Shown here one piece after another: positions 1 through 64,000 of a DNA stretch of 64,000 nucleotides. The notes beneath the pieces are model-generated. The model was not told the DNA's origin, ran no database searches, and saw nothing but the letters and a program-made list of their open reading frames with translations. This stretch comes from Oscillospiraceae bacterium. Its GTDB lineage: Bacteria > Bacillota > Clostridia > UMGS1810. Position numbers and translations under genes: made by a program. The DNA is taken from assembly GCA_015069095.1 (NCBI GenBank), contig SVJH01000001.1, positions 62,001 to 126,000 of the forward strand. The letters are read 5' to 3'. Within the stretch, counting starts at the first letter, position 1, and every line of letters begins with the position of its first letter.

Positions 1-1210
1 TATTCTTGGCGAAGATGAATATAATCACTTCAAAAAACTTGATATAGGCGATATTATCGGTGCAGAAGGCGAAGTATTTACAACTCAGACAGGTGAAATT
101 TCTATAAGAGTGTCAAAAATCACACTTTTATCAAAATCATTAAAACCGCTTCCTGAAAAATTCCACGGAATGACAAATACAGACCTTCGCTACAGACAGC
201 GTTATGTTGATTTAATTATGAACAAAGATGTAAAAGATACATTTATGAAACGTTCAAAAATTATTTCTTCAATAAGACGTTATCTTGATGCAGACGGATT
301 TTTAGAAGTAGAAACACCAATGCTTGTTTCAAATGCAGGCGGGGCAGCAGCACGTCCTTTTGAAACACATTTTAATGCACTTGATGAAGATTTCAAACTT
401 CGTATTTCACTTGAACTTTACTTAAAACGTCTTATCGTAGGTGGATTTGATAAAGTTTATGAAATCGGCAGAGTTTTCAGAAACGAAGGACTTGACACTC
501 GTCATAATCCGGAGTTTACACTTATGGAACTTTATCAGGCATATACAGATTACCACGGCATGATGGATTTAACAGAAAACCTTTACCGTCATGTTGCACT
601 TGAAGTTCTTGGCACAACAAAAATTGTGTATAACGGAATTGAAATGGACCTTGGTAAACCGTTTGAAAGAATTACAATGCTTGATGCTGTTAAAAAATAT
701 TCAGGTGTAGATTTTAACGAAATTAAAACACTTGAAGAAGCAAGAAAAGTTGCAGATGAGCATCATGTTGAATATGAAGAAAGACATAAAAAAGGCGATA
801 TTTTAAACTTGTTCTTTGAAGAATTTGTGGAAGATCATCTTATTCAGCCAACATTTGTTATGGACCATCCGGTTGAAATTTCTCCACTTACAAAGAAAAA
901 ACCAGAAAATCCTGACTATGTTGAAAGATTTGAATTCTTTATGAACGGATGGGAAATGGCAAACGCTTATTCTGAGCTTAATGACCCAATCGACCAAAGA
1001 GAAAGATTTAAAGCACAGGAAGAACAACTTGCACAGGGCGACGAAGAAGCAAACACAACAGATGAAGACTTTATGAATGCCCTTGAAATCGGTATGCCTC
1101 CAACGGGCGGTATAGGTTTTGGTATCGATAGAATGTGTATGCTGCTTACAGATTCAGCCGCAATCCGTGATGTATTGTTGTTCCCAACAATGAAACCGCT
1201 TGATAAATAA
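1..1210 (+). CDS. lysS: lysyl-tRNA synthetase, class II (5'-truncated by window edge)
   Basis: Charges tRNA-Lys with lysine in the cytoplasm. The open frame runs back to base 2, so the true start is outside the window and about 402 residues remain of a usual ~490-500. The visible part begins at the end of the N-terminal OB-fold anticodon-binding domain. It then has class II motif 2 ([12 protein letters not shown]) and motif 3 ([13 protein letters not shown]) near the C-terminus, followed by the family's typical [10 protein letters not shown] ending. A GTG at 110 is internal and not a start. A strong terminator follows at 1312. Identification is secure. Confidence 0.97.
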
Positions 1211-1311
1211 AAATCAGTATTTATGCGGGTTTGAGGGTGTTAGTTGGTATAATTTACGCCCAATTTACGTTCAAAATTTAATAACTTTCGCAAAGATTTA
1301 TGCAATAATTA

Positions 1312-1356
1312 ATCCCCAAAGTGAGTTTATTTTTACTTTGGGGATTTTTGTTTTAT
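1312..1356 (+). terminator. Rho-independent terminator after lysS
   Basis: An 11-bp stem, ATCCCCAAAGT (1312-1322) with ACTTTGGGGAT (1335-1345), is followed by a T-rich run. It lies about 100 bases after the lysS stop. The rest of 1211-1459 shows no gene that I can support. Confidence 0.85.
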
Positions 1357-1459
1357 TTATTTCATATAAATGTCGATTTGTTGTTAAGTTTATCTTCGAG
1401 CATACGTAGTGTTACACAGAAATTAGTAATTTAATGAAAATAATATAACCATAGATGTA

Positions 1460-2296
1460 TCAAAGGTTATGATGCTTTTTATTTTTTTTGTTTTTAATTT
1501 GTCGGTATTTAGAAGGTGACAGACCTGTATGCTTTTTGAAAAGACGTGAAAAATATGTGTAGTTATATATTCCAACGCGTTCGGCAATCATTGAAGCATT
1601 ATCCACTGTATCGGTTAGCAGTCTGGCGGCTATTTTTATTCGTTGATTGGTGATATATTCGTTTACAGTACAATTGTAGAAACTTCTAAATGATTTGTAC
1701 AGGTAGTTTTTTGAAACAAAAAATTGAGTGCATATAGTTTCAACTGTCAGATTTTCTGTAAGGTTGTTGTCAATATAATCTGTTACAGCTGCTAAAAATT
1801 CCCCGTAATCAATTTCGATTGAATTGTCAAATAAGATATGAGATATGAGCTTTATAAAGCCAGCCATTTGTTCTTCGGACAAATGTGTCATTTGATTATA
1901 GTCATTTAATGTGATGTCGTATTTATCACAGATAGATTTGTCTATGGTATTTTCCATATTTTTTTCAGGACGTACTCTGCCTATTATTATGTACGCAACG
2001 ATTTTGCTGTTTTTTATAACGGGGACAACTGTATCTAAAAGACCGGCATGACATATGTGAGAAACAGGCTTTCTTTCCTTTTCGCATTTTTTTACTAAGT
2101 CAATATCCGAGCAAGAGCATTTAGCAATTCCTTCGTTAGTATTATGAATTTTTAAACATACTGCGTCTGTTGATAAATTCTTTTTGTATATAAAATTAAG
2201 TTTAGTGTCTATTATTCCCATGCTTACACCTATAACAGTGCATATGTTGTCGATTATTTCTTTAAGTTTTTCTATGTCATATGTTATTATCATCAC
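1460..2296 (-). CDS. AraC-family regulator with N-terminal PocR sensor domain
   Basis: A 278-residue transcription factor. Residues ~5-165 form a PocR-type ligand-sensing domain, recognisable from the scattered cysteines (CLKIH, CSCSD, CHAGL) and the VVPVI...IIGRV strands. Residues ~180-275 are two AraC helix-turn-helix motifs (FFVSKNYLYKSFRSF and GIYNYTYFSRLFKKHTG). The start is set by AAGGGA seven bases upstream of tandem ATG codons. It is divergent from the transporter and GH127 genes, so it probably controls their use of arabinose-type sugars (inference). Its own promoter (2329-2358) contains an inverted repeat, which suggests regulation at this site. The ligand is unknown; PocR domains are known to bind small hydrocarbon derivatives. 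Confidence 0.88.
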   Translation of the reverse strand: MMIITYDIEKLKEIIDNICTVIGVSMGIIDTKLNFIYKKNLSTDAVCLKIHNTNEGIAKCSCSDIDLVKKCEKERKPVSHICHAGLLDTVVPVIKNSKIVAYIIIGRVRPEKNMENTIDKSICDKYDITLNDYNQMTHLSEEQMAGFIKLISHILFDNSIEIDYGEFLAAVTDYIDNNLTENLTVETICTQFFVSKNYLYKSFRSFYNCTVNEYITNQRIKIAARLLTDTVDNASMIAERVGIYNYTYFSRLFKKHTGLSPSKYRQIKNKKNKKHHNL

Positions 2297-2328
2297 AATT
2301 TCCCTTAATCAAATTTAATTATATTTTT

Positions 2329-2358
2329 ATGATACTATATACAATTATATAGTGTCAA
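2329..2358 (-). promoter_or_regulatory. sigma-A promoter of the PocR/AraC gene with operator-like inverted repeat
   Basis: Read on the minus strand: TTGACA (2358-2353), an 18-base spacer, then TATCAT (2334-2329). The spacer contains ACTATATA-CAAT-TATATAGT (2334-2353), a perfect inverted repeat with 8-bp arms, ideally placed for a repressor or autoregulator. Confidence 0.6.
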
Positions 2359-2473
2359 GGAATTGTTTTTGTTTTTGACTTTTGGGGAAGAAAGTGCAAC
2401 ATTTTAGGAAAATACATACTATTATCGTATTTGCTCAAATGATATAATTAAATAAAAACTCAAGGAGTTTAAT

Positions 2474-3334
2474 ATGGGTATTTTAAGTACATTTTACATA
2501 ATTGTAATAACTCTTGGATTAGCTACTCAAAATATTGTTAAGAAAAGATATAATAATAAAGTTGGAAAAAAAGGTACATATTCATTCAGCGCATTTAGTG
2601 TACTGGTATCGTTATTGATTTTTATACTGCGATGTCGTTTTAAGTTTGAGTATGATATAGCGGTAACTCCTTATGTTATAGTATTTACCGTTTCATACTG
2701 TTTGGCACTTTTGTTTAATTATTTTGCTTTGCAATGCGGCTCGCTGTCGCTTACATCATTATTTCTTTCATATTCGCTTCTTATACCAACATTTTATGGA
2801 GTAATATTTGATGGTGATGACATTAAGATGTCTTTTTATATAGGACTGTGCTTTCTGGTTGTAAGCTTGTTTTTCTTGAATACTCACACAGATAACGAAA
2901 AAATTACACTTAAATGGGTGATATTTACTCTTTTATCACTTGTTGGAAATGGACTTTGTTCGACTATTCAGACTATACAGCAACAGGTATTTGAGCAAAA
3001 ATATCAAAACGAGTTTATGATAACATCACTCGTCTTTGTAACAATATTTTTGTTTGTATTTGTATTTGTCCGCGAAAAAGATGAGTTTAAATTTTCTGTA
3101 AAGATCGGCGCGGTAGATATGATGTTATGCGGTATTGCCAATGCTACAGTAAATATATTTGTTATGATAGTATCCGGTATTGTAGCAAAGTCGCTTATGT
3201 TTCCGCTTATAAGCGCAGGATGCATTGTTGTAACATGGCTTGTATCAGCAACCATATATAAGGAAAAAATGACTAAATCGCAAAATATCGCGATTATATT
3301 GGGTATTATATCAATAATATTTTTAAATATATAA
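2474..3334 (+). CDS. DMT-superfamily (EamA-like) permease
   Basis: A 286-residue integral membrane protein with about ten hydrophobic segments and short loops, the size and layout of drug/metabolite (DMT) transporters. The N-terminal half contains the polar stretch NIVKKRYNNKVGKKG after the first helix. AAGGAG precedes the ATG. It sits upstream of, and nearly touching, the GH127 gene (15 bases to its start), so the two form an operon divergent from the PocR/AraC regulator. A role in moving a sugar or sugar product is inferred from context only; substrates in this superfamily vary widely. Confidence 0.75.
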   Translation: MGILSTFYIIVITLGLATQNIVKKRYNNKVGKKGTYSFSAFSVLVSLLIFILRCRFKFEYDIAVTPYVIVFTVSYCLALLFNYFALQCGSLSLTSLFLSYSLLIPTFYGVIFDGDDIKMSFYIGLCFLVVSLFFLNTHTDNEKITLKWVIFTLLSLVGNGLCSTIQTIQQQVFEQKYQNEFMITSLVFVTIFLFVFVFVREKDEFKFSVKIGAVDMMLCGIANATVNIFVMIVSGIVAKSLMFPLISAGCIVVTWLVSATIYKEKMTKSQNIAIILGIISIIFLNI

Positions 3335-3349
3335 CGGGAGTTGTTTAAT

Positions 3350-5305
3350 ATGAAAACATTTCAAAAATTAAGTAGGTTTCCACTTGGCGCGATAACAGCA
3401 TCAGGATTTTTAAAAGACCAGATGAAGCTGGGAAAAGACGGAATGAGCGGACATCTTCATGAGCTTGAGCCTGAAATGATTGCCGACCCGTATGTGAATA
3501 AAAGCTATGTAAAAGCATGGGGGAATGCAGTTCAAAACGGATGGGGTGCGGAAATATCCGGAAACTACTGGACAGGATACATTCAGCATGCTTTTACATT
3601 AAAAGATGAAGCAATGATTAAAACTGCCACAAATTGGGTTAACGGGGTTCTTAAAAATCAGAAAGATGATGGGTATTTAGGAACATATACTGAACCTGAT
3701 GCCACGATATATGATGATTACAACGCGTGGGGAACAGCATGTGCTATGCGTGGACTTATCGCATTTTATGAGGCAACTGGAAGAGATGATGTGTTGCAAG
3801 CGGTATATCGCTGTATGCTTTGGTTTTGTGACAAATGGGGTGGTGAAAATAAAACATGTTATGCAGGACAATATATCATCGAACCAATGGTTTTTACGTA
3901 TTTTTATACAGGCGATGAGATGCTGATAGAATTTTGTGAAGACTATATGGATTATCTGTGCCGTTATGATTATTTTGGGAATTCATATAAATCAATGCTT
4001 GATAATAACTTTCAATATAATTCAAATCACACAGCAGGCCTGGGTATTAATTTAAAGCTTCCTGCACTTGTATATGCTGCAACGGGGAATACTGATTATT
4101 TGAAAGCATCTGAGCACAGAATAAATCAGGTGTTGGAAAAAGCATGCCATATAACTGGAAGTCCAATATCTGTTTCTGAATATTTGGGACCTGTAGGGTG
4201 CACAACCGAAACAGAATATTGCAGTTATGCTTTCTATAACTCAACATATTCATATATGAGTTATATTACAGGCGAAGCAAAATACGGTGACCTTATGGAA
4301 GTTATGTTTTACAACGGCGCACAGGGAGCGAGAAAAAAAGACGAAAAGGCGATTGCATATCTTAGTGCACCAAATCAGACTTATGCAACTGTAAGTTCAT
4401 CAAGCTTTGGAGTGGAGGCTGATATGCAAGTGTATGCTCCGTGCTATCCAGTTTCGTGTTGTCCGGTTAATGCGGTTACAGTAGTTCCTGAGTTTGTACG
4501 CGGAATGCTTCTTCGTGATAACGATGATAATGTATATGTTATGGCTTATGGGCCATGTAATCTTCGTTATAAAGATACATCACTTTACATTAAGACACTT
4601 TATCCGTTTAGAAATAGCGTTTTAATTGAGATGGATTGTGATAAGAAGTTTGCGTTAAATTTAAAAATTCCATCTTGGAGTAAAGGTTTTACACTAAAAG
4701 TTAACAATGAGAAATTAGTGAAAAATATAGATGATAAAGGTTTTGTGACAATTGAAAATTCGTGGAAAAAGGGAGATATAGTAGAAATAGTATTTGAAGC
4801 AACAGTCGAAATAGTTAAAATAGACGATTCGGATTTAGCTAAAAATTATCCTTTGGCATTTAAATACGGAGCACTGGTATTTTCATATCACATTCCTGAA
4901 AAGTGGACAGCTATCGAAGGTAATCCAATGACCAAGTTGCCTGAAGGTTGGAGCTGGTATAATGTATCTGCTGATTATGAAGAACCTGTTGCAAAGGACA
5001 TATATGAACTGAACGGATTAAGACGTTATCAGTTCTCTTGGAATATTGTACTTGATGAAAACATCTCGCCTGAAGATGTGGAAATAGAAGAGGTTGAAGA
5101 AAACGGATATGTATGGGAAAAGCCCGTTATAAAACTTCACACATATTGCTATAAAGCTCCATATATGAGTGCTCCATATCAGAAAAAGACCTTTGAACCA
5201 TACGGCGAATATCACGATGTAACAGAAAAGTTACCGTTGGTTTTAGAACCTTATGGTTGTACAAATTTAAGATTGACATATTTTTCGAAGGCAAAAAATA
5301 AATAA
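3350..5305 (+). CDS. glycoside hydrolase family 127 (beta-L-arabinofuranosidase type)
   Basis: A 651-residue enzyme with an (alpha/alpha)6 barrel followed by beta-sandwich domains, matching GH127/DUF1680 in length and order. Family members release beta-L-arabinofuranose from plant glycoproteins or pectin side chains through a zinc-bound cysteine nucleophile. The corresponding E-x-C and C-C motifs are present: E289/C291 in ETEYCSY and C370/C371 in VSCCPVN. There is no signal peptide, so it should act inside the cell on imported oligosaccharides. ATG 3350 is chosen because GGGAG lies nine bases upstream; the in-frame TTG at 3341 abuts the ribosome-binding site. Co-directional with the DMT permease. 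Confidence 0.92.
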   Translation: MKTFQKLSRFPLGAITASGFLKDQMKLGKDGMSGHLHELEPEMIADPYVNKSYVKAWGNAVQNGWGAEISGNYWTGYIQHAFTLKDEAMIKTATNWVNGVLKNQKDDGYLGTYTEPDATIYDDYNAWGTACAMRGLIAFYEATGRDDVLQAVYRCMLWFCDKWGGENKTCYAGQYIIEPMVFTYFYTGDEMLIEFCEDYMDYLCRYDYFGNSYKSMLDNNFQYNSNHTAGLGINLKLPALVYAATGNTDYLKASEHRINQVLEKACHITGSPISVSEYLGPVGCTTETEYCSYAFYNSTYSYMSYITGEAKYGDLMEVMFYNGAQGARKKDEKAIAYLSAPNQTYATVSSSSFGVEADMQVYAPCYPVSCCPVNAVTVVPEFVRGMLLRDNDDNVYVMAYGPCNLRYKDTSLYIKTLYPFRNSVLIEMDCDKKFALNLKIPSWSKGFTLKVNNEKLVKNIDDKGFVTIENSWKKGDIVEIVFEATVEIVKIDDSDLAKNYPLAFKYGALVFSYHIPEKWTAIEGNPMTKLPEGWSWYNVSADYEEPVAKDIYELNGLRRYQFSWNIVLDENISPEDVEIEEVEENGYVWEKPVIKLHTYCYKAPYMSAPYQKKTFEPYGEYHDVTEKLPLVLEPYGCTNLRLTYFSKAKNK

Positions 5306-5410
5306 AATATAAACTTAATAAGAACACAACGGGACGGCTCTGTTTTTGTGTAATTTGTTGACTACACCAATGTGTGAAAAATGTAAGTTTAAAAAGTGCT
5401 AACGTTTTAA

Positions 5411-5443
5411 GACTGCGGAATTTAATTCCGTAGTCTTTTTTTG
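5411..5443 (+). terminator. Rho-independent terminator after GH127
   Basis: A 12-bp stem, GACTGCGGAATT (5411-5422) with AATTCCGTAGTC (5424-5435), very short loop, followed by seven or more T. Separates the GH127 operon from the next promoter. Confidence 0.85.
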
Positions 5444-5476
5444 TTGTATATAATCTTATAATGTCAAAATTGTAAA

Positions 5477-5505
5477 TTGACACTTATTTTTGACTGTGGT
5501 ATTAT
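5477..5505 (+). promoter_or_regulatory. consensus sigma-A promoter for the Dabb-malic enzyme-nagBA operon
   Basis: TTGACA (5477-5482), a 17-base spacer and TATTAT (5500-5505). The spacing is ideal and the site lies 34 bases before the first start codon of the operon. Confidence 0.75.
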
Positions 5506-5538
5506 ATACATATATGTAAAAAAGGAGACAAAAATACG

Positions 5539-5832
5539 ATGGTAAAACACATTATACTATGGAAACTTAAAGATGAATTTAACACAGATGAAATAAAAAT
5601 AGAAATGAAAAATTCACTTGAAGGACTACTTGGAAAAGTTCCGGGTCTTATTGAGATGAAAGTAGAAATAAATCCGCTACCTTCATCAAATGTTGATGTT
5701 ATGCTTTATTCTGTGCTTGAAAGTGCAGATGCACTTAAAGGGTACGCAACACATCCTGCACACGTATTAGTTGCAGATACAAAAGTAAGACCTTACACTA
5801 AAGAAAGATCTTGCATAGATTTTGAATTTTAA
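5539..5832 (+). CDS. Dabb (dimeric alpha-beta barrel, stress-responsive A/B) domain protein
   Basis: A 97-residue single-domain protein beginning MVKHIILWKLKDE and carrying the Dabb signature order: HIxxWKLK strand, the GLLGKVPGLIEMKVEIN strand, and a C-terminal HPAHVLVADTKVRPYTKERSCIDFE. The fold is a small ferredoxin-like barrel that dimerises. The substrate is unknown in most members. An AAAAGGAGA ribosome-binding site precedes the ATG. First gene of the operon with malic enzyme (22 bases downstream), so a housekeeping metabolic role is possible but unproven. Confidence 0.85.
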   Translation: MVKHIILWKLKDEFNTDEIKIEMKNSLEGLLGKVPGLIEMKVEINPLPSSNVDVMLYSVLESADALKGYATHPAHVLVADTKVRPYTKERSCIDFEF

Positions 5833-5854
5833 CATTATAAAAGAGGAATAAAAA

Positions 5855-7027
5855 ATGGACATAAAAATAGAAGCACTTAAAAAACACGAAGAATGGAAAG
5901 GTAAAATTGAGGTAATATCAAGAACACCTGTAAAAAATAGGGAAGAGCTTTCGCTTGCATATACACCGGGTGTTGCTCAGCCTTGTCTTGAAATACAAAA
6001 AGATATAACAAAATCTTACGAACTTACAAGAAGACACAACCTCGTAGCAGTTATCACAGATGGCTCTGCCGTACTTGGACTTGGCGATATTGGTCCTGAA
6101 GCAGGTATGCCTGTTATGGAAGGAAAATGTGCACTTTTTAAAGAGTTTGCAGATGTTGATGCATTCCCGCTTTGCATTAAAACTCAGGATGTAGATGAAC
6201 TTGTAAGAACAATTTATCTTTTGTCGGGCTCGTTTGGCGGAATCAATCTTGAAGATATTGCAGCACCTCGTTGTTTTGAAGTTGAAAGACGTCTTAAAGA
6301 AATTTGTGATATACCTGTATTTCACGATGACCAGCATGGCACGGCAATAGTTGTTGCTGCGGCATTACTTAATGCTTTAAAAGTTGTAAAAAAAGATATT
6401 GAAAAAATAAAAGTTGTTATAAACGGTGCAGGAAGTGCCGGAACAGCAATTGGAATGCATCTTATGAAACTTGGAGTTAAAAATCTTATAATGGTTGATA
6501 GATTTGGTATTATTTGCGAAGGAATGGAATCTCTTAGCGATGCACATAAAGACCTTGCAAAAGTTACAAACCGCGACCATATTGAAGGGGATTTATCTGA
6601 TGCGTTAAAAGGTGCAGATGTGTTTATTGGTGTTTCTGCTCCAAATATTGTTTCGACCGATATGATAAGCACGATGGCAGAAGGTGCAATAGTGTTTGCA
6701 ATGGCAAATCCGGTTCCTGAAATTCTTCCTGAAGAGGCGAAAAAAGGCGGCGCATATATTGTTGGAACGGGACGAAGTGATTACCCTAACCAGATAAACA
6801 ACGTTGTTGCATTTCCAGGAATTTTCAGAGGTGCACTTGATGTAAGAGCAAGCGATATTAACGATGAAATGAAAATGGCGGCATCGTATGCAATAGCATC
6901 ACTTGTGTCAGATGAAGAACTTAATAGAGATTATATTCTTCCGATGGCATTTGATGAAAGAATTGGTAAAACTGTTGCAAAAGCAGTTGCAGATGCAGCA
7001 ATAAAAAGCAAAGTAGCAAGAATATAA
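5855..7027 (+). CDS. NAD(P)-dependent malic enzyme (oxaloacetate-decarboxylating malate dehydrogenase)
   Basis: Converts malate to pyruvate and CO2 with reduction of NAD(P). The 390-residue length fits the short bacterial form. Visible motifs are YTPGVAQPC (catalytic Tyr region), [15 protein letters not shown], the Lys-containing [13 protein letters not shown], the metal-binding [11 protein letters not shown], and a Rossmann motif [10 protein letters not shown] at about residue 190. Located between the Dabb gene and nagB in an operon. Whether it uses NAD or NADP cannot be told from what I see. Confidence 0.95.
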
Positions 7028-7052
7028 AAATATATATGAAAGGGATATGAAA

Positions 7053-7814
7053 ATGAAAGAATTTGTAAAAGACAAATTAACAGTAAAAATTATGGAAAAT
7101 CGCACAGAAATGGGAAAGGTAGCGGCAGTTGATATTCACGATTGTATAGTAAACTTACTTTCTGAAAAAGACGAAATCAATATGATTTTTGCAGCAGCAC
7201 CATCTCAGAATGACGTTTTAGCATCTCTTGTAGCATATGATGATATTGAGTGGAACAGAGTAAATGCGTTCCATATGGACGAATACATCGGGCTTGATAA
7301 AGAATTTGAAAAAGCAGGTTTTGGTAACTTTTTAAATGATCATATTTTTGGAAAAGTAAACTTTAAAAGTGTAAATTACATAAACGCCATAGCAACAGAT
7401 TCTGAAAAAGAATGTGAGCGTTATTCTTGCCTTTTAAAAGAAAACCCAACGGATATTGTTGTAATGGGTATTGGCGAAAACGGTCATATTGCATTTAACG
7501 ACCCATGGGTAGCAGACTTTAACGATGAAAAAATTGCAAAAGTTGTTCCGCTTGATGATGTTTGCCGTCAGCAACAGGTTAATGACGGATGTTTTCCATC
7601 TGTTGACAAAGTTCCCAAAAACGCAATTACACTTACTTGCCCTACACTTATGAAATCTACATATAAATTCTGTATTGTTCCTGCAAAAACAAAAGCAGAA
7701 GCAGTAAAAAACACAATAAATAACGAAATAAACGAAGAATGTCCCGCAACAATACTTAGAGTAAGCGACAATGCAGTTTTATACCTTGATAATGAAAGTT
7801 CGGTGCTATTATGA
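7053..7814 (+). CDS. nagB: NagB-like glucosamine-6-phosphate deaminase/isomerase
   Basis: A 253-residue member of the NagB/6-phosphogluconolactonase superfamily. It has HMDEYIGL (the Asp serving as base for ring opening/isomerisation in NagB) and GIGENGHIAFNDP. In E. coli NagB the latter region carries D141, H143 and E148; here those positions read Asn, His, Asp, so the charge-relay triad is altered. The adjacent nagA (4-base overlap) makes amino-sugar catabolism the best reading, giving fructose-6-phosphate and ammonia. ATG 7053 is preferred because AAAGGGA lies seven bases upstream; ATG 7047 is too close to it. Confidence 0.82.
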   Translation: MKEFVKDKLTVKIMENRTEMGKVAAVDIHDCIVNLLSEKDEINMIFAAAPSQNDVLASLVAYDDIEWNRVNAFHMDEYIGLDKEFEKAGFGNFLNDHIFGKVNFKSVNYINAIATDSEKECERYSCLLKENPTDIVVMGIGENGHIAFNDPWVADFNDEKIAKVVPLDDVCRQQQVNDGCFPSVDKVPKNAITLTCPTLMKSTYKFCIVPAKTKAEAVKNTINNEINEECPATILRVSDNAVLYLDNESSVLL

Positions 7815-8950
7815 TCAGAATAAAATCTGAAAATATCATATTAAAAGATAGATTATTTGATGGTTTCGTTTATTTTGAAGATGGCATAATTAAAGAAGTA
7901 ACAAATAAAGATTTGCCTTTTGACAAAGAAATAGATGCAGGCAAAGATTATGTTTCGCCGGGATTTATTGACCTTCATACTCATGGCGGAGCAGGGTTTG
8001 ACTTTATAAATGGGGAAGAAGATGTTATAAAAGGATCAGATTTTCACTTAACACACGGCACGACATCAATTCTTCCTACAATATCTGCAGCACCGTTTGA
8101 AAAAATGGCAAAAGCAGTAATAGCCGTTGACAAAGTTATGAAGGATAAATCTTCAAAAGCCAATATTATCGGTGCACACCTTGAAGGACCATATCTTTCA
8201 AAAGATCAATGCGGAGCGCAGTGTACAGATTTTATAACAAATCCCAAAAAAGATGAATATGAAAACTTGGTAAATAACTATAAAGATGCAGTTGCGAGAT
8301 GGAGTTATGCTCCTGAAAATGATAAAGATGGAGAGTTTGCAAAATTCATTACAGAAAATGGCATAGTTGCATCTGCAGGTCATACAAATGCAATATACGA
8401 CGATATGAAAGTCGGCATGGAAAACGGACTTAATCTTGTAACTCATCTTTTTTCGTGCACGTCAACAATTACTAGAGATAAAGGCTTCAGACGCCTTGGC
8501 GTAATAGAAACTGCATTTTTGGAAGATGACCTTTATGTTGAAATTATTGCAGACGGAAAACATCTTCCGCCAGAACTAATTAAACTTATAATTAAAAATA
8601 AAGGCATTGAAAAAACTGCTCTTGTAACAGACAGCCTTTCACTTGCAGGCACAGACGCAAAGCAAGGAAAAATGGTAGATACCGAGTACATAATTGAAGA
8701 TGGCGTATGCAAACTTTTAGACAGAAGTGCATTTGCAGGAAGCATTGCAACATCTGACCGTCTTGTAAGGGTAATAAGGGACGAAGTTGGATTTGATATT
8801 GTAAGTGCTGTTTATATGATGACAAAAGTTCCTGCAAACATTTTAGGACTTAAAAAGGGCGAGATAAAAGAAAGCTGCGATGCCGATATTATAATTTTTG
8901 ATAAAGATATAAACGTAAAAAAAGTTTTTGTAATGGGAAGCGAAAAATAA
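7811..8950 (+). CDS. nagA: N-acetylglucosamine-6-phosphate deacetylase
   Basis: Removes acetate from GlcNAc-6-phosphate, feeding NagB. The 379-residue amidohydrolase has the metal/active-site motifs DLHTHGGAGFDF (HxH), HLEGPYL (metal Glu), SAGHTNA, THLFSC and VTDSLSLAG (catalytic Asp). The ATG overlaps the nagB stop (ATGA), showing translational coupling. Length matches the family. Source of GlcNAc could be host glycans or recycled peptidoglycan; the window has no dedicated GlcNAc transporter. Confidence 0.95.
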   Translation: MIRIKSENIILKDRLFDGFVYFEDGIIKEVTNKDLPFDKEIDAGKDYVSPGFIDLHTHGGAGFDFINGEEDVIKGSDFHLTHGTTSILPTISAAPFEKMAKAVIAVDKVMKDKSSKANIIGAHLEGPYLSKDQCGAQCTDFITNPKKDEYENLVNNYKDAVARWSYAPENDKDGEFAKFITENGIVASAGHTNAIYDDMKVGMENGLNLVTHLFSCTSTITRDKGFRRLGVIETAFLEDDLYVEIIADGKHLPPELIKLIIKNKGIEKTALVTDSLSLAGTDAKQGKMVDTEYIIEDGVCKLLDRSAFAGSIATSDRLVRVIRDEVGFDIVSAVYMMTKVPANILGLKKGEIKESCDADIIIFDKDINVKKVFVMGSEK

Positions 8951-8984
8951 ATCATTTAAGTGCAAAACAAAGAAGGAAAAACGA

Positions 8985-9707
8985 ATGTCAGATTTTACTC
9001 TTTTTGAAAATTACAGAAAAACAAAAGACATCTCTTTAAGAAATGAGATCATCGAAAAATATATGTATCTTGCAGACAGTATTGTGAGAAAATACCTTAA
9101 TAAAGGTGTTGAATATGATGATCTTTTTCAGGTTGCATGCTACGGTCTTGTACTTGCGGCAGAGCGATTTGACGAAAGTATGGGAGTAAAGTTTTCGACA
9201 TATGCAACTCCGACAATAATGGGAGAAATTAAAAAATATTTCAGAGATAAAGGTTGCATTATAAAACTTCCAAGAAAACTTTACGATATATTCCAAAGGG
9301 CAAACAGAATACGACTTAAAAGAATGGAATATGAAGGTTATGTACCTACAATAGACGAAATTGCATCTGTTTTAAAAGTTGAAAAAAAGCAGATTGTAGA
9401 TGCAATGAGTTATGAAAGTATAGTAAATGTTCTTTCAATAGATGTTTCAATCTACGATGAATCTCCTGCACTTGAAAAAGTAATTGGATATGAAGAAGAC
9501 GGCTTTTTGATTGTCGATAACGAAGATTTTTTAAAATATGCGTTAAAAAACTTAACCCTTGAAGAAAAAAGGTTTATTATACAAAGATATTACAGAAACC
9601 GTTCACAAAGAGATATTGCAAAGAAAATGGGCGTGTCGCAAATGTATGTGTCGCGTCTTGAAAGAAAAGTTTTAGAAAAATTAAAATTACTTTATTTTAA
9701 AAATTAA
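8985..9707 (+). CDS. RNA polymerase sigma factor, SigB/SigF/SigG class
   Basis: A 240-residue group 3 sigma factor. Region 2 is clear (EYDDLFQVACYGLVLAAERFD, then KFSTYATPTIMGEIKKYFRDKG), region 3 follows (PTIDEIASVLKVEKKQI), and region 4 ends with MGVSQMYVSRLERKVLEKL. The class includes stress SigB and forespore SigF/SigG; which of these is the true orthologue cannot be decided by eye. No anti-sigma gene (spoIIAB/rsbW) is adjacent, so post-translational control would have to be encoded elsewhere. It follows nagA by 34 bases with an AGAAGGAAA ribosome-binding site, so it may share the nag operon transcript. It converges on the recombinase gene across a shared terminator. Confidence 0.9.
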   Translation: MSDFTLFENYRKTKDISLRNEIIEKYMYLADSIVRKYLNKGVEYDDLFQVACYGLVLAAERFDESMGVKFSTYATPTIMGEIKKYFRDKGCIIKLPRKLYDIFQRANRIRLKRMEYEGYVPTIDEIASVLKVEKKQIVDAMSYESIVNVLSIDVSIYDESPALEKVIGYEEDGFLIVDNEDFLKYALKNLTLEEKRFIIQRYYRNRSQRDIAKKMGVSQMYVSRLERKVLEKLKLLYFKN

Positions 9708-9738
9708 AGGTATCTTCGTAAAGAAGATACCTTTTTTA
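9706..9738. terminator. bidirectional terminator shared by sigma factor and recombinase
   Basis: Stem AAAGGTATCTTC (9706-9717) with GAAGATACCTTT (9723-9734), loop GTAAA, T run on the plus side and A run on the minus side. It serves both convergent genes. It belongs to a family of GGTATCT hairpins also seen at 55163 and 59811. Confidence 0.85.
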
Positions 9739-11268
9739 AATATACTTTTTCATTCTGTCGATTGCGCTCTTTTCAAGTCGTGATACTTGTGCCTGAGAAA
9801 TACCTGTTTCGTGTAACGAAACACACTGTGTACTTGTGCTTCCAAGCGAAAGGTAAATACATATTTTAGCGCTCGTGTTTGCTGTTTTTTCAATTTCACA
9901 TTTTTTAAGTTTAACGTATGAGGTGCTTTTAAAGTTGTTAAAGTCATCATTTAAAAAATCAGATTTTATAAATACATTTTCTTTTATGTTAGTGAGTTCT
10001 TTTTCTATTTTTTCTTTTCTTTCTTTAAATTCACTTTTTGATATAAGAGAGTCGAGTACAAGTTCAAAAAGTTTTTCTTTTTTAAAAATGAGGGTTTCTT
10101 TATTTTTTGAACTTTCATTTTTTCTATCTAAATAATCTGCAATTTTTAGTTTGTTTTGTTTTATTGTTTTATAAACATCATTTAAAATAAATTCAAGTTC
10201 ACTTTTGTAGATGCTTACATTTTCACATCCGTTTCTTGCTTCTTTACACTTTAATGCTTCGTTTTTTCCAAACATTACCCTGTGGTACGATGTTTTGTGC
10301 TCTTTGCAAACTACCTTTCCGCTGAAAAAATACCTGTTTTGGTATGAAGATTTATTATCTTTAAAGTTTTTGCCCCTTTCGTTTAAAATGTCATTTGCTC
10401 TGTTCCATGTGTTTTCGGGGATAATTAAAGGAATATTTTTATCTTTTTTAATTATCCATTCATCAGACGGTGTTTTAAGTTTTTTTCCGTATTTAAAATC
10501 TGTACTGTAATACTTGTTTGTGCAACTGAATCCCTTGTATTTTGGATTTGAAATAATGTTTCTGAGCGATGAATAAGTAAACGGTTTTTTATTTTTATTA
10601 ACGATATTTTCTTTAGAAAGTTTATTTGAGATGGCTCGTAATCCAAGACCTTTTATATAATAATCAAAAACTCTTTTTACAATTATTGCTTCTTCATATT
10701 TAATTGTTAAAATTCCGTTTTTCTTTTCGTATCCAAATGGGGCAGAACCAAGCATTTTTCCGTCTTTAACAGATTGTTTAAGACCAAATTTAACTCTTTC
10801 GGAAATTCTTCTTACTTCGTCCTGTGCGATAGCACTCATAATTGTAAGACGAAGTTCGCTGTCAGGCATAAGAGTATTTATGTTGTCGGACATAAAGTAT
10901 ACACCTACAGAGCATTTTAAAAGATTTTGTGTATATTTTATACTGTCTAATGTGTTTCTTGAAAATCTGCTTATTTCTTTTGTAAGAATAAGGTCAAATT
11001 TATTTTCTTTTGCGTCATCAATCATTTTTAAAAAATTCTGACGTTTTTTAACACTCGTTCCACTAACTGCTTCATCAACATATCTTCCTTTGTAAACCCA
11101 GTTTTTATTGCTTTTTATAAAGTCTTCAAAGTATTTAATCTGATTGTCAAGTGAAAGTGATTGCTCTTTTGTATCTGTTGAAACTCTTGCGTAAAACACA
11201 ACATTTAATTTTATGTCAAATATACTTTTGCCGCTTAAAAGTTCGTTTTTAACTTTGTATAAATCCAT
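9736..11268 (-). CDS. large serine recombinase with sigma-region-4-like C-terminal tail
   Basis: A 510-residue site-specific recombinase. The N-terminal resolvase domain shows YARVST (nucleophile near residue 30), SLDNQI and SRFSRNTLD; then come the Recombinase domain (~165-270, GSAPFGYEKK...ISNPKYKG), a zinc-ribbon-like region (VCKEHK...CKEARNGC) and a coiled-coil stretch. The last ~45 residues differ from usual large serine recombinases: the end (ETGISQAQVSRLEKSAIDR) closely resembles the region 4.2 helix-turn-helix of forespore sigma factors. No phage, conjugation or cargo genes flank it, so it is not an obvious intact element. It is divergent from the chromate-transporter genes. Composition is as AT-rich as the neighbours. 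Confidence 0.88.
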   Translation of the reverse strand: MDLYKVKNELLSGKSIFDIKLNVVFYARVSTDTKEQSLSLDNQIKYFEDFIKSNKNWVYKGRYVDEAVSGTSVKKRQNFLKMIDDAKENKFDLILTKEISRFSRNTLDSIKYTQNLLKCSVGVYFMSDNINTLMPDSELRLTIMSAIAQDEVRRISERVKFGLKQSVKDGKMLGSAPFGYEKKNGILTIKYEEAIIVKRVFDYYIKGLGLRAISNKLSKENIVNKNKKPFTYSSLRNIISNPKYKGFSCTNKYYSTDFKYGKKLKTPSDEWIIKKDKNIPLIIPENTWNRANDILNERGKNFKDNKSSYQNRYFFSGKVVCKEHKTSYHRVMFGKNEALKCKEARNGCENVSIYKSELEFILNDVYKTIKQNKLKIADYLDRKNESSKNKETLIFKKEKLFELVLDSLISKSEFKERKEKIEKELTNIKENVFIKSDFLNDDFNNFKSTSYVKLKKCEIEKTANTSAKICIYLSLGSTSTQCVSLHETGISQAQVSRLEKSAIDRMKKYI

Positions 11269-11364
11269 AAAATCACCTTATAATATTTTATAATATTATT
11301 AAAAGGATTTTTTTGAAAATTGTCAAATACTAATATATGGAATTTAAACGAAAGGAAAACAAAA

Positions 11365-11910
11365 ATGAAAGAACTTATAAATTTATTCTGGGCATTTTTT
11401 AAGATAGGTGCATTTACCTTTGGTGGTGGATATGCAATGCTACCTATGTTGCAAAAAGAAGTTGTGGAAAAAAATAAATGGGCAACAAATGATGAACTGC
11501 TTGATTATTTTGCAATTGGTCAGTGTACGCCTGGTGTAATTGCAGTAAATACGGCAACGTTCATCGGTTATAAATTCAAAAAAATAAGGGGCGCAATTTT
11601 TGCAACGCTTGGTGTAATTTGCCCGTCGATTATAATAATTATAGCCATTGCGTCGGTACTTTCTAATTTTGCGTCAATCCCTCAGGTTCAAAGTGCGTTT
11701 AATGCAATAAGTGTTGCCGTTGTTGTACTCATTCTTGATGCAGTTATAAAAATGTTTAAATCAAGCGTAAAAGATTTATTCGGACTTATAATAAGTGTTT
11801 TTGTCTTTATATTGCTCCTTTTATTTAACATTTCACCTGTTGTAATTGTAGTAAGTGCAGCACTTGTTGGTATAATTAAAAAAAGTATCGGGAGGAAAAA
11901 TAGAATATGA
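11365..11910 (+). CDS. chromate transporter family protein, half-size subunit 1
   Basis: A 181-residue ChrA-type membrane protein equal to one half of the full-length transporter. It carries the domain signature KIGAFTFGGGYAMLPMLQKE near the N-terminus and FAIGQCTPGVIAVNTATFIGY, followed by four or so membrane segments. Start at ATG 11365 because AAAGGA lies just upstream; the longer frame from TTG 11320 has none. Its stop overlaps the start of the second half, so the two probably form a heterodimer. Chromate export is the named family function; in anaerobes the physiological substrate may be different. Confidence 0.88.
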   Translation: MKELINLFWAFFKIGAFTFGGGYAMLPMLQKEVVEKNKWATNDELLDYFAIGQCTPGVIAVNTATFIGYKFKKIRGAIFATLGVICPSIIIIIAIASVLSNFASIPQVQSAFNAISVAVVVLILDAVIKMFKSSVKDLFGLIISVFVFILLLLFNISPVVIVVSAALVGIIKKSIGRKNRI

Positions 11911-12470
11911 CAATGTTTTTAATAATGGCATTTGAGTTTTTCAAAACCAGTCTTTTTGCCGTGGGCGGAGGTCTCGCCACAATTCCGTTTTTGTTTGATA
12001 TAGCATCAAGATACACATGGCTTGATGCAAAAATGCTCCCTAATATGATAGCAATATCGGAATCAACACCGGGTCCTATAGGCGTTAATATGGCAACTTA
12101 CGTCGGATACAGTGCTGGAAGTGTATATGGCATTCTATTTGGAATAATTGGCGGTATAATAACAACTCTTTCGCTTGTGCTTCCATCACTTATAGTAATA
12201 ATATTTGTTTCAAAAGTCCTTGAAAAGTTTAAAGAAAACAGATTTGTTCAGGATGCGTTTTACGGAATAAGACCATCTGTAACAGCGCTTATTTTAATAG
12301 CAGGCGTAACTGTAATGAAGAATGCGTTTTTACTGTCAGGCGGTGCTATAAATTATAAAGCGCTTGTGCTATTTGTATTTTTATATGTATTTAGAATTGT
12401 ATTTAAAAAACTTCATCCGATTGTAATGATACTCATTGCTGCTTTAATCGGTGTTATATTTAATTTTTAA
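11907..12470 (+). CDS. chromate transporter family protein, half-size subunit 2
   Basis: A 187-residue partner of the preceding gene with the matching signature FFKTSLFAVGGGLATIPFLFD and AISESTPGPIGVNMATYVGY. It overlaps the upstream stop by four bases (ATGA) with GGGAGGAAA as ribosome-binding site. Half-size pairs of this family normally insert in opposite orientations and act together. A strong terminator follows six bases after the stop. Confidence 0.88.
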   Translation: MTMFLIMAFEFFKTSLFAVGGGLATIPFLFDIASRYTWLDAKMLPNMIAISESTPGPIGVNMATYVGYSAGSVYGILFGIIGGIITTLSLVLPSLIVIIFVSKVLEKFKENRFVQDAFYGIRPSVTALILIAGVTVMKNAFLLSGGAINYKALVLFVFLYVFRIVFKKLHPIVMILIAALIGVIFNF

Positions 12471-12475
12471 AAAAT

Positions 12476-12507
12476 AAAAGCTATGCGTCAGCATAGCTTT
12501 TTTTCTG
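12476..12507. terminator. bidirectional terminator between chromate and PAP2 genes
   Basis: A perfect 11-bp stem AAAAGCTATGC (12476-12486) with GCATAGCTTTT (12491-12501), loop GTCA, and T or A runs on both sides. The hairpin overlaps the last codons of the convergent PAP2 gene. Confidence 0.85.
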
Positions 12508-13015
12508 TTATTTTTTTTGCTGTAAATCCTAAAATAATTCCAATAATTACGCCACCAAGAATATCTGTTAAAAAATGCACCTGAAGGTACAAACGCGAAA
12601 ATGCAATTAAAAATGCATATATAAAAGCAGGCACATAAATATATTTATTTTTTGAATAAACAGATGCAGTTGCAGCAGCAAATGATGAAAGTGTATGGCC
12701 TGAAGGAAACGAAAAATCTTTAGGTGCACTTATAAGTAGCGAAATTGTTTTGTCGATGTCAAAAGGACGAGTCCTTGCAACAAGCGGTTTTAATGTTATA
12801 TTTCCAATTATTAAACAAAATATGAGCGACATAATAACACACACGCCACATTTTCTGTAATCTTTAAAAAACAAAAGAGCAATTCCAAAAACAATCCATA
12901 TTATTCCTGCATTGCCTGTTGCTGAAATAAATATCATAAGTTTATCAAGAAACGGAAAGTGCAGTGATGCAAAAAAATTTAAAATACCAAATTCCAGATT
13001 TAAAAATGTATCCAT
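12488..13015 (-). CDS. PAP2-family membrane phosphatase (undecaprenyl-diphosphatase type)
   Basis: A 175-residue protein with about five membrane helices and the phosphatase motifs KPLVARTRPF (motif 1), FPSGHTLSSF (motif 2) and SRLYLQVHFLTDILGG (motif 3, catalytic His). Family members remove phosphate from lipid pyrophosphates such as undecaprenyl diphosphate or phosphatidic acid. Motif 1 is typical of the BcrC-like group, so recycling of the cell-wall lipid carrier is likely. Start supported by AAGGTGAT upstream. Monocistronic. Confidence 0.88.
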   Translation of the reverse strand: MDTFLNLEFGILNFFASLHFPFLDKLMIFISATGNAGIIWIVFGIALLFFKDYRKCGVCVIMSLIFCLIIGNITLKPLVARTRPFDIDKTISLLISAPKDFSFPSGHTLSSFAAATASVYSKNKYIYVPAFIYAFLIAFSRLYLQVHFLTDILGGVIIGIILGFTAKKITEKKLC

Positions 13016-13095
13016 AAATAATCACCTTAAATAATTATAGCAAATTAAACAAAAAATAACAAGCATTTTTGTTTGACATTTTATTAAGATAATAT

Positions 13096-13124
13096 TTGAT
13101 TTTTTTTCCTATTTGTGTTATAAT
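13096..13124 (+). promoter_or_regulatory. sigma-A promoter of the large secreted protein
   Basis: TTGATT (13096-13101), a 17-base spacer and TATAAT (13119-13124), 41 bases before the start codon. Confidence 0.65.
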
Positions 13125-13165
13125 TAACCGAATATATAATTTTATATTAAAAGGAGTAAAAAGAG

Positions 13166-16100
13166 ATGAAAAAGAAAGTAAGTTTACTTTTGGTATTAAC
13201 AATGCTTTTTTCAATGTTTTCATTTTCTTATGTAGCCAATGCTGCAGATTTTGAATCAAACAACCAAAAAGCATATGTAGAAATACCACTAACAAATGTA
13301 TCTGATACAGATACAAAAGTTGAATTTGTGTTTAACGTAAATTCATCATCGGCACAGCAAATTGATTTATATGCTATGGATGATGCATTAACAAATGGTG
13401 TTACATGGACAAATGCACCTAATAACAAACAGTCTGAATCTGGTTTTAATGCCGATAAAGTTGGAAGTGTTGTTGTAAAAGATGCAAAAGAGTACGCTAT
13501 TGATGTAACAGATTATGTAAAAGCAAAAAAAGCATCAGGAAAAGAAAAACTCACATTCGGTCTTTCTGGTAATATAAGAAATGGGCTTACAACAGACTTT
13601 TCTACTTGGACTGGTGTTAATGTAATAACATCAAGTAAGAACTTTTCTTATGGCACAGAAGGAAATGCAATAAGAGGTGGACAGACCGGAACAACAAGTG
13701 CAACTATTGTAACAAACGAAGACCATACTGCGAATGATACAACATCAGGCTACGGAAAAAGTTTGCGCCTTATAAAATCTTCAACATCGTCTACATACAG
13801 ATATAAATTCTACAACGGGCTAAAAAGTGAAGGTCCGCTTGACGCAACCGATGTCGGAAGAAAATTTGAAGTAAGTTTCTGGGTTAAAAATAATTCTGAT
13901 ACAGCGCTTAATATGGCTGTTGGTTTTATGTCTGCGGCAGCAGGTGCGGGAACAGCAGAAAACCCAACAGGTAAAGCTACAAATTTTGTTGGAACAACAT
14001 GTTCAGTTACATCAACAAAAGCAGAAGGCTGGGTTAAACACAGTTTTACATATGAAGTAACACAGGATACTGTAGATTATCAGGCGGGTATGCTTACATT
14101 TGGTAACGCATTCTTGGATGTTTATATTGATGATGTATCTGTAAAAGATATTTCAACTCCTGTAACAAATATTACAGCATCAGATATAACATATGCTCCT
14201 GTATTTGAAAATCTTACAACTGAAGATTACTACAGACGTGCTGAATCGTCAATTACAACTAACAATATTTATCACACAAGCACACACGCTTACCGATGCG
14301 GTAATACAGGTGGTGCTGCAATTACAGTAACAGATGCTGCAAACTATCCTAATGGCACATCAGGAAAAGCACTTAGAGTTACTGGTAATACTGAAAGTTC
14401 AACAGGCGGCGGAAGACTTAAATTTTACAATGCTATTAAAAACAGTGCTTTAACAGAAGATGATATCGGAAGAAAATTCCTTATTGAAGCATATGTAAAA
14501 ATGCAATATGCAGACAGTGCCAATATTTCTCTTTGTATGATGAGTGAACAAGGTTGGTCTACATACGGTGCAACAACAACAGTTACAGCAAATAAAAATG
14601 ACTGGACAAAAATTTCTTTGGAATATACACTTGACGAAGGAAATATTACCGGTCAACACGGTATGCCTACATTTACAATACCTAATGTTTTAAACTATTA
14701 TTTCATTGATAATTTTACAGTAAAAGAAATTGTTGATGGTACTACATCAAAAGCACCAAGACTTAGAATTACAAAATCAGATGGAACAGTAAAATATGAT
14801 GTTTCTACTAATGTAGTTTGTATTGAAGATGGCGACAATGCTTATAATGTAATGAACAATTCAACTATTAACATTAACGACAAAGGTGTTGGACTTATTA
14901 AAAAAGAAGTACAGACACTTAAATCAAACTGGGTTGGCGAGTTTAGTGCAAATTCTGATTACGGATTTGAAAAAACTTTAAGAAACAACACAGATGAACC
15001 AGTAAATGCAATTCTTATTACCGCTTTATTCGATGAAAACGACAACATGATTACAGCAAATTCATGTGGAGATGAAATCGGTATAGGTGAAGTTTGTGAA
15101 CTTGCAACAAATATAAAACTACCAAATATTGATGTAACAACTGGCTATTACGCAAAAACACTGTTGTGGGATGGTGAAAATATGCTTCCAATGGGCGAAA
15201 CGAAGGAATATCCAGTATACTATAATCCTGAAGAAGTTGTTGTAAAAGTTTATGATGTTGCTTCTGGTGCTTCATATGCATCTTTTGACGTTTTTGTTAA
15301 AGGTACAAAGAAAACAAGCAATATGTACACAATGTATAAATTCCAGCATATTAACAATGAAAGAATTGAACAGGATTATACAAGTGGCGCAAATGTAAGA
15401 CAAGACGCAACACTTTACAGAGTAAAAACTGCATTTAAAGCAGCAAGAACAGATGAATTTACCTTTACAAGAGGAACTCAGGTTCTTCAGGAAGGTGAAA
15501 TTGAAATGGCTATAAGAGAAGCAAGCAGTGAATACACAAATAATAAGGCACCTGGAGATTTTATTGGTGGTTTCCATGGCGATGAACACCTAACAAGTGT
15601 AACACTTAAAATTGATGGCAAAGAAATTCCGCTTAATAAAGCAGGAAATTATGTTGGTAAGAAAATTGAATTTGACCAGTATTCAGTAGTAAACAGATGT
15701 AACACCCCTGAAGAAAAACTTATAAATCATACTAAAAAATATGTTGTAACTAAAAATGGTATTGATTTAAATCAGATCGCTGAGTGGATAGGGCCTGCAA
15801 AAATAAATGTTGCATACCTTACAATGTTTACAATTATGCGTCAGCCGGGTGCAAATGCAGACAGAGTTACAGATTATATGAAATTCTACTGGAGCGACGG
15901 TACAGAAGCAGCATATTATGATGTTTCTAACTACGGTTATAATACATATTTGGAAACAATAGAAGAAAAAGGTCAGGTAGCGGGCGAAAAGTTTGCAGAT
16001 TACTCATATGCACCGGGAGATATCGATGCGAAAGATGATGGAACTTATGTAAATAAAGTTCATTTATGGAGCAAGGCAGGCGATATAGACGCTTATGTAT

Positions 16101-16261
16101 GGACAGATACTGTAAGAGGACTTCGTAATGACTTTACAAACCTAACTGCGCGTATTTATGGAGATAACAAAATTTACTTTGGTTCTCACGAAAGTACATA
16201 TGTTGAAGTTGGCGATGTATGGGAAGTAAACAACCATTACGATATTAAAGTTAATAACTAA
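13166..16261 (+). CDS. large secreted protein with DNRLRE-like and two tandem CBM-like domains
   Basis: A 1031-residue exported protein. A Sec signal peptide ends at VANA-AD (about residue 26). Residues ~30-130 resemble a DNRLRE/CBM96 domain (AYVEIPLTN, DVTDYVKAK). Two related beta-sandwich modules follow, ~135-330 and ~345-535. They share the order GKSLRL/GKALRV, YKFYNGLK/LKFYNAIK, DVGRKFEVSFWVK/DIGRKFLIEAYVK and YIDDVSVKDI/FIDNFTVKEI, like carbohydrate-binding modules. The C-terminal half (~540-1031) is not recognised. I see no catalytic motif, no LPXTG and no S-layer domain. It could be a cell-surface glycan-binding protein or an enzyme of unknown family. An AAAGGAG site and a good promoter precede it, and a terminator follows immediately, so it is monocistronic. 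Confidence 0.75.
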   Translation: MKKKVSLLLVLTMLFSMFSFSYVANAADFESNNQKAYVEIPLTNVSDTDTKVEFVFNVNSSSAQQIDLYAMDDALTNGVTWTNAPNNKQSESGFNADKVGSVVVKDAKEYAIDVTDYVKAKKASGKEKLTFGLSGNIRNGLTTDFSTWTGVNVITSSKNFSYGTEGNAIRGGQTGTTSATIVTNEDHTANDTTSGYGKSLRLIKSSTSSTYRYKFYNGLKSEGPLDATDVGRKFEVSFWVKNNSDTALNMAVGFMSAAAGAGTAENPTGKATNFVGTTCSVTSTKAEGWVKHSFTYEVTQDTVDYQAGMLTFGNAFLDVYIDDVSVKDISTPVTNITASDITYAPVFENLTTEDYYRRAESSITTNNIYHTSTHAYRCGNTGGAAITVTDAANYPNGTSGKALRVTGNTESSTGGGRLKFYNAIKNSALTEDDIGRKFLIEAYVKMQYADSANISLCMMSEQGWSTYGATTTVTANKNDWTKISLEYTLDEGNITGQHGMPTFTIPNVLNYYFIDNFTVKEIVDGTTSKAPRLRITKSDGTVKYDVSTNVVCIEDGDNAYNVMNNSTININDKGVGLIKKEVQTLKSNWVGEFSANSDYGFEKTLRNNTDEPVNAILITALFDENDNMITANSCGDEIGIGEVCELATNIKLPNIDVTTGYYAKTLLWDGENMLPMGETKEYPVYYNPEEVVVKVYDVASGASYASFDVFVKGTKKTSNMYTMYKFQHINNERIEQDYTSGANVRQDATLYRVKTAFKAARTDEFTFTRGTQVLQEGEIEMAIREASSEYTNNKAPGDFIGGFHGDEHLTSVTLKIDGKEIPLNKAGNYVGKKIEFDQYSVVNRCNTPEEKLINHTKKYVVTKNGIDLNQIAEWIGPAKINVAYLTMFTIMRQPGANADRVTDYMKFYWSDGTEAAYYDVSNYGYNTYLETIEEKGQVAGEKFADYSYAPGDIDAKDDGTYVNKVHLWSKAGDIDAYVWTDTVRGLRNDFTNLTARIYGDNKIYFGSHESTYVEVGDVWEVNNHYDIKVNN

Positions 16262-16263
16262 TT

Positions 16264-16296
16264 AAAAAGAGCAGATTTTAATCTGCTCTTTTTCTT
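16264..16296 (+). terminator. Rho-independent terminator of the secreted protein gene
   Basis: Stem AAAGAGCAGATT with AATCTGCTCTTT in 16266-16292, followed by TTCTTTG. It starts three bases after the stop codon. Confidence 0.85.
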
Positions 16297-16415
16297 TGAT
16301 GCTTAAAATTATATGTTAAAAAAGTAACGAATTTATAAAAATTAAAAATATGCAAAATATTTGAAAAAATGACAAAATATGAATATAAAATGCAAAAAAG
16401 TGAGCAAAATAACAG

Positions 16416-16444
16416 TTGAATTTAAAAATTTGTTGATGTATAAT
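16416..16444 (+). promoter_or_regulatory. sigma-A promoter of a candidate small RNA
   Basis: TTGAAT (16416-16421), a 17-base spacer and TATAAT (16439-16444). No open reading frame follows; a structured ~100-base segment and a terminator do. Confidence 0.65.
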
Positions 16445-16450
16445 ATAACA

Positions 16451-16550
16451 CGTGATGTGAAAAGTAATACTTTTTACGTCATAAGCTGATGCTTAGTTTT
16501 TCATTCTCACTCGCCCTTTTCTTATAAAAAAGAAAAGGGCACCTTTTTTT
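16451..16550 (+). ncRNA. candidate structured small RNA (~100 nt), class unknown
   Basis: Predicted from sequence alone. A good promoter ends seven bases upstream. The segment begins with a 12-bp hairpin (16454-16465 pairing with 16469-16480, three-base loop AAT, two or three G-U pairs). A 5-bp hairpin follows, TAAGC-TGAT-GCTTA (16482-16495), then a single-stranded pyrimidine-rich stretch TTTTTCATTCTCACTC. The end is an 11-bp terminator hairpin, GCCCTTTTCTT (16513-16523) with AAGAAAAGGGC (16530-16540), and a T7 run. There is no plausible start codon with a ribosome-binding site. I do not recognise an Rfam family. It may act as a regulatory RNA through the C/U-rich linker (inference). This covers the 330-base gap between the secreted protein and the lipoprotein. 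Confidence 0.55.
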
Positions 16551-16559
16551 GTAAAAATA

Positions 16560-16588
16560 AAAGGACGCCAAGTAAGGACGTCCTTTAA
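16560..16588 (-). terminator. terminator of the nitroreductase-like lipoprotein gene
   Basis: On the minus strand AAAGGACG pairs with CGTCCTTT around an ~11-base loop, followed by TATTTTTAC. It lies directly after the minus-strand stop codon at 16594. Confidence 0.6.
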
Positions 16589-16593
16589 AAATT

Positions 16594-17193
16594 TTATTCA
16601 ATATATGTTACATATTCATCTATCTTAATTTCATTGTCATAAGTTTCAGTTGGGTTTTCTTTTGCATTACCTATACAAATACAACTTACTGCACTATATC
16701 CGTTTGGAACTCCATAATTTTCTTTTAAATTGCCCGTGTTTATTATGTTAGCGCCGTTAGTGTTTATATCAGCATTAAGCCCGTTTGCTCTTGCTGCAAG
16801 ATATATACTTTGCGTTGCAATTCCAGAGTCAACTGAATTTGAATCGATCGAAGAAACTACAATTACAACACATCCTTTAGTTGCTTTTGGAGAAATTTGT
16901 TTCATATGTTCTTCTTCCATTACAGCACTAAAATGTAAGGTTTTAGAATTAGTTGCACTTGGCGAATTAACTGCCGCTTTAAGTATATTTTCAATTTGTG
17001 CAACTGTAACTACATCTTCGGTAAAAGCTGAATTTGTATGTTTTTTCAAAAGCAGTTCCATCTGCGAAGTTGAAAATGAAGGTAGTGCTTTTTCAATATT
17101 TCTGTTTACACTCTGTTTTTCTTCCTCTTTTTTTGAACATGAACAAAATACAAGCGATAATATTAAAACAGAAAATAACAGTATTTTTTTCAT
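16594..17193 (-). CDS. nitroreductase-like lipoprotein
   Basis: A 199-residue protein. The N-terminus (MKKILLFSVLILSLVFCSC) is a lipoprotein-type signal with Cys at 17 and 19. After a charged linker (SKKEEEKQS) the rest resembles the nitroreductase/FMN fold: AAVNSPSATNSKTLHFSAV matches the SPSxxNxQPWxF flavin-binding region, QSIYLAARANGLNADI matches the conserved helix, and the end is VSCICIGNAKENP. Family members are NAD(P)H:FMN oxidoreductases, usually cytosolic, so an outward-anchored form is unusual. ATG 17193 is chosen because AGGAG lies seven bases upstream; longer starts overlap the previous stop. It follows the EIIC-like gene in the same operon. Flavin binding is not proven. Confidence 0.7.
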   Translation of the reverse strand: MKKILLFSVLILSLVFCSCSKKEEEKQSVNRNIEKALPSFSTSQMELLLKKHTNSAFTEDVVTVAQIENILKAAVNSPSATNSKTLHFSAVMEEEHMKQISPKATKGCVVIVVSSIDSNSVDSGIATQSIYLAARANGLNADINTNGANIINTGNLKENYGVPNGYSAVSCICIGNAKENPTETYDNEIKIDEYVTYIE

Positions 17194-17203
17194 TAGTTTT
17201 CTC

Positions 17204-18253
17204 CTAAACATCAAGTTTTAAATCGTTTTTACCAATCCAGCCTATTTTTCTTAGCGGTAAAGATATGATATAAGTTAAAATTGCAGGAAGAACAAAAGAA
17301 ATAAGTACAAGACCAATCCAGTCAAATGATGTAATAACTTTAGAAGCATCGTTTACCCATCCTGTGTAAACACCAATCTGACCTACAAGACCGCAAGTTC
17401 CCATTCCCGATGAAATTGCAGGACCATTCATTTCAAGACGGAATATGCAAGTAGCAATCGGACCTGTGATGGCAGAAGCGAGTATTGGCGGAATCCATAT
17501 TTTAGGATTTTTAACAATGTTGCCCATTTGTAGCATACTTGTTCCTATTCCCTGAGCAAATAGACCGCCCCATTTGTTTTCTCTAAAACTCATTACAGCA
17601 AATCCAACCATTTGTGCACAACATCCTGCAACTGCTGCACCGCCCGCAAGGCCTGTGAGCGATAACGCGGCACAAATTGCTGCAGAACTTATAGGTAATG
17701 TAAGTGCAATACCAACAAGTACAGAAACAACTATGCCCATTAAAAACGGCTGAAGATTTGTTGCCCACATAATTGCATTACCGAAAGACTGTGCAGCATT
17801 TCCAATGTATGGAGCAATAAGGATAGATAAAAGAGTTCCGATAAAAATAGTTACAAACGGTGTAACGATAATATCAACTTTTGTTTCTTTACTTACTGCT
17901 TTACCGCATTCAGCCGCAATTATTGCAATAAATAAAACTGCAAGCGGGCCGCCTGCACCACCTATTTCATTTGCTGCAAATCCAACAGTTGTCATTGAAA
18001 AAAGAACAAGTGGAGGCGCATTAAGTGCGTATGCAATAGCAATAGCCATCGCACTTCCGCTTACTTTTTTTGCAAAATCTCCGATTTTAACAAAAATGTC
18101 AATGTTAAGTTGTGTGCCAAGTGTACCGATAATCGTTCCGATAAGAAGTGATGCGAAAAGACCTTGTGCCATTGCGCCAAGTGCATCAATTCCGTATCTT
18201 TTGGCAGAAAATACAATGTCTTTTCTTTTTAAAAAGTTTTTAATCTTACCCAT
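17204..18253 (-). CDS. PTS EIIC-like membrane protein (PTS_EIIC_2 family)
   Basis: A 349-residue polytopic membrane protein of about nine or ten helices. It has Gly/Ala-rich motifs typical of the EIIC_2 family (GIDALGAMAQGLFASLLIGTI, TVGFAANEIGGAGGPLA, GMGTCGLVGQIG). These proteins resemble the sugar-translocating IIC subunit of the phosphotransferase system but normally stand alone. No EIIA, EIIB or HPr gene is nearby, so phosphorylation-coupled transport is unproven and the substrate unknown. ATG 18253 follows an AAAGGA site at a spacing of ten; the longer frame begins inside the divergent promoter region. Its stop codon overlaps the ribosome-binding site of the lipoprotein gene, so they are cotranscribed. 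Confidence 0.82.
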   Translation of the reverse strand: MGKIKNFLKRKDIVFSAKRYGIDALGAMAQGLFASLLIGTIIGTLGTQLNIDIFVKIGDFAKKVSGSAMAIAIAYALNAPPLVLFSMTTVGFAANEIGGAGGPLAVLFIAIIAAECGKAVSKETKVDIIVTPFVTIFIGTLLSILIAPYIGNAAQSFGNAIMWATNLQPFLMGIVVSVLVGIALTLPISSAAICAALSLTGLAGGAAVAGCCAQMVGFAVMSFRENKWGGLFAQGIGTSMLQMGNIVKNPKIWIPPILASAITGPIATCIFRLEMNGPAISSGMGTCGLVGQIGVYTGWVNDASKVITSFDWIGLVLISFVLPAILTYIISLPLRKIGWIGKNDLKLDV

Positions 18254-18333
18254 AAAAATGTCATCCTTTCTCCAAAAGTGTCGTTTTTTTAAAAAATTAT
18301 ATACCAATACATCTCATTTGTCAATGAAAGTAC

Positions 18334-18362
18334 TTTACTTTTTTGAAAAAATATGATATAAT
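18334..18362 (+). promoter_or_regulatory. promoter of the OLE RNA-oapA-dxs operon
   Basis: TTTACT (18334-18339), a 17-base spacer and TATAAT (18357-18362). The expected +1 at about 18369 coincides with the first base pair of the closing helix of the RNA. Confidence 0.7.
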
Positions 18363-18368
18363 CTACCG

Positions 18369-19016
18369 TGGTGGTGCAGTATCCTAGTCGGATCTGTCAG
18401 CTTGTAGGGTGGGCCTAAAAATCCACTAAAGGGCATATCGATGAAGTTCCTTGTGTTTGCTTCTTACGCCCAGTCTGGGGCAGATGCTGGGAGTTAAGGA
18501 TTAAGGGCGATCCGCAATGGCATGTGGGCGTTGACCCTTTTTCCGTGGAGACCTAAATACGTGACCTATAAAAAAGGGTTAATTCCATTTTAAGCTTATT
18601 GCTTTGGTCTTGATACCTTTTTTATTTCCGATTATTTAATAATCAATGTTACGGTTTAGGATAAAACCTGTTTTGCGGTGTAGGTAACAATATGCTGTGA
18701 ACAGTGTAGCCTGCCTTGAGTGAACTTGTGCGAATAACCGTCAGACCCTGACCCGATGGCCGTCGAGTCAAAGGTTATAGAGTTTGAAACCAAGTTTGCA
18801 AAAGAGGCTAAGAGTTGATACGACTGTCGAGGAAAACTCCTAGGCTGTGTTATACAAAGGATTGCAGTGCGGACTAAGTGGCAATTCAGCCATGTCTTTG
18901 GCGACAGGACATATAAGGTTTTAAAAGGAAACTGCCTTATTGGCGACGATTTGGTAGCCTTATGGGAAATCCAGCTGAACCTAAGCCGTAAATTTTACTT
19001 TGTATAATACCACCTT
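18369..19016 (+). ncRNA. ole: OLE RNA (ornate, large, extremophilic RNA)
   Basis: A ~645-base stretch with no supportable reading frame, clearly richer in G and C than the intergenic DNA around it and full of short complementary segments. Its ends pair: GGTGGTG (18370-18376) with TACCACC (19008-19014), and the promoter places +1 exactly there. The decisive evidence is context. Known OLE RNAs are ~600 nt, lie directly upstream of oapA, and sit in an isoprenoid operon with dxs and a TlyA-type methyltransferase; all three follow here in that order. OLE RNA forms a membrane-associated complex with OapA and OapB and is linked in Halalkalibacterium halodurans to tolerance of cold, short-chain alcohols and Mg2+. 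The exact 3' end and any processing site are inferred. Confidence 0.88.
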
Positions 19017-19068
19017 TATTTTTAAAATAATTCTTTTATATATAATCATTATTAGAGAGGACAGAAAA

Positions 19069-19635
19069 ATGAAAAAAGAAGGACGGTACTCGTGGACAAT
19101 AAAAATAACGATAATTTCGTTTTTTTTATCTATGACTATCAGTGTTATAACTAATGTAATGTTTGAAAATGTAGGACTTGCTATTGCATTTTTGATACTT
19201 GGGATAGTTGTTTTAATAGGTATTGTTTTTGATATTCTTGGTATGTCTGTTACATCGGTAACAGAAGCACCGTTTCATGCGATGAGTACACACGGCGTAA
19301 AAGGAAGTAAAGAGGCAATTTCACTTATACGAAATGCTGAAAAAGTTTCGAATTTCTGCAACGACGTTATAGGAGATATTGTAGGCATTATTTCAGGTGG
19401 TCTTGTTACAGCAATTGCGACACTTATTGCATCTTTGTATACTGATATGAAAATGATGATAGTAAATATCGTTCTTGCAGGTATAGTTGCCGCTGTTACA
19501 ATTGGCGGAAAAGCATTTGGAAAAACAATTGCGTTAAGCAAAGGAAAAGATATTATTTATTTTTCGGGAAGAGTTATTTACTTTTTTAAGAATATATTCA
19601 AAAGAAATAAAAAAAGCGAAAAGAGAAAATGCTGA
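19069..19635 (+). CDS. oapA: OLE-associated protein A (OapA), OLE RNA-binding membrane protein
   Basis: A 188-residue membrane protein with hydrophobic segments at about 12-32, 36-58, 98-122 and 128-150. A conserved-looking hydrophilic middle lies between them (APFHAMSTHGVKGSKEAISL, then NAEKVSNFCNDVIGDI), and the C-terminal tail is strongly basic (KNIFKRNKKSEKRK), suited to RNA contact. OapA is known to bind OLE RNA and carry it to the membrane. The identification rests on size, topology and position between the OLE RNA and dxs. ATG 19069 has GAGAGG eight bases upstream; the frame from 19000 would begin inside the RNA and lacks a ribosome-binding site. The 3' end overlaps dxs. Confidence 0.85.
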   Translation: MKKEGRYSWTIKITIISFFLSMTISVITNVMFENVGLAIAFLILGIVVLIGIVFDILGMSVTSVTEAPFHAMSTHGVKGSKEAISLIRNAEKVSNFCNDVIGDIVGIISGGLVTAIATLIASLYTDMKMMIVNIVLAGIVAAVTIGGKAFGKTIALSKGKDIIYFSGRVIYFFKNIFKRNKKSEKRKC

Positions 19636-21467
19636 TGATTTTAGAAAATATTAAAAGTCCGGCTGATTTAAAAAAACTTAATATAGATAAGTTAGGTGTT
19701 CTTTCTTGTGAAATCAGGCAAGAGCTTATTAAAAATGTTCTTAAAACTGGGGGACACCTTGCTTCAAACCTTGGTGCAGTAGAGCTTACCCTTGGCGTAC
19801 ATTATACTTTTAATACGCCTAAGGACAAGCTCATTTTTGATGTAGGACATCAGTGCTATGTACATAAAATGGTTACAGGAAGATATGAAAAGTTAGATAC
19901 TCTTCGCACATTTGGAGGATTATCTGGCTTTCCAAAACCAAACGAAAGCGAGTATGATACATCGATTTCAGGACACGCAGGAACAAGTATATCAACTGCG
20001 CTTGGTATTGCAAGAAGCAGAGATTTAAAAAATGAAGACTACGATGTAATTGCATTTTTAGGCGATGGCTCGCTTGGTAACGGTATGGTGTATGAGGCAA
20101 TGAATGACGTTGCACAAACCGGAACAAAAATAATCGTAATTTTAAATGACAATGAAATGTCGATAGAAAAAAATGTTGGCGGAATGAGTGAGTACTTAAG
20201 CAAATTGCGTACAACCAAAAGGTACATAAAAACAAAAGATAATCTTTCAAAATTTCTTGAAAAACTTGGCGGTTTTGGCCGCGGTACAAAAAAAGTTTTG
20301 CAAAAAATTAAAAATGCATTTAAGTATTCTGCAATATCAAATGTGTTTTTTGAAGAATTAGGCTTTACATATATAGGAATAATTGACGGACATAATTTTG
20401 AAAGTATAATAAACGCTTTAAACAGGGCAAAGGAAATAGAAGGTCCTGTGATTATTCATGCATTTACTAAAAAGGGTATGGGATATGAAAAGGCGGAAAA
20501 AGAGCCAAGTTTATTCCACGGAGTAAAAGGTGAAAAAAGCGTTAAGAAATTAAATTCTGATTATTCTTCAAAAGTAGGCGATGTGCTTTGCAAAATAGCC
20601 GAAAAGAATGATGATGTGGTAGCAATTACTGCAGCTATGACATCAGGATGCGGACTTAATGAATTTAGCGAAAAATATCCAAAAAGATTTTTTGATGTAG
20701 GAATAGCAGAAGAACACGCAGTTACAATGGCGGCAGGACTTGCAATAGGTAAAACTATTCCTGTAGTTTGCATTTATTCTACGTTTATGCAGCGTGCGTA
20801 CGACCAGATTATTCACGATGTGTGTATATCAAACCTTCATGTTGTATTTTGTATTGACAGAAGCGGTATAGTAGGGGACGACGGTGAAACACATCACGGA
20901 ATTTTTGATATATCGTATTTAAGTCATATTCCTAATATGACAGTTTTTTCTCCAACATGCGAAGATGAACTTGAAAAAATACTGGATTATGCTGTAAATA
21001 AAATGGACGGACCTGTTGCAATAAGATATCCAAGGGGCGAAATGCCTTTAGGAAGTAGAGTAGAAAACTTTGAAATAGGAAAGTCATGTGTTGTGAAAAA
21101 AGGAAATGATGTAACAATTGTTGCTGTTGGAAATATGTTAGAAACAGGAAATAAGGTTTTAGGCATATTAAAAGAAAACGGTATAGACGCAACACTTATA
21201 AACGCCCTTGTAGTTTCTCCTTGTGATATAAAAACTATCAGTGAAAATACCGAAAAATATTTGTTTACAATAGAGGACAATGTTTTAGCCGGTGGATATG
21301 GAGAAAAAGTAAAGGCGCAAATAGAAAAGAATGTTAGATTTAAAAATTACGGCTGGGACAGTAAATTTGTCGCTCACGGAAAAAGCGATCTTCTTTATGA
21401 AGATTCACATTTGGATGCAAAAAGCATAGCCGAAGATATTTTAAAGATTGTAAAAGGGGATAAATAA
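19629..21467 (+). CDS. dxs: 1-deoxy-D-xylulose-5-phosphate synthase
   Basis: First enzyme of the methylerythritol phosphate route to isoprenoids: joins pyruvate and glyceraldehyde-3-phosphate using thiamine diphosphate. The 612 residues show the expected order: GGHLASNLGAVELT, HQCYVHKM, the ThDP/Mg motif GDGSLGNGMVYEAMND with ILNDNEMSI, the second-domain RFFDVGIAEEHAVTMAAGLA (catalytic Glu) and a transketolase C-terminal domain. The start overlaps oapA by a few bases (ATG 19629, alternative ATG 19635), so translation is coupled to oapA. Part of the OLE operon. Confidence 0.96.
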   Translation: MLMILENIKSPADLKKLNIDKLGVLSCEIRQELIKNVLKTGGHLASNLGAVELTLGVHYTFNTPKDKLIFDVGHQCYVHKMVTGRYEKLDTLRTFGGLSGFPKPNESEYDTSISGHAGTSISTALGIARSRDLKNEDYDVIAFLGDGSLGNGMVYEAMNDVAQTGTKIIVILNDNEMSIEKNVGGMSEYLSKLRTTKRYIKTKDNLSKFLEKLGGFGRGTKKVLQKIKNAFKYSAISNVFFEELGFTYIGIIDGHNFESIINALNRAKEIEGPVIIHAFTKKGMGYEKAEKEPSLFHGVKGEKSVKKLNSDYSSKVGDVLCKIAEKNDDVVAITAAMTSGCGLNEFSEKYPKRFFDVGIAEEHAVTMAAGLAIGKTIPVVCIYSTFMQRAYDQIIHDVCISNLHVVFCIDRSGIVGDDGETHHGIFDISYLSHIPNMTVFSPTCEDELEKILDYAVNKMDGPVAIRYPRGEMPLGSRVENFEIGKSCVVKKGNDVTIVAVGNMLETGNKVLGILKENGIDATLINALVVSPCDIKTISENTEKYLFTIEDNVLAGGYGEKVKAQIEKNVRFKNYGWDSKFVAHGKSDLLYEDSHLDAKSIAEDILKIVKGDK

Positions 21468-21468
21468 A

Positions 21469-22266
21469 TTGAGTGAAAGACTTGATGTTGAACTTGTAAA
21501 CCGCGGGCTTGTTGAAAGCAGAGAACGTGCGAAATCATATATAATGGCGGGAATAGTTTATGTTGATAATCAAAAAACTTTAAAAGCCGGAGATAAGGTA
21601 AAAGACGGACAGAATATTGAAATAAGAGGTCAGAAACTTAAATATGTAAGCCGTGGTGGTCTTAAACTTGAAAAAGCGGTTGATGTTTTTGATATCAGTT
21701 TAGAAGGCAAAGTCTGTGTTGATGTAGGAGCATCTACAGGCGGATTTACAGACTGTATGCTTCAAAATGGCGCAAAAAAAGTTTATTCAATCGATGTCGG
21801 TTACGGTCAACTTGCCTGGAAACTAAGAAGCGATGAAAGAGTTGTAAATATCGAAAGAACAAATATAAGACATCTTGATTTGGAACTTTTAAAAGATGAA
21901 ATAGATTTTGCATCAATTGACGTATCATTTATTTCGTTAAAACTTGTTTTACCTGTTGTATATTCTTTTTTATCAGATAACGGAAATGTTGTTGCACTTA
22001 TTAAACCTCAGTTTGAAGCCCAAAGAGAAGATGTAGGAAAAAAAGGTGTAATAAAAGATAAAGAAGTACATAAAAGGGTTATAACAAATTCACTTGCAAT
22101 TGCAAAAGATTTAGGCTTTGGAATAAAGGGGCTTGATTTTTCTCCTATAAAAGGGCCTGAAGGAAATATCGAATTTTTAATGTATCTTTCAAAAAACAAA
22201 GAAGATGATATTTTAGAAAGTTTAATAGAAGAAACGGTGGACAGTGCACATGGCGAGGCAAAATAA
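21469..22266 (+). CDS. tlyA: TlyA-family S4/FtsJ RNA methyltransferase
   Basis: A 265-residue protein with an S4 RNA-binding domain (residues ~1-60, ERLDVELVNRGLVESRERAK) and an FtsJ-type Rossmann methyltransferase domain. The SAM motif is VDVGASTGGFTDC, followed by DVGYGQLAWKLR, the DVSFISL motif and KPQFEA. Relatives methylate ribosomal RNA (2'-O-methylation in TlyA). It starts with TTG one base after the dxs stop, with AAAGGGGA at a spacing of eight. This gene is a standard member of the OLE/dxs operon. Confidence 0.93.
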   Translation: MSERLDVELVNRGLVESRERAKSYIMAGIVYVDNQKTLKAGDKVKDGQNIEIRGQKLKYVSRGGLKLEKAVDVFDISLEGKVCVDVGASTGGFTDCMLQNGAKKVYSIDVGYGQLAWKLRSDERVVNIERTNIRHLDLELLKDEIDFASIDVSFISLKLVLPVVYSFLSDNGNVVALIKPQFEAQREDVGKKGVIKDKEVHKRVITNSLAIAKDLGFGIKGLDFSPIKGPEGNIEFLMYLSKNKEDDILESLIEETVDSAHGEAK

Positions 22267-23254
22267 TTTTCCAGAAGGAACAATTATATCTGGTGATTTG
22301 GCATTTGTTCCAAATCCAAAAGATGCTAAAAACGGGTTTGATGTAGTAAATATAAAAACCGGTAAAAGGTACGAAAAATTCAGTGATTGCATTTTTGATG
22401 GTCATGAAGATGCAAGTGATGATAAAAAAGAAATTGTAATTCAAAACGATAATGAGGAAAAAGAAGTAAGTATAATGGAAAATAATATTGAGTTTGATAT
22501 AAACTATGATGATTTAATTGATGACGGAAGCACAGTTGAAATATTTGAAGATACAAAGGCTGAAGTCAAAAAGAAGGAAGTAAACGAAAGTATACACAAA
22601 GGGCACAGAGAAAGAATGAAAAAACGTTTCAGAGAATACGGACTTTCAAACTTTGCTCCGCACGAAGTGCTGGAAATGCTTTTGTATTATACGCACGAAA
22701 GACGTGATACAAATCCTATTGCACATAATTTAATAAATGAATTTAACGATATTCAAAGTGTTTTTAAGGCGGATACGAATGCACTTTCAGAAGTTGACGG
22801 AATCGGTGAAGAAAGTGCACTCTTTATTAGTTTTATTCGCCAACTTTTAATTTATCTTAATCAGAATATAACTGATAAAGTAACACTTTCAACTTCAACC
22901 AGTGCAGGACAGTTTTGCTGTAAATATTTTGCTCAGCATACAGAAGAGCATTTTATTGTACTTGTGCTTGATACTACAAGAAGTGTTAAAAAGATTGTAG
23001 AGATAAGTCAGGGTACAGAAAACGAAACTGCATATTACCCGAGAAAAGTTGTAGAAGCGGCAATAAAGTACAAAGCGAATATGATTATGGTAGCACATAA
23101 TCATACAGGTAACAGTGTTCATCCGTCGCCTGAAGATACAGCTCTTTCAAATCAGTTAAACACAATACTTAATGCAATGGGAATTTCACTTGTTGACCAC
23201 ATAATATGCTGCGAAAATTCTTTTACAAGTTTTTCGGACAGAGGTATGCTTTGA
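22250..23254 (+). CDS. radC: RadC-family JAB/MPN domain protein with N-terminal extension
   Basis: A 334-residue protein. Residues ~115-190 are the RadC helix-hairpin-helix region (HRERMKKRFREYG, HEVLEMLLYYT, VDGIGEESALF). The C-terminal half is a JAB1/MPN metalloprotease-like fold with the zinc motif HNHTGNSVHPSPED. The biochemical role of RadC is unsettled despite the DNA-repair name. The first ~110 residues are an added acidic segment not usual for RadC, starting with a small domain (GTIISGDLAFVPNPKDAKNG). ATG 22250 is preferred (GGTGGA eight bases upstream) over GTG 22244. It overlaps the tlyA end, so it belongs to the OLE operon. Confidence 0.85.
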   Translation: MARQNNFPEGTIISGDLAFVPNPKDAKNGFDVVNIKTGKRYEKFSDCIFDGHEDASDDKKEIVIQNDNEEKEVSIMENNIEFDINYDDLIDDGSTVEIFEDTKAEVKKKEVNESIHKGHRERMKKRFREYGLSNFAPHEVLEMLLYYTHERRDTNPIAHNLINEFNDIQSVFKADTNALSEVDGIGEESALFISFIRQLLIYLNQNITDKVTLSTSTSAGQFCCKYFAQHTEEHFIVLVLDTTRSVKKIVEISQGTENETAYYPRKVVEAAIKYKANMIMVAHNHTGNSVHPSPEDTALSNQLNTILNAMGISLVDHIICCENSFTSFSDRGML

Positions 23255-23276
23255 ATATAAGTAGGAGGTAAGTATT

Positions 23277-25058
23277 ATGAAGGCAGTAAAAGTTGCAAAT
23301 AAAAATGGAAATCCTGTGCTTTTAGTCGGTGATGAAGAACTTTCTGCCTGTGCATATATTACCTATTTTGATGATAGAAATGATTATAAGGAGTTTTCAA
23401 AAAACGGATTTCGCCTTTATTCTGTGTCGGTATCTTTAGCCTCACAGCCAATAAATACACAAAGTGGATTTATGCCATTTGAAAAAGGCGTATTTGATGT
23501 AAAAGGAAAGCCTGATTTTTCCTGCGTAGATGCTTCTATTAAAAGAGTTGTAGATTCTGTACCCAATGCATATATTTTTCCAAGAATATATGTTTGCATG
23601 CCATCGTGGTGGATTAAAGAAAACCTAAATGAAACTATCGATGTCCCTCATGATAAAAAGAGAGAGATGCTCTTTTGCGAAAAATTCAGAGTAGATGCAC
23701 AAAATATGCTTAAACAACTTATAGAATATCTTGAAAACGGCGAGTATGCAGACTATATAATAGGCTACCAGATAAGCGGTGGAAATACTCAGGAATGGTT
23801 TCATCTTGACCTTAATGGTTCATACTGTGAAAACGCCTTGCCTTATTTTAATAAATATTTAAAAAACAAATATCCTGATATAAAAATGCTTGATAAACTT
23901 CCTGATATTGACAAAATAAAAAGTGCAGAATTTATAGATGATAGTATGCTTACAGAGTATCTTTTATTTGTAAACGAGGAAGTTGCAAAAACTGTTGATT
24001 GTCTTTGTAAAGCCACCAAAGAGGCGTGCAATTACAAAAAAATTACCGGCGCGTTTTACGGATATTCTTTAGAAGTTTGCAATCCGCTTTGGGGAACTCA
24101 TGCACTTGAAAAAATACTTGATAGCAAAAATATTGACTTTTTATCATCTCCGAATTCGTATACAAACGGACGTGCACTTGGCATAGACTGGGCGGATATG
24201 ATACCTGTTGACTCTGTAAAACTTCATGGAAAAATGTGTTTTATGGAATGTGATATAAGAACATTTCTTACAATGTCGCCTGAAGAAAGCAGACCGAACA
24301 GCGACCCTATGCACTATTATTCTCACAAGGTGTGGGAAGGTCCAAAAACAGAAGAACTTTCAGCATATGCCATAAGAAAAAGTCTTGCAAGGCAACTTAC
24401 CCATAAACACGGACTTTGGTGGTTTGATATGTTCGGGCATTGGTACAAAAGTCCAAAACTAATGAAAGAAATGGAAACATCATTAAAACTTTACGATGAC
24501 GTGCTAAAAAATAACGGATTAGAGTTTGAAACGGAAGTTGCTGTTTTTATAGACGAAAAATGTTTTTCAAAAATGGGAAATAAGCATCCTGCACATGATA
24601 GTGCATATCATTTAAAGGTATCTTTGGGTCAAAGCGGAGTGCCATATAAAGTCTATCTTATAAGCGATTTTGGTAAAATTGATTTAGAAAAATATAAAGT
24701 TGTAATTTTCAATATTCCTTTAGAAAGCGAATTTATAGATGAAAAAATTAAATTTCTTAACAAAAAAGGAATAGCAACTTTAAAAGTGGGTTATGAAAAA
24801 CCGACGTATTCATCAAAGGAACTTTATGAGTTCTTTGAAAAAAGCGGTGTACATTTATATTGCAATAGTTTAGATGTGTGTTATATAGGCAACGGCTTTG
24901 CTTCACTTCATGCATCTAAAGAAGGATTAAAAAAGATACGTTTTCCAATGACAGTAAAATGCACTGATATCGATACAGGAAAAAGTGTTGTTACAAATGT
25001 ATTGGAGTTTGATTGTAAAAAGTTTGAAACGAAACTTTTTATAATAAAAAATATATGA
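23277..25058 (+). CDS. GH-A clan glycoside hydrolase, GH42-like beta-galactosidase type
   Basis: A 593-residue, signal-less enzyme beginning with the NGNPVLLVGDEE strand typical of GH42-like barrels. Candidate catalytic glutamates are in YQISGGNTQEWFH (acid/base, end of strand 4) and GKMCFMECDIRT (nucleophile, strand 7). Residues ~420-500 look like a trimerisation/flavodoxin-like domain (EVAVFIDEKCF, YLISDFGKIDLEKYKVVIF) as in GH42. The exact family is uncertain; beta-galactosidase activity is the best guess. It follows radC by 22 bases with AGGAGG and no visible terminator, and is followed almost directly by the GH28 gene. A role on galactan side chains of pectin fits the partner. Confidence 0.72.
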   Translation: MKAVKVANKNGNPVLLVGDEELSACAYITYFDDRNDYKEFSKNGFRLYSVSVSLASQPINTQSGFMPFEKGVFDVKGKPDFSCVDASIKRVVDSVPNAYIFPRIYVCMPSWWIKENLNETIDVPHDKKREMLFCEKFRVDAQNMLKQLIEYLENGEYADYIIGYQISGGNTQEWFHLDLNGSYCENALPYFNKYLKNKYPDIKMLDKLPDIDKIKSAEFIDDSMLTEYLLFVNEEVAKTVDCLCKATKEACNYKKITGAFYGYSLEVCNPLWGTHALEKILDSKNIDFLSSPNSYTNGRALGIDWADMIPVDSVKLHGKMCFMECDIRTFLTMSPEESRPNSDPMHYYSHKVWEGPKTEELSAYAIRKSLARQLTHKHGLWWFDMFGHWYKSPKLMKEMETSLKLYDDVLKNNGLEFETEVAVFIDEKCFSKMGNKHPAHDSAYHLKVSLGQSGVPYKVYLISDFGKIDLEKYKVVIFNIPLESEFIDEKIKFLNKKGIATLKVGYEKPTYSSKELYEFFEKSGVHLYCNSLDVCYIGNGFASLHASKEGLKKIRFPMTVKCTDIDTGKSVVTNVLEFDCKKFETKLFIIKNI

Positions 25059-25069
25059 GGAGAATGAAA

Positions 25070-26320
25070 ATGAAAGAATATGATGTTAGTTTATACGGGG
25101 CAGTTGGCGATGGAAAAACAATAAATACCAAATATATTCAGGCTGCAATAGATGATTGCTCGAAAAACGGCGGAGGAAGAGTTGTTGTAAGTGACGGCGT
25201 TTTTGTAACAGGCACACTTTTTATGCGTTCCTTTGTTGAACTTTGCATAGAAGCCAATGCAACACTTAAAGCAAGCGAAAATACAGATGATTTTCCGCAT
25301 TTTGAACCTGAAGAGTGGAATGTAAAAGCAGCACCGAGGGAAACTGCAAAATGCCTTATTTATTTTGGTTACATAAACAATGCATCGCTTTGCGGTATGG
25401 GAAAAATTGATTGTTCGGGAAGCGCTTTTTGTGATTTTGTTTATGATGAAGAAGGAAAATTCACAGATGAAAACGGAAGACGTTTTAAATGTGTAAGAAA
25501 CACACTTTTGGTCCCTGCAAGAATGATTTTTATTATGGGATGTACAAATATAAATGTTGAAAATATAACAATGCTCGAAATGGCAGGCGGTTGGGGATAC
25601 TGGGTAAACAATTCGCAGTATGTTACTTTTTCAAAGGTAAAATTGTATTGCAATCCGAGATATCCGAATGCCGATGGTATCCATATCAACTGTTCGAGCG
25701 ATGTTTTAGTTGACAGCTCAGTTATTCACTCTGGCGATGACAGTATTATAATAAGGGCAAACACGAATACGTTAAAAGAAAAACGCGTTTGTGAACGTGT
25801 TGTTGTTAAAGGATGTACTCTTTCAAGTGCTTGCCAGGCAGTTAGAGTGGGATGGAGAAATGATGGCATTGTAAGAGATTGTATAATTTCAGACTGTATT
25901 GTAACAAATTCAAGAACAGGAATGAAATTTGAACTTCCTTATTCATCTTCGCCGACAGATATTGGCGAAAATGCAACGGTGCTTGAAAACATCCATGTGA
26001 GCAATGTGGTCTTTGACTCTGTTGAGCAATATCCGATTCTTATGATTGTTCACGAGAATAATATGTTTGAAAGAATAAAAAATATACGTTTTTCAAATAT
26101 TACTGCTTCAAGCGGTCTTTATCCTGTTGTAAAAGGAAGAAGTGATGCAATAATTGAAGAAATATATTTTGATAACTGTAAATTTACAATTAAAGGAAAT
26201 CATAAAAATCAAACCCTTCCTTTTGCAAATGTTAAAGGATTGCATTTAAACAATACAACCTTTGATGTTGTGGAAGAAGATGTTAAACTTGAACTTTTTG
26301 ATGAAGAGTATAAAGGTTAA
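25070..26320 (+). CDS. glycoside hydrolase family 28 (polygalacturonase-like), divergent active site
   Basis: A 416-residue right-handed beta-helix enzyme: N-terminal GAVGDGKTINTKYIQAAID, then the GH28 aspartates D202 in NADGIHI and D223/D224 in SGDDS. The usual GHG motif that supplies the catalytic His is replaced by SACQAVRVG, and the substrate-binding RIK region reads TGMKF, so specificity may differ from classical endo-polygalacturonase. There is no signal peptide, which points to intracellular action on oligogalacturonides or rhamnogalacturonides. ATG 25070 is chosen for GAGGAG seven bases upstream. Probable operon with the GH42-like gene. Confidence 0.85.
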   Translation: MKEYDVSLYGAVGDGKTINTKYIQAAIDDCSKNGGGRVVVSDGVFVTGTLFMRSFVELCIEANATLKASENTDDFPHFEPEEWNVKAAPRETAKCLIYFGYINNASLCGMGKIDCSGSAFCDFVYDEEGKFTDENGRRFKCVRNTLLVPARMIFIMGCTNINVENITMLEMAGGWGYWVNNSQYVTFSKVKLYCNPRYPNADGIHINCSSDVLVDSSVIHSGDDSIIIRANTNTLKEKRVCERVVVKGCTLSSACQAVRVGWRNDGIVRDCIISDCIVTNSRTGMKFELPYSSSPTDIGENATVLENIHVSNVVFDSVEQYPILMIVHENNMFERIKNIRFSNITASSGLYPVVKGRSDAIIEEIYFDNCKFTIKGNHKNQTLPFANVKGLHLNNTTFDVVEEDVKLELFDEEYKG

Positions 26321-26362
26321 AAAGCGCTTGCTTAAGTGAGTTGGTCGCAGATATAAAAAAAT

Positions 26363-26398
26363 AACCCAAGTAATTTTAAAGTTACTTGGGTTGTTTTC
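26363..26398 (+). terminator. terminator at the end of the OLE-dxs-GH28 transcription unit
   Basis: An 11-bp stem AACCCAAGTAA (26363-26373) with TTACTTGGGTT (26382-26392), followed by GTTTTC. It is the first strong terminator seen after the OLE promoter. Confidence 0.8.
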
Positions 26399-26406
26399 AT
26401 TATACA

Positions 26407-26457
26407 AAAAAGTCGAAGCATAGTAACCTTTGCTTCGACGTGGTGCGCCTCCAGGGA
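26407..26457. repeat. left copy of a ~50-bp direct repeat: tRNA-Lys 3' end plus its terminator
   Basis: This copy matches 26747-26797 with only three differences in about 50 bases. It contains the last 17 bases of tRNA-Lys (TCCCTGGAGGCGCACCA on the minus strand) and the terminator hairpin with arms GTCGAAGCA/TGCTTCGAC. The rest of the tRNA is missing on this side. Confidence 0.8.
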
Positions 26458-26746
26458 AACGTATGCTGCGCATCCGCCCTGATAGTCGACCCAAAGGCAA
26501 CGCCTTTTGGTACCCGCCGTCGCAACACTTGGCTACAAAACAGTCCACCGGACTATTTTGCTAAACGCCGCGTGCCCCCTCGGGGTTCGAATCCCCTTCG
26601 TCTGCCAAATAAAAAAGAACCCCCCGCAAAAAGTTGGTAGCGATAACGAAGCGTCGCAAGGGCGTTTACAACCGCGCAGTAAAGTAGAGCGTGACTTTTT
26701 GTGGAAAAGGAGAAGAAAGGAAACACGCGGAAGACTTTTTTAATAA
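26458..26746. other. mosaic interval with tRNA debris and hairpins, no gene
   Basis: About 290 bases richer in GC than the surroundings. It contains the hairpins CCAAAGGC-AAC-GCCTTTTGG near 26491 and CAAAACAGTCC-ACC-GGACTATTTTG near 26536. It also holds a tRNA-like 3' end on the plus strand (26582-26607). Short open frames here are read-through of tRNA-type sequence and are not believable proteins. Confidence 0.5.
26582..26607 (+). pseudogene. tRNA 3'-end remnant (T arm, acceptor strand, CCA)
   Basis: GGGG-TTCGAAT-CCCC forms a T arm, followed by TTCGTCTG and CCA as acceptor strand, discriminator G and tail. I find no matching 5' acceptor, D arm or anticodon arm upstream, so this is a fragment. 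Confidence 0.45.
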
Positions 26747-26797
26747 AAAAAGTCGAAGCACAGTGAACTTTGCTTCGACGTGGTGCGCCTCCAGGGA
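26747..26797. repeat. right copy of the ~50-bp direct repeat, within intact tRNA-Lys and its terminator
   Basis: On the minus strand this includes the 3' end of the complete tRNA-Lys and then the hairpin GTCGAAGCA...TGCTTCGAC followed by TTTTTTTATT, the functional terminator of the tRNA gene. It repeats 26407-26457 at a distance of 340 bases. Confidence 0.8.
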
Positions 26798-26856
26798 TTC
26801 GAACCCTGGACCTGTCGATTAAGAGTCGAATGCTCTACCAACTGAGCTAGAGGCGC
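26781..26856 (-). tRNA. tRNA-Lys(CTT)
   Basis: A complete cloverleaf on the minus strand: acceptor GCGCCTC/GAGGCGC, D arm GCTC-AGTTGGTA-GAGC, anticodon loop CTCTTAA (anticodon CTT, Lys), a five-base variable loop, T arm CCAGG-GTTCGAAT-CCCTGG, discriminator A and an encoded CCA (26783-26781). The 27-43 pair is a T-C mismatch, which I recall as common in this isoacceptor. The terminator is included in the downstream repeat. Confidence 0.95.
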
Positions 26857-26967
26857 AGATATTTACAACATAGGTAATTATACACTTTTTTGTTTTATAA
26901 GTCAAGTAAAAATATACAAAAAATTTTGTGGAATTTGTAAAAAAATAAACAAAAATCAAATTTACTA

Positions 26968-26996
26968 TATACAAGATACATTTTGTGTGTTATAAT
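26968..26996 (+). promoter_or_regulatory. probable promoter of proC
   Basis: TATACA (26968-26973), a 17-base spacer and a perfect TATAAT (26991-26996), about 50 bases before proC. Confidence 0.5.
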
Positions 26997-27047
26997 GTAC
27001 AAACTTACCCTGTTAAGTTTACATAAAATCTGAAATAAGGTGAATAT

Positions 27048-27848
27048 ATGATTGAAAAGAAAATTGGCTTTATAGGTGTTGGAAATATGGGATTATCCAT
27101 ACTACTTGGAATGCTTAAATCTGAGGTTATAAGTAAACATAATCTTTTTGTGTATGATATAAAGTATTCTTCAGATGTTCCTTCGGATATATTAAAAGCC
27201 GAAAATATTAAAGAACTTGTTGAAAAAAGTGATGTTATTATTTTGGCTGTAAAACCGAATATGTTTTCAAAAATTCTAAATGAAGTTAAAGGTGCAGACA
27301 AATATAATGTAAAAAGTTATATTTCAATAGCGGCAGGAATTACAACTGACTATATAAAAGAAATTCTTGGAGATGTTAAAATAACAAGAGTTATGCCTAA
27401 CCTTGCATTAAGCGTTGGCGAAGGAATGACTGTTGTGTGTCCGTATGAGAATATTGCAAATGACGAACTTGATGTTGTTGAACAAATATTTAACTCGTGC
27501 GGGAAAATGAAAATTCTTCCCGAAAGTTATATCAACAAAGCAATTGCAATAAACGGAAGTGCTCCGGCATATGTGTTTATGTTTATAGAAGCACTCGCAG
27601 ATGCAGGTGTTAAAAATGGATTAACACGCGATGATGCATATTTTATAGCAGCACAAACAGTGCTTGGGAGTGCAAAAATGGTGCTTGAAACAGGAATAAA
27701 TCCCGCACATCTTAAAGATATGGTGTGCTCGCCTGCAGGTACAACAATAGAAGCGGTAATTGAACTTGAAAACAAAGGATTTAGAAATGCTGTAATAAGT
27801 GCAGTTCAAAAATGCACAGAAAAAGCAGAAAAAATGAGCAAAAACTAA
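27048..27848 (+). CDS. proC: pyrroline-5-carboxylate reductase
   Basis: Last step of proline synthesis: NAD(P)H-dependent reduction of pyrroline-5-carboxylate. The 266 residues fit the family. An N-terminal Rossmann motif GFIGVGNMG is followed by ILAVKPN, the ITRVMPNL motif and the C-terminal signature (VCSPAGTTIEAVIELE) that ends the helical dimer domain. An AAGGTG site precedes the ATG. It is located upstream of spoIIM but separated by 60 bases, possibly a separate unit. Confidence 0.96.
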   Translation: MIEKKIGFIGVGNMGLSILLGMLKSEVISKHNLFVYDIKYSSDVPSDILKAENIKELVEKSDVIILAVKPNMFSKILNEVKGADKYNVKSYISIAAGITTDYIKEILGDVKITRVMPNLALSVGEGMTVVCPYENIANDELDVVEQIFNSCGKMKILPESYINKAIAINGSAPAYVFMFIEALADAGVKNGLTRDDAYFIAAQTVLGSAKMVLETGINPAHLKDMVCSPAGTTIEAVIELENKGFRNAVISAVQKCTEKAEKMSKN

Positions 27849-27909
27849 TAAGTATTATTCATCTGATTTCTTCATATATATTTATATAATATAAATGGAG
27901 TTGTCTAAG

Positions 27910-28458
27910 ATGAAATATACAGTTAAAAGAAATGTTCCTAAAAATTACATTATATATATAGTTCTTGTTTTTGTATTTATCACTTTTGTAATACTTGGTG
28001 CATCAAATGTTACGAAACTTACAAATGACGAAATAATAAATCTTAGAGAATTTACAGATGAAATCTTTTTAAATGATCAATATGCAGATTTTTCTTACAT
28101 TATAAAAAACAGTTTTGTTACAAATGTTAAAACAGTTGGATTTGTGCTTTTGTGTTCACTTTCATATCCAACGTCGTTTTTAAGTGCTTTGATAATTATA
28201 CTTAAAGGCTTTTCGGTTGGATTTACATCAGGATTCTTAATTTTTGTATATAGCACAAAAGGGATGCTGTATTCACTTTTAACTGTTGTAACAGAATGTA
28301 TATTTATTATGCCGATAATGTTTGCATTATGTAGTTTATGTATAAGAAATACAAAAAACAAAAAAAGTACATTTAAAATCACTTTACTAGGGATATGTAT
28401 GGCACTTATGCAAATCATAATTGGAATTTTTTCTTACATTATAATAACTAAAATTTAG
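27910..28458 (+). CDS. spoIIM: stage II sporulation protein M
   Basis: A 182-residue membrane protein with about five helices. SpoIIM works with SpoIID and SpoIIP in the complex that dissolves septal peptidoglycan during engulfment of the forespore. The recognisable segment is KGFSVGFTSGFLIFVYSTKGMLYSL, the SpoIIM core. ATG 27910 has GGAG nine bases upstream, whereas the frame's first ATG (27895) overlaps that site. Directly followed by xerD, the arrangement conserved in many Firmicutes, which supports the call and suggests the organism or its ancestor forms spores. Confidence 0.88.
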   Translation: MKYTVKRNVPKNYIIYIVLVFVFITFVILGASNVTKLTNDEIINLREFTDEIFLNDQYADFSYIIKNSFVTNVKTVGFVLLCSLSYPTSFLSALIIILKGFSVGFTSGFLIFVYSTKGMLYSLLTVVTECIFIMPIMFALCSLCIRNTKNKKSTFKITLLGICMALMQIIIGIFSYIIITKI

Positions 28459-28473
28459 CGGAGATGAAATTTA

Positions 28474-29355
28474 ATGGCAAATGTTATAAATGAATTTGCG
28501 ACTTATCTTGATAGTACCAAAGGTGTATCTCAAGGTACGATACAATCGTATACAAGAGATATAAAACAGTATATGAATTACCTTAATGCAAATTACATAG
28601 ATATCCAAAGAGCAAATAAAACGAATGTTATTTCATATATGATGTCGCTCCAAAAAAACGGACGTGCACCATCAAGTATTTCGCGTGCACTTGCATCATT
28701 AAGAGCGTTTTATAAATATCTTACATCTGAAAATATTGTTGCAAATGATCCTACGTTAAGACTTGAAACTCCAAAACAGGACAAGAAACTTCCTTCAATT
28801 CTTACCGTAGAAGAAGTAGATTTGCTGCTTGAACAACCAGATGTCGGAACTTTCAGAGGTAAACGCGATAAAGCAATGCTTGAACTTATTTATGCATCGG
28901 GAATAAAAGTTTCAGAACTTGTATCTCTTGAAATTGAAGATGTTGAAATAGGACTTGGTTTTGTAAGGTGCGTTTCTGGTGCAAAGGCAAGAATCATACC
29001 GCTTGGAAGTGTATGTCTTAAAGCACTTAGTGATTATCTTCAGTTTTCAAGAAGTTTTCTTGTATCGGATAAATCTCAGAAAAAACTTTTTGTAAACTGC
29101 TCGGGTTCTAACCTTACCCGTCAGGGATTCTGGAAGATAATAAAAGAATACAAAGAAAAGGCAAATATAGAAAAAGAGATAACACCACACACATTAAGGC
29201 ACTCGTTTGCGGCACATCTTCTGGAAAATGGGGCGGATTTAACCTCAATTCAGGAAATGCTTGGCCATAGTGATATTTCATCTACCCAAATTTACACAAA
29301 ATTAGTAAAAACAAGAATAAAAGAGGTATATAATAAGGCTCATCCAAGAGCATAA
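28474..29355 (+). CDS. xerD: XerD-type tyrosine recombinase with altered catalytic positions
   Basis: A 293-residue tyrosine recombinase: N-terminal SAM-like core-binding domain (~1-95) and catalytic domain. Gene order (spoIIM-xerD), length and the ending YNKAHPRA match XerD, which resolves chromosome dimers at dif. Conserved in the active site are HTLRH, LGHSD and the nucleophile IYTKL. The box I arginine (GLRVSEL in E. coli) is Lys here (K145, GIKVSEL), and the hairpin lysine region GKGNKER is shortened to SGAKAR. These changes could weaken or re-tune cleavage. It starts 15 bases after spoIIM. Confidence 0.88.
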   Translation: MANVINEFATYLDSTKGVSQGTIQSYTRDIKQYMNYLNANYIDIQRANKTNVISYMMSLQKNGRAPSSISRALASLRAFYKYLTSENIVANDPTLRLETPKQDKKLPSILTVEEVDLLLEQPDVGTFRGKRDKAMLELIYASGIKVSELVSLEIEDVEIGLGFVRCVSGAKARIIPLGSVCLKALSDYLQFSRSFLVSDKSQKKLFVNCSGSNLTRQGFWKIIKEYKEKANIEKEITPHTLRHSFAAHLLENGADLTSIQEMLGHSDISSTQIYTKLVKTRIKEVYNKAHPRA

Positions 29356-29370
29356 CACCTCAAAAATCAT

Positions 29371-29413
29371 AAAAAGTGCACAAAAATCTAATCGATTTTT
29401 GTGCACTTTTCAC
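29371..29413 (+). terminator. terminator after xerD
   Basis: A long stem, AAAAGTGCACAAAAATC (29372-29388) with GATTTTTGTGCACTTTT (29394-29410), isolates the ribosomal cluster from upstream transcription. Confidence 0.85.
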
Positions 29414-29461
29414 GAAATTTTAAAAAAGTTGAAAAAAACACCTAAAAAATGAAAAAAATCC

Positions 29462-29490
29462 TTGCAAAATAGGCTGTTTTATTGTAAAAT
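29462..29490 (+). promoter_or_regulatory. promoter of the S10 ribosomal operon
   Basis: TTGCAA (29462-29467), a 17-base spacer and TAAAAT (29485-29490). This gives a leader of about 240 bases before rpsJ. Confidence 0.6.
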
Positions 29491-29496
29491 AATATA

Positions 29497-29736
29497 GCAA
29501 GTGGCATTGACATACGATGAAGTGGGAGGTTGCAGTCAGGAAAAACCTGACTAATTTCCATGGAGAATGTCCGAATCATAGAACTCGGGCGGCATAACCA
29601 CAGTACAGGAGTATTATGCCCGGTTTTACTATGTAAACCGGGATTTATAATGCTTAGAGCACGAAACACACGGCTAAGTGTACTGTATATGAGTTGTCGT
29701 AATGCAGCAAACAATACGATAAGGAGGTACTTACAA
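29497..29736 (+). promoter_or_regulatory. structured 5' leader of the S10 operon
   Basis: A ~240-base untranslated leader with several hairpins: AGTCAGG-AAAAA-CCTGACT near 29535, TCCGA...TCGGG near 29570, and CCCGGTTT...AAACCGGG near 29619-29642. Firmicutes S10 operons are known to carry leaders involved in autogenous control by L4; whether this one belongs to that class is inference. An open frame extending upstream of rpsJ from 29560 lacks a ribosome-binding site and is not accepted. Confidence 0.5.
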
Positions 29737-30051
29737 ATGGCTAAAAGTCAGAAAATCAGAATCAAACTAAAAGCTTATGATCATCAGTTAGTTGATCAGT
29801 CAGCACAGAAGTTAGTTGAAACAGCACTTAGAACAGGTGCAAAGGTATCAGGTCCTATTCCGCTTCCAACTAAAAAGGAAGTTGTGACAATCCTAAGAGC
29901 GGTTCACAAATACAAAGATAGTCGTGAACAGTTCGAAATGAGAACTCACAAAAGAATGATCGATATCTTAGAACCAAATTCTAAAACAATCGACACACTT
30001 CTTAAAATATCATTGCCAGCAGGCGTTGATATAGAAATTAAACAGCTTTAA
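29737..30051 (+). CDS. rpsJ: 30S ribosomal protein S10
   Basis: A 104-residue S10 with [34 protein letters not shown] and the loop [11 protein letters not shown]. Besides its ribosomal place, S10 takes part in antitermination as NusE. The start is ATG 29737 because AAGGAGG lies upstream; the longer frame is leader RNA. First gene of the S10-spc-alpha cluster. Confidence 0.98.
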
Positions 30052-30151
30052 TTTAACCCACTGTTTAATTTGCATAAGTTGCTTATAATGTTTAAGCAAC
30101 GGGTAATGTTGGGGAAATCCTCAACCAATAACCATATAGGAGGAAAGAAAA

Positions 30152-30781
30152 ATGCAGAAAGCAATTTTAGGAAGAAAGCTTGGTATGACTCAAGTTTTCA
30201 CAGAAGACGGAACAGTTATTCCTGTTACAGTAATTGAAGCAGGCCCTGTAACTGTTACACAACTTAAAACTATCGAAAATGATGGTTACAAAGCTGTTCA
30301 GGTTGGCTATGAAGATGCTAAAGAAAACAAACTAAACAAACCTGAAAAAGGTCATTTAGACAAAGCAGGCGTAGCTGCAAAGAGAGTTTTGAAAGAATTC
30401 AGATTTGACGAAGGCGTTGAACTTAACCTTGGTGATGAAATCAAAGTTGATGTTTTTGCAGCTGGAGACAAAATCGATGTAACAGGTATCAGCAAAGGTA
30501 AAGGCTTTGCAGGTACAACAAAAAGATGGGGAACACACAGAGGTCCTATGAGTCACGGTTCTGGTTATCACAGAGGTGTTGGTTCTATGGGTGCTTGTTC
30601 AACTCCTTCAAGAGTTATGAAGAACAAGAAACTTCCTGGACACATGGGTGTTGAACAAGTTACTGTTCAGAATTTGGATGTTGTTAAAGTGGACGCAGAA
30701 AAGAACCTTCTTTTAGTAAAAGGTGCAGTTCCTGGTCCTAAAGGTGGTTTACTTACAATAGTAAACACTGTGAAAGCTTAA
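30152..30781 (+). CDS. rplC: 50S ribosomal protein L3
   Basis: A 209-residue L3 starting [16 protein letters not shown], with the central extension [22 protein letters not shown] that reaches the peptidyl transferase centre. It nucleates large-subunit assembly. A 100-base spacer with a small hairpin (GTTGCTTA...TAAGCAAC) separates it from rpsJ. Confidence 0.98.
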
Positions 30782-30810
30782 GGTTATACTCGAGAAAGGA
30801 GGACTAAAAT

Positions 30811-31434
30811 ATGCCTAAGGTAGATTTATATAAAATGGATGGAAGTAAAAACGGCACAATTGAACTTAACGATGCAATCTTCGGTCAGGAAGTAAATACA
30901 AGCGTTATGCATCAGGTTGTTGTTAATTACTTAGCAAATCAGAGACAAGGTACACAGAGTACTAAAACTCGCAGTGAAGTATCAGGCGGCGGAATTAAAC
31001 CTTGGAGACAAAAAGGTACAGGCCGTGCAAGACAGGGTAGCATCAGAGCTACACAGTGGATTAAAGGCGGTATCGCTTTAGGTCCAAAACCAAGAGATTA
31101 CAGCTACACATTAAACAAAAAAGTTAAAAGAGTTGCTTTAAAATCAGCTCTAAGTTCAAAAGTGGCTGAAAACGAAATTAAAGTTATCGAAGATTTGAAA
31201 ATAGAAGAAATCAAAACAAAAACAGTTGTTACAATGCTTAAAAATCTTGAAGTTAACACAAAAGCTCTTATCGTTACTTGCGAAAAAGATGATATTGTTG
31301 TTAAATCAGCAAGAAACATTGAAGGCGTTGATACAACATTCGTAAACGTTTTGAACGTATATGATATTTTAAGTCACGATCAACTTATTATTGCTAAAGA
31401 AGCAATCAGTAAGCTTGAGGAGGTGTTTGCATAA
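30811..31434 (+). CDS. rplD: 50S ribosomal protein L4
   Basis: A 207-residue L4 with the tunnel loop [22 protein letters not shown]4 binds 23S rRNA and in many bacteria represses its own operon through the leader, so it is the candidate regulator of the 29497-29736 RNA. Its stop overlaps the rplW start. Confidence 0.98.
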
Positions 31435-31727
31435 TGAACGCACATGATATCATTATAAGACCTATTATCTCTGAAAAAAGTATGGATCAGTTAGCTGATA
31501 AAAAATATACTTTTGAAGTAGCAAAAGGCGCAAACAAAATTGAAATCAAAAAAGCTGTTGAAGAAATTTTCAAAGGTACACACGTTGAAAGTGTTACAAC
31601 TTCAATAGTTAAAGGTAAAATTAAAAGAATGGGTGCTACATCCGGTAAAAGAGCAGACTGGAAAAAAGCAACTGTTAAATTATCACAAGATTCAAAAACA
31701 ATTGAGTTCTTTGAAGGCTTGGCTTAA
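31434..31727 (+). CDS. rplW: 50S ribosomal protein L23
   Basis: A 97-residue L23 with IIRPIISEKSMDQL and the ANKIEIKKAVEEIF helix. It lies at the exit tunnel, where it docks trigger factor and SRP. Start directly overlaps the rplD stop (TAATG). Confidence 0.97.
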   Translation: MNAHDIIIRPIISEKSMDQLADKKYTFEVAKGANKIEIKKAVEEIFKGTHVESVTTSIVKGKIKRMGATSGKRADWKKATVKLSQDSKTIEFFEGLA

Positions 31728-31755
31728 TATCAAATAGTTAAGGAGTGTAAAGAAA

Positions 31756-32589
31756 ATGGCGATTAAAAAATTTAATCCTACTTCTCCGGCTCGTAGATTT
31801 ATGACAGTGTCAACCTTTGAAGAAATTACTAAGGTTGAACCGGAAAAATCTTTGCTTGAACCTTTAAAGAAAAATTCAGGCAGAAACTCATACGGTAGAA
31901 TCACAGTACGTCATAGAGGCGGCGGAAACAAAAGAAAATACAGAATTATAGATTTCAAAAGAACAAAAGACGGTATGAACGCAAACGTTATTGCGATTGA
32001 ATACGATCCAAACAGATCAGCTAATATCGCTCTAATTCAGTACGAAGATGGCGAAAAAAGCTACATCATCGCTCCATACAGCCTAAAAGTTGGCGACGTT
32101 GTTCGTTCAGGTGCCGATGCTGACATTAAACCTGGTAACGCATTACCAATCAGTGCAATTCCTGTTGGTACTTTAATCCACAACATTGAACTTGCACCTG
32201 GAAAAGGCGGTCAGCTTGTAAGAAGTGCTGGTAACAGTGCACAGCTTATGGCTAAAGAAGGTAAATATGCTCAGGTAAGACTTCCATCTGGTGAAGTTAG
32301 AATGATAAGAATCGATTGTAGAGCAACTGTTGGTCAGGTAAGTAACTTAGACCATGAAAACATCTCAATCGGTAAAGCAGGTAGAAAGAGACATATGGGA
32401 TGGAGACCTACAGTACGTGGTGTTGTTATGAACCCATGCGACCATCCACACGGTGGTGGTGAAGGTAAATCTCCAGTTGGTATGCCTAGCCCGGTTACTC
32501 CTTGGGGTAAACCTACACTTGGTTACAAAACACGTAACAAGAAAAAACAGAGTAACAAATATATCGTTAGAAGAAGAAACGCGAAGTAA
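31756..32589 (+). CDS. rplB: 50S ribosomal protein L2
   Basis: A 277-residue L2 with [30 protein letters not shown] and the conserved active-centre loop [12 protein letters not shown] (the His required for peptidyl transfer). Full length and normal in all visible motifs. Confidence 0.98.
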
Positions 32590-32618
32590 AACCTATGTAA
32601 TTCGAGAGGAGGTTTATT

Positions 32619-32897
32619 ATGGGAAGATCAGTTAAAAAAGGTCCTTTCGTCGAAGAACGTTTGATGAAAAGAATCGTTGAAATGAACGATGCTGGTGAAA
32701 AAAGAGTTGTAAAAACTTGGTCAAGAGCATCTACAATATTCCCTGAAATGGTTGGACACACAATAGCTGTTTATGACGGCAGAAAACACGTGCCGGTTTA
32801 TATTAGTGAGGATATGGTTGGACACAAACTTGGTGAATTTGCTCCTACAAGAACATATAAAGGTCATGCAGGTTCAAAAACATCAAACGTAAGATAA
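32619..32897 (+). CDS. rpsS: 30S ribosomal protein S19
   Basis: A 92-residue S19, [15 protein letters not shown], with [22 protein letters not shown] and [14 protein letters not shown]. It sits in the small-subunit head next to S13. GAGAGGAGG precedes the start. Confidence 0.98.
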
Positions 32898-32934
32898 CAA
32901 TCGTTATCCTAATTCCGGAGAGGAGGATTTAACA

Positions 32935-33288
32935 ATGGAACAAGCAATTGCAAATGAAGCAAGAGCAAAACTTAGTTATGCTCGTATTTCTTCAAGAAAA
33001 GTTAAAGTTGTAATTGATTTAATCAGAAATAAAAAAGTTGGAGATGCTTTAGCAATTTTAAAATTTACTCCTAAAGCTGCAGCTCCTATCGTAGAAAAAC
33101 TTCTACTTTCTGCTATCGCAAATGCAGAAACAAATCATAATATGGACGTTGATAAACTTTATGTTGCTGAGGTTTTTGCAAACCAGGGCCCAACTCTTAA
33201 AAGAGTACAGCCAAGAGCACAGGGTAGAGCGTTCAGAATAAGAAAAAGAACTAGTCACATTACTATCGTTCTAAAAGAAAAAGAGTAA
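32935..33288 (+). CDS. rplV: 50S ribosomal protein L22
   Basis: A 117-residue L22 with [20 protein letters not shown] and the tunnel hairpin [20 protein letters not shown], where macrolide contacts occur. Normal length; GAGAGGAGG ribosome-binding site. Confidence 0.98.
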
Positions 33289-33304
33289 GAAGGAGGTAAG
33301 AATT

Positions 33305-33970
33305 TTGGGTCAGAAAGTACATCCACACGGATTAAGAGTTGGCGTTATCAAAGATTGGGATTCAAAATGGTACGCTGACAAAAAAGATTTCGGTGATAAT
33401 CTTGTTGAAGATTACAAAATAAGAAAATATCTTAAAAAATCTCTTTTTGCTGCTGGAATTGCTAAAATTGAGATTGAAAGAAACGATGATAAAGTAAGAG
33501 TAAACATTTATTCTGCAAAACCTGGTATCATTATTGGTCGCGGTGGTGCAGAAAAAGACAAAATTAAAGCAAATGTAGAAAAACTAATCGGCAAAAATGT
33601 TATAATTAACATTGTTGAAGTTAAAAGTGCTGAAACAAATGCACAACTTGTTGCTGAAAACATTGCTGCACAGCTCGAAAGACGTATCTCTTTCAGACGT
33701 GCAATGAAATCATGTATGCAAAGAGCAATGAAACTTGGAGTTAAAGGTATCAAAACAGCATGTTCTGGTCGTCTTGGCGGTGCTGAAATCGCTCGTACAG
33801 AACATTATCATGAAGGTACTATTCCACTTCAGACACTTAGAGCAGACATTGATTACGGTTTCTATGAAGCTGACACAACATATGGTAAAATCGGTGTTAA
33901 GGTTTGGATTTACAAAGGCGAAGTTTTAAGAGCCAACAAACCAGCCGCTAAAGCTGAAGGAGGTAAGTAA
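33305..33970 (+). CDS. rpsC: 30S ribosomal protein S3
   Basis: A 221-residue S3 ([18 protein letters not shown]) with a KH domain ([17 protein letters not shown]) and the [20 protein letters not shown] helix of the mRNA-entry helicase. It begins with TTG; AGGAGG lies seven or eight bases upstream and the protein start matches the family exactly. Confidence 0.98.
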
Positions 33971-33972
33971 TC

Positions 33973-34413
33973 ATGTTATTACCTAAAAGAGTTAAATACA
34001 GAAGAGTAATGAGAGGTCGTATGACCGGTAAAGCTACTCGCGGAAATAAAGTATCTCACGGCGATTTTGGTATTCAGGCTTTAGAGCCAGCTTGGATCAC
34101 AAGTAATCAGATTGAAGCAGCCAGAATTGCAATGACACGTTATATCAAAAGAGGTGGTCAGGTTTGGATTAAAATATTCCCTGACAAACCTGTAACAGAA
34201 AAACCTGCTGAAACTCGTATGGGTAGCGGTAAAGGTTCTCCAGAATACTGGGTAGCAGTAGTTAAACCGGGCAGAGTATTATTTGAAATCGGCGGTGTAA
34301 ATGAAGAAACAGCAAGAGAAGCTATGCGTCTTGCAATGCATAAATTACCAGTTAAATGTAAATTCGTTACACGCGAAACTCAAGAAAGTGACGGTGATTT
34401 AAGTGAAAGTTAA
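33973..34413 (+). CDS. rplP: 50S ribosomal protein L16
   Basis: A 146-residue L16 with [15 protein letters not shown], the conserved [18 protein letters not shown] and [19 protein letters not shown]. It helps position A-site tRNA. Two bases after rpsC; its end overlaps rpmC by 11 bases. Confidence 0.98.
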
Positions 34414-34603
34414 TGAAATCAGAGATTTTGCAGATATGGAATTAGAGCAAAAATTATCCGAACTTAAAGTCGAATTGTTCAACTTGAGATTTCAGCATGC
34501 AACAAACCAGCTTGATAATCCAAGAAGAATAACCGAGGTTAAACGTACAATTGCTAAAATCAAAACAGTTATACGTGAAAGAGAATTAAAACAGACTGTT
34601 TAA
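34403..34603 (+). CDS. rpmC: 50S ribosomal protein L29
   Basis: A 66-residue helical hairpin protein ([33 protein letters not shown], then [14 protein letters not shown]). Located at the tunnel exit beside L23. It overlaps the rplP end, so translation is coupled. Confidence 0.97.
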
Positions 34604-34642
34604 TTTTTAGAGGAAGTTTTTTAAAAAGGAGGAATATTGCTC

Positions 34643-34897
34643 GTGGAACGTAATTACAGAAAAGTTCGTATAGGCAAGGTTGTTAGTGATAAAATGGACA
34701 AAACAATCGTTGTTGCTATTGAATATAATGTAAAGCATGGTCTTTACGGTAAAATTGTTAAAAGAACTTATAAACTAAAAGCTCACGATGAACAGGGCGT
34801 TGCTAAAATGGGAGATAAGGTTAAAGTTATGGAAACAAAACCTATTTCTAAGGACAAACGTTGGAGACTCGTTGAGATTGTAGAAAAAGCTCGATAA
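34643..34897 (+). CDS. rpsQ: 30S ribosomal protein S17
   Basis: An 84-residue OB-fold protein, [20 protein letters not shown], then [24 protein letters not shown] 34643 is taken as start because it gives the family's N-terminus and a ten-base spacing from AAGGAGG; TTG 34637 is only four bases from it. Confidence 0.97.
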
Positions 34898-34921
34898 TAC
34901 ACGGAAAGGAGAGGTTCTTAA

Positions 34922-35290
34922 GTGATACAGCAACAAACATTATTAAAAGTTGCCGACAACACAGGTGCAAAAGAAATTATGTGCATCAGAGTTTTAGGTG
35001 GCTCAAGAAGAAAATATGCCAATATCGGTGATGTTATTATCGCTTCGGTTAAAAAAGCAACACCCGGCGGTGTTGTTAAAAAAGGTGACGTAGTTAAAGC
35101 CGTTGTTGTTAGATCTGTTAAAGGTTTAAGAAGAGCGGATGGCACATACATCAAATTTGATGAAAATGCAGCTGTTGTCATCAGAGATGATAAAACCCCA
35201 AGAGGTACTCGTATATTCGGACCTATCGCCCGTGAGTTGAGAGACAAAGAATATATGAAAATACTTTCCTTGGCACCGGAAGTTTTATAA
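34922..35290 (+). CDS. rplN: 50S ribosomal protein L14
   Basis: A 122-residue L14 beginning [19 protein letters not shown] from a GTG codon. It also shows [14 protein letters not shown] and the C-terminal [24 protein letters not shown]. It contacts L19 and the RsfS silencing factor at the subunit interface. AAAGGAGAGG lies upstream. Confidence 0.98.
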
Positions 35291-35308
35291 GACAAGGAGG
35301 AGTCTAAC

Positions 35309-35635
35309 ATGAGAACAAATGTTCATATTAAAAAAGGGGACAACGTAATTGTTTTATCCGGCGAAGACAAAGGCAAAAAGGGTAAAGTACTATCAGTTAT
35401 CCCTGAAGAAAGAAAAGTAATCGTTGAAGGCGTAAACATGGTTTCAAAACATAAAAAAGCTCGTAAACAAACAGATACAAGCGGAATTATTAAACAGGAA
35501 GCTCCACTTTACGCTTCAAAAGTAATGCATATATGTAATAAATGCGGAAAACCGACTCGTATCGGTCATAAGCTTTTGGCAGATGGCAAAAAAGCCAGAA
35601 TATGCAAAAATTGTTTAGAAGTATTTGAAAACTAA
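35309..35635 (+). CDS. rplX: 50S ribosomal protein L24
   Basis: A 108-residue KOW-domain protein ([23 protein letters not shown]) with a C-terminal CxxC pair ([11 protein letters not shown] and CKNC) suggestive of a zinc site. It initiates 50S assembly. Confidence 0.98.
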
Positions 35636-35660
35636 TTTCCAGAGAGGAGGATTTTCACTA

Positions 35661-36206
35661 ATGGCTAGTAGACTTAGAGCACAGTATGAAAACGAAGTAA
35701 GAAAAGTGCTTATGGAAAAATACGGATACAAAAGTCCGATGGAAATTCCTAAAATAGAAAAAGTAGTTATCAATATCGGTGTTGGTGAAGCAAAAGATAA
35801 TGCAAAAGCATTAGAAGCTGCTGTTAATGATTTAGGTCTTATCACAGGTCAGAAACCTGTTATTACAAAAGCTAAAAAATCAGTTGCCAACTTTAAAATC
35901 AGAGAAGGTATGAACCTTGGATGTAAAGTTACACTTAGAAGTGATAAAATGTATGAGTTCTTAGACAGACTTATCAACATTGCTCTTCCTCGTGTAAGAG
36001 ACTTCAGAGGTATCAATCCTAACTCTTTCGACGGTAGAGGAAACTACTGCTTAGGTATTAAAGAACAACTTATTTTCCCTGAAATCGATTACGATAAAAT
36101 CGATAAATTAAGAGGGATGGATATAATTGTGGTTACAACCGCAAAAACTGATGAGGAAGCTCGTGAGTTATTAACACTTATGGGTGCTCCATTCATCAAA
36201 GCGTGA
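35661..36206 (+). CDS. rplE: 50S ribosomal protein L5
   Basis: A 181-residue L5 ([20 protein letters not shown]) with [12 protein letters not shown] and [20 protein letters not shown]. It binds 5S rRNA. ATG 35661 is preferred because GAGAGGAGG is just upstream; the frame's earlier ATG at 35625 lies inside rplX. Confidence 0.97.
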
Positions 36207-36222
36207 GAGGGGGTATTGAAGC

Positions 36223-36408
36223 ATGGCTAAGAAAGCAATGGTATTAAAACAGCAGAAAGAACAGAAATATTCTACAAGAGAATATAACAGATGTAAAATA
36301 TGCGGAAGACCTCACGCTTACCTTAGAAAATTCGGAATTTGCCGTATTTGCTTCAGAGAATTGGCTTACAAAGGACAAATCCCTGGTGTTAAAAAGGCAA
36401 GTTGGTAA
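36223..36408 (+). CDS. rpsN: 30S ribosomal protein S14, zinc-binding type Z
   Basis: A 61-residue short S14 with CKICGRPH and [12 protein letters not shown], the four-cysteine zinc site that defines the C+ type. It ends GVKKASW, as in other Firmicutes. Presence of the zinc form here suggests any zinc-free paralogue would lie elsewhere. Confidence 0.97.
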
Positions 36409-36460
36409 GATTTAAGTTTAATGATAAAGTTTAGATATTTTAAAAAGGAGGTAGCACACA

Positions 36461-36859
36461 ATGCAGATAACCGATCCTATTGCTGATATGCTTACACGTA
36501 TCAGAAATGCAAGTTCATCTAAACATGATTCTGTTACAGTTCCTTCTTCAAAAATCAAATTAGCTATCGCTAAAATTTTGAACGATGAAGGTTATATCGC
36601 TGGATACGAAGTTGTTGAAGATGACAAACAAGGTATTATAAAAATCAATCTTAAGTACGGTGCTAACAAGACTAGCGTTATTTCTGGTCTAAAAAGAGTT
36701 AGTAAACCAGGACTTAGAGTATATGCAAATAAAGAAGAATTACCAAAAGTTTTAAAAGGTTTAGGTATTGCCATAATCTCTACTTCTAAAGGAATTATGA
36801 CAGACAAAGAAGCCAGAAAACTAAATGTGGGCGGAGAAGTTTTAGCATTTATTTGGTAA
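36461..36859 (+). CDS. rpsH: 30S ribosomal protein S8
   Basis: A 132-residue S8 ([18 protein letters not shown]) with [18 protein letters not shown] and the C-terminal [20 protein letters not shown]. In many bacteria S8 represses the spc operon by binding near rplE; no such site was checked. AAGGAGG precedes the ATG. Confidence 0.98.
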
Positions 36860-36889
36860 TAAGTTATTGTTTTACAGGAGGTGAACAAT

Positions 36890-37435
36890 TTGTCTAGAAT
36901 AGGAAGAATGCCAATTAGTGTTCCAAATGGCGTAGAAGTTAAAATTAATCCTGAAAATGAAGTAATCGTAAAAGGTCCTAAAGGTACTCTTACAAAAAAA
37001 CTTCATAAAGATATGATTATAAAACAGGATAACGGTACAATCGTTATCGAAAGACCAAGTGAAGTGAAAGAACACAGATCTCTTCACGGTTTAACAAGAA
37101 CTCTTTTAGCTAACATGGTAACAGGTGTTACAGACGGCTATCAGAAAACTCTTGAAATCAACGGTGTTGGTTACAGAGCTCAGAAGCAAGGCAATAAAAT
37201 TGTTCTTAACCTTGGATATTCTCATCCGGTTGAGTTCGAAGATACAGCTGATTACAAGCTTGAAGTTCCAAACCCAAATACAATCGTTGTAAGTGGTATT
37301 GATAAACAAATTGTCGGCGAAATCGCTGCTAAAATCAGAGAAAAGAGATTACCTGAACCATATAAAGGCAAAGGTATTAAGTATGCTGACGAAGTTATCA
37401 GAAGAAAAGAAGGTAAGACCGGCGCTAAGAAGTAA
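36890..37435 (+). CDS. rplF: 50S ribosomal protein L6
   Basis: A 181-residue L6 ([19 protein letters not shown]) with two related domains and the ending [27 protein letters not shown] 36890 is the likely start: AGGAGG lies eight bases upstream, and GTG 36881 overlaps that site. Confidence 0.97.
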
Positions 37436-37469
37436 TCGGTAAAGAATATTTGAAAGGAGCTTAAGGTCA

Positions 37470-37832
37470 ATGATAAAGAAACAAAGCAGCAGCGTTGCAA
37501 GAGTACGTAGACACGAAAGAGTTCGTAAAAATGTTTCTGGTACAGCTGCTCGTCCAAGACTTAATGTATATAGAAGTTTAAAAAATATATACGCACAGGT
37601 TATTGACGACGTAACAGGCACAACTTTAGTTTCTGCTTCTTCAATTGATAAAGAAATCAATCTTGAAAACGGCGGAAATAAAGAAGCTGCAAAAGAAGTT
37701 GGTATCCTAGTTGCAAAAAGAGCCATCGAAAAAGGCATTAAACAAGTTGTATTTGACAGAGGTGGATATATTTACCACGGTAGAGTTAAAGAACTTGCAG
37801 AAGGTGCAAGAGAAGGCGGATTAGAATTCTAA
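37470..37832 (+). CDS. rplR: 50S ribosomal protein L18
   Basis: A 120-residue L18 ([21 protein letters not shown]) with [15 protein letters not shown] and the C-terminal [23 protein letters not shown]. It binds 5S rRNA with L5. GAAAGGAG site upstream. Confidence 0.98.
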
Positions 37833-37873
37833 TTAAACTTTTTAGAGTTTACTAAAGGAGGTTAAAGACTTTT

Positions 37874-38374
37874 ATGCAGAACATAGATGCAAGCACATTA
37901 GATTTAAAAGAAAAAGTTGTTAGCATAAATCGTGTTGCAAAGGTTGTTAAAGGTGGTAGAACCTTTAGATTCAGCGTTTTAGTAGTTGTCGGCGATGAAA
38001 ACGGTCATGTTGGTGCAGGTACTGGTAAAGCAGCTGAAATTCCTGATGCAGTTAGAAAAGCAATAGATGATGCAAAGAAAAATATGATTACAGTTCCGAT
38101 TGTTAATACAACAATCCCTCACGAAAACATTGGTGAGTTCGGCGCAGGAAGAGTTCTTCTTAAACCGGCTGGTCTTGGTACTGGTGTTATCGCAGGTGGC
38201 GGTGTTAGAGCCGTGCTTGAACTTGCAGGTATCCAGAATATCAGAACAAAATCTTTGCGTTCAAACAATCCTCGCAATATGGTTAATGCAACAATCGAAG
38301 GATTAAGAAATCTTAAAGTTGCCGAAGAAGTTGCTAAAGCAAGAGGCAAATCAGTAGAAGAATTGTTGGGTTAA
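37874..38374 (+). CDS. rpsE: 30S ribosomal protein S5
   Basis: A 166-residue S5 with the double-stranded RNA-binding domain ([21 protein letters not shown]) and the C-terminal [19 protein letters not shown] and NPRNMV. It contributes to decoding accuracy and mRNA entry. Confidence 0.98.
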
Positions 38375-38407
38375 TCAATTAAAAATTATTGCAGGAGGTA
38401 CGAAGCA

Positions 38408-38587
38408 ATGGCTAAAATTAAAGTTACTCTTATAAAAAGCCCTATTGGTTGCAAAAAAGACCAGATTGCTACAGTTGAAGCACTTGGACTTAAGAAAATA
38501 AGAGATGAAAAAATACACGAAGACTGTGCACAGATTATGGGTATGGTTAAAAAAATCAATCATTTGGTAAGTGTAGAAGAATTATAA
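38408..38587 (+). CDS. rpmD: 50S ribosomal protein L30
   Basis: A 59-residue protein, [19 protein letters not shown], then [15 protein letters not shown] and [14 protein letters not shown]. The size and the KSxIG/LGL motifs are those of L30. GCAGGAGG lies upstream, and rplO follows 22 bases later, the normal order. Confidence 0.95.
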
Positions 38588-38609
38588 AAATTAAAGGAGG
38601 TGTCTTACA

Positions 38610-39050
38610 ATGAAATTGTTTGAATTAGCACCTAGCGAAGGTTCTGTAAAGGACAGAAAAAGAGTCGGCAGAGGTCATGGAAGTGGAAGCGGAAAGACAT
38701 CAGGTCGTGGACATAAAGGTCAGAAAGCACGTAGTGGCGGTGGCGTAAGAATCGGTTTTGAAGGCGGTCAGATGCCTATCTACAGAAGACTACCAAAACG
38801 TGGTTTTACAAACATCTTCGCAAAGGAATATGCGGAAATTAAAATTTCAGATTTAAATAAATTCTCAGACGGAGCAGTTGTAGATGCAGCTGCACTAAAA
38901 GAAGCTGGAATTGTTAAAAAAGTGTGCGATGGCATTAAAGTTTTAGGAAACGGAGAATTAAAAGTAAAACTTACTGTTAAAGCACAGAAATTTACCGAAA
39001 CAGCAAAACAGAAAATTGAAGCTGCCGGTGGAAAGGTTGAGGTGATGTAA
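38610..39050 (+). CDS. rplO: 50S ribosomal protein L15
   Basis: A 146-residue L15 with the basic N-terminal tail [20 protein letters not shown] and [17 protein letters not shown]. Ends one base before the secY start region, so secY translation is coupled. Confidence 0.98.
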
Positions 39051-39051
39051 G

Positions 39052-40302
39052 GTGTTTCAGACTTTAAGAAATGCTTGGAAAATCCCCGACCTCAGAAAAA
39101 AAATAATATTCACATTATTGATGATTGCTGTTTTTAGACTTGGAACATTTATTCCTGTTCCAGGACTAAACAGAGCAGCACTACAAAGTTTGGTTGGTGA
39201 TGGAAATAACCTTTTTGGTATGCTAAATGCATTCTCAGGGGGCGCATTCAGTAATGCAACAATTTTTGCAATGGGTATTACTCCATACATTAACTCATCT
39301 ATCATTATTCAGTTATTAACAGTTGCTATCCCAGCTCTTGAAAGAATGATGCAAGAAGGCGAAGATGGCAGAAAGAAAATGGCATCTTGGACAAGATATT
39401 TAACAGTTATTCTTGCTTTTGTGCAGGCAACAGGTTTATACTTTGGTTTAACTAATGCCGTAGCAAGCAGAGGTTTTGCTTCATATATACTAATCACATT
39501 AACATTTACTGCAGGTACTGCATTTTTAATGTGGCTTGGTGAACAGATTACAGAACGCGGTGTAGGTAACGGTATTTCAATCATTATCTTTGCCGGTATC
39601 GTTTCAAGCTTACCAACTGATATATATGTAATGGCAATGAACATTATAGCAAATCCTTCTGATATGGCAATGATTGGTAAAGTTGCAGCAGTTGTAATTG
39701 TATCAATTATTTCAGTTCTATTCATCATCTTTATGGATAATGCTGAAAGAAGAATATCAGTTCAGTATGCAAAAAGAATGGTCGGAAGAAAAATGTACGG
39801 TGGACAAAGTACACATATTCCAATCAAAGTATCAATGGCAGGCGTTATTCCAATTATCTTTGCTATGTCAATACTAAGTTTCCCACAGACACTTGGTGCA
39901 ATGCTTGGCAAAAACTGGACATGGATTAACCCTACTTCATGGTGGTATATTGGAATTTACTTCCTACTAATTATTTTCTTCACATATTTCTATACAGCAA
40001 TTCAGTTTAATCCAATTGAAATTGCAAATAACATGAAGAAAAATGGCGGTTTTGTACCGGGTATAAGACCTGGTAAACCGACAAGTGATTTTATAAGCAA
40101 AACAATGACAAGAATTACTCTTGCAGGAGCATTCTTCTTAGGTATAATTGCTGTACTTCCTATGATTACAGGAAAATACACAAATATTCCAATGTCTCTT
40201 GGTGGTTCTTCACTACTAATTATAGTTGGTGTTGCCCTTGAAACAGTGAGACAGATTGAATCTCAGATGCTTATGAGACACTACAAAGGTTTCTTGGAAT
40301 AA
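39052..40302 (+). CDS. secY: preprotein translocase subunit SecY
   Basis: A 416-residue channel protein with ten membrane helices and the SecY signatures GTFIPVPGLN, FSGGAFSNATIFAMGITPYINSS, the VVIVSIISVLFIIFMDNAERRI helix and a C-terminal basic loop. It forms the Sec channel with SecE/SecG. Starts with GTG, with GAGGTGA inside the rplO end serving as ribosome-binding site. No second secY is seen. Confidence 0.98.
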   Translation: MFQTLRNAWKIPDLRKKIIFTLLMIAVFRLGTFIPVPGLNRAALQSLVGDGNNLFGMLNAFSGGAFSNATIFAMGITPYINSSIIIQLLTVAIPALERMMQEGEDGRKKMASWTRYLTVILAFVQATGLYFGLTNAVASRGFASYILITLTFTAGTAFLMWLGEQITERGVGNGISIIIFAGIVSSLPTDIYVMAMNIIANPSDMAMIGKVAAVVIVSIISVLFIIFMDNAERRISVQYAKRMVGRKMYGGQSTHIPIKVSMAGVIPIIFAMSILSFPQTLGAMLGKNWTWINPTSWWYIGIYFLLIIFFTYFYTAIQFNPIEIANNMKKNGGFVPGIRPGKPTSDFISKTMTRITLAGAFFLGIIAVLPMITGKYTNIPMSLGGSSLLIIVGVALETVRQIESQMLMRHYKGFLE

Positions 40303-40329
40303 TATAAATTTATAAAGGTGGATTTTTTG

Positions 40330-40962
40330 ATGAAACTTATATTGTTGGGTGCACCGGGTGCAGGAAAAGGTACACAGGCTGAAATAATCAGTAATAAACT
40401 TAATATTCCTACAATTTCTACCGGCGCGATTATTCGCGAATCAATTAAAAGCGGAAGCGAGATTGGCAAAAAAGTTAAATCAATAATTGAGAGCGGAAAT
40501 CTTGTTTCAGACGAAATCGTAATTGAAATTATTGAAAATCGTTTAAAAGAAGATGATTGTAAAAACGGATTTATTCTTGATGGTTTTCCAAGAACTGTTG
40601 CTCAGGCTGATGCACTGGAAGAACTTGGTATAAAAATTGATGTTGTTGCTTCAATTGAAGTTAGCGATGAAGATATTATAAAAAGACTTTCAGGCAGACG
40701 CGAATGTGCAAACTGCAGAGCAACTTATCATATTGAAAATCTTCCTTCTAAAAAAGGAGATATCTGTGATAAATGTGATGGTAAACTTATTCGCAGAGCG
40801 GATGATGAACCTGAAACAATCAAGAACAGATTAAGTGTGTACCATGAGCAGACAGCAGTTTTAAAAGATTACTATGCTAAAAAAGGAAATCTTAAACTTG
40901 TTTGCGGTACAAATCCGATTGATCAGATTACAAACGACATTATAGGTACATTGGAGAAATAA
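40330..40962 (+). CDS. adk: adenylate kinase, zinc-lid type
   Basis: A 210-residue kinase interconverting ATP + AMP and 2 ADP. Shows the P-loop LGAPGAGKGTQAE, the AMP-site FILDGFPRTVAQA, and the lid with four cysteines (CANC and CDKC), which binds structural zinc in Gram-positive enzymes. ATG 40330 is nine bases from AAAGGTGG; the longer GTG start overlaps that site. Confidence 0.97.
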   Translation: MKLILLGAPGAGKGTQAEIISNKLNIPTISTGAIIRESIKSGSEIGKKVKSIIESGNLVSDEIVIEIIENRLKEDDCKNGFILDGFPRTVAQADALEELGIKIDVVASIEVSDEDIIKRLSGRRECANCRATYHIENLPSKKGDICDKCDGKLIRRADDEPETIKNRLSVYHEQTAVLKDYYAKKGNLKLVCGTNPIDQITNDIIGTLEK

Positions 40963-40963
40963 A

Positions 40964-41707
40964 ATGATTTATATAAAATCATCCGGTGAGATTAACGCAA
41001 TGCAAAAAGCCGGCAAGATAGTGGCTGGTACCTTTGAGGTATTAAAACCATATATCAAGCCGGGCGTTACGACCGCCGAATTGGACAAAATCGCGAAAGA
41101 ATATATACTAAGTCAAGGTGCGAAACCATCGTTTCTAAATTACAACGGTTTCCCTGCCAGTATATGTTCCTCGATTAATAATGTTGTAATACATGGGATT
41201 CCAGGAAACGACAAGTTAAAAGAAGGCGACATAATAAGCATTGATGTTGGTGCTGTAAAGGATGGATATCACGGCGATGCCGCAAGAACTTTTGCTGTCG
41301 GACAAATTTCCAAAGAAGCCCAAAGACTAATCGATGTTACAAAACAAAGTTTCTTTGAAGGACTAAATTACGCACGCTTAGGCGAAAGACTTTTCAGTAT
41401 TTCTGCTACAATCCAAAACTACGTTGAAGAAAATGGTTTTAGTATTGTAAGAAATTACTGTGGCCATGGAATTGGTAAAAATCTTCATGAAGATCCTGAA
41501 ATTCCAAATTATGGAACATTCGGACGTGGAAACAGACTTATGAAGAATATGACACTTGCGATTGAGCCAATGGTAAATTACGGAAAAGCTCCTACAAAAG
41601 TTTTAAGCGATGGCTGGGGTGTTGTTACACTTGACAATTCACTTTCAGCACACTATGAAAACACAATAGTAATTACAGATGGTGAGCCATTTATACTTAC
41701 TATGTAA
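40964..41707 (+). CDS. map: methionine aminopeptidase, type I
   Basis: A 247-residue metalloenzyme that removes the initiator Met. Metal ligands lie in SIDVGAVKDGYHGDAARTF (two Asp), CGHGIGKNLHEDP (His), IEPMV (Glu) and YENTIVIT (Glu). Starts one base after the adk stop, matching the Firmicutes order adk-map-ybzG-infA. Confidence 0.97.
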   Translation: MIYIKSSGEINAMQKAGKIVAGTFEVLKPYIKPGVTTAELDKIAKEYILSQGAKPSFLNYNGFPASICSSINNVVIHGIPGNDKLKEGDIISIDVGAVKDGYHGDAARTFAVGQISKEAQRLIDVTKQSFFEGLNYARLGERLFSISATIQNYVEENGFSIVRNYCGHGIGKNLHEDPEIPNYGTFGRGNRLMKNMTLAIEPMVNYGKAPTKVLSDGWGVVTLDNSLSAHYENTIVITDGEPFILTM

Positions 41708-41746
41708 AAATGCGTAATTGCTTTTATTAAACAGAGGTGATATTTA

Positions 41747-42025
41747 TTGGACGCTCATCCGGGAGAGTTTGTATATGCTACTGCTGGTAGAGATAAAGGG
41801 AAATGCTTTGTAATACTTTATGCCGAGAATGAATATTTATACTTGGCAGATGGAAGGGCACGCAAAGTGAGTACCCCTAAGAAAAAAAAGGTAAAGCACG
41901 TAGAGATGACAGGCGATAGAGATGAATTTATTATGGCAAAACTTATGCAAACAGGCAAAGTTACAAATAAAGAAATCAGATATTCGCTTTCAAATTACTT
42001 AGGCGATCAAAGTAATGATGATTAA
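41747..42025 (+). CDS. KOW-domain RNA-binding protein; candidate OLE-associated protein B (YbzG/OapB family)
   Basis: A 92-residue protein: HPGEFVYATAGRDKGKCFVIL is a KOW-type beta motif resembling L14e. A basic segment (KVSTPKKKKVKHVEM) and an acidic helical end follow. The slot between map and infA is that of ybzG in Bacillus. OapB, which binds OLE RNA in H. halodurans, is a KOW-domain protein of this family as I recall. Because this genome also carries OLE RNA and oapA, this gene is the natural OapB candidate; KOW genes also occur here in genomes without OLE, so the role is not proven. Start TTG 41747 with AGAGGTGA six bases upstream. Confidence 0.75.
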   Translation: MDAHPGEFVYATAGRDKGKCFVILYAENEYLYLADGRARKVSTPKKKKVKHVEMTGDRDEFIMAKLMQTGKVTNKEIRYSLSNYLGDQSNDD

Positions 42026-42043
42026 ATCAAAGGAGGTTAAATC

Positions 42044-42262
42044 ATGGCTAAAGAAGATGTATTGGAACTTGAAGGAACAGTTGTTGAAGCACTTCCAAAT
42101 GCAATGTTTCAGGTAGAGTTTGAAAACGGTCATAGAATTCTTGCTCACATTTCAGGAAAATTAAGAATGAATTTCATAAGAATTCTTCCAGGCGATAAAG
42201 TAACTGTGGAGATGTCTCCTTATGACTTAACAAGAGGAAGAATTACTTGGAGAGCAAAGTAA
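42044..42262 (+). CDS. infA: translation initiation factor IF-1
   Basis: A 72-residue S1-fold protein ([55 protein letters not shown]). It binds the 30S A site during initiation. AAAGGAGG ribosome-binding site. Confidence 0.98.
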
Positions 42263-42305
42263 GAAGTATATTTCGAGATTTTAATTTAAACAGGAGGTAG
42301 TTAAA

Positions 42306-42419
42306 ATGAAGGTCAGACCCTCAGTTAAACCAATTTGCGAAAAATGCAAAATAATTAAAAGAAAAGGCAATGTTATGGTTATTTGCCAGAACCCTAAACA
42401 CAAACAGAAACAGGGTTGA
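42306..42419 (+). CDS. rpmJ: 50S ribosomal protein L36
   Basis: A 37-residue protein, [20 protein letters not shown] then [16 protein letters not shown]. It has the Cys/Cys/Cys/His zinc ligands of the zinc-type L36. CAGGAGG lies upstream. The 127 bases to rpsM include small AT-rich hairpins and nothing I can name. Confidence 0.97.
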
Positions 42420-42546
42420 TTTAATGCAATTAGCTTAAAAAGGGCGGCTGTATAGAATTTTCTATAACCTTTTAAGTTTAATATAAAACAAACAGCACAA
42501 AAATGTGCAACTAAAAATTAGTTATATTATTTAGGAGGTGTTTTAA

Positions 42547-42915
42547 ATGGCAAGAATAGCCGGTGTTGATTTACCTAACGAAAAAAGAGTAGAAATCGGT
42601 CTTACTTACATTTTCGGTATAGGCAAAAGCTCATCAAACAAAATTCTTAAAGAAGCAGGTATAAACCCTGATACTCGTGTTAAAGATTTAACAGAAGATG
42701 AAGTTTCAAAACTAAGAGCTATCATCGATGCACAATATCAGGTAGAAGGTGACCTAAGAAGACAGGTTGCTCTTGATATAAAAAGACTTATTGAAATTGG
42801 CTGTTACAGAGGTCTTCGTCATAGAAGAAGTCTTCCTGTAAGAGGTCAGAGAACAAAAACAAATGCCAGAACAAGAAAAGGTCCTAGAAAGACTATGGCT
42901 AACAAGAAAAAGTAA
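42547..42915 (+). CDS. rpsM: 30S ribosomal protein S13
   Basis: A 122-residue S13 ([21 protein letters not shown]) with [38 protein letters not shown] split across the C-terminal basic tail that reaches the P-site tRNA. First gene of the alpha section. Confidence 0.98.
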
Positions 42916-42930
42916 GAGGAGGGATATAAA

Positions 42931-43320
42931 ATGGCTCAACCTAAGAAAACTCGTAAGAGACGTGAAAAGAAAAATATTGAAAGAGGAGCTGCACATATCC
43001 GTTCTTCTTTCAATAACACAATTGTAACTATTACTGACACACAAGGTAATGCATTATCTTGGGCAAGTGCTGGTGGTCTTGGATTTAGAGGTTCAAGAAA
43101 AAGCACACCGTTTGCTTCACAGATGGCTGCAGAAACAGCTGCTAAAGCTGCAATGGAACATGGCCTAAAAACTGTTGAAGTTTACGTTAAAGGTCCTGGT
43201 GCAGGACGTGAAGCTGCTATCAGAGCACTTCAGACTGCAGGCTTGGAAGTTAGCATGATTAAAGATGTTACTCCAATTCCTCACAACGGATGCAGACCGC
43301 CAAAAAGAAGAAGAGTATAA
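42931..43320 (+). CDS. rpsK: 30S ribosomal protein S11
   Basis: A 129-residue S11 with [33 protein letters not shown] and the C-terminal [18 protein letters not shown]. Located in the platform near the E site. Confidence 0.98.
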
Positions 43321-43339
43321 TTACAGGAGGTGTTTATAA

Positions 43340-43966
43340 ATGGCTAGATATACTGGAGCAGTTTGCCGTCTTTGCCGTAGAGAAGGTCAGAAACTTTTCT
43401 TAAAAGGTGAAAGATGTTACAGCGATAAATGCTCAATCAATAAAAGACAGTATGCTCCTGGTCAGCATGGTCAGAGCAGAAAAAAATTATCTGAATATGG
43501 TGTTCAGTTAAGAGAAAAACAGAAAGCAAGAAGATATTATGGCGTACTTGAATCTCAGTTCGCAAAATACTTCGAAATGGCTGAAAAGAAAAAAGGTATC
43601 ACAGGTGAAAACCTATTACAGATCCTTGAAAGCCGTTTAGACAATGTTGTTTACAGATTAGGTTTTGCAGTATCAAGACCTGAAGCAAGACAGCTTGTAA
43701 AACACGGTCACTTTACAGTTAACGGAAATAAAGTAGATATTCCTTCTTACCTAATTAAAGAAGGCGACGTTATTGCAATTAAAGAAAATAGCAGATCGCT
43801 TACAAAAATTAAAGCTGTTTTAGAACAGACAGAAGGAAAAGTAATTCCTGCATGGCTTGATTTAGATAAAAACACTTCTTCAGCAAAAGTTGTTAAACTT
43901 GCTGCAAGAGAAGACATCGATCTTGAAATCAAAGAACACTTGATCGTTGAGTTGTATTCTAAATAA
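43340..43966 (+). CDS. rpsD: 30S ribosomal protein S4
   Basis: A 208-residue S4 with an N-terminal cysteine cluster ([27 protein letters not shown]) suitable for zinc, then the S4 RNA-binding domain ([21 protein letters not shown]). It initiates 30S assembly; in many bacteria it controls its own operon. Confidence 0.98.
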
Positions 43967-44006
43967 TAATTAAATTGAATGCTTGGAATGGAGGGTTGTA
44001 TAAGTT

Positions 44007-44963
44007 ATGATAGAAATGGAAAAACCCAAAGTTGAATGTGTGGAAAGAAACGAAGAAGGAACTTATGCCAGATTCGAAGTTGAACCTTTAGAGAGAGGAT
44101 ATGGTACTACTCTTGGTAACTCACTAAGAAGAATACTTTTATCATCACTTCCTGGTTCTGCTGCAACATCAGTAAAAATTGATGGTGTATTGCACGAATT
44201 TTCCACAATAAAAGGGGTAAAAGAAGACGTTACAGAGATTATCTTAAACATCAAAAAGTTAATCACAATGGTATACTCTGATACTCCAAAAACAGTATAT
44301 ATTGATGCTACCGGTCCGGGAGAAGTATTAGGATGCGATATTAAGTGCGACCACGAAGTGGAAATCATCAACAAAGATTTACACATCGCTACACTTGATG
44401 ACGATACTAAACTTTATATGGAAATTACACTTGCAAACGGCAGAGGATATGTTTCTGCAGAAAAGAACAAAGAAAATATGCAGAGCATGATTGGTGTAAT
44501 CCCTGTGGATTCAATCTACTCACCAATTTGCAAAGTTAATTACAACGTAACAAATACAAGAGTTGGTCAGGTTACAGACTATGACAAACTTTCTTTGGAA
44601 CTTTGGTCAGACGGTACTATCACACCTGAAGAAGCACTATCACTTAGTGCAAAAATCCTTAACGACCATATGAGTTTGTTTATCGACTTAACAGACGAAA
44701 TCAAACATCAGGATATTATGGTTGAAAAGAGCGAGGATAAAAAAGATAAAGTCTTAGAACTTACAATCGAAGAACTTGATTTGTCAGTGCGTTCTTTCAA
44801 CTGCTTGAAACGCGCAGGAATCAATACTGTTGAAGATTTAGTAAATAAATCTGAAGGTGAAATGATGAAGGTTAGAAACCTTGGTAGAAAATCACTTGAA
44901 GAAGTAATTGCTAAACTTGCAGGTTTGGGATTGTGTTTCTCTAAAGAAACTTATGATGATTAA
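44007..44963 (+). CDS. rpoA: DNA-directed RNA polymerase subunit alpha
   Basis: A 318-residue alpha subunit: N-terminal dimerisation domain ([28 protein letters not shown], split here) and a C-terminal domain ([23 protein letters not shown]) with two helix-hairpin-helix motifs that bind UP elements and activators. Normal length. GGAGGG site upstream of ATG 44007. Confidence 0.98.
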
Positions 44964-44992
44964 TTAATTGGTATAAAGGAGGTATATGTATT

Positions 44993-45334
44993 ATGCCGGG
45001 TACAAGAAAACTTGGAAAAGCAACAGACCATAGAATGGCTATGCTTAAAAATCTAACAACACAGCTTCTTGCACATGGTAAAATCGAAACTTCAGTTGCT
45101 AAAGCAAAAGAAGTTAGAAGCATGGCAGAAAAAATGATAACCTTGGGTAAACAAAATACTCTTCATACAAAAAGACAGGCTCTTGCCTTCATTACAGAAG
45201 AGGATGTTGTTACAAAGCTGTTCAATGAAATAGCTCCTAAGTATGCCGAAAGAAACGGCGGATATACCAGAATTGTAAAAATAGGACCAAGACGCGGCGA
45301 TGCTTGCGAAATGGCTGTAATTGAATTAGTATAA
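44993..45334 (+). CDS. rplQ: 50S ribosomal protein L17
   Basis: A 113-residue L17 ([55 protein letters not shown]). Last gene of the ribosomal cluster; AAAGGAGG upstream and a strong terminator within 15 bases. Confidence 0.98.
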
Positions 45335-45346
45335 TTGGTATATTAA

Positions 45347-45385
45347 AACCCCAAAATCGTTTAGATTTTGGGGTTGCTTTTTTTT
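45347..45385 (+). terminator. terminator of the ribosomal cluster
   Basis: A 12-bp stem AACCCCAAAATC (45347-45358) with GATTTTGGGGTT (45364-45375), loop GTTTA, followed by GCTTTTTTTT. Confidence 0.9.
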
Positions 45386-45434
45386 ATAAAAAACTATATA
45401 ATTTAATTGAGAAAATATATAATAGGAGTTTTTT

Positions 45435-47921
45435 ATGAAAAACTATGATTTGAATTTATCCGATTGGGGACCTTATAATAAAGAATACATGGGCGTAAGT
45501 CATATAGCAGACAAGGAAAAAGGTGTAAGGTTTGATTTTAATCTTTTTCCTGGATTTTACAGAAGAAGTGTGCTATGCCCGAAAGATATATGTGATAGTG
45601 GGACAAAGATACTTAAAAGTAGCGCTGATTTATCGCATTTTGTGTATCGCTATGAACTTATGTGGAAAGATGAGGTTTATATAGATGCAGATTTTAAGTG
45701 CGATGAAAACGGAAAAATGACAGTGGAATGCAATGTTGTAAATAATACAGATGAAAGTCAAAGCATTTCATTAAACGGATGCGCATCAATAAAATTTCCT
45801 ACAAATTACAGAAATGATCTTGAAATAACAGAAGTTGAAGATGATTTAAACTGGGTTGATGCAATAGATTATACTGATATTAAAACAAATAAAACCCTTG
45901 CACAAGATGGTCTTAAACTTGCACAAAAAAGAGTTTCGAACTTTGTGGGTGCAAATGCACTTGACGGATTGTCTTTTGATGACGGTTTTGTAGAGTATAA
46001 GTTTATCGAAAAAAGCACAGATAAAATTTTTATAAGATACTCATCACAGGAAGATTTTTTGATTTTAGTTGAAATAAACGGAAATTTCTACAAAAAAATA
46101 TGTAAAAAAAGTGATGAAATTACAAATTTACCTATAGAAATAAATGAAGATAAGTTTTCAAAAATGAAAGTTTATATAAAAAAATCGAAATGCTTAATTG
46201 ATGGATTTATTTTTGGCGAAGTAGAATTTAATAAATATACCGATAAGTTTATGCCACTTATTTCGGAATACGATAAAAAGGTAATCCTCAAGTACGCATT
46301 TGGAACATATGTAATTTCTTGGGATTGCGATGATTATGTAATAAGAGAACTTGTTGGTCGTGATGCTGGTCAGATTCTTACAGACTCAATACATAACCAT
46401 GTGTCAAGGAAACTTGGCGGAAACGGAAAAGGACATTATGCCGATATATTTATAAGACCGATTTTTGTAGATGCAAAATCGAGCAAAAAAATTATATTTA
46501 ATATTGAAAAAAATAACGCAAAATCAAAATCGGTAAATAATGACTTTGCGTGCAAGATATCGAACAGCGACGGGCAAAAGTATAAACTTTCACAAGATAT
46601 AATGAGGGCAACAACGCTTACAAATGTTGTTTTTCCGATTTACTGCAAACAAGAGTACATTCGTCATAACACTCCGGGAAGACTTTGGGATTCACTTTAT
46701 ACCTGGGATAGCGGATTTATTGGAATGGGACTTAACACTGTAAACAGTTTAAGGGCAAAGGATTGTTTAAACACATATATGACAGAAATAGGAGATATCC
46801 ATTCGCCTTTTATATTCCACGGAAGTGTTGTTCCTACACAAATGCTTTTGTATCTTGAAATATGGAATAAGAGTACAGATATAAACTTTTTAAACGAGTT
46901 TTATCCTTATATGGAGCAGTATTATAATTTCTTTTCAGATCTTCCTGATAAAGATACTATACTTTCAAAAACATTTGAAATATTTTATAACAGCGGTGGC
47001 TGGGACGATTATCCGCCACAACAGTATGTGTCAGATAACAATTTGAAAGATAAAGCATACCCCGTAATTACAACTGCAATAACAGTACTTTGCGCAAAAA
47101 TAATGAAGAATATTGCGAAAAAACTAAATCGTGATTATACAAAATATGATAATGACATAAAAAAACTTACATTGTCATTGCAGGATAAAATGTGGGATGA
47201 AAAAACAGGATATTTTACATATGTTATAAATGAAAACGGAAAAATAAGACCTTTAAAATATAACGATGAAATAAACTATAATATGGGATTTGACGGAATT
47301 TATCCGTATATTGCAGATATTTGCAAGGATGAGCAGAAAAAACGAATAGAAGAAAACATTGAAAACGGCTTGTTTACAAAGTACGGAGTTAGCGTTGTAG
47401 ATACAAGAGCACCGTATTATAGTAAAGACGGCTACTGGAATGGTTCGATATGGATGCCGCATCAATGGATACTGTTTAAAGCATATTTAGATCACGGACG
47501 AGGCGATGAGGCGTACCGCGTTGCAAAATGCGCGCTTGATGTATGGAAAAACGAAGTCGACTTAACATATAACTGTTATGAACATTTTATGATAGAAAAC
47601 GGCAGAGGTGCAGGTTTCCATCAGTTTTCAGGTCTTTCAACACCTGTTCTTATGTGGTATGATACTTATTTTGTTCCCGGAAATATAACGGGAGGATTTC
47701 AGACGATGTTTGATAATATAAAATGGAATGACGATATGTCAGGTGTTGAATTTGATATTTTAAATACCCTTGAAAATTCAAAAGTTATACTATGTATGAA
47801 CGAAAATTACAACTACGAATTTTTCATTGATGATGAAAAAATTTTACCAAAGCAAATTACAAATGGAGCATATGAAATTTATGCTAAATTTGGTAAAGTT
47901 AAAGTCAAACAGTATAAATAG
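45435..47921 (+). CDS. GH63/MGH1-like (alpha/alpha)6-barrel glycosidase
   Basis: An 828-residue signal-less protein. The first ~380 residues are a beta-sandwich-rich region, unassigned. The C-terminal ~430 residues form a trehalase/GH63/mannosylglycerate-hydrolase-type (alpha/alpha)6 barrel: RLWDSLYTWDSGFIGMG, SGGWDDYPPQ (candidate general-acid Asp), YWNGSIWMPHQW and GAGFHQFSGLS. Relatives split alpha-linked disaccharides or trim glycans by inversion; substrate is unknown. AGGAG precedes the ATG. It stands alone between the ribosomal cluster and the uxa operon, and probably joins the same carbohydrate-use programme (inference). Confidence 0.75.
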   Translation: MKNYDLNLSDWGPYNKEYMGVSHIADKEKGVRFDFNLFPGFYRRSVLCPKDICDSGTKILKSSADLSHFVYRYELMWKDEVYIDADFKCDENGKMTVECNVVNNTDESQSISLNGCASIKFPTNYRNDLEITEVEDDLNWVDAIDYTDIKTNKTLAQDGLKLAQKRVSNFVGANALDGLSFDDGFVEYKFIEKSTDKIFIRYSSQEDFLILVEINGNFYKKICKKSDEITNLPIEINEDKFSKMKVYIKKSKCLIDGFIFGEVEFNKYTDKFMPLISEYDKKVILKYAFGTYVISWDCDDYVIRELVGRDAGQILTDSIHNHVSRKLGGNGKGHYADIFIRPIFVDAKSSKKIIFNIEKNNAKSKSVNNDFACKISNSDGQKYKLSQDIMRATTLTNVVFPIYCKQEYIRHNTPGRLWDSLYTWDSGFIGMGLNTVNSLRAKDCLNTYMTEIGDIHSPFIFHGSVVPTQMLLYLEIWNKSTDINFLNEFYPYMEQYYNFFSDLPDKDTILSKTFEIFYNSGGWDDYPPQQYVSDNNLKDKAYPVITTAITVLCAKIMKNIAKKLNRDYTKYDNDIKKLTLSLQDKMWDEKTGYFTYVINENGKIRPLKYNDEINYNMGFDGIYPYIADICKDEQKKRIEENIENGLFTKYGVSVVDTRAPYYSKDGYWNGSIWMPHQWILFKAYLDHGRGDEAYRVAKCALDVWKNEVDLTYNCYEHFMIENGRGAGFHQFSGLSTPVLMWYDTYFVPGNITGGFQTMFDNIKWNDDMSGVEFDILNTLENSKVILCMNENYNYEFFIDDEKILPKQITNGAYEIYAKFGKVKVKQYK

Positions 47922-47962
47922 GCAAAAAATGAATATTTTTTGTAAAAATAGGCAAAAAATGA
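47916..47962. promoter_or_regulatory. 17-bp direct repeat upstream of uxaB, operator candidate
   Basis: AAATAGGCAAAAAATGA occurs at 47916-47932 and again, identically, at 47946-47962. The 30-base period is close to three helical turns, and the second copy ends two bases before the -35 element. This geometry suits an AraC- or LacI-type regulator; the first copy overlaps the end of the preceding gene. Confidence 0.5.
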
Positions 47963-47963
47963 G

Positions 47964-47992
47964 TTGAAAATTTATCTTAAAAGTACTATTAT
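47964..47992 (+). promoter_or_regulatory. sigma-A promoter of the uxaB-uxaA-GH4 operon
   Basis: TTGAAA (47964-47969), a 17-base spacer and TATTAT (47987-47992). The -10 is embedded in ACTAT-TAT-ATAGT (47985-47997). Confidence 0.65.
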
Positions 47993-48040
47993 ATAGTTAA
48001 ATGATGAAGTAAAAAAATTTGCATATGGAGGAGATTTAAT

Positions 48041-49345
48041 ATGGCAAGAATTGATGAAATTGTAAACAAACCTCAAAGAAAAGAAACTGTTATTCAGTTT
48101 GGTGAAGGTGGATTTTTAAGAGGCTTTGTAGATTGGATGCTTCAAAAACTTAACGAAAGCGGAAAATACGAAGGTAGCGTTGTTGTAGTTCAGCCAATCG
48201 AAATGGGTATGTGCGATAAATTATCTGAGCAGAATTGTGTTTATACTCATGTAATGCGTGGACTTGAAAACGGAAAAAGCGTTGTTAAAAAGGATAAAGT
48301 AGACGTTATTTCACGTTGCGTAAAGCCTTACGATAACTACGATGAATATTTACGTCTTGCCGAAAACAAAGACTTCAGATTTATTGTATCTAATACAACA
48401 GAATCAGGTATTGCATATTCTGAAGGAGATAAATATGACGATGTGCCTCCAAAATCATTCCCTGCAAAAGTTTGTGTTCTTTTGCACAAAAGATTTACAT
48501 TAGGTCTTGATGGTTTTGTATTTTTACCATGTGAACTTATTGATAAAAACGGAAGCAAACTTAAAGAAATCGTTATTAAATACGCTAAAGAATGGAATCT
48601 TGGCGATGAATTTATAAACTGGATTGAAACTAAAAACTATTTCTGTAACACACTTGTTGACAGAATTGTAACAGGTTATCCAAAAGATGAAGATATGGAA
48701 CTTGGCTATGAAGATAACATGGTAAACACAAGTGAACTTTTCCATCTTTGGGTTATTGAAGGAACCAAAGAACTTTCAAAAGAACTTCCATTCCATGAAA
48801 TAGGACTAAATGTTATCTGGACAGATAAAATGGAAATGTACCGCACAAGAAAGGTAAGAATTCTAAACGGTGCTCATACATCGCTTGTTCCTTATGCAAT
48901 GCTTAACGGTTTTGAAACTGTAAGAGATTGTGTTGAAGATGAAAAAATGTGCGATCACATTAAAAAATGTGTATTTGATGAAATTATTCCTACACTTGAT
49001 CTTCCAAAAGATGAACTTGTTGATTATGCAAATAATGTTCTTGAACGTTTTGGAAATCCTTACATCAAACATTATTTAGCATCGATTTCACTAAACTCTG
49101 TAAGTAAATTCAAAGTAAGAGTATTACCTTCAATTTTAGAATACATTAAAAGATACAACAAAATGCCTGAAACATTACTTTTAGCATTTGCATCTTTGAT
49201 AAGATTCTATAAAACAGATATGCCAAACGATGATAAAGACGTTATGGAATTTATGAAAAATGCTTCTATACCTGAAATACTTGCAAATACAGCACTTTGG
49301 GATGAAGATTTATCATTCCTTGCAGATGAAATTATGAAAAGATAG
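48041..49345 (+). CDS. uxaB: tagaturonate reductase (altronate oxidoreductase)
   Basis: A 434-residue member of the mannitol-dehydrogenase family that reduces D-tagaturonate to D-altronate with NADH, second step of galacturonate breakdown. Motifs are IQFGEGGFLRGFVDWML (NAD site), VSNTTESGIAY, NTLVDRIVTG and the C-terminal catalytic region RTRKVRILNGAHTSLVP. UxaC (uronate isomerase) is not in the window. First gene of the operon; GGAGG upstream. Identification supported by the next gene, altronate dehydratase. Confidence 0.93.
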   Translation: MARIDEIVNKPQRKETVIQFGEGGFLRGFVDWMLQKLNESGKYEGSVVVVQPIEMGMCDKLSEQNCVYTHVMRGLENGKSVVKKDKVDVISRCVKPYDNYDEYLRLAENKDFRFIVSNTTESGIAYSEGDKYDDVPPKSFPAKVCVLLHKRFTLGLDGFVFLPCELIDKNGSKLKEIVIKYAKEWNLGDEFINWIETKNYFCNTLVDRIVTGYPKDEDMELGYEDNMVNTSELFHLWVIEGTKELSKELPFHEIGLNVIWTDKMEMYRTRKVRILNGAHTSLVPYAMLNGFETVRDCVEDEKMCDHIKKCVFDEIIPTLDLPKDELVDYANNVLERFGNPYIKHYLASISLNSVSKFKVRVLPSILEYIKRYNKMPETLLLAFASLIRFYKTDMPNDDKDVMEFMKNASIPEILANTALWDEDLSFLADEIMKR

Positions 49346-49354
49346 GTGAATGTT

Positions 49355-50734
49355 ATGATAATCAATCCCCTTGATAATGTAGAGGTAAATCTTGAAACAG
49401 GGCACAAAATTGCGCTTTGTGATATCAAAAAAGACGAAAACATAATTAAATACGGTTTTCCTATTGGACATGCTACAAAAGATATCAAAAAAGGCGAAAC
49501 CGTACATACAGATAATGTAAAAACAAATCTTGGCGACCTTTTGACTTATACTTATAATCCGCATTTTGCCGAAATGAAAAAAGCGGCAGAGAATCGCTAT
49601 TTTGAAGGATATGTGAGAGAAAATGGCGATGTTGGTATAAGAAACGACATATGGATTGTAAATACAGTTGGTTGTGTAAATAAAGTTGCAGAACAAATTG
49701 CCAAAAAAACAGGCGCACTTACTTTTAATCATCCGTTTGGATGTTCTCAGCTTGGTGGCGATCAGTTAATTACACAAAAAATATTAAAAGGTCTTGTTAA
49801 TCATCCAAATGCAGGCGGTGTGCTTGTTTTAGGGCTTGGATGCGAAAACAACAACATTGATGTTTTCAAAACAGTTTTAGGCGATGTAAACGAAAAAAGA
49901 GTTAAGTTTTTAAACTGTCAGGATTTTGATGACGAAGTAGAAGAAGGCGTAAAACTTATTGGCGAGCTTAAAGAATACGCAAGTACATTCAAAAGAGAAA
50001 AAGTAAGTGTATCTAAACTAAAAGTTGGTCTTAAATGTGGCGGTAGCGACGGATACAGTGGTATTACAGGAAATCCTTTAGTTGGCAGATTTTCAGATAT
50101 GTTAATCTCTTACGGCGGTACAAGTGTGCTTACAGAAGTTCCTGAAATGTTCGGCGCAGAAACACTACTTATGGACAGATGCGAAAGCAAAGAAATATTT
50201 GATAAAACAGTTAACTTAATTAACGATTTTAAAGAGTATTTTACATCACATAATCAGGTTATATACGAAAATCCTTCGCCTGGTAATAAAAAAGGCGGTA
50301 TTACAACACTTGAAGAAAAATCGCTTGGATGTGTTCAAAAAGGCGGTATGAGCAAAGTTGTAGACGTTTTGGATTATGGCGATACACTTTCAAAAAGCGG
50401 TCTTAACCTACTTAACGGACCTGGCAATGATATTGTTGCTATTACAAACTTAACAGCAGCAGGTGCGCATTTTATACTGTTTACAACCGGTAGAGGAACA
50501 CCTGTTGGCGCTCCGGTTCCAACAATTAAAGTTGCAACAAATTCAAATCTTGCAAAAAGAAAGTCAAATTGGATAGATTTTAACGCAGGTCAGATTATCG
50601 AAGGCAGAACAATTGATGAAGTAGCAAAAGAATTTTTTGATTTCTGCATTGAAGTTGCAAATGGAAAAGAAACCAAAAACGAAATAAATAATTACCGTGA
50701 AATATCAATATTTAAAGACGGTGTAACACTGTAA
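49355..50734 (+). CDS. uxaA: altronate dehydratase
   Basis: A 459-residue enzyme converting D-altronate to 2-keto-3-deoxygluconate. The N-terminal SAF-like segment (~1-75, IALCDIKKDENIIKYGFPIGHA) is followed by the UxaA/GarD core with GYVRENGDVGIRN, NTVGCVN, FNHPFGCSQLGGDQ and GLKCGGSDGYSGITGNP. The last two regions supply metal/Fe ligands in the family. ATG 49355 has AGGTGA six bases upstream; GTG 49346 abuts the uxaB stop. Same operon as uxaB. Confidence 0.94.
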   Translation: MIINPLDNVEVNLETGHKIALCDIKKDENIIKYGFPIGHATKDIKKGETVHTDNVKTNLGDLLTYTYNPHFAEMKKAAENRYFEGYVRENGDVGIRNDIWIVNTVGCVNKVAEQIAKKTGALTFNHPFGCSQLGGDQLITQKILKGLVNHPNAGGVLVLGLGCENNNIDVFKTVLGDVNEKRVKFLNCQDFDDEVEEGVKLIGELKEYASTFKREKVSVSKLKVGLKCGGSDGYSGITGNPLVGRFSDMLISYGGTSVLTEVPEMFGAETLLMDRCESKEIFDKTVNLINDFKEYFTSHNQVIYENPSPGNKKGGITTLEEKSLGCVQKGGMSKVVDVLDYGDTLSKSGLNLLNGPGNDIVAITNLTAAGAHFILFTTGRGTPVGAPVPTIKVATNSNLAKRKSNWIDFNAGQIIEGRTIDEVAKEFFDFCIEVANGKETKNEINNYREISIFKDGVTL

Positions 50735-50749
50735 AAAGGAGAAGAAAAA

Positions 50750-52150
50750 ATGAAACATTATGGAAACAGAGTAGAAGATGTAAAAATTTGTTATATCGGC
50801 GGTGGCTCAAGAGGTTGGGCTTGGGGGCTTATGAGTGACCTTGCAAGAGAAGGTGCTATGTCTGGTACAGTTTCTCTTTATGACATCGATTTTGAAGCAG
50901 CAAAAGCAAACGAAATTATTGGTAACAGAGTAAATGTAGATTGCCCTGATGCACCTGGAAAATGGACATACAAAGCAGAGGAAAAAATTGAAGATGCTCT
51001 AAAAGATGCAAACTTTGTTGTAATTTCAATTCTTCCTGGTACATTTGATGAAATGGCATCAGACGTACATACACCTGAAAAATATGGTATTTATCAGTCA
51101 GTTGGCGATACTGTTGGCGCAGGCGGTATTATAAGAGCACTAAGAACAATTCCAATGTACGAAGTAATTGCAAATGCAATTAAAGAAAATTGTCCTGATG
51201 CTTGGGTTATCAACTACACAAACCCAATGACAATGTGTGTAAAAACACTTTACAGAGTATTCCCACAGATTAAAGCATTCGGTTGCTGCCACGAAGTATT
51301 TGGTACTCAAAAACTTCTTGCTAAATGTGCAAAAGAAATGCTAAATCTTGAAGAAGAAGTAAACCGTGAAGAAATTAAAGTTAATGTTTATGGTATAAAC
51401 CACTTTACATGGATTGATAAAGCACATTATAGAAATATAGACCTTCTTCCTTACTATAAAGAATTCTGCATAAAACATTATGATGACGTAGATGCTGAAA
51501 ATGTAGATAACAACTGGGCAAACAACGTATTTAAAAGTCAGAATATCATTCACTATGATTTGTTCTTAAAATACGGCGTAATTGCTGCTGCAGGCGACAG
51601 ACACCTTGCAGAATTTGTACCTAACAAATGGTACTTAAAAGATCCTGAAACAGTTGCAAAATGGAGATTTGCTCTTACAAGTGTTGCTTGGAGAAAAGAA
51701 GAGTTAAAAACAAGACTTGAAAGAAGTGCAAGATTAGTTTCCGGCGAAGAAAAATTTGTAATTAAAGAAACAGGTGAAGAAGGCGTAAAACAGATGAAAG
51801 CGCTACTTGGTCTTGGCGATTTTGTTACAAATGTAAACGTACCAAACGTTGGGCAGATTCCAAATCTTCCACTTGGTGCAGTTGTTGAATCAAACGCACA
51901 CTTTACAACAGACGGTGTAAGACCAATAACTGCAGGAAGTATTCCAAATAACGTACTTTCACTTATGTATCAGACAGTACTAAATCAGGAAACAGTTGTT
52001 GAAGCAGGTGTTACAAGAGATTTAGACCTTGCATTTTCTGCATTTGTTAAAGACCCACAGGTTGAAACACTTTCACTTGATGATGCTAAAAAACTATTTG
52101 ACGAAATGGTTGAAAACACAAGTAAATATTTAACAGAATACAAAAGATAA
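50750..52150 (+). CDS. GH4 alpha-galacturonidase (LplD type)
   Basis: A 466-residue NAD- and metal-dependent glycosidase that acts by an oxidation-elimination route. It has the N-terminal nucleotide motif YIGGGSRGWAWGL and the diagnostic C180-H-E-V183 motif in GCCHEVFG. CHEV is the established marker for GH4 alpha-galacturonidases as opposed to CHSV/CHGx glucosidases. VINYTNPMTM and YGINHF supply other active-site contacts. It would free galacturonate from oligogalacturonides for UxaB/UxaA after isomerisation, so the operon order is functionally coherent. AAAAGGAGA ribosome-binding site. Confidence 0.93.
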   Translation: MKHYGNRVEDVKICYIGGGSRGWAWGLMSDLAREGAMSGTVSLYDIDFEAAKANEIIGNRVNVDCPDAPGKWTYKAEEKIEDALKDANFVVISILPGTFDEMASDVHTPEKYGIYQSVGDTVGAGGIIRALRTIPMYEVIANAIKENCPDAWVINYTNPMTMCVKTLYRVFPQIKAFGCCHEVFGTQKLLAKCAKEMLNLEEEVNREEIKVNVYGINHFTWIDKAHYRNIDLLPYYKEFCIKHYDDVDAENVDNNWANNVFKSQNIIHYDLFLKYGVIAAAGDRHLAEFVPNKWYLKDPETVAKWRFALTSVAWRKEELKTRLERSARLVSGEEKFVIKETGEEGVKQMKALLGLGDFVTNVNVPNVGQIPNLPLGAVVESNAHFTTDGVRPITAGSIPNNVLSLMYQTVLNQETVVEAGVTRDLDLAFSAFVKDPQVETLSLDDAKKLFDEMVENTSKYLTEYKR

Positions 52151-52154
52151 TTAA

Positions 52155-52190
52155 AAAGAACAGTGCCAAAGGCACTGTTCTTTTTTTGCA
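52155..52190 (+). terminator. terminator of the galacturonate operon
   Basis: A 13-bp stem AAAGAACAGTGCC (52155-52167) with GGCACTGTTCTTT (52171-52183), loop AAA, followed by a T run. Five bases after the GH4 stop. Confidence 0.9.
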
Positions 52191-52221
52191 AGATAGTTAT
52201 ATTTTTGATACTATAATTATA

Positions 52222-52250
52222 TTGAATTTTATATAGTAAAAAGATATAAT
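52222..52250 (+). promoter_or_regulatory. sigma-A promoter of the GH2 gene
   Basis: TTGAAT (52222-52227), a 17-base spacer and TATAAT (52245-52250). Flanking ACTATA (52210-52215) and TATAGT (52232-52237) form a spaced inverted repeat over the -35. Confidence 0.65.
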
Positions 52251-52260
52251 TAAAGCATAA

Positions 52261-55134
<2,874 letters not shown>

Positions 55135-55162
55135 GTTCTTACGTTTTGCAAGAGAATTTTAA

Positions 55163-55192
55163 AAGGTATCTCAAAAATGAGATACCTTATTT
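55163..55192. terminator. terminator between GH2 and the ABC exporter genes
   Basis: An 11-bp stem AAGGTATCTCA (55163-55173) with TGAGATACCTT (55178-55188), loop AAAA, then ATTTATTTT. It is the second member of the GGTATCT hairpin family. Confidence 0.8.
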
Positions 55193-55197
55193 ATTTT

Positions 55198-55318
55198 GCA
55201 AAAACATATGTTTTTGCATATGTTAGTTTTTTTGCATACTTTTTTTACAAAAAAAGTATGAGTTTTTTGCTAAGCTTTTTTGCAAAAAAGCGTTTCAAAA
55301 AGCGGTTTAAAAAGCTAT
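55198..55318. repeat. cluster of AT-rich palindromes
   Basis: Contains a perfect 20-bp palindrome at 55198-55217 (GCAAAAACATATG core), an inverted repeat CATACTTTTTT/AAAAAAGTATG (55235-55260), and a perfect 18-bp palindrome around 55274 with core TTTTGCAAAA. It lies between two convergent genes, so these may be extra or decayed terminators for the minus-strand ABC operon. Confidence 0.5.
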
Positions 55319-57184
55319 TTAACTAAGTTCAAACATTCCTGTATAAAGTTTGTAGTATTTGCCTTGTTGTTTTAGAAGTTCATCATGGTCGCCGCGTTCA
55401 ATAATTTCTCCGTTTTCAAGCACCATAATAGCGTCTGAATTTCTAACAGTTGAAAGACGATGCGCAATAACAAAAACAGTTCTTCCTTTCATAAGAGTAT
55501 TCATACCTTTTTCAATAAGTTTTTCTGTTCTTGTATCAATAGAACTTGTTGCCTCGTCAAGTATAAGCACCGGAGGATTTGCAACTGCCGCCCTTGCTAT
55601 TGCAATAAGTTGACGTTGTCCCTGACTTAAATTTGAACCATCCGCAGTAAGAAGTGTGTCGTAGCCGTCAGGAAGATGCATTATAAACGAGTGTGCATTT
55701 GCAAGACGTGCTGCATTTTCAACTTCCTCATCAGTTGCATCAAGTTTACCATAGCGAATGTTATCTCTTACAGTGCCTGTAAAAAGATGTGTATCCTGAA
55801 GCACCATAGAGAGTGATGCGCGAAGTGCATCTTTTTTAATTTGTTTTATGTCAATTCCATCGTATGTGATTTCGCCGTCTTTAATATCATAAAATCTGTT
55901 TAAAAGATTTGTAATAGTAGTTTTCCCTGCGCCTGTTGAACCAACAAATGCAATCTTTTGTCCTGGTTTTGCATATAAAGATACATTTTTAAGAACGATT
56001 TTATCATCGTTATAACCAAAAGTTACGTTGTTAAATCTTACATCGCCAAGAAGTTTAACAAGTTTAAATGAATCTTGGGTTGGCACTTTCCATGCCCATG
56101 TTCCCGTATGAGTTTTACTTTCTTCCAAAATGCCGTTTGTTTCTTTTGCATAAACAAGTGTAACATTTCCTTCGTCAACTTCTTTTTCGGTATCAATCAT
56201 TTCAAATATTCTCTCAGCCCCTGCAAGCGCGTTTAAAATAGAGTTAAACTGTTGAGAGATTTGAGTTATTGGCTGAGAAAAAGAACGCGTATACTGCAAA
56301 AATGAAGCTATTGTGCCTATATCAAGCATTTTGTTTATAACTAAAAATCCGCCGACACCTGCAGTAATTGCATAATTCATATAAGATAAGTTACCCATTA
56401 TAGGCATAAGTATGTTTGCACAAATGTTCGCATTTGTTGCAGATTTGCAAAGGTTTTCATTTAATGTTTCAAATTTATCAATAACTTCGTTTTCTCTGTT
56501 AAATATTTTTACAACTTTAATTCCTTCAGTCATTTCTTCAACATAACCGTTTAAAATACCATTGTTTTTTTGTTGTTCTTTAAAATATATTGCACTTTTT
56601 TTGCCGATTGTTTTAATTACAAACAGCATTACAAACAGCATTAAAATTATAAGTGATGTAAGAATAGGACTTAAAAAAAGCATTGCGAAAAACACACCGA
56701 CAATAGTTATACTTGATGAAAATAGGTTAGGGATACCGTTTGACAACATTTCCCTTAATGTGTCAATATCACTTGTAAATCTACTCATAAGTTCGCCGTG
56801 AGTATGCGTATCAAAGTGTTTTATCGGAAGTTTTTCCATATTCTTAAAAAGATCTGTTCTGATTTTAAGAAGAGTGCCTGTGCTTATTTTAAGCATAAGA
56901 CGAGCATATAAGTAGTTTCCAATAACTCCGAGTGAATAAAAAACTACCATCATCGAAATAGGTTTTAAAATTTCTTTTATATCAGAATTTGTTGTTAAAT
57001 TATTTATAATAGGTTTTAAAAGATAGTTTCCTGCGATAGTTGCAATAGAACTAAATATAATACCTATAAGCACAAATACAATGTGAAGTTTGTATTTCGA
57101 CATATATTTAAGTATACGAAGAATTGTTTTCTTTGTGTCTTTAGGTTTTCTGACCGGAGACATATTTCTTCTCATTGGTGGCAT
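55319..57184 (-). CDS. ABC exporter half-transporter (consensus ATPase site partner)
   Basis: A 621-residue fused permease-ATPase of the multidrug/lipid exporter type. Six membrane helices (~25-330) are followed by a nucleotide-binding domain: Walker A GSTGAGKTT, signature LSQGQRQL, Walker B LILDEATSSID with the catalytic Glu, and switch IAHRLS. An insert at ~340-380 (before the ATPase) is longer than usual. It is the second gene of a pair and its partner has degenerate catalytic residues, so together they should form a heterodimeric exporter like BmrCD or TM287/288. Substrate unknown. Fifteen bases after its partner. Confidence 0.92.
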   Translation of the reverse strand: MPPMRRNMSPVRKPKDTKKTILRILKYMSKYKLHIVFVLIGIIFSSIATIAGNYLLKPIINNLTTNSDIKEILKPISMMVVFYSLGVIGNYLYARLMLKISTGTLLKIRTDLFKNMEKLPIKHFDTHTHGELMSRFTSDIDTLREMLSNGIPNLFSSSITIVGVFFAMLFLSPILTSLIILMLFVMLFVIKTIGKKSAIYFKEQQKNNGILNGYVEEMTEGIKVVKIFNRENEVIDKFETLNENLCKSATNANICANILMPIMGNLSYMNYAITAGVGGFLVINKMLDIGTIASFLQYTRSFSQPITQISQQFNSILNALAGAERIFEMIDTEKEVDEGNVTLVYAKETNGILEESKTHTGTWAWKVPTQDSFKLVKLLGDVRFNNVTFGYNDDKIVLKNVSLYAKPGQKIAFVGSTGAGKTTITNLLNRFYDIKDGEITYDGIDIKQIKKDALRASLSMVLQDTHLFTGTVRDNIRYGKLDATDEEVENAARLANAHSFIMHLPDGYDTLLTADGSNLSQGQRQLIAIARAAVANPPVLILDEATSSIDTRTEKLIEKGMNTLMKGRTVFVIAHRLSTVRNSDAIMVLENGEIIERGDHDELLKQQGKYYKLYTGMFELS

Positions 57185-57199
57185 TTTTTATCACCCCTT

Positions 57200-58915
57200 T
57201 CATACTTGGTTGTTTTGCAGGCTATAAATCTCCTGATAAATTTCGTTTTCGCTAAGAAGCGTTTCGTGCGTGCCGACTGCATTTATTTTTCCGTCATCAA
57301 GTACGATTATTTTATCGGCATCGATAACAGATGAAATACGTTGTGCAATAATGATTACAGTAATATCTTTATTCTTTTTAAAAGCGGTACGTATTTTTTT
57401 GTCTGTTTCTGTATCGACAGCACTTGTAGAGTCATCAAGAATAAGAATTTTCGGTTTTTTGAGTAGTGCTCTTGCTATGCAAAGTCTTTGCTTTTGACCG
57501 CCTGAAACATTTACACCGCCCTGACCAAGCATTGTGTTGTAACCATCAGGAAAAGAAGTAATAAAATCGTGCGCCTGAGCATCTTTGCACACACTTATTA
57601 TTTCTTCTTCAGTAGCATTTTTGTCGCCCCATTTAAGATTTTCTAAAATTGTACCGGAAAACAGTACATTTTTTTGAAGCACCATTGAAACATTCTTTCT
57701 AAGTGTTTCTTTTTTATAGTCTTTTACATCTATCCCGCCGATTTTAATACTTCCGCAATCTGCATCGTAAAGACGCGGAATAAGTTGGACAAGAGTTGTT
57801 TTTGCACTTCCCGTGCCCCCGATAATAGCGACAGTTTCGCCGTGATTTATTTTAAGATTTATATCCTTAAGTACAAGATTTTTTCCTTTTTTATATGAAA
57901 AATTTACATTTTCAAATTCGATGCTTCCGTCCTTAACGTCGTTATTTTCACTTGCATTATCGTCTTTTATATCAATTTCTTCATCAAGGACTTCGTTAAT
58001 TCTTGTAATAGAGGCTCTGCTCATAACAAGCATAACTGATGCCATTGAAATCATCATAAGAGATGTTAAAATTTGTGTAACATAACTTATAAAACTCATA
58101 AGCTGACCCTGATGCATATTTCCTGCAATAATCATATTAGCCCCAAAATATGAAATACAAATCATACATGTGTACATAACAATTTGCATAATAGGGTTAT
58201 TAAGAATAATAAGTTTTTCCGCTCTTACCTGTGCTTTTCTTACATCATCTGCAGAAAATTCAAATTTTTCTTCTTCGTATTTTCCTCTTACAAATGATTT
58301 TACAACTCTTATTGCAATTAAATTTTCCTGAATAGCAAGATTCATTTTATCGTATTTTTTAAGCATAACTCCAAAACGTGGGTATGCTTTTATTGCAATA
58401 GTCATAAGAGAAATTCCAAGAACAGGAATTGCAATAAGGAAAATAATTGCAAGAGTAGCATTTATTTTTATTGCCATATACGTTGCACCTATAAGCATAA
58501 CAGGTGAGCGTACAAGCATTCTTATAATCATCATAAATGCGTGCTGAGTACTTGCAATATCAGTTGTAAGACGAGTAATAAGCGATGCAGTATTGAAATT
58601 ATTTATATTTGAAAAAGAAAAAGACTGCATCTTTTTAAAAAGTGCAGATCGTAAATTTTTTGCAAGTCCCGCACTTGCCACTGCAGAGTACTTTCCGCTT
58701 ATAGCGCCAAAAAATAGTGCCAAAAGCGCCATTGCAATCATTATACCGCCTGTTTTTGCAATGTAAACCATATCGCCGTTTTTTACACCGATATCAATTA
58801 TATTTGCCATAAAAAACGGTATGAGTATTTCGAGTAGCACTTCAAGCGCAACGGTTATTGGAGTAAGGATTGCATAAATTTTGTATTTTCCAACGTATCC
58901 GAATATTTTTCGCAC
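57200..58915 (-). CDS. ABC exporter half-transporter with degenerate ATPase residues
   Basis: A 571-residue permease-ATPase fusion, first gene of the exporter pair. Walker A reads GGTGSAKTT, with Ala in place of the Gly before Lys. Walker B reads ILILDDSTSAVD, with Asp where the catalytic Glu belongs. The switch position reads IAQRIS, with Gln in place of His. The signature SGGQKQR is intact. This asymmetric pattern is known for heterodimeric exporters, in which only one of two ATP sites hydrolyses. It lies 11 bases downstream of the ybaK-like gene, so the three are cotranscribed. Confidence 0.92.
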   Translation of the reverse strand: MRKIFGYVGKYKIYAILTPITVALEVLLEILIPFFMANIIDIGVKNGDMVYIAKTGGIMIAMALLALFFGAISGKYSAVASAGLAKNLRSALFKKMQSFSFSNINNFNTASLITRLTTDIASTQHAFMMIIRMLVRSPVMLIGATYMAIKINATLAIIFLIAIPVLGISLMTIAIKAYPRFGVMLKKYDKMNLAIQENLIAIRVVKSFVRGKYEEEKFEFSADDVRKAQVRAEKLIILNNPIMQIVMYTCMICISYFGANMIIAGNMHQGQLMSFISYVTQILTSLMMISMASVMLVMSRASITRINEVLDEEIDIKDDNASENNDVKDGSIEFENVNFSYKKGKNLVLKDINLKINHGETVAIIGGTGSAKTTLVQLIPRLYDADCGSIKIGGIDVKDYKKETLRKNVSMVLQKNVLFSGTILENLKWGDKNATEEEIISVCKDAQAHDFITSFPDGYNTMLGQGGVNVSGGQKQRLCIARALLKKPKILILDDSTSAVDTETDKKIRTAFKKNKDITVIIIAQRISSVIDADKIIVLDDGKINAVGTHETLLSENEIYQEIYSLQNNQV

Positions 58916-58925
58916 AATTTCACCT

Positions 58926-59405
58926 TCAATTTATTAAATTGCATAAAGTTGCATTTGTTATTCTTACAATATCATCAACTTTTAAAAGAAGTTGACACCC
59001 TTTAATTCCTGCACTTACTGTAATTTTTTCGTGTTGTTTTGCAGTTTCGTTTATATAGGTTGGAAACTTCTTTTTCATACCAATAGGGGAACAACCACCG
59101 CGGATGTAACCAGTAAGACCTAAGAGGTCTTTAACGTGAACCATTTCAATTTTTTTGTTACCCGTAACAGATGCTGCAACTTTTAAGTTTATTTCTTTAT
59201 CTACAGGAATACAAAAAACAACAGGACCTGTTTTATCGCCTTTGGCTACAAGTGTTTTAAACACAATTTCAAAAGGCAATCCCACTTGATTTGCTATATT
59301 TGTACCCGATAGGTCGTTTTCGTCCGGTATGTATTCATAAGGTATGTATTCTATTTTTTCTTTGTCTAAAATTCTCATTGCATTTGTTTTAATATTTTTT
59401 GCCAT
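58926..59405 (-). CDS. ybaK: YbaK/EbsC-family aminoacyl-tRNA deacylase
   Basis: A 159-residue protein of the INS-domain superfamily that removes wrongly attached amino acids, typically Cys from tRNA-Pro. Shows the conserved core VFKTLVAKGD, DKEINLKVAA (catalytic Lys), GYIRGGCSPIGMKK and the C-terminal SAGIKGCQLLL. First gene of an operon with the ABC exporter pair; no functional link between them is evident. Confidence 0.9.
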   Translation of the reverse strand: MAKNIKTNAMRILDKEKIEYIPYEYIPDENDLSGTNIANQVGLPFEIVFKTLVAKGDKTGPVVFCIPVDKEINLKVAASVTGNKKIEMVHVKDLLGLTGYIRGGCSPIGMKKKFPTYINETAKQHEKITVSAGIKGCQLLLKVDDIVRITNATLCNLIN

Positions 59406-59436
59406 AATATTCCCTCAATGATAGTATTATTTTGTG

Positions 59437-59733
59437 TTAAATAAGTGATAAAAATGTGAAACATTGCGCTATAATTAGCGTAATAAAAGGAATAATTTGT
59501 ATAATTATTGATTTTTCATATTTTTCATCGTTCCTATAAGAAAAAGAAAATGCAAGTGCAATCATAATGATTACAGGCATACTTCTAAATATATATGAAC
59601 TTATTATAGAAAATATATTTGTGCTTTGCGTAGTAAGTGCTCCTGTTGCCGAAAGGGCAGTGTATAAAACAAAAACACCTGCAAGAAATATATTTAGAAT
59701 AATACTGATAATTTTTTTTGTAATAGGTTTCAT
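59437..59733 (-). CDS. small membrane protein of unknown function
   Basis: A 98-residue protein with three hydrophobic segments (about 8-30, 42-66 and 74-97), joined by a charged loop (SYRNDEKYEKS). I do not recognise it. AAAGGA about ten bases upstream of the ATG supports translation. It lies between the terminator of the S41 gene and ybaK, same strand. Confidence 0.6.
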   Translation of the reverse strand: MKPITKKIISIILNIFLAGVFVLYTALSATGALTTQSTNIFSIISSYIFRSMPVIIMIALAFSFSYRNDEKYEKSIIIQIIPFITLIIAQCFTFLSLI

Positions 59734-59810
59734 TTTGATAAAATCCTTTCGTAATTTTTAATACAGTAATTGTAACATAAAAAAATGTATAAATCAATTG
59801 AAAAGTATTT

Positions 59811-59845
59811 AAAAGGTATCTTCAAAATGAAGATACCTTTTTTAA
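59811..59845. terminator. terminator after the ftsEX-M23-S41 cluster
   Basis: A 14-bp stem AAAAGGTATCTTCA (59811-59824) with TGAAGATACCTTTT (59828-59841), loop AAA. Third member of the GGTATCT hairpin family; immediately downstream of the minus-strand stop. Confidence 0.85.
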
Positions 59846-61018
59846 TCATTTTAAAATATTTAATGCTTCCTTAAGTTGAGTATCAACTTCCCTTGGTATT
59901 AAAGATGGTCCTGATTTTGAATATTTTTCATCTATTTCTACAACCTTATCGGGAGTAATTCCGATTTTATCAATGCACACACCGCTTGGTGTATAGTATT
60001 TTGCAGTTGTAAGTTTAATCAAAGATGAGTCATCTACCTGAAATATTGTTTGAACAACACCTTTTCCGTAAGTTTTTGTACCAACGAGTGTAGCTTTGCC
60101 GTTATCTTTAAGTGATGCAGCCAAAACTTCAGATGCTGATGCACTGGCACCATTAACCAAAACACAAATAGGAATTGTACATTCTATTTTGTCTTTTGCT
60201 TTATATACATCTTCGTTTTTTGCTTTGTCTTTTATCGTAAGAATTTTACCTTCTTTAAGAATTCTGTCAGATATTGCAACAACGTTTTCAAGAATTCCGC
60301 CGGGATTTCCACGAAGGTCAATTATAATACCTTTTGCTTTTTCTTTTTCAGCGTTAGTTATTGCATTATTAAACTGGTCTGCACTATCACCTTCAAAAGA
60401 ACTAAGAGAAATATAATAAATACCATCTATCATTTCTTCAGTAACATAATCAGTCTGAACAAATCTTCTTATAATGTCTTTTTCTATTTCTTCTTCGCCG
60501 CGTTTTATCGTTATTTTAACATTGTCATCGGTATCATCTACACCTTTAATAATGTTTAATGCTTCATCATAGTTTTTTACTGATACAAATACTTCATCTG
60601 CTTTTATAATTTTATCGCCAGGCTTTATTTCTACCTCAAAAGCAGGGGAGTTTTCATTTACTCTGCTTACAGTGATAAGGTCATCTTCGTCAATGTATAC
60701 TTCAACACCAATTCCTTTGTAATTTCCTGTTGTACTGGACATATATTCATCTATTTCTTCGGGAGAAATATATTCAGCATAAGGATCGCCAAGGCCTTTT
60801 ACATATCCTTCAAGTGCATTTGTTTCAAGGTTGGCACTGTTATAGTCGTTAATGTAAAACTTTTCTATGATGTTTTGTATATGATTTAATTTAGACGGGA
60901 AATTTCCGTTTGCTGCACCTATATAACTTATGATGTCAGAACCAATACAAAGCCAAAATGCAGTTGTTAAAATAAAAGTGAGTATAACAGCAGAAATTAC
61001 ATGTCTGTATTTATACAT
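59846..61018 (-). CDS. C-terminal processing protease, S41 family (CtpA/CtpB type)
   Basis: A 390-residue exported or membrane-anchored protease: N-terminal hydrophobic segment (~8-30), a PDZ domain (~95-180, YKGIGVEVYI...GDKIIKADEVFV) and the S41 fold. The Ser/Lys dyad lies in NGASASASEVLA (Ser) and GTKTYGKGVVQ (Lys). CtpB relatives process regulators at the cell surface, including in sporulation; others trim wall enzymes. It stands 13 bases after the M23 peptidase gene, an arrangement often seen after ftsEX in Firmicutes, so the M23 enzyme is a possible target (inference). Confidence 0.93.
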   Translation of the reverse strand: MYKYRHVISAVILTFILTTAFWLCIGSDIISYIGAANGNFPSKLNHIQNIIEKFYINDYNSANLETNALEGYVKGLGDPYAEYISPEEIDEYMSSTTGNYKGIGVEVYIDEDDLITVSRVNENSPAFEVEIKPGDKIIKADEVFVSVKNYDEALNIIKGVDDTDDNVKITIKRGEEEIEKDIIRRFVQTDYVTEEMIDGIYYISLSSFEGDSADQFNNAITNAEKEKAKGIIIDLRGNPGGILENVVAISDRILKEGKILTIKDKAKNEDVYKAKDKIECTIPICVLVNGASASASEVLAASLKDNGKATLVGTKTYGKGVVQTIFQVDDSSLIKLTTAKYYTPSGVCIDKIGITPDKVVEIDEKYSKSGPSLIPREVDTQLKEALNILK

Positions 61019-61031
61019 TTAATAAGACTCC

Positions 61032-62171
61032 TTATTTTTTTAAATATGGAAGTGGATCTTGAGGAGTACCGTTAACTCTTACTTCAAAGTGGATGTGTGG
61101 TCCTGTAGACATACCGGTTGAGCCGACTTTTGCGATAACTTCGCCACGGGAAACCTGCTGACCGACACTAACATTTAAAGAACTGTTATGTCCGTAAAGT
61201 GTTACTACACCGCCACCATGATCAATCATTACACAGTTTCCGTATCCACCGTTATAAGATGCCATAATAACTTTACCCGATTGGGCAGCAAGAACGTTTG
61301 TTCCATGTGCTGCACCAATATCAATACCGGTATGACCTTTTTGTGTTTTTAAAACAGGGTGTATTCTAAGTCCAAAATAAGAAGTAATTGTGTAAGACGA
61401 AGCTGATGGCCAACTGAATTCTCCGCCAACAAACTGAGTGTTTGTGCTTACTCTTCCTTGTGCTTCAGCCCACGCTCTTTCTTCTTCTTGTCTTGCTTTA
61501 TCATATTCTTTTTGATATTTATTTATATCATTTTGTAAATCGTCAATAAGTTTCTGATTTTTTGCTTGAAGTGCATCCAGTTCTTTTTGCTGCGCTTCAC
61601 ATTCGGAAAGTTTCTCTTCAAGTGATTTTTTCTCTGTTTCGACCTGAACTAAAAGGTTTTTAATTTTTATTTCAGTTTCTTTTAATTGTTCCAAAAGCGA
61701 ATTATCATATTCAACTATTTCAGAAAGAATTTCCATATTTTCTGTAAGGTCAGAGAATGATTTTGATGTTATAAGAAGTTTAAGATGGGTAGAAGTTCCA
61801 GATTCCACCATTAGTGCAACACGTGTATAGTATGCTTCTTCTTGTTTAATTCTCTGTTCCTTGGCAAGTTCTAATTCTTCTTCATATTGCTCAATTTTTG
61901 CGTTAATTATAGAAATTTCTGCTTCAAGTCCTGCAACAACACTTGCAAGTTCTGTAATTTGAGCATCAATTTTTTCTTTTTCTGTTTTTGCTTCTTGTTG
62001 TGCCTTTTTTGCTTTGTCTCTGTTTTCTTTTGCTATTCTTTGTGCTTCTTGCGCTTTTTCAATATCAGTTTTTGCAAAAGTAAGTTGTGAAACTGTTGAA
62101 AAAATCATTACTGAAAAAAAAGTAATAAGTGCAATCCAGGCAACTATTTTTACAAGTAGTTTGTTTTTCAT
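61032..62171 (-). CDS. M23 peptidoglycan endopeptidase with coiled coil (FtsEX-linked)
   Basis: A 379-residue exported protein: N-terminal membrane or signal segment (~5-33, ending TFAKTD), two long coiled-coil stretches (~33-240, rich in E, K and Q), and a C-terminal LytM/M23 domain. The metal ligands look complete (GHTGIDIG and GPHIHFEV), so unlike E. coli EnvC it should itself cut peptidoglycan cross-links. The architecture is that of PcsB/CwlO-type partners driven by FtsEX, and it lies directly downstream of ftsX. Confidence 0.93.
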   Translation of the reverse strand: MKNKLLVKIVAWIALITFFSVMIFSTVSQLTFAKTDIEKAQEAQRIAKENRDKAKKAQQEAKTEKEKIDAQITELASVVAGLEAEISIINAKIEQYEEELELAKEQRIKQEEAYYTRVALMVESGTSTHLKLLITSKSFSDLTENMEILSEIVEYDNSLLEQLKETEIKIKNLLVQVETEKKSLEEKLSECEAQQKELDALQAKNQKLIDDLQNDINKYQKEYDKARQEEERAWAEAQGRVSTNTQFVGGEFSWPSASSYTITSYFGLRIHPVLKTQKGHTGIDIGAAHGTNVLAAQSGKVIMASYNGGYGNCVMIDHGGGVVTLYGHNSSLNVSVGQQVSRGEVIAKVGSTGMSTGPHIHFEVRVNGTPQDPLPYLKK

Positions 62172-62181
62172 TTGTATAATC

Positions 62182-63078
62182 TCACACTTTCAAATATTTT
62201 CTTATTGATACAGCGCTACCAACTGCGCCAAGACCAATTCCCATTACTGCATAACTTGGAATTAAAACAATTAAAAGTTCGCTAAATTTTTTGAATTTAA
62301 TCTGATTTAAGAAAGTAAATGTGGCATTTAGCGAGTTAATTGCCCATGTGTATAACAGATATGTTAAGCCAAATGCAATACATGCTGCAATAAGACCAAC
62401 AAAAATACCTTCTGTAACAAATGGTCCTCTTATATAGTAATCTTTCGCACCTATGTATTTCATAATGTTAATTTCTTTTCTTCTGCTGTAAAGTGTAAGT
62501 TTAATTGTATTCGATATAATAAATATGCTGATGAATGCAAAAACTATTACCATCCACAAAGAAAAGTTATTAACAACATTTTTTAATGTGTTTATAAAAG
62601 AAATAACTTCTTCATCATTAACAACTTTTTCAACACCATCAATTCTCGATAAAAGAGTAACCGCTTTATCTATTTCGTCTGTGTCTTTTAGAGTAACCTG
62701 ATAAGAACTTTTAATAGCACTATCAGGAACATTGCTTAAATAGGCAAGAGTTTCAGGGTCTTTATCTTCTTTGAATTTATCAAATCTGTCTTTACCTGTA
62801 AGATATGATTTTTCTCTTACAAAATCATAAGAATCTATTTTTTCTGCAACATTTGTAAGTTCTAAGTCTGTGATATCTTTCTTTAAATAAACCTGTAATT
62901 GACAGTTGCCTGAAATTTGCTCACCAATTGAGTTGACATTTACAGTTACAACTTCTAAAACGCCAAAAAGAATAAGGCAAATAGTAACAATTATAACAGA
63001 TGCAAATGTCATAAATCCGTTTTTAAAAACAGATTTAAATGCTTCGGATATAAATTTTCCAATAGATCTAAAGAACAT
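62182..63078 (-). CDS. ftsX: cell division protein FtsX
   Basis: A 298-residue permease-like subunit. One N-terminal helix (~22-45), a large outside domain (~50-170, QLQVYLKKDIT) and three further helices in the FtsX-type domain. It carries FtsE conformational signals to a wall hydrolase outside. ATG 63078 follows GAGGAGG in the ftsE end and overlaps ftsE by 11 bases; upstream in-frame Met codons lie inside ftsE. Confidence 0.94.
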   Translation of the reverse strand: MFFRSIGKFISEAFKSVFKNGFMTFASVIIVTICLILFGVLEVVTVNVNSIGEQISGNCQLQVYLKKDITDLELTNVAEKIDSYDFVREKSYLTGKDRFDKFKEDKDPETLAYLSNVPDSAIKSSYQVTLKDTDEIDKAVTLLSRIDGVEKVVNDEEVISFINTLKNVVNNFSLWMVIVFAFISIFIISNTIKLTLYSRRKEINIMKYIGAKDYYIRGPFVTEGIFVGLIAACIAFGLTYLLYTWAINSLNATFTFLNQIKFKKFSELLIVLIPSYAVMGIGLGAVGSAVSIRKYLKV

Positions 63079-63754
63079 AATTATATCCTCCTCGCATTTC
63101 ATCACGAGCAATATTTCCGTGATTTACTTCAATAACTCTTTTTTGCATAGAGTCAACAATTTTTTCAGCATGAGTTGCCATAATTACTGTTGTTCCGCAT
63201 TTGTTAATATCGTCAATTATCTGCATAATTTCGTTTGATGTTTCAGGGTCTAAGTTTCCGGTAGGTTCGTCTGCTATAAGAACATCTGGGCTGTTTACAA
63301 TTGCTCTTGCAAGCGCAACCCTTTGTTGCTCACCGCCTGAAAGTTCATTTGGATACATTTTTTCTTTTCCCGAAAGACCTACAAGTTCTAAAACGCTTGG
63401 AACAGTTTCTTTAATTGTTTTTCTTTTTGCACCTATTATTTCCATTGCATATGCAACATTTTCATATGCAGTTTTATTAGGCAAAAGTCTGAAATCCTGA
63501 AAAACAACGCCGATACTTCTTCTAAATAGTGGTATTTTTCTTCTTTTTAATTTTCCTACGTCAATACCGTTTATAATAACTTCGCCTTCTGTTGCTACAA
63601 TTTCACGCATCATAAGACGTACCATAGTAGATTTACCTGCAGCGCTTGAACCAACTAAAAATACAAATTCACCTTTTTCAATATTTAAACTTATGTTATC
63701 AAGTGCTTTAACGCCGTTATCGTAAACCATACTGACATTGTTAAATTGAATCAC
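63068..63754 (-). CDS. ftsE: cell division ATP-binding protein FtsE
   Basis: A 228-residue ABC ATPase: Walker A GSSAAGKST, signature LSGGEQQRVALARAI, Walker B VLIADEPTGNLDPE and the switch His in MATHAEK. It begins MIQFNNVSMVYDNGVKAL, the usual FtsE start. Works with FtsX to control septal peptidoglycan hydrolysis. AAAGGAA upstream of the ATG. All visible catalytic residues are normal. Confidence 0.96.
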   Translation of the reverse strand: MIQFNNVSMVYDNGVKALDNISLNIEKGEFVFLVGSSAAGKSTMVRLMMREIVATEGEVIINGIDVGKLKRRKIPLFRRSIGVVFQDFRLLPNKTAYENVAYAMEIIGAKRKTIKETVPSVLELVGLSGKEKMYPNELSGGEQQRVALARAIVNSPDVLIADEPTGNLDPETSNEIMQIIDDINKCGTTVIMATHAEKIVDSMQKRVIEVNHGNIARDEMRGGYNYVL

Positions 63755-63776
63755 TAAAAAACATTCCTTTCGTGTA

Positions 63777-64000
63777 TTAAAGTCTTATGGTATTAGATTC
63801 TAAGTATTTGTTAACCATCATAGCAACTTTAAATATGATTGCTTCATCAAAAACTCTAAGGTCAAGACCTGTAATTTTTTGTATTTTATCAAGTCTGTAT
63901 ACAAGTGTGTTTCTGTGAACATAAAGCTGTCTTGATGTTTCAGAAACGTTAAGATTGTTTTCAAAGAATTTTTGAATTGTAAAAATAATTTCCTGATCAA
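63777..64000 (-). CDS. PucR/CdaR-type regulator, C-terminal helix-turn-helix (5'-truncated by window edge)
   Basis: Only the last 74 residues are in the window, in the frame that ends with the stop at 63779-63777. They read IIFTIQKFFENNLNVSET, then SRQLYVHRNTLVYRLDKI, QKITGLDLRVFDEAI and a hydrophobic end. This is the PucR C-terminal helix-turn-helix (YVHRNTLVYRL signature) used by CdaR- and PucR-type activators. The sensor part lies beyond the edge. Ends 23 bases before ftsE on the same strand. Confidence 0.85.
   Translation of the reverse strand, partial: DQEIIFTIQKFFENNLNVSETSRQLYVHRNTLVYRLDKIQKITGLDLRVFDEAIIFKVAMMVNKYLESNTIRL

Follow-up and report, generated by a model that had tools for sequence, protein, structure and literature searches.

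The window analyzed here is the whole 64,000-nt stretch of DNA taken from an uncultured Oscillospiraceae genome, and its plus strand carries an OLE RNA gene followed by the gene for the OLE-associated membrane protein OapA. The Rfam OLE model RF01071 matched 18355–19029 (+) over its full length (model positions 1–616) with 488.9 bits and E = 2.1 × 10−140, against a gathering score of 50 bits. The same covariance search of the 46 contigs (2.06 Mb) of the genome gave a copy number of one, with no second OLE copy found. With the start set by the promoter and the end by the closing helix, the mature RNA probably spans 18369–19014 (+). Downstream lie oapA (19069–19635, +), encoding a protein of 188 aa, dxs (19629–21467, +; 1-deoxy-D-xylulose-5-phosphate synthase, TIGR00204, 702 bits), tlyA (21469–22266, +; TlyA-family rRNA methyltransferase, TIGR00478, 270 bits) and a gene for a RadC-family protein (22244–23254, +), the last belonging to the same gene run, which is conserved within this bacterial family. 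A preliminary description of this DNA had proposed an OLE RNA upstream of an OapA-like membrane protein, dxs and tlyA, and had named a covariance-model search as the check. That search returned OLE alone, at full length, and all three genes are present. The identity of 18355–19029 as OLE is secure, and the locus is a true further copy of a known RNA class: the identification was right and the find is an ordinary one.

The gene-free, structured character given to this stretch in the preliminary description also held. Segment 18369–19029 had a minimum free energy of −205.8 kcal/mol (z = −3.6 against 20 shuffles), and in the k-turn/P5 region AUCGAUGAAGUUCC and CUGGGAGUUAAGG agreed at the sequence level with the RF01071 consensus. 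The only long plus-strand open reading frames (ORFs) touching the OLE stretch were those ending at 18356 or starting at 19000, the latter being oapA read from an upstream TTG. A protein-coding reading of 18369–19014 was rejected, as OLE was the sole match and the segment contains no long plus-strand ORF.

The two ends of the RNA pair with each other. The closing helix, formed by 18370–18376 (+) and 19008–19014 (+), consists of six Watson–Crick pairs and one G–U pair. Across 67 distinct OLE genes, a set that omits sequences with an odd 5′ motif, 93% of the cells at eight closing-helix positions were standard pairs and 96 double changes were counted. In 1,000 controls with swapped 3′ arms, pairing was 80% (maximum 83%) and double changes averaged 27 (maximum 50), and sliding the 3′ arm by 1–3 bases gave pairing of at most 74% and at most 18 double changes. 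The helix had been noticed in the preliminary description from its pairing, and strong covariation in relatives now substantiates it. The RF01071 structure line shows these bases as unpaired, and the covarying helix could be added there. It is probably P1 of the published OLE model, in which domain 2 includes a P1 (PMC12265935).

A promoter scan placed the ole promoter at 18334–18362 (+), with a −35 element TTTACT, a 17-nt spacer and the extended −10 TGATATAAT, of which TG-A-TATAAT occupies 18354–18362, just upstream of the RNA. Taken alone, such a site is close to chance, as three promoter-like sites of this quality were found against 2.5 expected in this A/T-rich region. The extended −10 recurs at most OLE loci, with exact TGNTATAAT present in the 50 nt preceding the RNA at 41 of 73 loci compared to 5 of 711 control windows placed farther upstream, which makes it a promoter signal of the OLE class far above chance; shuffles predicted 0.5 occurrences. 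Transcription would plausibly start at 18369–18370, 7–8 nt past the −10, with the exact +1 not fixed by the sequence. Because the upstream neighbor, a PTS EIIC gene (17204–18307), is divergent from ole, the RNA most likely needs a promoter of its own, and the TATAAT promoter called in the preliminary description is borne out by the site itself together with its recurrence at most OLE loci. An own promoter has already been reported for the ole gene of Halalkalibacterium halodurans (PMC9723947). A perfect sigma-70 promoter (TTGACA-17-TATAAT, 12/12) at 18296–18324 (−) faces the divergent PTS EIIC gene, away from ole. A scan of the sequence between ole and oapA found no terminator.

The protein partners of OLE are encoded in the same genome. 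OapA is 39% identical to H. halodurans OapA and contains a CNDVIGD motif in which D99 and D103 are invariant across the eight OapAs compared. By alignment, these are the equivalents of H. halodurans D100 and D104, mutation of which causes severe phenotypes and breaks OLE function (PMC9723947). The only Pfam match of OapA was a sub-threshold one to CNNM (E = 8.6 × 10−4), in line with the weak OapA–CNNM homology noted previously (PMC11332333). The oapB gene (41747–42025, +; 92 aa) lies between map and an infA-like ORF in a ribosomal-protein cluster; it was located by its position after map and by its best solved-structure match, OLE-associated protein B (7k9b, E = 1.5 × 10−10), while a KOW-domain search for OapB matched only L24 and NusG-size ORFs. 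Contig C20 encodes a YbxF-type protein, of the OapC family, immediately upstream of rpsL. The genome, 97.9% complete, yielded no full CNNM protein of the MpfA type, none reaching E = 0.001. Spo0A is present, in line with the published link between OLE and sporulation genes.

OapA-like genes were also seen in other settings. oapA is said to occur only with ole (PMC9723947). In G020, a 100% complete genome of 0.9 Mb in which no OLE was found, an OapA-like protein (L111:2471–3070) that is 31% identical and keeps both motif aspartates is encoded after a prolyl-tRNA-synthetase-like gene and before an L20-leader-like element. G058, of the same genus, carries OLE as well as two OapA-like genes (second copy, L112/L130).

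The RNA departs from the RF01071 consensus in an enlarged, A/U-rich P7-region arm (18555–18660, +), where a loop of ~8 nt in the consensus is replaced by 75 nt that fold into the A/U-rich arm plus an additional internal hairpin (z = −4.9). Sequence comparison suggests P7 extensions of similar size in four family relatives, whose total OLE matches span 670–683 nt, and in G002 the match is 845 nt with a P7 larger still. A small junction hairpin at model positions 424–435 was shortened in each of the six family members read. Both changes are family-level departures and define no new OLE type; as variation across J6/7–P8 has already been described (PMC12265935), the P7 variation is a lineage detail. 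In domain 2, hairpins that include two GGCGAC loops (18893–18952, +), conserved in the RF01071 alignment, would be the counterpart of H. halodurans P12.2/P13, the OapB-binding region, and form a putative OapB site.

Taken together, 18369–19014 is almost certainly a standard full-length OLE RNA gene with its own promoter, presumably giving a ~645-nt RNA processed from a transcript that extends through oapA–dxs–tlyA. In the proposed scheme, ole would be transcribed from its extended −10 promoter, transcription would probably read on through oapA–dxs–tlyA, there being no terminator ahead of oapA, and processing would then free the RNA. As in H. halodurans and the Clostridium structures, the RNA may dimerize, with OapA holding it at the membrane and OapB and OapC binding it, and the particle would act in the response to stress (Mg2+, alcohol, cold and carbon source). 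A role chiefly as a cis-regulatory leader of oapA–dxs, rather than as a free RNA, is very unlikely: the position immediately ahead of oapA, without an intervening terminator, would suit it, but OLE homologues are abundant membrane RNAs that undergo processing and act in trans (PMC9723947 and PMC12265935), and an architecture closed by a covarying 5′/3′ helix suits a discrete RNA. A degenerate, non-functional OLE relic, for which the altered P7 and a score of 489 bits below that of the best members (~560) might speak, deserves next to no weight, as scores in the phylum are commonly 400–560, nearly all conserved stretches are intact, the P7 change is common to the family and still folds well, and the promoter, OapA, OapB and OapC are all retained.

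Within the bacterial family of this genome, the system is unevenly distributed. Among 16 family genomes, six have OLE and OapA, none of them with a CNNM protein, and ten have neither OLE nor OapA, a repeat search of these ten again finding no OLE; seven of the ten encode a full CNNM protein, and the three without OLE and without CNNM are 71–79% complete. Fisher tests of OLE against CNNM gave p = 0.011 within the family and p = 0.0009 over all 60 genomes (10/26 versus 28/34), neither corrected for relatedness. Within the family, ole–oapA and MpfA-like CNNM never co-occur, which fits the published OLE–MpfA anticorrelation and gives a compact, clean system for testing whether MpfA can take over from the OLE particle in handling Mg2+. 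In OLE-lacking G012, the one such relative with a fully readable gene run, xseB–ispA–dxs–tlyA are consecutive with no ole–oapA, and in OLE-lacking G013 ispA directly precedes dxs, the gene names in both coming from position and reading of translations rather than from a family search; in OLE-bearing G002, ole–oapA lies between xseA and dxs. It is conceivable, though rather doubtful, that the P7 arm of the family is an expanding platform (total match 675–845 nt) and may have acquired a partner specific to the lineage, and that the sister genera, with ole–oapA absent from the xseA–xseB–ispA–dxs–tlyA run and mostly an MpfA-like CNNM instead, constitute a natural within-family replacement experiment. 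In six further OLE-lacking relatives (G004, G006, G007, G009, G010 and G015; L123–L128), the dxs query returned split or partial transketolase-like matches only and no full-length dxs, reflecting either incomplete genomes or an altered isoprenoid route.

The window also encodes carbohydrate-active enzymes (GH127, GH28, GH2 and GH4), and the amino acid composition of 12,605 residues gave a rough growth temperature of ~27 °C. The formula used is a published regression, itself rough; a 16S rRNA, sought for the same estimate, was absent from the assembly. The uncultured host is plausibly a mesophilic degrader of plant fiber, much as the preliminary description had pictured it (a fiber-degrading, probably mesophilic anaerobe). 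Elsewhere in the window are two large proteins of 1,031 aa (13166–16261) and 593 aa (23277–25058, just before the GH28 gene), neither with a Pfam match, and a large serine recombinase with Resolvase and Recombinase domains (9736–11268, −), a possible trace of a mobile element. OLE has been published in 2,822 Bacillota species, uncultured gut symbionts and anaerobes among them (PMC11332333), and it was found in 148 of 199 genomes sampled throughout the phylum, so a mesophilic anaerobic host is expected and the suggestion that this locus newly widens the host range beyond extremophiles does not stand. Each of the 59 OapA-type loci taken as a sample of other genomes had OLE upstream of the OapA match; the hosts include Clostridium, Paenibacillus, Fictibacillus-type relatives and rumen or gut MAGs. 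The locus bears out that OLE extends beyond extremophiles and supplies a clear example from a probable mesophilic fiber degrader, both points being already in the literature.

Within the family, the OLE RNAs of G001/SIG435, G002, G003, G005/SIG448 and G008 share the long P7 and shortened junction with the window; the ole–oapA–dxs–tlyA order is shared with G001, G002 and G003 (those read), and RadC comes next in G001 and G003. G002 differs in its even larger P7 (845-nt match) and in keeping xseA upstream of ole. Compared to H. halodurans ole (L079), the full-length match, closing helix, own extended −10 promoter, directly downstream oapA and the presence of OapB and OapC are the same, whereas the P7-region arm here is ~75 nt longer and the hairpin at model positions 424–435 is shortened. 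In H. halodurans, ole is internal to a larger operon, while the ole of the window begins its gene run, as the upstream PTS gene is divergent, and the expression set-up is therefore not identical. OLE variants 1 and 2 (TANB77 and RF39 clades; PMC11332333) likewise occur in gut-type uncultured Bacillota hosts, but P7–P9 and the putative OapB site are retained in the RNA described here, as are OapB and OapC in its genome, which places the RNA with the full-length type.
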